DNA of 34,501 bases from Lachnospiraceae bacterium. Lineage in GTDB: Bacteria > Bacillota > Clostridia > Lachnospirales > Lachnospiraceae. Position 1 is the first letter of the stretch. Every line of letters starts with the position of its first letter. Below the pieces are notes generated by a model that was not told the origin of the DNA, did not search any database, and was given only the letters and a program-made list of their open reading frames with translations. Position numbers and translations under genes: made by a program. The DNA is taken from positions 1 through 34,501 of the forward strand of contig JAFWLM010000087.1 in NCBI GenBank assembly GCA_017511045.1, in the 5' to 3' direction. Of this stretch, positions 1 to 34,501 are shown piece by piece.

Positions 1-23
1 ATATTATCTATCTGTTATATATG

Positions 24-1301
24 TTATATAATAACTATTTCTTCGCTGAACGGGTTCCTGAGATCTTCTCCGAACTTATTCATAGCAACCATACGGTACA
101 TCCGGTCAGCCTCTATATTCTGGAGCAGCATCTTATCTGCTCCTTCGCGGACAGCATCTGCCAGTTTTGTCACAAGCTTTACATCTGCCGTTTTCTTAAT
201 TTCCGTTAAGAGTGCTTTTGAGTCCTCTCTGAAGCCTAAGACCTTGACATATTTGATACTGTCTTTACTGTACATATCCTGCATATCTGTCTCTGTGATA
301 CCCAGTGCGATATGCATGAGTGCTCTGCTCGATGTCGCCCTGTTGATATTTTTAGTTGCAAGCTCATCTTTAAATTGTACAAAGGTCTTAAAATCATCCC
401 TCAGATTCAGGATACGGTTTGCAAGGTCTTCTGATACACCAAAGAATTTGGTGAGATCAGCACTTTCTTTTGCTTTTAGCAGTTCGGTACCTAAAACGAG
501 TGAAAAATCGTCACGGAAGATCGGGAAAGAGACCAGATAACGGTCCATTAGTATCTCCAGGGCATACTCCGGAACCGTAGATCCTAACGCATGCATATCA
601 TATTTATTGTAGATCGCATTGCGGATCGCTGTTGCTGAGGAAAAGCCTTCATTGATCGCGGTATCATTGTGACTGGAAAGTCTTCTCGCTACCGGATCCG
701 GTTTAATGGAGCTTCCGAGTTTTCGGAGCGCTTTCATATATTCAACGCCTAAGATGTTATTCGATGTCTCCATCACAGTGACATACTCTTCTCCTAAGAT
801 CTCTCCCACTGCTTTGGATCTTGCTGCCGCATGGCTTAAGCCTTCCCTTAAACCTTTCTTTAAAACTTCTTTAAACTCTTCCGGTTCATCAACAAGAATG
901 TCGGCAATCTTACCGAACTGCCCTGTCAGATCGCGGACAGCTTCATCCACCTGTTCGGCGGAATCCTGCGGATCTAATACATCCAGACTCTCTGTACCGA
1001 AACAAAGGTCATCGACCAGATTCAGTTTATCTAAGATCGCAACTCCTCCGTAAGCAAAATACTCTGCGCTTGCAGTCGCAAAACAGGTAGGAAGTTCCAA
1101 AACAAGATCTGCTCCGGCACGAAGCGCCATCTCAGCTCTTGAATATTTGTCGATGATCGTCGGAGCGCCTCTTTGTACATAATTGCCGCTCATGACAACG
1201 ATCGTATAGTCGCTCTTTAAACGTTCTTTGCTCTGTTGGATATGATACTCGTGTCCATTATGAAACGGATTGTATTCAGCAATGATTCCTGTAACTTTCA
1301 T
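24..1301 (-). CDS. tmcAL: tRNA(Met) cytidine acetate ligase (TmcAL/YlbM family)
   Basis: The 425-residue protein begins with a nucleotidyltransferase core: an AEYNPFHNGH stretch with the HNGH nucleotide-binding motif at residues 14-17, then MSGNYVQRG and SRAEMALRAGADLVLELP, all hallmarks of the YlbM family. Members use ATP and acetate to make N4-acetylcytidine at the wobble position of elongator tRNA-Met, in the cytoplasm. The length matches the usual 380-430 residues. An AAAGGAG site six bases before the ATG supports the start. It is the last gene of a three-gene group with pepD and the WalJ-like hydrolase, 11 bases after the latter. The family is clear; the function is inferred from the characterised Bacillus enzyme. 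Confidence 0.93.
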   Translation of the reverse strand: MKVTGIIAEYNPFHNGHEYHIQQSKERLKSDYTIVVMSGNYVQRGAPTIIDKYSRAEMALRAGADLVLELPTCFATASAEYFAYGGVAILDKLNLVDDLCFGTESLDVLDPQDSAEQVDEAVRDLTGQFGKIADILVDEPEEFKEVLKKGLREGLSHAAARSKAVGEILGEEYVTVMETSNNILGVEYMKALRKLGSSIKPDPVARRLSSHNDTAINEGFSSATAIRNAIYNKYDMHALGSTVPEYALEILMDRYLVSFPIFRDDFSLVLGTELLKAKESADLTKFFGVSEDLANRILNLRDDFKTFVQFKDELATKNINRATSSRALMHIALGITETDMQDMYSKDSIKYVKVLGFREDSKALLTEIKKTADVKLVTKLADAVREGADKMLLQNIEADRMYRMVAMNKFGEDLRNPFSEEIVII

Positions 1302-1312
1302 AAAAAACTCCT

Positions 1313-2110
1313 TTATACTTCGAGAATATCTGAAGCTGCATCATGTCGCAGCGTTTTGATTTCAAAGTCCCCTGCTTTATATTTATTATCCGCGGCATCG
1401 ACCTCATTTTCAACCGCCATTTTGGCAAGTTCCCTCGTGTTGTTTTCTCTGCTGATATGCCCAAGCAGAATATGCCGTATATCGTCATGTAAGAGCCGTG
1501 ATAAGAACATACCGGAATTCTCATTTGACAGATGCCCGTATTTACCCAGGATCCGCATTTTGAGCGGGTACGGATAGGGACCGGTCTCAAGCATCCTGAT
1601 ATCATGGTTAGACTCCAGCATTAAAAGATCCAGGCCCTTAAGGTTATTCAGCAGATACTCGTTGTATTCACCAAGGTCTGTCACGATCGCACAGCTCTTA
1701 TTTCCCTGCTCGATACGGTAACACACCGGTTCCTTCGCATCGTGATCGACTTTTAAAGGTTTGATATTCAGGTCTCCAAGCCGGAACGCTGTGTCAATTT
1801 TGACACTGTGTAAAACGTCTGTGTTGAAGTCCCCGATATTACTGCAGCTTTTGATCTCAGCGATCGTCCCTTCAGTTGCATAGACCGGAATCTCCCTGGT
1901 CCGCTCCAGAACCCCAAGGGAAGAAATATGGTCCATATGTTCATGCGTGATCAGGATCGCGTCAATATCCTGAAGGGTAAGACCGGCTTCCCGCAGTCCT
2001 TCCAATATCCGTTTTCTGCTGATACCGGTATCTACCAGAATATGCGTATGATCGCTTCCGATATAGCTGACATTACCTGTGCTGCCGCTCGCAATATTTA
2101 AAAATCTCAT
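1313..2110 (-). CDS. MBL-fold metallohydrolase, WalJ/YycJ-like
   Basis: A 265-residue metallo-beta-lactamase-fold protein. The metal-binding HxHxDH motif is THEHMDH, with His56, His58, Asp60 and His61. The N-terminus (MRFLNIASGSTGN) and the late LGHISRENNTRE segment are typical of the YycJ/WalJ group, cytoplasmic hydrolases or nucleases linked in Bacillus to cell-wall homeostasis and DNA repair. Here the gene is not beside walKR, so the name rests on sequence alone. Its ATG overlaps the pepD stop (ATGA), so the two are probably translationally coupled. The substrate cannot be told from the sequence. Confidence 0.85.
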   Translation of the reverse strand: MRFLNIASGSTGNVSYIGSDHTHILVDTGISRKRILEGLREAGLTLQDIDAILITHEHMDHISSLGVLERTREIPVYATEGTIAEIKSCSNIGDFNTDVLHSVKIDTAFRLGDLNIKPLKVDHDAKEPVCYRIEQGNKSCAIVTDLGEYNEYLLNNLKGLDLLMLESNHDIRMLETGPYPYPLKMRILGKYGHLSNENSGMFLSRLLHDDIRHILLGHISRENNTRELAKMAVENEVDAADNKYKAGDFEIKTLRHDAASDILEV

Positions 2111-3543
2111 ACGCTTTCGATCACTGCCTTAATAAATTCAAACGTTCTTTCCAAAGATCCAATAGATAAAGATTCTTTTGTTGTATGCTCATCTGCGATA
2201 TCCGGTCCTGCTGAGATCGCAGCTTCCAGATTTGAGTTCGCCAGAATATATCCGCATTCGAGCCCTGCATGGACCGGTCCCACAATAGCTTCCTTCCCAT
2301 ACATTTCATGATATTTATTACTGAAAAGAGGAATAAGCGGGGAATCTGGATCCGGAAGCCAGGCAGGATATGCTTTACCATCGCTTTCCGCACTGCCTCC
2401 GCAAAGCTCTGCAAGAGAGACGATCTGGTCTGCGACCTCTTGTATCCGCTCTGCTACAGAGCTTCGGATCGATATGATGATTGCATTTCCCTTCTCCTCT
2501 TTTTCAACCAGCCCCAGATTGCAGGAAGTCTCAATATTTCCATCCATACTCTGATCATGATGAAGCACGCCAAACGGAAGATTCTGGAGTAAAACAGTAA
2601 TCTTTCTGCTCTGATCCTGTGAATAAGAAAGAAGATCCTCCACAGGCCCATTTGTTGCCAGTTGAACGGACAGATCCGGATCTGTCAAACGGAATACCCG
2701 GCGGATCTTCTGTTCACTTTCTTTGATCAGCATTTCCGGATCTTCTGTTTTGCCAGCATCTTTGATGATAATATCTGCGCATGCCTCTTTACAGATGGCA
2801 TTGTCTTTCCCGTTTGCTCGAATATCCGTGATGTATAACTCATGTTTCTTTGCCAGGTCGAAAAAGAGCTGCCCTAATACCTTCAGGGCATTGGCTCTTT
2901 CCGTTCCGATCTCAATACCGGAATGACCGCCATTAAGTCCGGTTACCGTAAGTGTATAAGCTGAACCGCTGACTTTTTCTTTTTCTTCCGGGATACGGAC
3001 CTTCAGCGTCTGCCCTCCGCAACAGCCGGTCACAAAGCAGCCTTCTCCGCCGCCATCCAGATTAAAGAGATATTTTCCCTGAAGATAGGAAAGATCTGCA
3101 TCTTTCACACTATCCATACCGACTTCCTCATTTGTAGTCAGCAGGACTTCAAGCGGTGGATTCTCAAGCGTCTCATCCTGAAGCAAAGCAAAGGCGATCG
3201 CTGCTGCGACACCATTATCTGCTCCAAGCGTTGTTCCGTTGGCGGTCAGAGTATCTCCGTCAAAGACCAACTCCAGGCCGTCATTATCCCAGTCATGCGT
3301 TACGCCGGCATCTGTCTGCTCAACCATATCAAGGTGTCCCTGTAAAACGATGCCGGGCTTGTCTTCTTTTCCGGAAGCTGCCGGTCTCCGTATCAGCACA
3401 TTGACATTTTTCTCATCATAGTAGGTCTCAAACCCCAGTTCTTTTGCATGTTCCAGACAATAAGCTACGATCTTTTCATTATGATAAGACCGTCTCGGAA
3501 CGGCACTGATTTTCTTAAACTCTTCTAAAGCTGTCGTCTTCAT
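2107..3543 (-). CDS. pepD: Aminoacyl-histidine dipeptidase (M20 family, PepD-like)
   Basis: A 478-residue M20 metallopeptidase. Metal-site residues visible are GHLDMV (His70, Asp72), GADNG (Asp109) and the TTNEEVG pair (Glu139, Glu140). The family cleaves Xaa-His and other dipeptides in the cytoplasm with two zinc ions. The length is close to E. coli PepD (485). An ATG four codons upstream (3555) has no ribosome site; the ATG at 3543 follows GGAG by six bases and begins where relatives begin, so I chose it. A hairpin lies just upstream at 3570-3590. The gene overlaps the WalJ-like gene by four bases. Confidence 0.92.
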   Translation of the reverse strand: MKTTALEEFKKISAVPRRSYHNEKIVAYCLEHAKELGFETYYDEKNVNVLIRRPAASGKEDKPGIVLQGHLDMVEQTDAGVTHDWDNDGLELVFDGDTLTANGTTLGADNGVAAAIAFALLQDETLENPPLEVLLTTNEEVGMDSVKDADLSYLQGKYLFNLDGGGEGCFVTGCCGGQTLKVRIPEEKEKVSGSAYTLTVTGLNGGHSGIEIGTERANALKVLGQLFFDLAKKHELYITDIRANGKDNAICKEACADIIIKDAGKTEDPEMLIKESEQKIRRVFRLTDPDLSVQLATNGPVEDLLSYSQDQSRKITVLLQNLPFGVLHHDQSMDGNIETSCNLGLVEKEEKGNAIIISIRSSVAERIQEVADQIVSLAELCGGSAESDGKAYPAWLPDPDSPLIPLFSNKYHEMYGKEAIVGPVHAGLECGYILANSNLEAAISAGPDIADEHTTKESLSIGSLERTFEFIKAVIESV

Positions 3544-3569
3544 CGTTATCTCCATTTCTATCTAAAATA

Positions 3570-3590
3570 CGCCAGGCATTTCACCTGGCG
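3570..3590 (-). terminator. Small hairpin between the coiled-coil gene and pepD
   Basis: A perfect 7-bp stem (CGCCAGG with CCTGGCG) and a 7-base loop are followed on the minus strand by TATTTTAGA. It lies 12 bases after the stop of the 3603-4430 gene, so it looks like a weak intrinsic terminator. The pepD ATG is only 26 bases beyond it. Either pepD depends on read-through, or the hairpin partly attenuates or protects an operon transcript. Confidence 0.6.
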
Positions 3591-3602
3591 CTTTTACTTG
3601 TT

Positions 3603-4430
3603 TTAGTTGAAATCACTGATATCTAAGTTGAAATCGGTTATCTCCTCGACATCATTGCTCGGCGGCTGTGTAAACTCGCTTGCATCAACATTTCCTTTAT
3701 ATAAAGCATCTTCAATTGTCATTTTTGCAGGATTATGCTTTCCGTAGATCGGCTCCTCATAGGGAGTGTTATCTTCTTCATCTTCGTAGATCTCATATCC
3801 CTCATCAAAACCCTCAAAGTCTTCATATGCTTCATCTTCATAATACTGGGGTTCTTCCTGAAGGACAGGTGCCGGCTGTGCCGGTTCCGGAGCCGGTGTA
3901 TTATGGAGTGCCTTGCGGTTCTGTGTTGTAATATCAAGGCTGGACTCTAAGGAACGGATCAATGCGTCATATTTAACAGTCATTCCTTCGATGGAACTGG
4001 ATAAGATCTCCTGAATGTTTGCAAGAGAGTCATCCGTATACTTCATAGCAGCTCGTCTGACCTCATTTGCCTCTGTCGTTGCTTTATCCAGGATCTTTCC
4101 TGCTTTTTGTGTCGCATCATCAATGACAGCATTTGCCTCTTTAAAAGCCTGCTGCATAATCTCGTGCTCTGAAACCAGAGTGGATGTCATTTCATTTGCT
4201 TTGCGGACCATTTCATCGGATTTATCCTGTGCATCTTTCAGGATCGCATCTCTGTTTGCGATGATTCTCTGATATTTTTTGATCTCGTCCGGAATGCAGT
4301 GTTTTAAATCTGCAAGAAGCTCTTCAAGCTCATCTCTGTTAACGATGATCTTTGTGTTGGATAAAGTCTGATACTTACATCCATCGATAAACTCTTCAAT
4401 TTCCGCAATTATCTGTTCAATCTTGCTCAT
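3603..4430 (-). CDS. Coiled-coil protein, DivIVA/ATP-synthase-b-like, with acidic tail
   Basis: A 275-residue protein without signal peptide or membrane segment. Residues 1-60 are a short charged helical region. About 60-175 are a long Ala/Glu/Lys-rich coiled coil resembling DivIVA and the b subunit of ATP synthase. Residues 185-250 form a Pro/Glu/Tyr/Asp-rich, probably disordered tail, and the end is hydrophobic-acidic (EEITDFNLDISDFN). Such proteins next to coaD are common in Clostridia and are often labelled 'ATPase', for which I see no nucleotide motif. A GGGAGA site eight bases before the ATG supports the start. A scaffolding role in division or polar growth is only an inference. Confidence 0.75.
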   Translation of the reverse strand: MSKIEQIIAEIEEFIDGCKYQTLSNTKIIVNRDELEELLADLKHCIPDEIKKYQRIIANRDAILKDAQDKSDEMVRKANEMTSTLVSEHEIMQQAFKEANAVIDDATQKAGKILDKATTEANEVRRAAMKYTDDSLANIQEILSSSIEGMTVKYDALIRSLESSLDITTQNRKALHNTPAPEPAQPAPVLQEEPQYYEDEAYEDFEGFDEGYEIYEDEEDNTPYEEPIYGKHNPAKMTIEDALYKGNVDASEFTQPPSNDVEEITDFNLDISDFN

Positions 4431-4448
4431 TGTATTTTTCTCCCATGA

Positions 4449-4937
4449 TTATTTATTTATGGAATATCTGGCAATTATCTGCTTTGCTACTTTTTTAGGT
4501 ACGAATTTTGAAATGTCTCCTCCAAATGCTGCAACTTCTTTGACGGTACTGGAGCTTAAATATGCCCATTTCAGCGAAGTCGTAAGGAAGATCGTATCAA
4601 CTTCAGGACTTAAGACCCTGTTTGTCTGGGACATCTGGAGCTCGTACTCAAAATCTGTCACAGCCCTGAGACCTCTGATGATGATCGTGGCTTTTTGCTT
4701 TTTTGCAAATTCGATCAGTAATCCGTCAAACGCAAGAACTTTGACATTCGGAATATCCTTTACTGCATCTTTGATCATCTCTACACGCTCTTCCGGTGTA
4801 AAGAGCGGGGATTTTCCTTTATTTGTCAGCACTCCGACGATCAGTTCATCTACCATTTCAGCCGAACGCTGGATGATATCGAGATGGCCGTAAGTAATCG
4901 GGTCAAAGGTTCCCGGGTAAATCGCCTTTTTTTTCAT
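4449..4937 (-). CDS. coaD: Phosphopantetheine adenylyltransferase
   Basis: At 162 residues this is the standard CoaD size. It opens with [16 protein letters not shown], containing the TxGH nucleotidyltransferase motif at residues 15-18, and has the [14 protein letters not shown] and [13 protein letters not shown] segments that bind pantetheine phosphate and ATP. The enzyme transfers AMP from ATP to 4'-phosphopantetheine, the penultimate step of coenzyme A synthesis. Its start codon overlaps the rsmD stop in an ATGA arrangement. The rsmD-coaD pair is widely conserved in Firmicutes. No anomalies seen. Confidence 0.97.
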
Positions 4938-5500
4938 TGTTTACTTCCTCCAAGCTGGATAAAAAAATGCTTATTTGTCTTATAGACCTTTTCCCTGACA
5001 ATTTCCAAACCCAGCTTATCAAGAAAACCCAGTTTCGTATATTTATCTGCCTCAACAATGATCAAAGAATCTTCGTCGATGATTCCGGAAGAACTGAGCG
5101 CCGTAAGTGTCTCTTCTTCCAAACCTGCATGATACGGAGGATCCATGTAAACCAGATCAAATCTGCTTTTTTTCAACGAAAGCTCATGAATCGCACTGAG
5201 TACTGTCTTCTGCATTACCACTGCCTGATCAGCAAGTTTTGTAAATGCTAAATTCTCATTGATGCATTTTACGGCTTTCGAATTCTTCTCTACAAAAAAA
5301 GAAATACGGGCTCCTCTGCTGAGTGCCTCGATTCCAATGCTGCCGGACCCACTGAACAAATCCAGAAAGGCGCAGCCTTCTATTCTTGGATTGATGATAT
5401 TGAATAAAGTTTCTTTTATGCGGTCAATTGTCGGTCTTGTATCTAAGCCAGGAGTTGACTTTAAAGTCAATCTCCTGGCTTTCCCTGCAATAACTCTCAT
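4934..5500 (-). CDS. rsmD: 16S rRNA (guanine966-N2)-methyltransferase
   Basis: A 188-residue methyltransferase with RsmD hallmarks: [10 protein letters not shown] at the start, [14 protein letters not shown], the SAM-binding [19 protein letters not shown] and the catalytic DPPY motif. It methylates N2 of G966 in helix 31 of 16S rRNA. Only three bases separate its ATG from the stop of the S1 gene. No good ribosome site is close: the nearest purine-rich stretch is about 20 bases back, inside the acidic-tail codons of the S1 gene. Translation is therefore probably coupled to that gene. Confidence 0.95.
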
Positions 5501-5503
5501 GCT

Positions 5504-6766
5504 TTATTCAGCTGCTTCTTCCTCTGCCGGTGCTTCTTCAGCAGCTTCTTCTGCCGGTGCTTCCTCTGCAGGAGCTTCCTCAACAGCTTCTTCTGCCGGT
5601 GCTTCCTCTACAGGAGCTTCAGCAGCTTCTTCTGCCGGTGCTTCCTCTACAGGAGCTTCAGTAACTTCTTCCGCCGGTGCTTCCTCTGCAGGAGCTTCAT
5701 CCGGAACAAGATCATCCTCAAAATCTCTTCTGCTCAGGCTGATCTTCTTTTCTTCTTCTTTGAAGTCTACAACCTTTGCATCGATCTCCTGTCCGATCGT
5801 AAGTACATCTGCAGGTTTCTTAACATGTTTCTTGGAAATCTGGGAAACATGAAGAAGTGCATCGATACCAGGCTCTAATTCGATGAACGCACCGAAATCA
5901 GCCATTCTTGCAACCTTGCCGCTTACGATCGTGCCCGGAGCATATTTATCTCTTGCAAGAACCCATGGGTTCTGATCCGGGAATTTGCAGCTAAGTGCGA
6001 TCTTGCCGTCTTCGATATTTTTAATGAATACGCGTACTTTATCACCTACACTGAACAGGGACTTCGGAGTATCAACACGTCCCCAGCTCATCTCGGAAAT
6101 ATGAAGAAGACCGTCTACACCGCCGAGATCGATAAATGCACCAAAGGAAGTAACGGATTTAACATCACCCTCAACAATGTCATTTACCTGAAGCGTCTCA
6201 AGAAGCTCTTTTGCTCTTTCGTTCTTTGCTGCAATTAAGAGTTTCTTTCTGTTACCGATCACTCTTCTCTTATGAGGATTGAATTCTGTAACAACGATCT
6301 CGATCTCCTGATCTAAGTATTTGTTCAGATCTTTTTCGAATGTATCTGATACAAGGCTTGCAGGAACGAAGATTTTTGCACCTTCAAATCCGGTGATGAG
6401 ACCACCTGAAGTAATCTTTTCAACTTTAACTGTGAGAACCTCTTTGTTCTCGAATGCTTCTTCTACGCGTTTGTTTGCTTTTTCCTCGCTGATTCTCTTG
6501 TATGACAGAGCGACCTGTCCATCTCCATCATTTACCTTAAGAATCTTTGCTTCTAACGGATCACCTACAGAAACGACTGTGGTAAGATCCACTGAAGAAT
6601 CGTTTGTGTATTCTTCCTTTGTGATGATGCCGTCTGACTTATATCCGATGTTAAGTACAATCTCATCAGGCTTTACAGATATAACAGTGCCTTCCACAAT
6701 CTCCCCCGCACGTATTGTTTTGATTGATTCATCAATCAGCTGATCAAAGCTTTTTTCCTCTGACAT
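5504..6766 (-). CDS. S1-domain RNA-binding protein (ribosomal protein S1 homologue)
   Basis: A 420-residue protein with four S1/OB-fold domains at about 18-87, 104-170, 187-256 and 273-345. The third and fourth are the most canonical (SFGAFIDLGGVDGLLHISEMSWG, shown by its key Gly-Ala-Phe-Ile and LLHISE elements; DFGAFIELEPGIDALLHVS). Residues 353-420 are a low-complexity Ala/Pro/Glu tail built on APAEEA repeats. Firmicute homologues bind mRNA and assist translation, but are often shorter than the six-domain E. coli S1. An AGGAGG site eight bases before the ATG lies inside ispH, and the first 23 bases overlap ispH. In several Clostridia these two are one fused protein; here they are separate. 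Confidence 0.92.
   Translation of the reverse strand: MSEEKSFDQLIDESIKTIRAGEIVEGTVISVKPDEIVLNIGYKSDGIITKEEYTNDSSVDLTTVVSVGDPLEAKILKVNDGDGQVALSYKRISEEKANKRVEEAFENKEVLTVKVEKITSGGLITGFEGAKIFVPASLVSDTFEKDLNKYLDQEIEIVVTEFNPHKRRVIGNRKKLLIAAKNERAKELLETLQVNDIVEGDVKSVTSFGAFIDLGGVDGLLHISEMSWGRVDTPKSLFSVGDKVRVFIKNIEDGKIALSCKFPDQNPWVLARDKYAPGTIVSGKVARMADFGAFIELEPGIDALLHVSQISKKHVKKPADVLTIGQEIDAKVVDFKEEEKKISLSRRDFEDDLVPDEAPAEEAPAEEVTEAPVEEAPAEEAAEAPVEEAPAEEAVEEAPAEEAPAEEAAEEAPAEEEAAE
5511..5700 (-). repeat. Imperfect tandem repeat (39-42 bp) encoding the acidic tail of the S1 protein
   Basis: About four and a half copies of a 39-42-bp unit are seen, read on the plus strand around the recurring core TTCTGCCGGTGCTTCC. 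Two adjacent 39-bp copies are nearly identical. All units are multiples of three, so copy changes would keep the frame and only lengthen or shorten the Glu/Ala/Pro tail. This is a likely site of slipped-strand length variation among strains. Confidence 0.85.
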
Positions 6767-7604
6767 TAAGAAAAACCTCCTGAATAATATTGTTTGGGGT
6801 CGAGGCCCCGGCAGTAATACCTACACTAATACCGGATTGCAGATTGGCGAGTTCCAAATCTCTAACTGTCTGTATATAGTAAGTATCCTTACAATACTTT
6901 TTGCAAATATCGTACAGTTTCTGCGTATTTGAGCTCTTCGGATCACCGATGACGATCATCGCATCTACTGCCCTTGAAACAGACTCAGCTTCTTTCTGCC
7001 GAGCCTGCGTCGCATTGCAAATCGTATTTATAACGTTTATATCATACCCTTTTTTTTCAATGATTTCAACTATATATTGAAACTTCATAAGGTTAAAAGT
7101 TGTCTGTGCGACCACACAAATCGGCTTGTTTTCCTGCAGTGTGAATCTCTCTGCTTCTTCTTCGTTTAAAAGCACATCGACATCACCATGTGCCCAGCCG
7201 ATAATGCCTGCAACTTCAGGATGATTCCGGTCTCCGATAATAACGATATGCTTTCCGTTCAGGCTTTCTTCATCCACGATCTTATGGATTTTTTTAACGA
7301 ATGGACAGGTTGCATCTATGACTTCGATCTCGTGTGCTTTTGCCTGTTCATAAATATCTCTGGAAACACCATGAGAACGGATGATCAGGACTGAGCCTTT
7401 GATCCTCTCAAAATCCTCCGGTCCCTCCACGCTGAAAACACCGGCTTCCTCAAGCTCTCTCACGACTTCCGCATTATGAATGATCGGTCCGTAAGTAAAT
7501 ATTTTTCTTTTTCCGTCTGCTTTATCGATTTGTTCATGGACAAGATTGATCGCTCTTTCCACGCCAAAACAAAAACCGGCGGTCTCCGCTAAGATCACAT
7601 TCAT
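6744..7604 (-). CDS. ispH: 4-hydroxy-3-methylbut-2-enyl diphosphate reductase
   Basis: A 286-residue IspH, the last enzyme of the MEP isoprenoid pathway, giving IPP and DMAPP. The three [4Fe-4S] ligands are Cys12 (AGFCFGV), Cys100 (DATCPFV) and Cys196 (NTICNATQ). Substrate-pocket residues His43, His78 (RSHGVS), His128 and Glu130 (NHPE) are present, and the SSNTQKL and GASTPNNII segments are typical. The ATG overlaps the cmk stop (ATGA), and the 3' end overlaps the S1 gene by 23 bases. The enzyme is oxygen-sensitive, in keeping with an anaerobe. Confidence 0.97.
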   Translation of the reverse strand: MNVILAETAGFCFGVERAINLVHEQIDKADGKRKIFTYGPIIHNAEVVRELEEAGVFSVEGPEDFERIKGSVLIIRSHGVSRDIYEQAKAHEIEVIDATCPFVKKIHKIVDEESLNGKHIVIIGDRNHPEVAGIIGWAHGDVDVLLNEEEAERFTLQENKPICVVAQTTFNLMKFQYIVEIIEKKGYDINVINTICNATQARQKEAESVSRAVDAMIVIGDPKSSNTQKLYDICKKYCKDTYYIQTVRDLELANLQSGISVGITAGASTPNNIIQEVFLNVRGKKL

Positions 7605-8254
7605 TTGATAAGCTCCCTGATCGTTGAAACAACTTCCGGGATCGACATGTTTGAAGTGTCCACTTCAATGGCATCCTCCGCTTTTCTAAGTGGTGAATGT
7701 TCCCGGGTCATATCGTTATGATCTCGTTCTGCAATGTCTTTTTTCATTTCCTTCAGATCGCAAGGCAGCCCTTTTGCCAGATACTCTTTGTATCTTCGCT
7801 CTGCTCTCACATCAACAGATGCCGTCAGATAGATCTTAAGAGAAGCATCCGGAAGCACATGGGTCCCGATGTCTCTGCCGTCCATAACGACATCATACTG
7901 CTTTGCAAGTTCTCTCTGCATCTCAACAAGACGCGTCCGGACCTTAGGATATTTTGAGACAGCGGATGCTGCCTGGCTGACCTGTTCTGTCCGGATCGCC
8001 TCACTCACATCTTCCTCGCCCAAAAACATATGCTGAACGCCGTCCAGATACCGGATATCGATTTCCGCTTCACTACAAAGTGCGGAGATCAGCTCCTCAT
8101 CGTCAAGATCCGCTTCTTTTTTCAAGCAATAAAGCGCAATGGTCCGGTACATGGCTCCGGTGTCAATATAGACATATCCAAGGTCTTTGGAAAGCTGTTT
8201 TGCGATCGTGCTTTTGCCTGCGCCTGCCGGTCCGTCAATAGCAATCTGTTTCAT
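7601..8254 (-). CDS. cmk: Cytidylate kinase
   Basis: A 217-residue (d)CMP kinase. The P-loop is at residues 8-16 (GPAGAGKST), followed by YIDTGAMYR, the MDGRDIGTHVLP nucleoside-binding stretch and an RRYKEYL lid. It phosphorylates CMP and dCMP to the diphosphates. An ATG 12 codons upstream (8290) would add a basic leader not found in relatives. The ATG at 8254 has an AAGGA site seven bases away and starts at the usual MKQIAIDGPAG, so I chose it. That leaves a 32-base gap after the flavoprotein stop. The cmk-ispH-S1 order is conserved in many Clostridia. Confidence 0.95.
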   Translation of the reverse strand: MKQIAIDGPAGAGKSTIAKQLSKDLGYVYIDTGAMYRTIALYCLKKEADLDDEELISALCSEAEIDIRYLDGVQHMFLGEEDVSEAIRTEQVSQAASAVSKYPKVRTRLVEMQRELAKQYDVVMDGRDIGTHVLPDASLKIYLTASVDVRAERRYKEYLAKGLPCDLKEMKKDIAERDHNDMTREHSPLRKAEDAIEVDTSNMSIPEVVSTIRELIK

Positions 8255-8286
8255 ATTTCTATCCTTCCTGAATTTATAATCTTTAC

Positions 8287-9483
8287 TCATTCTTGTGCTG
8301 CCGCAGCACCTGCTGCTCTTCCTGTGGAAAAGGCGATCTGAAGATTGAATCCGCCTGTATAGGCATCCGCATCGATCACCTCTCCCGCAAAATAGATGCC
8401 CGCTTGTTTTTTCGACTCCATGGTCTTGGGATCGATCTCCTTTAGTCCTACTCCTCCGGAGGTGATCACTGCCTGTTCAAATCCTGCCGTCTCAATTAAA
8501 TGGAGCTGCATATCTTTTAACAGAGAGACCAGCTTCGTTCTTTCCTCTCTGGTGATCTCGTTCACCTTTTTAAACGGATCGATTCCGGAAAGAGCTATGA
8601 CCACAGGTATCATTTTAGCAGGAAGAAGCCTGGAAAGCGAATTTTTGAACGCCTTATTCTGCTCACCTTCAAAATCTCTCAGAATCCTTTTATCCAGCTG
8701 TTCACTGCTCAGGGACGGTTTCAGGTCAATATGCAGGATAAATGCTTTCTTTTTCTGATTCAGCATTCTTCCGATCTCACTTGACGCCGTAAGGATCACC
8801 GGACCGCTGACTCCATTTGATGTGAACAGCATTTCACCAAACTGGTCAAAGACCTTCTTCCCGTCTGCTGTAATAGTCACGTTGATATTTCTTAAGGACA
8901 GCCCTTCCAGTTCTTTGATAAACGGATCGCTGCAAAGAAGAGGCACCAGCGAGGGAACAGGTTCTTTGATCGAATGTCCTATGGATTCAGCGAAACGGAA
9001 TCCATCTCCTGTTGAGCCTGTGCTCTGGTATGATAATCCTCCGGTTGCAATAATGATGGCATCTGCATCGATGGAAGAGAGATCCTTTACCTCCGTTTTC
9101 AGCCGGACTTTTACACCTGATTCTTTCAGCCGTTTCTCCAACGTACGGATCACATCAGAAGATTTGTCTGATACCGGAAAGATCCTTCCACCGCGCTCTT
9201 CTTTTAATGCAAGTCCTGCTTCTTCAAAGAATGCGCAGGTATCTGCATTGGAAAAGGAATAGATCGCGCTGTAAAGGAATTTATTTCCTCTTGGGATATT
9301 GTCAAAAAAAGCAGGCAACTCACAAGTATTTGTGAGGTTGCATCTGCCTTTTCCGGTAATATAAAGCTTCTTTCCGAGCTTTTCATTTTTTTCCAATAAA
9401 GTGACGGAAGCACCTGCCTCTGCAGCTGTGATGGCTGCCATCATTCCTGCGGCACCGCCCCCGATCACAGTCACTTTTTTCAT
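8287..9483 (-). CDS. FAD-dependent flavoprotein, HI0933/BaiN family
   Basis: A 398-residue flavoprotein. It has an N-terminal dinucleotide-binding GGGAAGMMAA motif (residues 8-17), the family signature TGKGRCNLTN, an internal ATGGLSYQSTGSTGDG segment, and a C-terminal FAD-contacting AGEVIDADAYTGGFNLQIAFSTG. Members are annotated as NAD(P)/FAD-dependent oxidoreductases or aminoacetone oxidase-like; one relative (BaiN) acts in bile-acid dehydroxylation, but most have no known substrate. It sits between scpB and cmk, as in many Clostridia. The ribosome site is weak (AGGTG, ten bases). I would not infer bile-acid activity from this. Confidence 0.88.
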   Translation of the reverse strand: MKKVTVIGGGAAGMMAAITAAEAGASVTLLEKNEKLGKKLYITGKGRCNLTNTCELPAFFDNIPRGNKFLYSAIYSFSNADTCAFFEEAGLALKEERGGRIFPVSDKSSDVIRTLEKRLKESGVKVRLKTEVKDLSSIDADAIIIATGGLSYQSTGSTGDGFRFAESIGHSIKEPVPSLVPLLCSDPFIKELEGLSLRNINVTITADGKKVFDQFGEMLFTSNGVSGPVILTASSEIGRMLNQKKKAFILHIDLKPSLSSEQLDKRILRDFEGEQNKAFKNSLSRLLPAKMIPVVIALSGIDPFKKVNEITREERTKLVSLLKDMQLHLIETAGFEQAVITSGGVGLKEIDPKTMESKKQAGIYFAGEVIDADAYTGGFNLQIAFSTGRAAGAAAAQE

Positions 9484-9488
9484 AAATG

Positions 9489-10181
9489 TTATACACCTAC
9501 ATCGATCATCTCATCGCCCGGATCATCGTCTTCAAAAGACTCTGCAGGCTCTTCTTCCGTTCCCGGAAACTCCAGTTTGATCTGGCCTTCCACATCTTCA
9601 TTTTCATCATGAATCTGTTCGCCGAAGTAGCCGATCTCCTGCTCTGCTTCCAGCTTGAATGACTCCAGCTGCTCCGTTCCGATGTTCGGAAGATCTTCCT
9701 TGTTGGAAAGCCCGAAGCGGCGAAGGAATTCATCTGTAGTACCTAAAATGATCGGTCTTCCCGGAGTTGCAAGTCTGCCCTTTTCTTCAACCAGTCCTGC
9801 ATCGATCAGGCGGTTAATTGCATGATCAGACTGCACTCCGCGGATCTTTTCGATCTCGATTTTTGTGATCGGCTGTTTATACGCAATAATAGACAGGGTT
9901 TCAAGCTGAATATCTGTAAGCCGGTAGGACTTCGGGATCGAAACGATCTTAATCAGATATTCATAGGCAAATTCCTTTGTGCAGAGCTGAAAGGTCCCGT
10001 CGATCTCGATCAGTTTCAGGCCCCTTTCCTCTGCCTCGTAATCCTGCTGCATTTCTGCGAGTACCTGTTTGACTGTTTTTTTATCTGCATCCAAAGCACT
10101 GCACAGTTTCTCTATTTCCACTGCTTCTCCCATAGAGAACAGAATGGCTTCAATTATAGCTTTCATCTTGTTCTGTTCCAA
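9489..10181 (-). CDS. scpB: Segregation and condensation protein B
   Basis: ScpB is the winged-helix partner of ScpA in the SMC condensin complex. The paired winged-helix core runs from AIIEAILFSMGEAVEIEKL to the conserved TPGRPIILGTTDEFLRRFGL segment. A Glu/Asp-rich tail of about 50 residues follows and is longer than in Bacillus (197 residues in total). Start choice: an AGGAGG inside scpA touches an ATG at 10190 with zero spacing, while a TTG at 10181 lies nine bases away. I therefore take TTG, giving 230 residues. ATG at 10166 is a further possibility. The gene overlaps scpA by 32 bases with this start. Confidence 0.9.
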   Translation of the reverse strand: MEQNKMKAIIEAILFSMGEAVEIEKLCSALDADKKTVKQVLAEMQQDYEAEERGLKLIEIDGTFQLCTKEFAYEYLIKIVSIPKSYRLTDIQLETLSIIAYKQPITKIEIEKIRGVQSDHAINRLIDAGLVEEKGRLATPGRPIILGTTDEFLRRFGLSNKEDLPNIGTEQLESFKLEAEQEIGYFGEQIHDENEDVEGQIKLEFPGTEEEPAESFEDDDPGDEMIDVGV

Positions 10182-10944
10182 GTTCTGCATCCTCCTGATT
10201 TCCCTCACCCTTGGTAAAGGTGATATCCTGATCATTTCCGTCCTGCTCCGCTACCAGCTCACCGGTCTTCATTAATTCAAGCACTGCCAGAAAGGTAGCG
10301 ATGACATTGAGTCTTGTCGGCTGTCTTTCGATCAGCTGACGGAAACTGAATTTTTCGTTTTCTGAAATGAACGTACGGATCTCCGAGATCTTACCGGGAA
10401 TATTGATCGGTTCCCTGCGTACCCGTCCGTATTTCATTGCCTGCTCGTTGACCTTTTCACTGCTCCGCTGCATGACATCATCGAAAATGGCCTTCAGCTT
10501 TGCAAGGGTCACGTCACCGATAAACTTATCAAGGTCGATCGGTGCCTCATATTCTTTTACTTCATCCGGGATCGAGGCCTCTTTATATACCGCCTTCGAT
10601 GCCGTGATAGCCTTATCTTTCAGCTCATAGGACATGAATTTATACATCTTGTACTCTAAGAGCTGTTCCACCAGTTCCGCACGGGGATCTTCTTCATTTT
10701 CTTCCGGATCCACCTGCTTCGGTATCAGCATTTTTGCTTTAATATCAAGCAATGTCGCAGCCATAACCAGAAATTCGCTGGTCACTTCCGCGTCCTGCTT
10801 TTCCATTTCGCTTAAATATTCCAGATACTGATCTGTGATCAGTGAGATCGGAATATCATAAATATCGACTTTATTCTTTTCGATCAGGTGCAGAAGAAGA
10901 TCTAAAGGACCTTCAAATGCTTCCAGTTTAAACGAGATTGCCAT
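10150..10944 (-). CDS. scpA: Segregation and condensation protein A
   Basis: A 264-residue kleisin. The N-terminal FEGPLDLLLHLIEKNKVDIYDIPI segment (key FEGPLDLLL) binds the SMC neck, and the C-terminal winged helix includes FLAVLELMKTG. With ScpB and Smc it forms the bacterial condensin that organises and segregates newly replicated chromosomes. It overlaps the phosphoesterase gene upstream by 17 bases and scpB downstream. The upstream GGTGAT is a weak ribosome site, so coupling is likely. The scpA-scpB order is the usual one. Confidence 0.95.
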   Translation of the reverse strand: MAISFKLEAFEGPLDLLLHLIEKNKVDIYDIPISLITDQYLEYLSEMEKQDAEVTSEFLVMAATLLDIKAKMLIPKQVDPEENEEDPRAELVEQLLEYKMYKFMSYELKDKAITASKAVYKEASIPDEVKEYEAPIDLDKFIGDVTLAKLKAIFDDVMQRSSEKVNEQAMKYGRVRREPINIPGKISEIRTFISENEKFSFRQLIERQPTRLNVIATFLAVLELMKTGELVAEQDGNDQDITFTKGEGNQEDAELGTEQDESYN

Positions 10945-11797
10945 GTATATCGATCACCACTACTTCCGGTTTATTGTTGATTCGCAAATTGACTTTATGT
11001 GACCCGCATCCTGCAGAAACGATCATTTTTGCATCCTGTTTTTCATACATACCCCGGGAATACTTCGGAAACATACGGAACTGAGGGGAAACGACCCCGA
11101 CTTTTCCTCCAAAGAGACGGACTGCGCCTCCATGGTAGTGCCCCGCAAGAAACAGATCTGCTCCCGACTGGACATAGGTACTGAAGAATCTCGGATTATG
11201 AGCCAGAACTATATTAAAACATTCCCCGGGAATTGTTGCAAGGTCCTGTTTCATCTGCATCGGAGGATAAAAGATCCGGTTGATTTTTTTATAATACTTC
11301 CGGTCAATATCCAGACCGCTCAAGCTGACACTCTGGTTGATCTGAACACTGTCATTTAACAGCCAGCAGACTCCGAAATCCTCAAGCGCATGAAAGTACT
11401 CCCTGAAGCCTTTCTGATACTGCACATCTTCAGCCATACGTTTTTCATGATTGCCGTAAGCAGCATATACGGGGGCGATCTTCCGCAATTCCCGGAACAG
11501 TCTGATACTGGAGTCGTAGTCCGGATGCTCAGATGCAGTGATCATATCTCCCGCGGTCAGAATGATATCCGGAGATGCTTTTTTCACTCTCCGGATAAGT
11601 TTGATATTGTCATCTCCGTAATTGCGCTCGTGAAGGTCCGTGAGCAATACGGCTCTGACAGCATCGCCGCTCTTGATTTTGGAAGTTCGGATATCATAGT
11701 AGGTGGTTTTCAGAGTTTTCAGTTCATATCCGGCAACCGCTGCAAGCATCGCCGTTAAAACTGATGAAATTCCTACTACGATGGGCCATTTTTTCAT
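10928..11797 (-). CDS. Membrane-anchored metallophosphoesterase, YkuE-like
   Basis: A 289-residue protein with an N-terminal hydrophobic segment (residues 4-23) that probably anchors it in the membrane with the catalytic domain outside. Calcineurin-type metal motifs follow in order: TDLHERNYGD (Asp54, His56), AGDM (Asp84), YGNHEK, LAHNP and AGHYHGG. The YkuE group acts on lipid or cell-envelope phosphoesters, for example UDP-diacylglucosamine-like substrates; the substrate here is unknown. The start lies six bases after the LTA-synthase-like stop with no clear ribosome site, suggesting coupling and perhaps a joint envelope role. Confidence 0.87.
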   Translation of the reverse strand: MKKWPIVVGISSVLTAMLAAVAGYELKTLKTTYYDIRTSKIKSGDAVRAVLLTDLHERNYGDDNIKLIRRVKKASPDIILTAGDMITASEHPDYDSSIRLFRELRKIAPVYAAYGNHEKRMAEDVQYQKGFREYFHALEDFGVCWLLNDSVQINQSVSLSGLDIDRKYYKKINRIFYPPMQMKQDLATIPGECFNIVLAHNPRFFSTYVQSGADLFLAGHYHGGAVRLFGGKVGVVSPQFRMFPKYSRGMYEKQDAKMIVSAGCGSHKVNLRINNKPEVVVIDIHGNLV

Positions 11798-11803
11798 AAA
11801 AAT

Positions 11804-14077
11804 CTATTGATATATATACGAAGCCGTCTGCGACAACTGGTATTTGTCATCTCCGACCTGTGCCACAAAGATTTCATCCTGGGGAAGAAGATCGTCATAT
11901 TTCGCACGGATCTTATCCGGTGCGATGAGCTCCGTCTTATAATACTCTCCGTTGATATTGATCATACTCCACTTCGTGAAGTTCTCACCTTCTACATAGA
12001 CATAAGTGTCTGCGCCAAGGGTCCGTTTTGAAACCCCGCTGATTTTAACATCCTTGATACCGAATTTCATATCTTTCACAGGATAAGCTCCGGCATCTCC
12101 CAGGGATGCTTTTGATCCATAGAGAAGGTCATATTCCAGATTCTGAAGGCCGCTTAAATACTCTCCTTCTTCATCATTGATATGCGTCTGGTGATAATTG
12201 TTGATCACACCTGTTTTTATTCCAATTGCGCCTAACAGTTTCGGAAGAACCTGATAAGCTTCTATATTTCCAAAGTCCAGATCGAGTCCCATATTATTCC
12301 AGATCACGTAATCCGTCTGCATCAGATCCCCGACTGCCATATTTTCCTGCTCCAGACCAAGGCTCGGAAGATGATCGCCGTACAGAAACAGGATCGTCTC
12401 CTCTCCACGTTCCGACAGCATATTCACCAGTTCCTGAACAAAAACATCCATGTCATGGATCAGGTTGGTATAATACTGGACTGCATACTGGGTCTCACCT
12501 TCGTTGCTTGTAACCCGTACGCGGCCCATGCCCGGGACATATTCATTCGGATAGCTGCCATGCCCCTCCACTGAAACAGTAAAGACAAAGTCCACGCCAT
12601 CCGGTGTGTAATCCAGACAGTCGGCAATATGCTCTGTAAGAACCGTGTCCTTAACCCATTTTTTCTGCGTGTAATCCATGCTGGTCAGATACATATACTC
12701 CATAGATGTAAAAGTATCAAATCCCAGATTCGGATAAACGGTATGCCGCTGATAGAATGTTGCATCGTTATTATGGATCGCATGTGCCATATAGCCATTT
12801 GCACTAAGATCGTAGGCCATGCTCTCGCAGGTCTCTTTCAGCAGGATCCCTTTATACGGGATCTCGCCCGCACCGAAATCTTCGAGATTCATTCCGGTCA
12901 GGATCTCAAACTCGGTGTTTGAGGTACCTGCACCGATTGATGGAACTGACACATATCCACTGTTAAATTCTTCGCCGAGAGCTCTGAAATGAGGGATCGG
13001 ATCTTCCGAGAACTGCAGATTGTTCATTCGGGTGATGTCAAAGAATGATTCCAGCTGGATAATGACAATGTTCGGTGTCTTGTCCGTTACCTGCGTGATA
13101 TCTGCATTATCTGTATCAATTTCATCGACCAGCTGAACAATGTTTTCACTTGAATAATCCGAAGGCTTTCTGACACCGTTATCAAAAACAGAGTTCAGGA
13201 AGCAGTAGGTAAAGCCATAAGCTTTATATGCATTCGGGAGATTGTTAAACGTACTTGCGATCCTTCCGGTATCGATCGAAAGGCTGATCGCGATAAAGGT
13301 TACTGCTACCATCGTTCCGACGATCAAAGCATTCCGGACGCGGTTTATCTTTTCCTTGACTTTGGGGCCTTTGATAAAGACCACAACTAAAAGTGCAAGA
13401 ACGGCCGCCGCAAGAACTGCCCACAAAATGATCGTTGCCGGAGAATAGTATTTCCCCACGATCCGCATGCCGGTCTTGACCATGAAAATATCCGTTCCGT
13501 TAAACGGGGTCACGCGCTTCATAAGGATCTGCCGGTTCACGACGCCCAAAACGATCCAGAATGCGGAAACGACCAGATAAACAAAAAATCTTCGTTTGAA
13601 TACAAGTGCTATAAGAACAGTACATGCAATAATGCATGCATTTACAAAAAACGGAACTGGACTCTGATATAAAAAGCGGATGCCTGCAAGGAAAGAGTTT
13701 CTTGACAGCATCTCAACGATAAGAGCCAGAATAATAGGAAGCAAAACAACAGTCAGGACCGTATGAAGGTTCTGTTTTCCTTCAAAGAACTTACTGAATT
13801 TGGCATATCCTTTTTTCAGACCTGCCAGGAAAGTCTTAAATCCGGACTTAGCTTTTGCTTCTTCAGCAGATGCTTCTCCTTCTCCCTCAGCAGTTTCTGC
13901 TTCCGGTTCTTCCGGGCTGTCTTTTTCTTCAACAGTTTCTTCAGCTTCTTCAGAATCTGCTTCTTTCTCTGCAATTTCTTCTGTTTCTGCCTCTTCTGAC
14001 ACTGCCTCCGGAGTAGTTTCCGTATTGCTCTCTTCTGAAGTTGTCTCTTCTGCTTTTTTCTCTTCCTGTTTTTCCAT
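11804..14077 (-). CDS. LTA-synthase-family membrane sulfatase with acidic N-tail and C-terminal beta domain
   Basis: A 757-residue protein. Residues 1-75 are a Glu/Thr/Ser/Ala-rich cytoplasmic region. About five membrane helices follow, between about 85 and 280. The extracellular sulfatase domain has IIQLESFFD, the nucleophile region GAGTSNTEFE (Thr expected to carry phosphoglycerol), VEGHGSYP and YGDHLP. The last 90 residues (VKISGVSKRTLGADTYVYVEG onwards) resemble an IPT/TIG-like beta sandwich, which classical LtaS lacks. It probably transfers glycerol phosphate to a glycolipid or polysaccharide. An AGAGGAAG site eight bases before ATG 14077 decides the start; a TTG at 14137 would read through a hairpin. 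Confidence 0.88.
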   Translation of the reverse strand: MEKQEEKKAEETTSEESNTETTPEAVSEEAETEEIAEKEADSEEAEETVEEKDSPEEPEAETAEGEGEASAEEAKAKSGFKTFLAGLKKGYAKFSKFFEGKQNLHTVLTVVLLPIILALIVEMLSRNSFLAGIRFLYQSPVPFFVNACIIACTVLIALVFKRRFFVYLVVSAFWIVLGVVNRQILMKRVTPFNGTDIFMVKTGMRIVGKYYSPATIILWAVLAAAVLALLVVVFIKGPKVKEKINRVRNALIVGTMVAVTFIAISLSIDTGRIASTFNNLPNAYKAYGFTYCFLNSVFDNGVRKPSDYSSENIVQLVDEIDTDNADITQVTDKTPNIVIIQLESFFDITRMNNLQFSEDPIPHFRALGEEFNSGYVSVPSIGAGTSNTEFEILTGMNLEDFGAGEIPYKGILLKETCESMAYDLSANGYMAHAIHNNDATFYQRHTVYPNLGFDTFTSMEYMYLTSMDYTQKKWVKDTVLTEHIADCLDYTPDGVDFVFTVSVEGHGSYPNEYVPGMGRVRVTSNEGETQYAVQYYTNLIHDMDVFVQELVNMLSERGEETILFLYGDHLPSLGLEQENMAVGDLMQTDYVIWNNMGLDLDFGNIEAYQVLPKLLGAIGIKTGVINNYHQTHINDEEGEYLSGLQNLEYDLLYGSKASLGDAGAYPVKDMKFGIKDVKISGVSKRTLGADTYVYVEGENFTKWSMININGEYYKTELIAPDKIRAKYDDLLPQDEIFVAQVGDDKYQLSQTASYIYQ

Positions 14078-14107
14078 GCTATCAGCTTCCTCTAGACTGT
14101 CAAATGA

Positions 14108-14133
14108 GTGTCCGCCTTTTCCAAGACGGACAC
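14108..14133 (-). promoter_or_regulatory. 11-bp hairpin with GGAA tetraloop in the ltaS-like leader
   Basis: On the minus strand GTGTCCGTCTT pairs with AAGGCGGACAC (one T-G wobble, no bulge) around the loop GGAA, a GNRA-type tetraloop. No T-run follows, so a plain terminator is unlikely. It lies about 45 bases after the predicted transcript start and 30 before the ATG, a position suited to an mRNA stabiliser, a protein-binding site or part of a leader regulator. Confidence 0.7.
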
Positions 14134-14183
14134 CCAATTATTGATGATAATTATGAATTTTTGATGTTCTTCATATTACCAAA

Positions 14184-14212
14184 ATATTAATCCTGAAGAC
14201 TTGATCAGTCAA
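14184..14212 (-). promoter_or_regulatory. Predicted sigma-A promoter of the ltaS-scp-cmk-ispH run
   Basis: Minus-strand TTGACT (14212-14207) and TAATAT (14189-14184) are separated by exactly 17 bases. The -35 overlaps the last codons of the PFOR gene. The predicted transcript begins near 14177, giving a leader of about 100 bases that includes the hairpin at 14108-14133. It is the only convincing promoter I found for the dense gene run below it. Confidence 0.65.
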
Positions 14213-17200
14213 GGCTTGCAAGTTTCTTCAGATACTCATATCTGCCCTTCGCTTCTTTCTCCTGCTTAGCAAAGAGTACTTTTGCTTTTTCAGGATCCAT
14301 TCTCTCAAGAGCGGTGTATCTTACTTCGTTATGCAGGAAGTCAACATAATCTGTGGAAGCTTCCTTGCTGTCAAGCATGAACGGATTCTTTCCTTCTGCA
14401 GAGAGACGCGGATCATATCTTAACAGGTTCCAGTATCCGCTGGTAACTGCCTGCTTCTCTTCGCTCTGTGCAACCTTCATGCCGCCTTTGATACCATGGT
14501 TGATACATGGAGCGTAAGCGATGATCAGGGACGGTCCCTGATAGCTTTCAGCTTCAACCATTGCCTTGATGCACTGGTTCATATCAGCACCCATGGAGAT
14601 CTGTGCGACATATACATATCCGTAGCTCATAGCGATCTGAGCAAGGTCTTTCTTCTTCACTTCCTTACCGCCTGCTGCGAACTGTGCAGTTGCACCTGTC
14701 GGTGTAGACTTGGAAGACTGTCCGCCGGTGTTGGAGTAAACCTCGGTATCGAATACCATGATGTTGATATCCTTGCCGCTGGCGATGACATGGTCAAGGC
14801 CGCCGAATCCGATATCGTATGCCCATCCGTCACCACCGAAGATCCACTGGGATTTCTTGGACAGATATTCTTTCTGCTTCAGGATGTCTTTTGCAGGCTG
14901 TCCTTCTTTGCCTTCCAGAGCTGCGATAAACTTCTCGGTTGCCGGTCCGTTTAATGCGCCGTTGGAGAAGGTGTCGATCCACTCTTTTGCAGCTGCAACA
15001 ACTTCCGGATTGGTTCCGTTGTCAACGATATACTGTGCTTTTTCTTTTAATGCACCACGGATCGCATTGTTTGCAAGAACCATACCATATCCGAACTCAG
15101 CTGCGTCTTCGAAGAGGGAGTTGGACCATGCCGGACCATGTCCTTTCTTGTTGACCGTGTAAGGTGTGGACGGTGAGGAGTTACCCCAGATGGAGGAGCA
15201 TCCTGTTGCGTTTGCAATATATGCGCGGTCACCAAAGAGCTGTGTCATCAGTTTTGCGTACGGAGTCTCGCCGCAGCCTGCGCATGCGCCTGAGAACTCA
15301 AGGAGCGGCTGCTTGAACTGGCTGCCCTTAACCGTAGACTCTTTGAATTTTTCAAATACTTCCGGTTTTGCGTCGATCGTAAGACCATAAGCAAATACTT
15401 CCTGCTGAGGCAGCTGCTCTTCCATCGGCTGCATAACAAGCGTATCGTTCTTCTTGTTGCCCGGGCAGACATTGACGCAGGATCCGCATCCGGTGCAGTC
15501 TAAGGTGGAGATCGTCATCGCAAACTTCAGTCCCGGAAGACCGGTTGCGTCTTTTGCTTTTGTTGCTGCCGGAGCTGCTGCCAGCTCTTCTTCGGTCATG
15601 ATGACCGGACGGATTGCAGCATGCGGGCAGACATATGCGCACTGGTTACACTGGATACAGGTATCCGCATTCCAGCTAGGTACGTCAACCGCAATACCTC
15701 TCTTCTCGTAAGCAGCGGTTCCGGAAGGTGTATTTCCGATTACATAATCTTTGAATGCGGAAACCGGAAGTTTGTTTCCTTCCTGTCCGGAAACTTTTGC
15801 CTGGATATTGTTAACGAAATCAAGTACTTCCTTACGTCCTTCTGTATAGACGGTTCCAAGAACTTCGTCTTCCGCATCTTTCCAGCTTGCTGGAACTTCT
15901 ACTTTTACAACCTGCTGAGCGCCGGCATCGATTGCAGCATAGTTCATGTTGACGATGTCATCACCCTTACGTCCGTAGGTCTTCTTAGCAGCTTCCTTCA
16001 TCAGGCGGATCGCTTCCTCTTCCGGAATGATCGCTGCCAGTTTGAAGAATGCAGACTGAAGGACGGTGTTGATTCTTCCGCCAAGTCCGATCTCTTTACC
16101 GATCTTGATACCATCGATCGTATAGAGGTTGATGTTGTGTTCAGCGATATAGCGTTTTGCCTGACCCGGAAGATGTTTTTCCAGTTCTTCCAGATTCCAC
16201 GGGCAGTTCAGAAGGAAGGTTCCTCCATCCTTGATATCCTGAACCATGTTGTATTTGCGGACATAAGATGCATTGTGGCATGCAACGAAGTCTGCCTGGT
16301 CGATCAGGTACGTAGACTTGATCGGAGTCTTTCCGAAACGAAGGTGGGATACGGTAACACCACCGGATTTTTTGGAGTCATAATCGAAATATGCCTGTGC
16401 ATACTGATCCGTATTATCACCAATGATCTTGATGGAGTTCTTGTTCGCACCAACGGTACCGTCAGCGCCAAGACCCCAGAACTTGCAGCAGATGATGGAA
16501 TCCGGAACTGTAACAGGATTATAGGAAGTATCAAGAGACAGGTTTGTAACATCGTCTTCGATACCAACAGTGAATCTCGGTTTTTCCGTATTTCTTAAAA
16601 CTGCGATGATCTGTGCGGAGTTGGTGTTCTTGGAACCTAAACCATAACGTCCGGAGAAGATCTCTACATTATGGAATTTGGAACCTCTGAGAGCTGCAAC
16701 AACATCAAGATACAGCGGCTCACCAAGAGCGCCCGGCTCTTTTGTTCTGTCAAGAACGCTGATCTTCTTAACAGTATCCGGGATTGCATCGATTAAGTGT
16801 TTTGCGCTGAACGGACGGAACAGACGTACTTTTACGATACCGTATTTCTCGCCCTGTGCATTTAAGAAGTCGATTGCTTCTTCTGCGGTCTCGCAGACAG
16901 AACCCATCGCGATGATAACGTGTTCTGCATCCGGAGCACCATAATAATTGAAGAGACCGTAGTTGGTTCCGATCTTTTCATTTACTTTGTTCATATACTC
17001 TTCTACGACTGCCGGAAGCTCATCATAAGCTGTGTTGCAAGCTTCACGTGCCTGGAAGAAGATATCCGGGTTCTGAGCAGATCCCCACTGGCATGCTCTT
17101 TCCGGATTTAAGCTTTCTGCTTTGTACTTATCAACTGCATCAAGATCGACCATATCTTTGAGATCTTCATAATCCCAGACTTCGATCTTCTGAATCTCGT

Positions 17201-17732
17201 GAGAAGTTCTGAATCCGTCAAAGAAGTTGATAAACGGAACTCTTCCCTTGATTGCGCTGCAGTGGGAAACCGGGGTCAGGTCCATTACTTCCTGTACACT
17301 GGAAGAACAGAGCATTGCGAAACCGGTCTGGCGGCAGGCATAGATATCGGAATGATCACCGAAAATAGAAAGTGCATGAGTTGCGATTGCACGGGCAGAT
17401 ACATCAATGACTGCCGGCAGTCTTTCTGCTGCGATCTTGTACATATTCGGGATCATAAGAAGAAGGCCCTGGGAAGCGGTAAACGTTGTAGTTAACGCAC
17501 CTGCTGTTAAGGAACCATGAACAGCACCTGCAGCACCTGCTTCGGACTGCATTTCAGTAACTGCTACTTCTCTTCCGAAAATGTTCTTAAGTCCTTCAGT
17601 CGCCCATTTGTCAGCAAGTTCGGCCATGACTGAAGATGGTGTGATCGGATAAATCGCTGCAACATCAGAATATGCATAGGAAACGTGTGCTGCTGCGGTA
17701 TTTCCGTCCATTGTTTTCATTTTTCTGGACAT
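14205..17732 (-). CDS. nifJ: Pyruvate:ferredoxin (flavodoxin) oxidoreductase
   Basis: A 1175-residue single-chain PFOR, the usual length. Order: N-terminal pyruvate-binding domain (AYSDVAAIYPITPSS), the transketolase-like middle, a two-cluster ferredoxin domain (CIQCNQCAYVCP and CTGCGSCVNVCP), and the thiamine-diphosphate domain with CAGCGETPY, ATGCSSIWG, GGDGWAYDIG and SNTGGQSSKST. It splits pyruvate with CoA to acetyl-CoA, CO2 and reduced ferredoxin and is the main fermentative entry point in anaerobes. A TTG at 17741 is one base from AGGAGG and can be dismissed; ATG 17732 is ten bases away. It appears to be a monocistronic unit. Confidence 0.97.
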   Translation of the reverse strand: MSRKMKTMDGNTAAAHVSYAYSDVAAIYPITPSSVMAELADKWATEGLKNIFGREVAVTEMQSEAGAAGAVHGSLTAGALTTTFTASQGLLLMIPNMYKIAAERLPAVIDVSARAIATHALSIFGDHSDIYACRQTGFAMLCSSSVQEVMDLTPVSHCSAIKGRVPFINFFDGFRTSHEIQKIEVWDYEDLKDMVDLDAVDKYKAESLNPERACQWGSAQNPDIFFQAREACNTAYDELPAVVEEYMNKVNEKIGTNYGLFNYYGAPDAEHVIIAMGSVCETAEEAIDFLNAQGEKYGIVKVRLFRPFSAKHLIDAIPDTVKKISVLDRTKEPGALGEPLYLDVVAALRGSKFHNVEIFSGRYGLGSKNTNSAQIIAVLRNTEKPRFTVGIEDDVTNLSLDTSYNPVTVPDSIICCKFWGLGADGTVGANKNSIKIIGDNTDQYAQAYFDYDSKKSGGVTVSHLRFGKTPIKSTYLIDQADFVACHNASYVRKYNMVQDIKDGGTFLLNCPWNLEELEKHLPGQAKRYIAEHNINLYTIDGIKIGKEIGLGGRINTVLQSAFFKLAAIIPEEEAIRLMKEAAKKTYGRKGDDIVNMNYAAIDAGAQQVVKVEVPASWKDAEDEVLGTVYTEGRKEVLDFVNNIQAKVSGQEGNKLPVSAFKDYVIGNTPSGTAAYEKRGIAVDVPSWNADTCIQCNQCAYVCPHAAIRPVIMTEEELAAAPAATKAKDATGLPGLKFAMTISTLDCTGCGSCVNVCPGNKKNDTLVMQPMEEQLPQQEVFAYGLTIDAKPEVFEKFKESTVKGSQFKQPLLEFSGACAGCGETPYAKLMTQLFGDRAYIANATGCSSIWGNSSPSTPYTVNKKGHGPAWSNSLFEDAAEFGYGMVLANNAIRGALKEKAQYIVDNGTNPEVVAAAKEWIDTFSNGALNGPATEKFIAALEGKEGQPAKDILKQKEYLSKKSQWIFGGDGWAYDIGFGGLDHVIASGKDINIMVFDTEVYSNTGGQSSKSTPTGATAQFAAGGKEVKKKDLAQIAMSYGYVYVAQISMGADMNQCIKAMVEAESYQGPSLIIAYAPCINHGIKGGMKVAQSEEKQAVTSGYWNLLRYDPRLSAEGKNPFMLDSKEASTDYVDFLHNEVRYTALERMDPEKAKVLFAKQEKEAKGRYEYLKKLASLD

Positions 17733-17785
17733 ATCAAACAACCCTCCTGAATTATATTGTTCTTTTTTAGATACAATCGGTGAAT

Positions 17786-17814
17786 ATTATAGCATTTGAA
17801 CACCATGAATACAA
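17786..17814 (-). promoter_or_regulatory. Predicted PFOR promoter, extended -10
   Basis: Minus-strand TTGTAT (17814-17809), a 17-base spacer and a perfect TATAAT (17791-17786) preceded by TGC, i.e. an extended -10. The transcript should start near 17779, about 47 bases before the ATG. Directly upstream of the -35 is an inverted repeat, AATGTT/AACATT (17817-17837), which could be an operator. The strength suits a highly expressed catabolic enzyme. Confidence 0.75.
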
Positions 17815-17879
17815 GGAATGTTTATATTTTGAACATTTTCAGCATATTGCCCCGAAGCACCTGATCCACTGCTCTTTTT

Positions 17880-20800
17880 TTAGGAAATCTGACGATTCTC
17901 ATGCTCTTTTGATGCGTATTTTTTCTTTAGCATGAACAGGCAGAGAACGATAATGCATCCCAAAGCTCCACCGGAACCAAACAGCCAGATCAGAGGACTT
18001 TCCCCATCACCTGTTTTGGGAGCTTCTGAGCCCTCTGAAACAGGGGTAAGATAAACGCTCTGCTCTGCATCTTCGAGATCTTCGTGTGCCGCGATCTTAA
18101 CATCCGCATCAAACAGTTCCTCAAAGGCGACCAGTGTGTCTCCTGCCAGCGCCGGATTCTGAAATACAAACGTCAGTTCTGTTACTCCGTCTGTCATTTC
18201 AGCAGTAAAACGCACGGATGATGTGATCTCTTTTCCTTCCTGATCCACTGCCGCTTTTCCGGTCTTTTTGTTCATCAGCTTTCCCCAGATCTCATATTCT
18301 GTTCCCGCAATAAGGCCTTCATATGCAATGGTATCGGTGAGGGAAAGCTGCGTTTCCGCATTTGCTTCATGCGTCTGTGTCGCATCGTTCAGCAGCGTAG
18401 TTGAAAGTTTCGGAAAATGGATCCTTTGCGTTTCCTTTAATTCATCCGGAAGATCCGGGAACAGAGTTTCGTCCTCACAGGCTGCAAGTGTTTCCTCATC
18501 GTGTTTTTTCCCTTTTCCGTCGTTGATCGTTACATAGCTGTACAGATATTCCGACACATAGATCGTGTGGCCTTCCAGTTTTGACGTATCAGCGATCTGG
18601 TATTTCAGGGTTTCCACATGCCCGTCAAAGTCATCTGTAATAAAATCCTTTGATGCACTTGCAAGCAGTTCCCCTGTATTCAGATCATGGACTTCACCCT
18701 TCAGGCGGTATTTAATGTAATCCCACTCCCCTTTATTGTTAACAAGGCGTTCGCAATCAGTGCCGGACATAGTAACCGTGTCAACGATCGTAACAGCTTC
18801 GCCTGCCTTCGCATAATGTGAAGAATCCGCCTGATTTACCGCAAGAGTGTGGACTTCGATCGGGGTATTTTTCATCGTGTAAAGATTTCCGTATGAAAGA
18901 TGTGCCCCGTCTCCTGTCCTTCGGATCACTCCGATATATTGTCCGTCTTCGAGTTCGATAAGGCTGCCGTCTTCTGCGATCAGGCTGGCACCGGTCACAG
19001 TATAGCCGGGTGCCGGTTTGACTTCTTCCACAGATATGGTCCCGATAGGCAGGATCACTTTGCCATCCACCTGATAAAGTGCGTCCGACTCATCGGCAGC
19101 AAAACTTGCAGGATCATCAAGTGCTGCAATACAGCGGCCGCTTGCCTCATCCTTTACCGTCCGCATCTTCCAGGTTCTTTTCGGAGAGCCGCTGACATCG
19201 CCGTCCGGATTATCAAAATATTTCACTACAAATTCTGCGCCTTCTAACGGAAATCCCATTGCATAGTTTTTCCCGGACTCTTTGAAGATCCTGATACTCA
19301 TCCTGTCAAATGCAGGCTGATCCGAGACCTTTAGAAGATACGGCGTGGAAGAAGTATGAGAAGATGTGATGGTTACTGTATAACTCCTGCTGTCCAGCTC
19401 ATAGTTTTTAGCGGGAGTCGTTTCTTTCACAGTATAAGTGCCGACCGGAAGTTTCAGCAGATTGCTGTCTCCATTTGCAGCCGTGGTAAGTGTTCCTTTT
19501 ACAGCGGATCCCTGATAGACCGTGTATACAGCGCCTGCCAGATCATAACATCCGTTTCCTCCGGTGATCGCAGTATCAGCGGAATCCTTGTGAAGCTTCA
19601 GATAGCCGTCGTTTCCGGTGCCCCGATAGACATCATATCGGTAATAGTATCCGGAGCCGGATGTTTGAAACTCCTCATTTGCCGAACCGATACCTGCGCC
19701 GTCCCACGCCCAGACTTCCGATGCAAGCCAGTTGCACTGCACATTACTGCTGTACGCGTGGATCAGCATGGCATCGTCTCCGCTCACTTCATAGACAATT
19801 GCTACATGTACATAATCTCCGAAGACAATGATATCTCCCGGCCGGATCTGTCCGGCCGCCACCTGACTTCGGATATCTGCAGCCGAGGTTCCGCCGCAGA
19901 CAAAGAGACCCGCATCCTGCAAAGCAGGTTTCCACCAGGCACTGGCAAAAGCTTCTCCGGTATATGGATAACTTAAGCTTCCGTCATCGTAAAACCAGTG
20001 CACCATGGCATTCACATAGCCGGAACAGTCAAAACCGGAGGCCGTCATCGCGCCCCAGTTCACCAGCCCGGAACACGGAGATACATAAGGAAGTCCGAGA
20101 TAGCTGAAGCCGGAATGAGCTTTCAGATTGGCTTTGATCTGGTCAAAGGATTTTGAAGTCAGTGATCCGGGACCGAAGCCATAGGCCGCAGCTTCCGCTG
20201 AAATATCCTCTTTTTGAAACAGCAGGCTTCCCACCATCGTATCGGCTTCCGGCATCGTAAATGAATAACGATAACTACCATCTTCATTTATTGTTTCTTC
20301 CGTCTCCACAATGCGTCCGTCCTGGTATTCATCTCCTGCCACGACCTGTGTGGAACTGAGAAGATATCCATCTTCGACCTCTGCTTTAACATTCACGGCT
20401 TCCCCCGGATGAAAAAGCATCTGCTGCCCGTCTTCTGTTACACCCGGTTCCGTCTCGTTATTGTTATGATCCACAAAGGAAAAATGGATTCCCTTCTGTT
20501 CAGAAAGCAAAACCGCAAAACTGCCTTCCGTACCGCTTATCTGTTCCTGTTGTTCCTTATAGTCCGTTTCGAAGATCAGTCCCTTGTTCAGTACAGAAGG
20601 GATCTGCGAAATGTCCCGAAGGGAAAGCCAGCCGCTCATTTTTGCCGCTGCATTTGATGTTGCCTTTGCAGTAACATTGTAATCAACCGTTGGTCCGTAA
20701 TTGGAGACCTCACAGCGGGAGCCGTCTTCGTTCGCTGCCCCGATAATGAGTGCATCTTCGACGCCGCCGGGAAGAAAGCCCTGCGCATTCCGGGCATTGT

Positions 20801-21554
20801 TTCCTGCTGCTCCAACGACTGTAATACCGGCCTCGCAGGCCTCACGGATCACCTGCTCAATGATCTCACTGTCTGCAGACTTCAGCGCACTTAAAGAGAG
20901 GTTAATGATCCTGACATCACTGCTCATTGCAAGTTTAATCGCCGCGTAAAGATCCGAGACATTTCCCCTTCCGGTTGACCCAAGTGCTTTGATGGAAAGG
21001 ATTGCCGCATCCGGATTCTGTTCATAGATACACTCCGCCATCTGCTGTCCATGGCCATTGTCATCCTGCGCGTTCTCTCCGATCACAGACACTGCCGTCT
21101 GCACGTCAGCTCCCGTATCGATCAGGGCAACATCAAAACTACCCTGTACCAGCGGGATCGTTCGTTCAGCTTCAGTAAAAGGATTCTCCTCCCGGCTCAT
21201 CTTCTCCAGTTCATTGCTGCCTTCATCTGCCTCTCCTTCCGCAATAAAAACCCCGGTATCCACTTCCACTGCTTCCGCCTTATCCAGGTAATAGGAATAG
21301 GCCTCGCCTGCCTGCTCCGGACTGTCAAACTGCAGAAGATAGACCTCTTCATAAGAAGACAAAACTGGTTCCTGTTCCGTAAAAATACCTTCATCATCTG
21401 TCTTTACCAGAATTCGGCAGGAAGAAAAATCCGGACCGGGTAAATCATTGCCGCTTCCGGTCTCCTCTGCCATGACGGGCACCAGCGCCGGGGTCTGGCA
21501 GAAAAGAAACAGTAAGGAAAGCAGTACCGGAAGCAATCTTTTCATTTTTTTCAT
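17880..21554 (-). CDS. Wall-anchored protein with subtilase, NlpC/P60, SpaA and VaFE domains
   Basis: A 1224-residue surface protein. Signal peptide 1-29. Compact S8 domain about 140-320, with Asp146 (ALIDTG), His168 (DNGHGQ), Asn252 (GAAGNN) and Ser300 (ATSNAAAKMSG). A beta-rich linker spans about 355-448. The NlpC/P60 domain spans about 465-645, with Cys510 (GFDCSGYV), His583 (YVHVAIV) and His599. Two SpaA-like Ig domains follow (about 650-745 and 750-900), then beta modules ending in a VaFE motif (LVAFEE, 1141-1146). The sorting signal APKTGD (1178-1183), a hydrophobic helix and a KKK tail end the protein. AGGAG stands eight bases before the ATG. It should be sortase-anchored and act on proteins and peptidoglycan. 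I know no characterised protein with this combination. Confidence 0.85.
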   Translation of the reverse strand: MKKMKRLLPVLLSLLFLFCQTPALVPVMAEETGSGNDLPGPDFSSCRILVKTDDEGIFTEQEPVLSSYEEVYLLQFDSPEQAGEAYSYYLDKAEAVEVDTGVFIAEGEADEGSNELEKMSREENPFTEAERTIPLVQGSFDVALIDTGADVQTAVSVIGENAQDDNGHGQQMAECIYEQNPDAAILSIKALGSTGRGNVSDLYAAIKLAMSSDVRIINLSLSALKSADSEIIEQVIREACEAGITVVGAAGNNARNAQGFLPGGVEDALIIGAANEDGSRCEVSNYGPTVDYNVTAKATSNAAAKMSGWLSLRDISQIPSVLNKGLIFETDYKEQQEQISGTEGSFAVLLSEQKGIHFSFVDHNNNETEPGVTEDGQQMLFHPGEAVNVKAEVEDGYLLSSTQVVAGDEYQDGRIVETEETINEDGSYRYSFTMPEADTMVGSLLFQKEDISAEAAAYGFGPGSLTSKSFDQIKANLKAHSGFSYLGLPYVSPCSGLVNWGAMTASGFDCSGYVNAMVHWFYDDGSLSYPYTGEAFASAWWKPALQDAGLFVCGGTSAADIRSQVAAGQIRPGDIIVFGDYVHVAIVYEVSGDDAMLIHAYSSNVQCNWLASEVWAWDGAGIGSANEEFQTSGSGYYYRYDVYRGTGNDGYLKLHKDSADTAITGGNGCYDLAGAVYTVYQGSAVKGTLTTAANGDSNLLKLPVGTYTVKETTPAKNYELDSRSYTVTITSSHTSSTPYLLKVSDQPAFDRMSIRIFKESGKNYAMGFPLEGAEFVVKYFDNPDGDVSGSPKRTWKMRTVKDEASGRCIAALDDPASFAADESDALYQVDGKVILPIGTISVEEVKPAPGYTVTGASLIAEDGSLIELEDGQYIGVIRRTGDGAHLSYGNLYTMKNTPIEVHTLAVNQADSSHYAKAGEAVTIVDTVTMSGTDCERLVNNKGEWDYIKYRLKGEVHDLNTGELLASASKDFITDDFDGHVETLKYQIADTSKLEGHTIYVSEYLYSYVTINDGKGKKHDEETLAACEDETLFPDLPDELKETQRIHFPKLSTTLLNDATQTHEANAETQLSLTDTIAYEGLIAGTEYEIWGKLMNKKTGKAAVDQEGKEITSSVRFTAEMTDGVTELTFVFQNPALAGDTLVAFEELFDADVKIAAHEDLEDAEQSVYLTPVSEGSEAPKTGDGESPLIWLFGSGGALGCIIVLCLFMLKKKYASKEHENRQIS

Positions 21555-21586
21555 CTTGTATTCTCCTCTTCATTCATTCAAACTTT

Positions 21587-21614
21587 TTGCATTTTTACCT
21601 GATTGTGCTATAAT
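21587..21614 (+). promoter_or_regulatory. Promoter of tRNA-Arg
   Basis: Plus-strand TTGCAT (21587-21592), a 16-base spacer and TATAAT (21609-21614) preceded by TGC, giving an extended -10. The expected transcript start, about 21621, is four bases before the mature tRNA. This promoter is divergent from, and only about 35 bases away from, the start of the large surface-protein gene. Confidence 0.8.
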
Positions 21615-21624
21615 GCGTCCGTAT

Positions 21625-21696
21625 GCACCCGTAGCCCAACGGATAGAGCGCAGGCCTCCGGAGCTTGAAATGGCGGTTCGATTCCGCCCGGGTGTA
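21625..21696 (+). tRNA. tRNA-Arg (anticodon CCG)
   Basis: A 72-base cloverleaf can be folded: acceptor GCACCCG/CGGGTGT (first pair G-U), D arm GCCC/GAGC with a C12-A23 mismatch, anticodon stem CAGGC/GCTTG with loop CTCCGGA (anticodon CCG, reading CGG), a 4-base variable loop, and T arm GGCGG/CCGCC with TTCGATT. The discriminator is A73; CCA is not encoded. A TTTTTT run follows at 21697-21702. It is the only plus-strand gene in the window. The mismatch and the G-U end pair make it slightly irregular but probably functional, given its strong promoter. Confidence 0.92.
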
Positions 21697-21709
21697 TTTT
21701 TTCTGCCTT

Positions 21710-22417
21710 TCACATCACCAGATGCCCCTCTTTTCTCGGAAATCGATAGGCATGATCTGAAAGCACATCCTTTGGATTTAATTCCGATTCATTGACTGAC
21801 CGGATCAGCCTGTTCAGTTCCTCTCCTTCGACTCCCTGCCCCTCCGGGATCAGAATGACTTCATGGATACTGGATGGAATCACAAGCAGATCACTCTCGA
21901 GCTTTTCCGCCAGCTCCATGACCATATCCCAGAATAAAATGCAGACTGCTCCATTTCTTTTCCAACGATTCGTCAGTACATACATCGGCATAGCGTCCTG
22001 ATCCTCCGTCAGGTCCACATCAAAAGAAATGTCTTTGATCATATCTCCGATCATGTCCCGAAGAGGCCGGATATATGCGCCCATCACTTGTCTGGTATTT
22101 GAGAACGCATCTTCGAAGAGTTGAAAATAATCCACTTTCCACTGTTTCAGCATCTCATTCGTGATCAGGATCTCCTCTTGTTCCGGGTCGTTGTTTCGGT
22201 ACATATAAAAGACCAGTGAAAGGTCCAGCATTGGCTCGTGCGGGATCGTTTCAAGGAGACTCTTGTTTTTCTCCGTATTGACCAGTTTTGCGAAGATCAG
22301 CTGCTGTAGTTTCCGGTATTCAACTGCCATTGGATCCGTGATTTCCTGATCTTCCAAACTCTGTTCTTTTTCATATACGCATGTTGACACAGTGTAATTC
22401 ATTTCACATAGTTTCAT
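21710..22417 (-). CDS. DUF5688 family protein, N-terminally short
   Basis: A 235-residue soluble protein matching the C-terminal two thirds of DUF5688, a Lachnospiraceae-enriched family of unknown function. Recognisable segments are PMLDLSLVFYMY, ILITNEMLKQW, the strongly conserved MPMYVLTNR, and IPSSIHEVILIPEG, followed by NPKDVLSDHAYRFPR. Typical members have about 60-100 more N-terminal residues. Here the in-frame upstream sequence is broken by two stops (see the gap entry at 22418). An AAAGGA site seven bases before the ATG supports translation from 22417. It may be a shortened functional gene or a decaying one. No function is assigned. Confidence 0.75.
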   Translation of the reverse strand: MKLCEMNYTVSTCVYEKEQSLEDQEITDPMAVEYRKLQQLIFAKLVNTEKNKSLLETIPHEPMLDLSLVFYMYRNNDPEQEEILITNEMLKQWKVDYFQLFEDAFSNTRQVMGAYIRPLRDMIGDMIKDISFDVDLTEDQDAMPMYVLTNRWKRNGAVCILFWDMVMELAEKLESDLLVIPSSIHEVILIPEGQGVEGEELNRLIRSVNESELNPKDVLSDHAYRFPRKEGHLVM

Positions 22418-22601
22418 GTTTTATCCTTTCCGCCTGCAGTTTCAGGGTATAAGAAACAAACCCTGCAGCACATTTCGTATACTGCAAGCCATTTCATTTA
22501 TTGTTTTAGGGAATTTCATCTGTTCTGATCAGAACATACAGGAAGCTTTAGAAATCTGTCCGAACCCGGAGCTGTTTTACACTCCTCCTCAGACAAAAAA
22601 T
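22418..22601. other. Gene-free stretch upstream of the DUF5688 gene
   Basis: Holds the 16-bp palindrome at 22521-22536. Immediately downstream on the minus strand is a 25-codon reading frame (ATG at 22519, stop at 22442) in the same frame as the DUF5688 gene and separated from it by TGA and TAA. It may be the decayed N-terminus of that gene, although I cannot align it confidently. No convincing promoter was found here. Together with 22602-22718 this is the longest non-coding interval in the window (301 bases). Confidence 0.5.
22521..22536. promoter_or_regulatory. Perfect 16-bp palindrome
   Basis: TGTTCTGATCAGAACA is a perfect two-fold symmetric site in the gap between moeA and the DUF5688 gene. 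Its centre leaves no loop, so it is more likely a dimeric protein-binding site than an RNA hairpin. The half-sites GTTC...GAAC are in the opposite order from the Bacillus LexA box (GAAC...GTTC). The regulator is unknown. Confidence 0.5.
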
Positions 22602-22632
22602 ATCCTGCAAGTCACATCATAACTTGCAGGAT
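22602..22632 (-). terminator. Strong intrinsic terminator after moeA
   Basis: A perfect 11-bp stem (minus strand ATCCTGCAAGT with ACTTGCAGGAT) and 9-base loop are followed on the minus strand by ATTTTTTG. It lies about 87 bases after the moeA stop. On the plus strand a shorter TTTT follows, so it may work weakly both ways. The 22633-22718 stretch between it and moeA is AT-rich and featureless. Confidence 0.88.
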
Positions 22633-22718
22633 TTTGAATGTCAAAGTAAACAAAAGTATACAATTTTTAAATTTATATTACAGAAAAATCACAGGATTTC
22701 ATATACAGTAAAAGCTGT

Positions 22719-23951
22719 TTAGAGAGGATGCACGGTAACTGTTTCACCCTCTTTTCTGTCGCCGTTTCCAAGCGGAGTGATAAAGAAGGCGTCACATTCA
22801 GACATGCTGGTCATAAGGCCCGACTGAGTCTTGACCGGTTCTGCATAAGTCGTCCAGTCTTTAGCGGAGATCTTTGCAAAATCAAACTGGGACCGCTGCT
22901 TGTTCTCTTTTACGTCTTTTGTAAGGACCGCATTCACAAACAGTTCCTCTTCATTAGACCCAAGCATCTGATTTAAGATCTTCTTTACAAAGACACGTGT
23001 TACAAAATAAGCGGAGATCGGATTTCCCGGAACTCCGATCACCGGTTTGCCACCGACATTTCCTACGATCGTCGGTTTTCCGGGTTTCATACGGATTCCA
23101 TGAAGGACAAGTGTTCCAAAACTCTCGATGATCTTCTCGGTCGCATCTTTTTCTCCCATACTGCTGCCGCCGGAAATCAGGACCATATCACACTCATCAA
23201 TTGCATTTTTCACGAATGCTGTCAGCTTGTCTTCTTCATCCTTGACGATTCCATAGACCTTTGCCAATGCACCGGATTCTTCCACCTGCAGGGCAAGCGT
23301 CGTGGAATTGATGTCTCTGACCTGTCCGCTCTTAGGGGTCTCATCGATTCCGATCAGTTCATCGCCGGTACTTATAATACCGACCAGCGGTTTCTTCGCG
23401 ACTTTCACGGCGGTATATCCTAAAGCTGCAAGAGAACCAATATCAGCAATATTCAAGACTCTTCCTTTTGTCAGTACCTTTTTCCCCGGAAAAACATCTG
23501 ATCCTTTTAAGATCACATTTTTCCCTGCCTCGATTTCTTTATAAAAAGTAATGGTTCCGTCGTCATTCTTTTTGGTATCTTCTACCATGATGACTGACTC
23601 CGTTCCTTCCGGAACAGCAGCACCGGTCGGGGTATAAACGCAAGTTCCTTTTGTCAGGGGGTCATCCGCAGCTTCTCCCATTAACACTTCTCCTGCCAGT
23701 TTCAAATTAACAGGAGAATCCTTTGACGCGCCTTTCACATCATCCGCAAAGACGGAATACCCATCCATTCCGGAACGGTTAAAGACAGGAAGATACTCTT
23801 TCGCCAGAATATCCTCTGCCAATACTCTTCCCTTCGCATCCATTAATGTCACCTCTTCAGATGGCACCTCAAAGGAGAAGGCTCCTTCGATCATTTTGAC
23901 CGCATCCTGCGGAGCCGGAAGTGTGTCGACCCGACCCATTTTATTCTGCAT
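22719..23951 (-). CDS. moeA: Molybdopterin molybdenumtransferase
   Basis: A 410-residue MoeA. It has the N-terminal linker region with VFNRSGMDGYSVFADD, the MPT-binding domain with ISTGDEL, SGQVRDINSTTL and SGGSSMGEKD, then GIRMKPGKPT and GVPGNPISAYF, and a C-terminal beta domain. It inserts molybdate into adenylylated molybdopterin to form the molybdenum cofactor, so the organism should have a molybdoenzyme. AGGAGG stands seven bases before the ATG. No other moa/mob gene is in the window. The gene follows efp across an 87-base spacer that contains competing inverted repeats, and a strong terminator follows it. Confidence 0.93.
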   Translation of the reverse strand: MQNKMGRVDTLPAPQDAVKMIEGAFSFEVPSEEVTLMDAKGRVLAEDILAKEYLPVFNRSGMDGYSVFADDVKGASKDSPVNLKLAGEVLMGEAADDPLTKGTCVYTPTGAAVPEGTESVIMVEDTKKNDDGTITFYKEIEAGKNVILKGSDVFPGKKVLTKGRVLNIADIGSLAALGYTAVKVAKKPLVGIISTGDELIGIDETPKSGQVRDINSTTLALQVEESGALAKVYGIVKDEEDKLTAFVKNAIDECDMVLISGGSSMGEKDATEKIIESFGTLVLHGIRMKPGKPTIVGNVGGKPVIGVPGNPISAYFVTRVFVKKILNQMLGSNEEELFVNAVLTKDVKENKQRSQFDFAKISAKDWTTYAEPVKTQSGLMTSMSECDAFFITPLGNGDRKEGETVTVHPL

Positions 23952-23967
23952 GTTTTTTCCTCCTCAT

Positions 23968-24015
23968 AAAGACTCCCGGAGTCTTTTCACGCTCTGCATG
24001 AAAGCTTCCGGGAGT
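23968..24015 (-). promoter_or_regulatory. Competing inverted repeats in the moeA leader
   Basis: Two mutually exclusive pairings share one segment. Long-range: ACTCCCGGA (24015-24007 on the minus strand) pairs with TCCGGGAGT (23980-23972), with inner CTTTCA/TGAAAAG support. Local: AAAGACTCC and GGAGTCTTT (23986-23968) form a near-palindrome around one base. The structures end four bases before the moeA ribosome site at 23964-23959. This may be the efp terminator or an attenuator/leader switch for moeA. Confidence 0.55.
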
Positions 24016-24038
24016 AATTGTTAAACAAAGTATTTCCG

Positions 24039-24596
24039 TTATGCTCTGGATGAATACTCACCTGTACGGGTATCGATAATGATCTTTTCACCCTGCTCGA
24101 TGAACAGCGGAACTCTTACCTGTGCTCCGGTCTCAACCGTTGCCGGCTTCGTTGCGTTTGTCGCTGTGTTGCCTTTTACTCCCGGTTCAGTTTCCGTAAC
24201 TTCAAGTTCAACTGTGATCGGCGGCTCAACAGAGAAAACGTTTCCTTTGTAGGAACAGATCTTGACCATTTCATTTTCTTTCACAAACTTCATGGACTCA
24301 GCAACGTCTGCATGGGAAAGCTGGATCTGCTCATAGGTCTCAACATCCATGTAGTTGTACATATCGCCATCATCATACAGATACTGCATATTAACACGGT
24401 CGATGTGTGCATTCTCAAACCGCTCTGTCGGACGGAACGTTTTTTCTACTGTGCTTCCGGTAATAATGTTTTTCAGTTTTGTTCTGACAAATGCTGCTCC
24501 CTTACCGGGTTTAACATGCTGGAACTCCAGGATCTGATAAACATCTCCTTCAATTTCCACTGTAAGGCCATTTTTGAAACTGCCTGCATCTACCAT
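24039..24596 (-). CDS. efp: Elongation factor P
   Basis: A 185-residue EF-P with the three expected domains: the KOW-like N-terminal domain with [19 protein letters not shown], whose tip residue Lys32 is the usual modification site, and two OB domains with the C-terminal GEYSSRA. It rescues ribosomes stalled at polyproline, acting between the P and E sites. Its length and ends are standard. AGGAGG stands eight bases before the ATG. No Lys-modification gene is visible nearby. The S1 tail (APAEEAPAEE) has isolated prolines only, so no obvious link. Confidence 0.97.
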
Positions 24597-24619
24597 AAGT
24601 TCTTCCTCCTTGTGTTCCT

Positions 24620-24655
24620 GTACTCTCTCTTTCTGCCTATACCCGGAGAGTACAA
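24620..24655 (-). promoter_or_regulatory. Hairpin in the efp leader
   Basis: A perfect 9-bp stem (TGTACTCTC with GAGAGTACA) encloses an 18-base loop. It lies between the predicted start of the efp transcript and its ribosome site, ending about ten bases before AGGAGG. No T-run follows, so it does not look like a terminator for the dehydroquinase-kinase gene. Confidence 0.55.
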
Positions 24656-24687
24656 GACAGACTTAATAATATTCTTTTAACTAAATT

Positions 24688-24716
24688 ATTTTATAGTGTA
24701 AAGCCTAAAGTTTCAA
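24688..24716 (-). promoter_or_regulatory. Predicted efp promoter
   Basis: Minus-strand TTGAAA (24716-24711) and TAAAAT (24693-24688), 17 bases apart; each matches five of six consensus bases. The -35 lies in the last codons and the -10 over the stop codon of the aroD-aroK fusion. It would start a transcript near 24681 covering efp and moeA. Confidence 0.55.
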
Positions 24717-25956
24717 CTATTTCTTTGCAGATCTCATCCACCGTTTTCTCATCTGTACTGATGACGATGTCGGCGACTTTCAGATATGCCTCTTCCCTGC
24801 TCTTCATCAGCTCCCTGACGTATTCCAGATCGATGTTATCTCCCAGCCAGGATCTGGTCTTGTCCCGCTGCATACGGAGAGCGATCGTCTCAGGTTTTGC
24901 GGTCAGAAGAACAATGACGCCTTTTTCTTTGATCAGTTCAATATTTTCGTTTCTGAGTACGATGCCGCCTCCGAGAGAAATGACCTGATAGTTTTTCTTG
25001 AGCACCTGTCTGAGATGCTTGGTCTCTTTGTCGCGGAACCCGCTTTCAGACTGTGTTGCGAAAATATCCGCGATGCTCATGTGCTCTTTCTTTTCAATAT
25101 AAGCATCCAGATCCAGCTTATTTAAGCCATAGTTCGTCGCGAGTGCATTGGCAACTGCCGTCTTTCCGGTTCCCATGAATCCGACCAGGAAGACTTTTTT
25201 ATAATTGTTGTGGATCACATCCAGGACGGTCTCCATTTTATCGATTCCGATCTGGCCCGGTGCAGATGATTTTGTGATCGCTGCAAAGGTGATCGCACTT
25301 TCAATGAACTCACCAAGAATACGGGTAATCATTCCCAAATGACCCATGGAAATAGCAACGACAGGACAGGATAAATAAGTACTTGTGACATTCTCCGCCG
25401 CGGTGATCAGATTTAACACATCTTTCTTTGTGTTTGGCATATAAGCTGCCTTTACGATATCCGCGCCAAGGTCCTGCATCATGAAAAAGTTTTCAATGAT
25501 CTCTTCCTGTGTCGGAGTTTTCTCGAAATCATGCTTTGAAATGATGATAAATACACCGAAATCCTTCAGCTTATCAACAAAGCTGCCATCACCTGAGAGA
25601 GCCGATGCCTCCACATCAACGATATCCGCATACCAGTTCTGTGCCACTACAAGAAGCAGCTTTTTGTAATATTCCAGAGAAGTCTGTGTTTTTCCGCCCT
25701 CTTCTTTTCGGCGGAAGGTAAAGATGATCGGCTTTTTGCAGATCTTACGGATCTTCCCTAAGATCGTCTTTGCAGCATCAATATCCAGGATCTTTGCATA
25801 ATGGTCCGCACGGAATTCGATCATGTCACAGTTTTCTGTGTTGGCACGCTCAGCAAGCTGAAGGATCTCGCCTTCCGTTTCTCCAAGCACGATCGCACAG
25901 ATCTTCGGTCTGCCTCTTCCGATTTCCAGGTTTCTGACTTTGATTGTTTTCGCCAT
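24691..25956 (-). CDS. Fused 3-dehydroquinate dehydratase (type I) and shikimate kinase
   Basis: A 421-residue bifunctional protein. Residues 1-250 form a type I (class I aldolase) dehydroquinase with Glu47 and Arg49 (EFRAD), the catalytic His142 (SKHDFEKTPT) and Schiff-base Lys169 (DIVKAAYMP), ending in SAPGQIG. Residues 255-421 are shikimate kinase, with P-loop GFMGTGKT (259-266), DLDAYIE, the FRDKE substrate motif, SLGGG (328-331) and a QRDKTRSWL lid. Together they carry out steps 3 and 5 of the shikimate pathway. A TTG at 25977 has no ribosome site; AGGAGG is five bases before ATG 25956. It follows the exporter pair by 43 bases. No other aro gene is nearby. Confidence 0.93.
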   Translation of the reverse strand: MAKTIKVRNLEIGRGRPKICAIVLGETEGEILQLAERANTENCDMIEFRADHYAKILDIDAAKTILGKIRKICKKPIIFTFRRKEEGGKTQTSLEYYKKLLLVVAQNWYADIVDVEASALSGDGSFVDKLKDFGVFIIISKHDFEKTPTQEEIIENFFMMQDLGADIVKAAYMPNTKKDVLNLITAAENVTSTYLSCPVVAISMGHLGMITRILGEFIESAITFAAITKSSAPGQIGIDKMETVLDVIHNNYKKVFLVGFMGTGKTAVANALATNYGLNKLDLDAYIEKKEHMSIADIFATQSESGFRDKETKHLRQVLKKNYQVISLGGGIVLRNENIELIKEKGVIVLLTAKPETIALRMQRDKTRSWLGDNIDLEYVRELMKSREEAYLKVADIVISTDEKTVDEICKEIVETLGFTL

Positions 25957-25999
25957 ACGGACCTCCTCTCTCAGCAAAATAGGGTTTGCTTCTTACAGC

Positions 26000-27766
26000 T
26001 TATGCACTCTCGAACTGTGAGTTATACAGATCGGCATAGAAACCACCCTGACGCATCAGTTCCTCGTGATTTCCCTGCTCGATGATATCTCCCTCTTTCA
26101 TAACAAGGATCAGGTCCGCATTTTTGATCGTAGACAAACGATGTGCAATAATAAAGGAGGTTCTGCCTGCCATCAGTCTGTCCATTGCGTCCTGAATCAG
26201 CTGTTCTGTACGGGTATCAACGGAAGAAGTTGCTTCGTCAAGGATCAGGAACGGCGCATTCTCAACCATTGCTCTTGCAATGGTGATCAGCTGTTTCTGT
26301 CCCTGTGAAACGTTGGCTTCTTCATCTAATATCGTATCATATCCATCCTTTGTCGTCATGATGAAATGATGGATTCCTGCCATTTTAGCTGCTTCTATTA
26401 CCTGCTCATCTGTAGCTTCCTTGCTGTACTTGATATTCTCTTTAAAAGAGCCTTCAAACAGCCAGGTGTCCTGAAGCACCATGCCGAAAAGTGCATGCAC
26501 TTCCTCTCTTCGCATATCAGAGATCGGATGTCCGTCGATGGTGATCTTTCCGCCATCCACTTCATAGAATCTCATAAGAAGATTGACCATCGTCGTCTTT
26601 CCTGCGCCTGTCGGACCGACGATCGCGACTTTCTGGCCGGCTTTTGCCACAGCACTGAAATCCTTGATGATCGTTTTTTCCGGATTGTATCCGAACTTCA
26701 CATGCTCAAAAGCAACTTCGCCTTTCGCACCTCCAAACGGGATCACGATCGGCTTATCCATATCGTATGGAAGTTCCTCTTCTTCAAGGAACTCAAAGAC
26801 ACGGCGGGAAGCTGCTGCCGCGCTCTGCATCTGGGTAAATACCTGTCCGAGCTGCTGCAGCGGAGCTGTAAAAAGACGAATATAGATCATGAAAGCAACA
26901 ACGGTACCAAAGCTGATCAGATTGTTTGCCGTCATAACCGCACCTACGATACAGACTGCAACATAGCCGAGGTTTCCGACAAAACCCATGATCGGAGGCA
27001 TCATCGTTCCGAAAAACTGTGCTTTCCAAACAACACTGCGGTGACGGGTATTGATCTCATTGAACTTGCTGTACTCTTCTTTTTCAGCGTTATATGCACG
27101 CACGATCGTCTGACCGCCGTAGATCTCTTCCACATGACCATTCAGCTCACCCAAAACAGCCTGCGTCTGGTCGAAGAACTTCTGGGACCGTTTCATGATC
27201 ACAGTCATCAGAATAAAGCCAAACACAGCTGATGCAAGCGCAACCAGCGTAAGAAGCCAGTTGGTAAAGAACATGATGATCAGAACACCGATAAACTGTG
27301 TACCTGAAGAAAACAGGTTGCCGACGCTCTGGTTCATCGCCATTGCGATCGTATCGATATCGTTTACGATCCTGGACAGGATATCTCCAATCAGGTGATT
27401 ATCAAAATATTTCAGCGGAAGAATATTGATCTTCCGGCAAATATCTTTACGAAGTCCGTAAGCGGTTCTCTGCGTGACCGAGTTCATCGCAAAATGCTGG
27501 AAGAAAGAGAAGATCCATGCAAGCGAATACATCACAATCATAAGAGTTCCGATCCTGACAACCGCCTTAAGATCGATATCTCCGGTAAACCCGGCCGTGA
27601 TCAGATCTGCGATTTTGCTGACAAAGCGCGGTCCGATAATGGTAAATAAAGTTCCAATAATTGCAAATATGATAGAAACCAGTAATAAAGCTTTATTTCT
27701 TCCGAGATATTTGATCAGGGGAGAAAGATACTTTAAGCTGGCACGTTCGCCATTTCCTCTACGCAT
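26000..27766 (-). CDS. ABC exporter half-transporter, catalytically competent ATPase subunit
   Basis: A 588-residue type IV exporter: six membrane helices in residues 1-320, then an ATPase domain with Walker A GPTGAGKT (384-391), the Q-loop (VLQDTW), a non-canonical signature VSQGQ (486-490), Walker B LILDEATSSVD with catalytic Glu511, and switch His542 (IIAHRLS). It overlaps its partner gene by eight bases and has AGGAGG eight bases before the ATG. The pair resembles BmrCD, LmrCD and TM287/288, multidrug or lipid-type exporters; the substrate is unknown. This subunit supplies the Walker residues of the active site. Confidence 0.93.
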   Translation of the reverse strand: MRRGNGERASLKYLSPLIKYLGRNKALLLVSIIFAIIGTLFTIIGPRFVSKIADLITAGFTGDIDLKAVVRIGTLMIVMYSLAWIFSFFQHFAMNSVTQRTAYGLRKDICRKINILPLKYFDNHLIGDILSRIVNDIDTIAMAMNQSVGNLFSSGTQFIGVLIIMFFTNWLLTLVALASAVFGFILMTVIMKRSQKFFDQTQAVLGELNGHVEEIYGGQTIVRAYNAEKEEYSKFNEINTRHRSVVWKAQFFGTMMPPIMGFVGNLGYVAVCIVGAVMTANNLISFGTVVAFMIYIRLFTAPLQQLGQVFTQMQSAAAASRRVFEFLEEEELPYDMDKPIVIPFGGAKGEVAFEHVKFGYNPEKTIIKDFSAVAKAGQKVAIVGPTGAGKTTMVNLLMRFYEVDGGKITIDGHPISDMRREEVHALFGMVLQDTWLFEGSFKENIKYSKEATDEQVIEAAKMAGIHHFIMTTKDGYDTILDEEANVSQGQKQLITIARAMVENAPFLILDEATSSVDTRTEQLIQDAMDRLMAGRTSFIIAHRLSTIKNADLILVMKEGDIIEQGNHEELMRQGGFYADLYNSQFESA

Positions 27767-29519
27767 TCTTTAATTCCTCCTCTGATAGCTGCGAATAAGC
27801 GATCTGACGATAGACCTCACAGTCTTTCAGCAGATCAGCATGTTTTCCTTTTCCGACCATCTTTCCTTCATCTAAAACAATGATCTGGTCGGCATCTTTA
27901 ACGGTACCGATCCTCTGTGCAACGATCAGCGTCGTCGCATCTTTCGTTTCCTTCTTCAGGGTTGCTCTTAACACTTTATCAGTTTTGTAATCCAGCGCGG
28001 AGAACGAGTCATCAAAAATAAAGATCTCCGGATTTTTGTAGATTGCTCTCGCAATCGATATCCTCTGCTTTTGTCCACCGGAGAAGTTGGAACCGCCCTG
28101 AGCGACTTCCTGATAGATTCCCTGCTCTGTCTTTGCCAGAATATCGTGTCCTTGAGCAATTTCCATCGCACGTTTCACTTTTTCCTCTGAAGGAGACGCT
28201 CCGTCATCTGCACCATAAGCAACGTTCGATGCAAGCGTACCTTTGAACAGGATCGCTTTCTGGGAGACATATCCAATCTTCTCACGAAGGTCGTGCTGGG
28301 TATATTCTTTGACATCTACACCGTCAACTAAAACCTGTCCCTCTGTTACGTCATAGAAACGAGGCACCAGATTGACAAGGGTGCTCTTTCCGGAACCGGT
28401 CGAACCGATAAATGCCACGACATCTCCTTTGCTTGCCTCAAACGAGATGCCGGAAAGCACAGGTTCTTCCGCATCCGGATACGAGAATGCCACATCGCGG
28501 AACTCGACTGTACCTTTGCTTTCGCCTTCTGCAGCATGAGATCCGTCATGGATCTTGGTTTCCTTATCCAAGATCTGATTGATACGGTCCGCAGAAACCA
28601 TCGCTCTTGGAAGCAGGATGAAGATCATGGAGATCATCATGAACGCCATAATGATCTGAACTGCATACGCCATAAAGGTAACAAGTTCACTGAACACAGC
28701 AATCTTTGCCCCAGCGCCGGCTGTATTCTGAATGATAAATGCACCGGCCCAATAGATCGCCAGTGAGGTTCCGCTCATGACCGCCTGGATCGATGGGAAC
28801 AGATATGCCATGATACGTCCTGTAAACAGGTGGTTCTTCATAAGGGCCGTATTGGCCCCGTCATATTTTTCAGACTGATATTCTTCGGCGTTATATGCAC
28901 GGACAACGCGGACACCGGTCAGGTTTTCTCTTGCCACGCGGTTTAAGTTATCCGTCAGCTTCTGGATCTTTTTAAACTTCGGAATGACCAGGATCAGGTT
29001 GGATCCAATGACACAGATCAGGATCACGATCGCAATTCCGGTGATCATAAGCCAGGTCTGTCCTTTACCCAGGATTTTAACAAATGCCCAGACCGCAATG
29101 ATCGGAGCCTTAAGGAAAGCCTGAAGACCCATGCCGATGACCATCGTTACCTGCTGAACATCATTAGTCGCTCTTGTTAAAAGTGAAGAAGTGGAAAAGC
29201 TCGAATACTCTTCCATCGAGAAAGATACGACCTTGCGGTACATATTATCGCGAAGCGAAGCCGCAAAGCGGGACGCTACCTGAGCCGTAAAAAGGCCGAC
29301 CAGAATCGCACAACACAGATCTCCGACCGCGCAGGCAAGCATGATACCGCCGTATTTCCAGACCTCACTGACAGCCCCTCCGGTCTCTACCAGCTGGGTA
29401 ACTTTCGTCATATAATCCGGCATCGTTAATGTACACCAAACAGAAACAACGACAAAAAAGACAACGCCTAAAACATATAGCCATTGCCGCCATGTCATGT
29501 ACTTAAGTAGTTTGCCCAT
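27759..29519 (-). CDS. ABC exporter half-transporter, degenerate-site subunit
   Basis: A 586-residue partner with six membrane helices and an ATPase domain: Walker A GSTGSGKS (372-379), canonical signature FSGGQ (479-483), but Walker B IFIFDD with Asp504 in place of the catalytic Glu, and Gln535 replacing the switch His (IVAQRIG). These changes, with VSQGQ in the partner, all fall in one composite ATP site, as in known heterodimeric exporters. ATG 29519 has AGGAG ten bases upstream; a longer form to 29600 would add an untranslated promoter-region sequence and is rejected. It is the first gene of the exporter/aroD-aroK group. Confidence 0.93.
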   Translation of the reverse strand: MGKLLKYMTWRQWLYVLGVVFFVVVSVWCTLTMPDYMTKVTQLVETGGAVSEVWKYGGIMLACAVGDLCCAILVGLFTAQVASRFAASLRDNMYRKVVSFSMEEYSSFSTSSLLTRATNDVQQVTMVIGMGLQAFLKAPIIAVWAFVKILGKGQTWLMITGIAIVILICVIGSNLILVIPKFKKIQKLTDNLNRVARENLTGVRVVRAYNAEEYQSEKYDGANTALMKNHLFTGRIMAYLFPSIQAVMSGTSLAIYWAGAFIIQNTAGAGAKIAVFSELVTFMAYAVQIIMAFMMISMIFILLPRAMVSADRINQILDKETKIHDGSHAAEGESKGTVEFRDVAFSYPDAEEPVLSGISFEASKGDVVAFIGSTGSGKSTLVNLVPRFYDVTEGQVLVDGVDVKEYTQHDLREKIGYVSQKAILFKGTLASNVAYGADDGASPSEEKVKRAMEIAQGHDILAKTEQGIYQEVAQGGSNFSGGQKQRISIARAIYKNPEIFIFDDSFSALDYKTDKVLRATLKKETKDATTLIVAQRIGTVKDADQIIVLDEGKMVGKGKHADLLKDCEVYRQIAYSQLSEEELKNA

Positions 29520-29576
29520 TGATTGATTACTCCTGTACTTATATTCCCCCGCAAACAAAATACATTTAACAACAAT

Positions 29577-29605
29577 ATTGTAAATCCTTAAGAATAGCAA
29601 TACAA
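29577..29605 (-). promoter_or_regulatory. Predicted promoter of the ABC exporter operon
   Basis: Minus-strand TTGTAT (29605-29600) and TACAAT (29582-29577) with a 17-base spacer; the transcript would start near 29570, 50 bases before the ATG. The perfect palindrome ACAATATTGT (29572-29581) overlaps the -10 and could be an operator for a local repressor. The rest of 29520-29663 shows no convincing yqeG terminator. Confidence 0.65.
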
Positions 29606-29663
29606 CCTTTAAAATATAGAAATCCTGAATTCGCTGATTTAGAATCTCTATAAGTGTACTTAT

Positions 29664-30179
29664 TTATAACTCTTTCGGATGTTTTCTCCGGTAGCGGAAA
29701 TAGAAAGGAAGAACAACGCGTTCTCCAAGCCGTTTCAGACGGATCTGAATCTCCGTATCCTTTTGGATCGGCTTTACCAGAATGGATCTCACGCCTGCAC
29801 GGTTTGCTCCCCAGACATCTGTAAACAGCTGATCTCCCATGAATACAGTGTTTTCCCATGTGCCCCCGCAGAGTTTCATCGCCTTCTGGAAGCCTTTTTT
29901 GGCAGGCTTTCCTGCATCGAAAATAAAAGCCGAGCCAACTTTTTCAGCGAAAGGTTTGATCCGTGGCTCATGATTATTTGAAATGATGCAGGTGCGGAAA
30001 CCGATCCCCTGAATCTCTTGAAAGAAAGCAACAGCTCTTTCATCCGCCGGAGCGCCGTGCGGAACAAGCGTATTATCCACATCCAGGATCAGCACCCGAT
30101 ATCCTTTTTGATATAATTTTTGAAAATCCACGATATACGCGCTCTCGGCATATATCGTGGGATAGAATTTTTTAAACAT
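29664..30179 (-). CDS. yqeG: YqeG-family HAD phosphatase
   Basis: A 171-residue HAD III-A protein. Motif I is LDVDNTLVP (Asp33, Asp35), motif II is in IISNN, the lysine is in GKPAKKGF (Lys91) and motif IV is GDQLFTDVWGAN (Asp116, Asp121). The start MFKKFYP and length match YqeG of Firmicutes, a putative cytoplasmic phosphatase without firmly known substrate. It lies 20 bases after nrdR and probably shares its transcript. No ribosome site is evident before the ATG. Confidence 0.92.
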   Translation of the reverse strand: MFKKFYPTIYAESAYIVDFQKLYQKGYRVLILDVDNTLVPHGAPADERAVAFFQEIQGIGFRTCIISNNHEPRIKPFAEKVGSAFIFDAGKPAKKGFQKAMKLCGGTWENTVFMGDQLFTDVWGANRAGVRSILVKPIQKDTEIQIRLKRLGERVVLPFYFRYRRKHPKEL

Positions 30180-30199
30180 GTTCAGTTGTGTTTGAATGC

Positions 30200-30649
30200 T
30201 TACTTACTTAGTTTCTTGATCTCATCAATAAAGGTATTAATATCTTTAAACTCGCGGTATACGGAAGCAAAGCGGACATATGCGACCTGGTCAACTTCTT
30301 TCAGACGGTCCATTACGATCTCACCGATCTGTGTGCTTTTGACTTCGGCGGAACCTAAGGAATATACATCGTTTTCGATATTATCGATCAACTGTTCAAG
30401 GCGCGCTGCAGAAACAGGACGTTTATAGCAGGCCCTAAGGACACCTTTTTCGATCTTCGTTCTGTCGTAGGCCTCCCGGTTATTATCTTTTTTAATTACG
30501 ATCAGCGGAATTGTCTCGATCTTTTCATACGTCGTAAACCGCTTCTCGCATCTGGTACATTCCCGGCGTCTTCTGATCGCACTGCGGTCTTCATTCGGCC
30601 TGGAATCCAATACCTTCGTATCTACACATCCGCAAAACGGGCATTTCAT
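30200..30649 (-). CDS. nrdR: Transcriptional repressor NrdR
   Basis: A 149-residue NrdR with a zinc ribbon (CPFC, Cys3 and Cys6; CTRC, Cys31 and Cys34, followed by KRFTTYE) and an ATP-cone domain from about residue 49. It senses ATP/dATP and represses ribonucleotide reductase genes. GGAGG is ten bases before ATG 30649; an upstream in-frame start at 30697 lies in a hairpin and is rejected. Two NrdR-box-like sites cover its own promoter (30713-30763), so autoregulation is likely. No ribonucleotide reductase gene is in this window. Confidence 0.96.
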   Translation of the reverse strand: MKCPFCGCVDTKVLDSRPNEDRSAIRRRRECTRCEKRFTTYEKIETIPLIVIKKDNNREAYDRTKIEKGVLRACYKRPVSAARLEQLIDNIENDVYSLGSAEVKSTQIGEIVMDRLKEVDQVAYVRFASVYREFKDINTFIDEIKKLSK

Positions 30650-30684
30650 AAAACTATTGCCTCCGAAAAAATTAAAATCTAAAA

Positions 30685-30707
30685 AACAGGAGCCCAAAAC
30701 TCCTGTT
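30685..30707 (-). terminator. Hairpin with T-rich 3' flank at the start of the nrdR transcript
   Basis: A perfect 8-bp stem (AACAGGAG with CTCCTGTT), a 7-base loop, and TTTTAGATTTT following on the minus strand. It is 113 bases after the HAD phosphatase stop and could terminate that transcript. The nrdR transcript is predicted to start inside the hairpin, near 30703, and would keep only about five of its base pairs. Confidence 0.7.
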
Positions 30708-30709
30708 AA

Positions 30710-30739
30710 ATTATACTATATATTGTGGTTATTCTGCAA
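30710..30739 (-). promoter_or_regulatory. Predicted nrdR promoter
   Basis: Minus-strand TTGCAG (30739-30734) and a perfect TATAAT (30715-30710), separated by 18 bases. The downstream NrdR box fills most of the spacer and touches the -10, a classical repressor position. Confidence 0.65.
30713..30728 (-). promoter_or_regulatory. NrdR box, promoter-proximal
   Basis: CCACAATATATAGTAT on the minus strand matches 14 of 16 positions of the NrdR-box consensus as I recall it (ACACWATATATWGTGT). It lies between the -35 and -10 of the nrdR promoter. Confidence 0.72.
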
Positions 30740-30747
30740 GAAAAAAC

Positions 30748-30763
30748 ACAAGATATATTGTGA
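30748..30763 (-). promoter_or_regulatory. NrdR box, promoter-distal
   Basis: TCACAATATATCTTGT on the minus strand matches 13 of 16 consensus positions and includes a CACAA/TTGTG symmetric core (30747-30762). It lies 19 bases upstream of the first box. NrdR boxes normally occur in pairs, usually with 15-16 bases between them. Confidence 0.62.
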
Positions 30764-30819
30764 AATCTAAACTATTGACAATAAAAAGTGCTGCTCCACG
30801 AAAAAGCCCTTTTGATTTG

Positions 30820-31608
30820 TCAGATCAGACCAAATTCCTTCAATGAATGATAGATCCCGTCCCGCTTCATCGATCGGGCATGCAGCGGAATCCGTTCTAA
30901 GAGCTTCGGGTCACCGTTTTCCATGCAGACGCCATATTTCACAGTTTCCAGCATTTCAAGATCATTAAAGCTGTCTCCAAACGCATACGTGTTATCCATG
31001 TTGATCTTCAGGTGTTCCGCAAGCTTTAAGATCCCCTGTCCTTTCGAGATCGTAACCGGAAACGTTTCAAGCAGAACATCGTGGTGATTGATTGCATGAT
31101 AGCACCCGTGAAGGGTCTCTTTGAATGCATCCTTGTTGCTGCCTGTCATGAAAACCGCGCTTACCTTCGTGATCCCGTCCATACCTTTTTCATATGGACG
31201 GACCACGCTTGTATCCGGCAGAGAAAAGATGCGTCTGATCTCTCCCTCAGGATCTTTGCAGATCTCCGGATCATAAAAAATATGATCCGGGGCTTCAGAG
31301 AAAGGATTAAAGCCGAACCTTTTAAAATTCTCTATCAGCTCCAGCGCCGCTTCCGGAGAAATATTTTTCTCAAACAGTTTTTCTCCCTGCCACTCTCCGT
31401 ATGAACCCACACCGGCAATCAGGCCCTCGCATTCGAGAGCCTTGACCTTCGGAAACAGCATGCATTTTGTGCGGCCTGTGCACAAAACAGGATGATGTCC
31501 GTTCTTTTTCAGTTTTTCAATTGCCTCCTGCGTCGACTCCGGAACTCCGAGTCTCGGCGTATAGAGCGTGCCGTCAATATCAAAGAAGATATACTTATCG
31601 TTGTTCAT
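30820..31608 (-). CDS. Cof-type HAD hydrolase
   Basis: A 262-residue HAD IIB phosphatase. Motifs: FFDIDGTL (Asp10, Asp12), CTGR, the lysine region TISKGQGI, and GDSFNDLEML. The cap is the alpha/beta type seen in sugar- and flavin-phosphate phosphatases such as Cof and YidA. The substrate is unknown. It follows the repeat/GH78 gene by ten bases and has no good ribosome site, so it is probably translated by coupling. Confidence 0.9.
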   Translation of the reverse strand: MNNDKYIFFDIDGTLYTPRLGVPESTQEAIEKLKKNGHHPVLCTGRTKCMLFPKVKALECEGLIAGVGSYGEWQGEKLFEKNISPEAALELIENFKRFGFNPFSEAPDHIFYDPEICKDPEGEIRRIFSLPDTSVVRPYEKGMDGITKVSAVFMTGSNKDAFKETLHGCYHAINHHDVLLETFPVTISKGQGILKLAEHLKINMDNTYAFGDSFNDLEMLETVKYGVCMENGDPKLLERIPLHARSMKRDGIYHSLKEFGLI

Positions 31609-31618
31609 ATATTTTGTC

Positions 31619-34501
31619 TTACTCTTGTACAGCTTCCTTTCGCAGCGTTACAGACGGCATATAGGAATAATCAAAGCTGCCGTTTTTAACACTTACCTCA
31701 TTTCCGCCGGCTGCACAAACCGGATAATATGGCAGTGTGATCCTTGCAGCTGCTCCTTCCGGAACCTCAAAATGGAACTTCAGGGAACCGTCTTCCTTCA
31801 GTTCCCAATCGGAAACGATCTCTCCCACCGGAGCTTTAAAAACTGCTTTGCAGAAGTCGACCCGTCCGTCTGGAACCGGAGAAAGGCCAATGGTTTTAAA
31901 TCCCGGTTCCAATGCTTTGATTCCGGCCATATATTCATAAATGAATTCCACTTCATTATTAAAACTCTTTTGATCCTGATCAAGCAGGATATCATACGCC
32001 TTCTCTGTCATGTTATTCTCTGCAAGGACCTTACAGATAAACGGAGCCGCACAAGGTGCACATTTTAAGAGATTGCCATCTTTGCCAAGACGTTTTTCCA
32101 AACCTTTAGCTGCACGTTCTCTGTCAACATACAGGCCAAACTGCAGCGCAAGAACATATGCGGTCTGAGTATCAACAGACAATCTTCCGGCTCCTGTATA
32201 GTACTCTTCCAGGAATGCCTGTTTGATCTTTCTGGCCAGTCTTCCATAGGCAAACGCATCCTGTTCCCTGCCTAATACAGCTGCAGCTTCCGAAGTAATG
32301 CGGGCTGCTTCATAGTAGCAGGCAGAAGCAATGTATTCCGTCTCTGTCTCCTGGTCCATAGAGACCCATGCCTCACTTGGTGTATCAAAATCGCAAAGAT
32401 AATGTTTCTCTCCACGTTCTGCATCTTTTTCGTCAACGGAATCAGCCCATGCTTTGATCAGATCATAGTTTTCAGAAAGGATCTTCTCATCGCCATACAT
32501 CTGATACAGGTTCCAGATGATCTGCGGCGCATATGCTGCCTGATCGGATGCCGGCTGTTCTTTTAAACCTCTCAGATACTGCATCAGGAACTCTTTAATG
32601 TCCATGTTATAGGATGCTGCCGGCGCATAAGCAAAGACATCTTCTGCTTCACTCTCTTCCGGCATAACAATGGAGGTTCGTTTCTGGCCTGCAAAGAGTT
32701 CCTCATAGATCGTGTTTAAACGCTCATTCGAGGTTTCCACGATTCCCGTTCTCTGAATATCCGAATAAAGAACGCATCCGCTGAAGTCAGCAGGGTTCAG
32801 CTCACCCTCCCATCCGGATACCTTTACATAGCGTCCGGTGAAATAGGTGAAGTGCGGACTGACAACTTCCGGCATACCATCCGAGATAAAAGTAAATCCG
32901 GCATCTTCTGTTTCCTCAGGGAAAGTGCCGTCAATCAGTTCCTCAGCAAATGTAAGCTGAACACTTGCCCCCTTCGGCTGAGCGGAATTGAAGGCAACAA
33001 AGCCGGCAAAATCCTGCCCGAAATCAAGAATATAGGAACCATCTTCGCTTTGGATCACTTCTTTAACATCCAATCTTTCTTTCACAACGACCGGAAGCGA
33101 ATATCTTTCAACGAGCGGAAGATCCAGATCTAAAACTGCAACATTTCTTTCCAGATTATCCTTACCCTCCCACAGCAGACGGTTAAAGATCTCACCCTTA
33201 TCAAGACTGCTGAATTCAATATCAGATGCGTAATAGCCCCAGGTCTCATCACTGGAGATACGGATGGTTTCCGTCTCGCTTTCAAGAGCGACCGGCAGTC
33301 CTCCGACTAATGCCCCCTCTGTCGCGATCGGAGCATCCTCCTGACTGGTAAGGCTGTCCAGTGTTTCGCTGAGATCATCTTCAACGGCTGAAACCGGCTG
33401 GACCTCTTCCGGATTCTCCTCATCTTCCGCTTTCATTACAAACGGAAGACCTCCGACAAGTGAAACTGCCGGCTCTGCAGCTTTCTCTTCCGGTTCATCA
33501 TTTTTATGTTCTAATGCTTCCGGAGTAATGGAAAGACCACCTACGAGTTCTCCCTCTGTTGCAAAATTCTCCGTTTCATTTTTCGTAATATTATCAACTG
33601 CATCCGCCAGTCCGTTTCCTACAAATGCAGCAGGCTTTACTTCAAACGGAAGGCCTCCCATAAGTGCTGCGTCAGTTCCTGCCTCAGGAGCCTTGGCCGC
33701 AGCTTCAAAAGCTTTGAGGACCTCATCCGAAGCTTTTCCGGCTTCCTGATCTGCAGCGAGCGGAAGTCCTCCAACCAGACTGCCCTCTCCTGCAAGCTGT
33801 TCTTCTGCTTTAACGATATCTTCCACCGCATCAGCTAAGCTTTCCTCAACAAACGCCTCTGCCTCATCCGGCTCTTCGTCATGATCCGTATCTTTTACAA
33901 CAAACGGCAGACCGCCGACCAGAGTTACTGCTCCGGACTGATCCTCTTCAGCTTCAGCCTCAAATCCGTTATCATCGATCAGTTCAGAAAGTTCTTCATC
34001 GGACAGGATAGAACCTAAGTCTTCCGGCAGTTCATCTTCGATAATGAAGCTCTCTTCGCTGTCCTCTTCGATCACAGGTTCACCTATCTCAGCTTCTATT
34101 TCATCTTCTAAAACGGCTGCCAGTTCTGCATCAAGTTCATCTTCTGTGAACATGTCTTCCAATTCCGCTTCGCCGCCTTCATCGATCATGTCGAAATCCT
34201 CATCGGCTTCTTCCACTTCATCATCAGGAAGGATATCTTCTAACAGTTCATCAGAATCCGGCTGTTCCTCATCCTTTGGCTCTGCTTCGAACATTGCTTC
34301 CAGTTCTGCATCCGTGATGCTGTATGGCGCAACTTCAAGATCAGCACCCGGAGAAGAGATCGGCTCTTCCTCCATGATTTCTTCAATGCTTTCCGGACTT
34401 ATGCTGTTCTCTTCATAGCTTTCCTCTGCATCTGCTGATCTGTATGGTGCAGGCGGGTTTTCTTCATCCCAATCTTCAAAATCAAAGATTTCGAGATCAT
34501 C
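31619..34501 (-). CDS. Acidic repeat protein with degenerate GH78 (alpha-L-rhamnosidase) region, 5' end beyond window
   Basis: The frame is open to the window edge; 960 residues are visible and the true start lies beyond 34501. The first ~410 visible residues are Glu/Asp-rich, probably disordered, with six LVGGLP-type motifs in three larger repeats. The rest follows the GH78 layout: a beta domain with YILDFGQDFAGFVAF, HFTYFTGRYVKVSG, then an alpha/alpha-barrel start (NERLNTIYEELFAGQK) and SYNMDIKEFLMQYLRGL, and a C-terminal beta domain. The catalytic DERLGW region is replaced by EESEAEDVFAYAP, and the stretch normally carrying TTIWERW is deleted. It is probably a non-catalytic rhamnosidase relative. 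Whether it has a signal peptide is unknown. Confidence 0.75.
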   Translation of the reverse strand, partial: DDLEIFDFEDWDEENPPAPYRSADAEESYEENSISPESIEEIMEEEPISSPGADLEVAPYSITDAELEAMFEAEPKDEEQPDSDELLEDILPDDEVEEADEDFDMIDEGGEAELEDMFTEDELDAELAAVLEDEIEAEIGEPVIEEDSEESFIIEDELPEDLGSILSDEELSELIDDNGFEAEAEEDQSGAVTLVGGLPFVVKDTDHDEEPDEAEAFVEESLADAVEDIVKAEEQLAGEGSLVGGLPLAADQEAGKASDEVLKAFEAAAKAPEAGTDAALMGGLPFEVKPAAFVGNGLADAVDNITKNETENFATEGELVGGLSITPEALEHKNDEPEEKAAEPAVSLVGGLPFVMKAEDEENPEEVQPVSAVEDDLSETLDSLTSQEDAPIATEGALVGGLPVALESETETIRISSDETWGYYASDIEFSSLDKGEIFNRLLWEGKDNLERNVAVLDLDLPLVERYSLPVVVKERLDVKEVIQSEDGSYILDFGQDFAGFVAFNSAQPKGASVQLTFAEELIDGTFPEETEDAGFTFISDGMPEVVSPHFTYFTGRYVKVSGWEGELNPADFSGCVLYSDIQRTGIVETSNERLNTIYEELFAGQKRTSIVMPEESEAEDVFAYAPAASYNMDIKEFLMQYLRGLKEQPASDQAAYAPQIIWNLYQMYGDEKILSENYDLIKAWADSVDEKDAERGEKHYLCDFDTPSEAWVSMDQETETEYIASACYYEAARITSEAAAVLGREQDAFAYGRLARKIKQAFLEEYYTGAGRLSVDTQTAYVLALQFGLYVDRERAAKGLEKRLGKDGNLLKCAPCAAPFICKVLAENNMTEKAYDILLDQDQKSFNNEVEFIYEYMAGIKALEPGFKTIGLSPVPDGRVDFCKAVFKAPVGEIVSDWELKEDGSLKFHFEVPEGAAARITLPYYPVCAAGGNEVSVKNGSFDYSYMPSVTLRKEAVQE
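33290..33923 (-). repeat. Three long repeats carrying six LVGGLP motifs
   Basis: Motif copies lie near 33903-33923, 33760-33780, 33643-33665, 33531-33553, 33440-33460 and 33290-33312. They alternate between an LVGGLPFxxK type and an AxEGxLVGGLP type that follows a helix-like LADAVxxI segment, making three units of 70-85 residues. The DNA is diverged, so the repeats appear old rather than recently amplified. Confidence 0.8.

What the first reader, a model, noticed from the sequence alone, without database searches (positions are those of the whole stretch)
31619..34501. Pseudo-rhamnosidase fused to an acidic LVGGLP-repeat region
Seen: the GH78 framework is kept, but the segment holding the general acid (DERLGW in relatives) reads EESEAEDVFAYAP and about 40 residues around the expected base (TTIWERW) are missing. 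Upstream is a ~400-residue acidic region with six LVGGLP motifs in three units. Known: active GH78 enzymes need both acidic residues. Inference: the fold has been reused as a binding or scaffolding module, with LVGGLP as a repeated docking motif for a partner. I know of no described family with this layout.
Basis: partly seen in the sequence, partly recalled or inferred. Interest (0 to 1): 0.8.

Follow-up and report, generated by a model that had tools for sequence, protein, structure and literature searches.

The report
Dead rhamnosidase carrying giant acidic loop
A bacterial sugar-cutting enzyme has lost its cutting site and instead carries a huge, strongly negatively charged loop, yet evolution still preserves it, so it most likely works as a binding or scaffolding protein rather than an enzyme.

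Summary
The minus-strand ORF at 31619-34501 is a GH78 (alpha-L-rhamnosidase) protein in which the stretches holding the general acid (SaRha78A Glu636) and the base (Glu895, role recalled) are deleted; a close relative searched the same way aligns across both.

The title's "fusion" is wrong. The gene runs off the contig; its start lies on contig C85, which shares an exact 141-bp end. In the joined 1242-residue protein the acidic region is a 574-residue insert at a turn inside the N-terminal GH78 domain. G010, G008 and G002 show this order on one contig.

The family is in 8 of 14 genomes of the genus and was not recognised in overlapping samples of 397 family, 392 order and 391 class genomes. 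All 7 usable cores lack both catalytic motifs. LVGGLP occurs in 3 of the 8. dN/dS is 0.05-0.26 in all regions compared, so this is no decaying gene.

Best reading: a cytosolic pseudoenzyme displaying a polyanionic tethered loop as a binding scaffold. Partner and activity are untested; structure prediction failed.

The parts
31619..34501 (-). Pseudo-GH78 gene, 3' part (960 codons plus stop); the 5' part lies on contig G000:C85
   Evidence: Pfam
34361..34501 (.). 141-bp exact overlap with the end of contig C85, across which the gene continues
33272..34501 (-). Window part (410 residues) of the 574-residue acidic insert (full-protein residues 119-692)
33272..33937 (-). Three LVGGLP units (full-protein residues 471-692)
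33905..33922 (-). LVGGLP motif 1
33761..33778 (-). LVGGLP motif 2
33647..33664 (-). Motif 3, LMGGLP
33530..33547 (-). Motif 4, LVGGLS
33443..33460 (-). LVGGLP motif 5
33293..33310 (-). LVGGLP motif 6
33053..33271 (-). Second half of the split N-terminal GH78 domain (full residues 693-765)
   Evidence: alignment; not matched by Pfam on its own
32765..33052 (-). PF05592 Bac_rhamnosid domain
   Evidence: E 1.8e-17
31949..32752 (-). PF17389 six-hairpin domain, catalytically degenerate
   Evidence: E 2.5e-42
32636..32662 (-). PEESEAEDV, where relatives have the DERLGW general-acid loop
31961..31981 (-). Junction where about 42 residues holding the TTIWERW base are missing
31727..31924 (-). PF17390 C-terminal domain
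   Evidence: E 7.3e-14
30820..31608 (-). HAD hydrolase ORF (PF08282), 10 bp downstream; also next to the gene in G010 and G011
30200..30697 (-). nrdR-like ORF, downstream neighbour in 7 of 7 ortholog contigs that reach past the gene's 3' end
   Evidence: in G002 the ORF listing missed it; one search places it there

Best explanation
This is a cytosolic pseudoenzyme derived from an ordinary GH78 rhamnosidase. Shown by sequence: the GH78 domains are kept, the catalytic pocket motifs are erased, a very acidic loop of hundreds of residues replaces a turn of the N-terminal domain with both ends anchored in that domain, and the regions compared are under purifying selection. Inferred: the GH78 body now serves as a folded stalk displaying a disordered polyanionic loop, and the loop's charge plus short hydrophobic motifs (the LVGGLP units in this clade, acidic amphipathic segments in the others) hold partners multivalently. 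The protein would then act as a binding scaffold or condensate former, not as a glycosidase. Cytosolic location is also inferred. The partner is unknown.
For: Both catalytic segments are deleted against SaRha78A, with a relative as positive control. All 7 usable orthologous cores lack DERLGW, TTIWERW, GDWLA, MNSLNHY and TGFVGT. The 7 form one side of a branch at 100/100, next to enzymes that keep both catalytic motifs. The insert sits at the same turn in 4 of 4 aligned orthologs. Complete inserts of 379-872 residues carry a net charge of -169 to -276 and fall on the disordered side of a charge-hydropathy plot. The richest 100 residues hold 43-61 D+E in five pseudo proteins against 19-22 in seven uninserted relatives. 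dN/dS is 0.05-0.26 across the core, N-domain and insert comparisons. Mean pairwise identity of pseudo proteins is 0.60 in N1 and 0.37 in the six-hairpin domain, against 0.52 and 0.64 in active relatives.
Against: Inserts of different sub-clades are barely more alike than locally shuffled controls (z -0.1 to 2.5), so no shared docking motif is visible. dS between G000 and G011 or G010 is high (1.6-2.6), so those dN/dS values are rough. Codon use does not suggest high expression in G008.
Confidence: 0.5

Rival explanations
1. The protein keeps or has gained another enzymatic or sugar-binding function in a remodelled pocket, and the acidic loop is an accessory.
For: The six-hairpin domain is still recognised by Pfam at E 2.5e-42 and the core's dN/dS is low.
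Against: Pocket motifs are lost together, and the six-hairpin domain is the least conserved part in the pseudo family (0.37) although it is well conserved in active relatives (0.64).
Confidence: 0.17
2. LVGGLP units are the function: a repeated docking or self-association motif (sticker) for one partner.
For: Six motifs in three aligned units in each of the 3 genomes that have them; shuffle maximum 2; dN/dS 0.11-0.23.
Against: Not seen in the other 5 of 8 orthologs (three of them partial), and found nowhere else in 14 genus genomes at E 1; no Pfam or convincing PDB relative.
Confidence: 0.17
3. The loop is mainly a bulk polyanion (cation buffer, solubility or crowding device) with no specific partner.
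For: Net charge is kept while sequence and length turn over; many tandem repeats in the G008 and G002 genes.
Against: Insert sequence is conserved inside clades (z 10.7 for G000-G010 and 5.7 for G002-G003; LVGGLP units).
Confidence: 0.12
4. A decaying pseudogene or an assembly artefact.
For: The gene is cut by a contig end in 5 of 8 genomes (G000, G011, G003, G004, G005), in 4 of them inside the insert.
Against: Low dN/dS; no stop inside the reported frames; G010, G008 and G002 are uninterrupted on one contig.
Confidence: 0.03
5. A chemotaxis or flagellar adaptor: the insert's ITDEELEALF-like segments imitate the FliM EIDALL motif (motif recalled).
For: A pattern chosen after looking matches in 5 of 8 inserts, with shuffle means of at most 0.03.
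Against: FliM is found in 0 of 14 genus genomes while the control finds it in 4 of 14 named genomes.
Confidence: 0.01

Closest known systems
GH78 alpha-L-rhamnosidases (SaRha78A 3w5m, 6gsz, 6i60)
   Same: Same Pfam domains in the same order; clear sequence relationship.
   Different: General acid, base and surrounding pocket motifs deleted or replaced; 574-residue acidic insert; gene among housekeeping genes.
Uninserted GH78 proteins L031, L114, L116, L117 (other genera)
   Same: Group next to the pseudo family in the tree (99/96, midpoint root).
   Different: 910-929 residues, no such insert, DERLGW and TTIWERW present.
Pseudoenzymes derived from glycoside hydrolases (Klotho, chitinase-like proteins; recalled, with only search listings seen)
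   Same: Hydrolase fold kept with catalysis lost.
   Different: Those known to me are extracellular or membrane receptors and lectins; none recalled is a bacterial cytosolic GH78 with a polyanionic loop.
Bacteroides thetaiotaomicron Rho (PMC13269538, passages seen)
   Same: A folded bacterial protein with a 301-residue disordered region that drives condensation.
   Different: Rho remains functional as a termination factor, and its disordered region is described as a K/E-rich plus a prion-like part, not polyacidic.

Membership tests
GH78 fold family (sequence membership) | PF08531 N-half, PF05592, PF17389 and PF17390 in order | tested here: met
Active GH78 rhamnosidase | General acid equivalent to SaRha78A Glu636 (DERLGW) | tested here: not met
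   motif kept in 0 of 7 usable orthologous cores
Active GH78 rhamnosidase | Base glutamate of TTIWERW (Glu895; role recalled) | tested here: not met
   0 of 7 keep the Glu (G008 and G004 read TAIWTSR)
Active GH78 rhamnosidase | Rhamnose-contact residues (KoRha Trp226, Asp229, Trp341, His508; PMC4690510 passages; placing the last two on GDWLA and MNSLNHY is my inference) | tested here: not met
   motifs lost as sets; an Asp aligns at the WTGD position in 3 of 7 rows (G000, G011, G002) and a Trp in the GDWLA block in 2 of 7 (G000, G011)
Active GH78 rhamnosidase | Hydrolysis of an alpha-L-rhamnoside | not testable with these tools
   needs an assay
Pseudoenzyme | Homologous to an enzyme family, catalytic residues lost, gene under purifying selection | tested here: met
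Pseudoenzyme | A demonstrated non-catalytic function | not testable with these tools
   no binding data
Intrinsically disordered acidic region | High net charge and low hydropathy | tested here: met
   marginal for the LVGGLP part
Intrinsically disordered acidic region | Predicted or measured disorder in a structure model | not tested
FliM-type CheY-binding protein | Flagellar switch present in the genome | tested here: not met
   0 of 14

The most novel reading that the evidence does not exclude
A new kind of bacterial scaffold: a dead glycosidase whose N-terminal domain turn has become an insertion port for a fast-evolving polyanionic loop, conserved in charge but not sequence, which gathers partners or forms condensates in the cytosol.
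Probability: 0.35. Interest if true: 0.78.

Novelty: new variant of a known kind. Interest (0 to 1): 0.6.

Why it matters
Of 25 GH78 relatives whose frames were checked, 22 keep a D.R.[GP]W motif, and all 14 active rows of the tree (12 distinct) keep both catalytic motifs; this family has lost both and kept the domains. It offers an evolutionary series in one genus (complete inserts of 379 to 872 residues at one site) for asking how an enzyme becomes a scaffold and whether selection can act on the charge of a loop while its sequence turns over. Domain-based annotation would probably call it a rhamnosidase, which is probably wrong.

Tried and rejected
FliM/CheY reading of the insert's acidic amphipathic segments: rejected, FliM in 0 of 14 genus genomes. 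High expression inferred from codon use: not supported, pseudo gene parts 0.47-0.52 against groEL 0.77 (itself in the reference set) and nrdR 0.52 in G008. Relatives of the insert in Pfam, PHROGs and PDB: only weak matches (Sos7 5.3e-4 and extensin 2.3e-3, both below the curated cut-offs; PHROG 0.036; acetyl-CoA carboxylase 0.51). A second copy of the insert in the genome: none for the 5' part in G000 or for the LVGGLP part in the genus. Conserved motifs between divergent inserts: near shuffled controls. RNA element near the gene: none at gathering threshold in the five sources scanned. Long GH78 frames elsewhere: three held ones (L029, L030, L088) have at most 22 D+E per 100 residues and keep a DERxGW motif; other long frames listed were not examined. 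Literature: no paper on a dead GH78 in the listings seen: 15 of 182 listed; 0; 0; 3; 1; 10 of 50; 3. One search was a mis-aimed query and is not used.

Full report
WHAT IS THERE. The finding is a minus-strand open frame, 31619-34501, open at the window's edge. Pfam places PF05592, PF17389 (six-hairpin) and PF17390 on it. The window is a whole contig, C48, of a 2.04-Mb, 81% complete genome. The last 141 bases of the window are identical to the end of contig C85. There the frame continues back to MSREWTAKWIGPE..., which Pfam calls Bac_rhamnosid_N, PF08531, matching only profile positions 2-69 of 172. Joining the two gives 1242 residues. The order N-domain, acidic region, core is seen uninterrupted on single contigs in G010, G008 and G002. 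G011 carries the same two halves on two contigs, with etfA upstream of the first and the HAD gene and nrdR downstream of the second, as in G000.

AN INSERT, NOT A FUSION. In the joined protein the acidic region spans residues 119-692. Ordinary relatives have at that point a short turn (for example RLTYEDG-TVKTIGTDETW); the pseudo protein reads EFEIEVYK, then the insert, then ETIRISSDETWGYYASDI. So the loop is anchored at both ends in the N-terminal domain, taken to be a beta-sandwich from family knowledge. Complete inserts are 574 (G000), 604 (G010), 379 (G008) and 872 (G002) residues; D+E over the eight pieces measured, partial ones included, is 29-53%; net charge of the complete ones is -169 to -276. 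The five inserts tested lie on the disordered side of a charge-hydropathy plot, the LVGGLP part of G000 only just. The richest 100 residues hold 43-61 D+E in five pseudo proteins against 19-21 in four active relatives and 22 in three long GH78 frames. G008, G004, G002 and G003 also have a second acidic insert before the six-hairpin domain.

CATALYTIC SITE. Against SaRha78A (3w5m), Glu636 sits in an 8-residue gap of the window protein, and chain residues 877-918 are unmatched. Chain position 636 was checked to be the Glu of DERLGW; Glu636 near O-1 of rhamnose is from PMC4690510 (passages); Glu895 as base is recalled and is the Glu of TTMWERW. The relative L022, searched the same way, aligns through both at E 2.2e-95. 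In an alignment of 7 pseudo and 4 active cores the pseudo rows lose DERLGW, TTIWERW, GDWLA, MNSLNHY and TGFVGT; isolated letters survive, such as an Asp at the WTGD position in 3 of 7 rows and a Trp in the GDWLA block in 2 of 7. The eighth ortholog, G005, has only 50 core residues and was left out. Of 25 relatives from loci, 22 match D.R.[GP]W and 11 match the WE.W motif; many of the rest stop at a locus edge and were not checked one by one. All 14 active rows of the tree (12 distinct) have both motifs; 17 of 31 candidates were left out because the longest frame was short or lacked the start pattern used for trimming.

DISTRIBUTION AND HISTORY. By N-domain profile 6 of 14 genus genomes have the family at E 4e-60 or better; G003 and G004, whose contigs begin inside the insert, are added by their cores, giving 8 of 14. 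Evenly drawn samples of 397 family, 392 order and 391 class genomes, which overlap, gave much weaker next-best matches (1.5e-29 against 1.6e-65; 6e-149 against 1.2e-264; 3.6e-26 against 1.6e-65). Three long frames that were held have no acidic insert. The seven pseudo cores are one side of a branch, 100/100, next to L031/L114/L116/L117 (99/96); the root is a midpoint and three pseudo rows have deviant composition.

LOCUS. groEL lies directly upstream in G008, G005 and G002, and about 12.5 kb upstream on C85 in G000; etfA is the nearest upstream gene in G000 and G011. nrdR lies directly or one HAD gene downstream in 7 of 7 contigs that reach past the gene. In G001, G006 and G007, which lack the family, the groEL-nrdR interval was read and holds other genes.

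SELECTION. Nei-Gojobori dN/dS: G000-G011 insert end 0.114, LVGGLP part 0.113, core 0.059; G000-G010 N-domain 0.131, 5' insert 0.258, LVGGLP 0.230, core 0.152; G008-G004 core 0.141; G002-G005 N-domain 0.047, insert 0.163, short core 0.062. The G000 pairs have dS of 1.6-2.6, so their values are rough. Constraint has shifted: pseudo pairs (6 pairs of 4) are 0.60 identical in N1 and 0.37 in the six-hairpin domain; active pairs (6 pairs of 4) are 0.52 and 0.64.

LVGGLP. Six motifs of the pattern [LMVI][VMIL]GGL per protein in G000, G010 and G011; shuffles give a mean of at most 0.017 and never more than 2. Nine units align as xVTLVGGLPFxV, an acidic stretch, a SLxDAVDxI-like segment and EGxLVGGLPx. 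The region matches only itself in 3 of 14 genus genomes and nothing convincing in Pfam or PDB. Between sub-clades inserts are hardly more alike than locally shuffled ones (z -0.1 to 2.5; for G000 only residues 119-470 were used), but within clades they are (10.7 and 5.7). Hydrophobic residues avoid lag 2 (z -1.6 to -4.9) and lean to lag 4 (z 1.0 to 3.9) in the seven inserts tested, which suggests amphipathic helical segments.

HOW IT MOST LIKELY WORKS. Shown by sequence: lost catalytic motifs, kept domains, anchored polyanionic loop, purifying selection. Inferred: cytosolic location (no hydrophobic N-terminus; no predictor run), disorder of the loop, and a role as a multivalent binding scaffold. 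A precedent for a large disordered region steering a folded bacterial protein into condensates is B. thetaiotaomicron Rho (PMC13269538, passages). Partner and phenotype are unknown.

LIMITS. No structure model could be obtained.

Noticed in passing
window 17880-21554 (-): 1224-residue protein with subtilase, NlpC/P60, SpaA prealbumin-like and T-Q ester-bond domains together; it looks like an unusual surface protein.
   Followed up: no
window 24691-25977 (-): Type I 3-dehydroquinase joined to shikimate kinase in one frame.
   Followed up: no
L038 7500-11100 and L039 6200-11500: Many DNA tandem repeats in the G008 and G002 genes (17 and 27 rows, overlapping), against one row in the window part of the G000 gene; fits slippage as a source of loop growth.
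   Followed up: partly
cores in L037, L038, L039, L040: A second acidic insert between PF05592 and the six-hairpin domain; in L037, L038 and L040 acidic residues also fill the former general-acid loop.
   Followed up: partly
ends of G000:C48, G000:C85, G011:C56, G011:C15, G003:C4, G004:C8, G005:C100: In five of eight genomes the gene is cut by a contig end, in four of them inside the insert, suggesting it is repetitive or variable among strains.
   Followed up: no
window 21625-21696 (+): A tRNA gene, the only Rfam match at gathering threshold in the five sources scanned.
   Followed up: no
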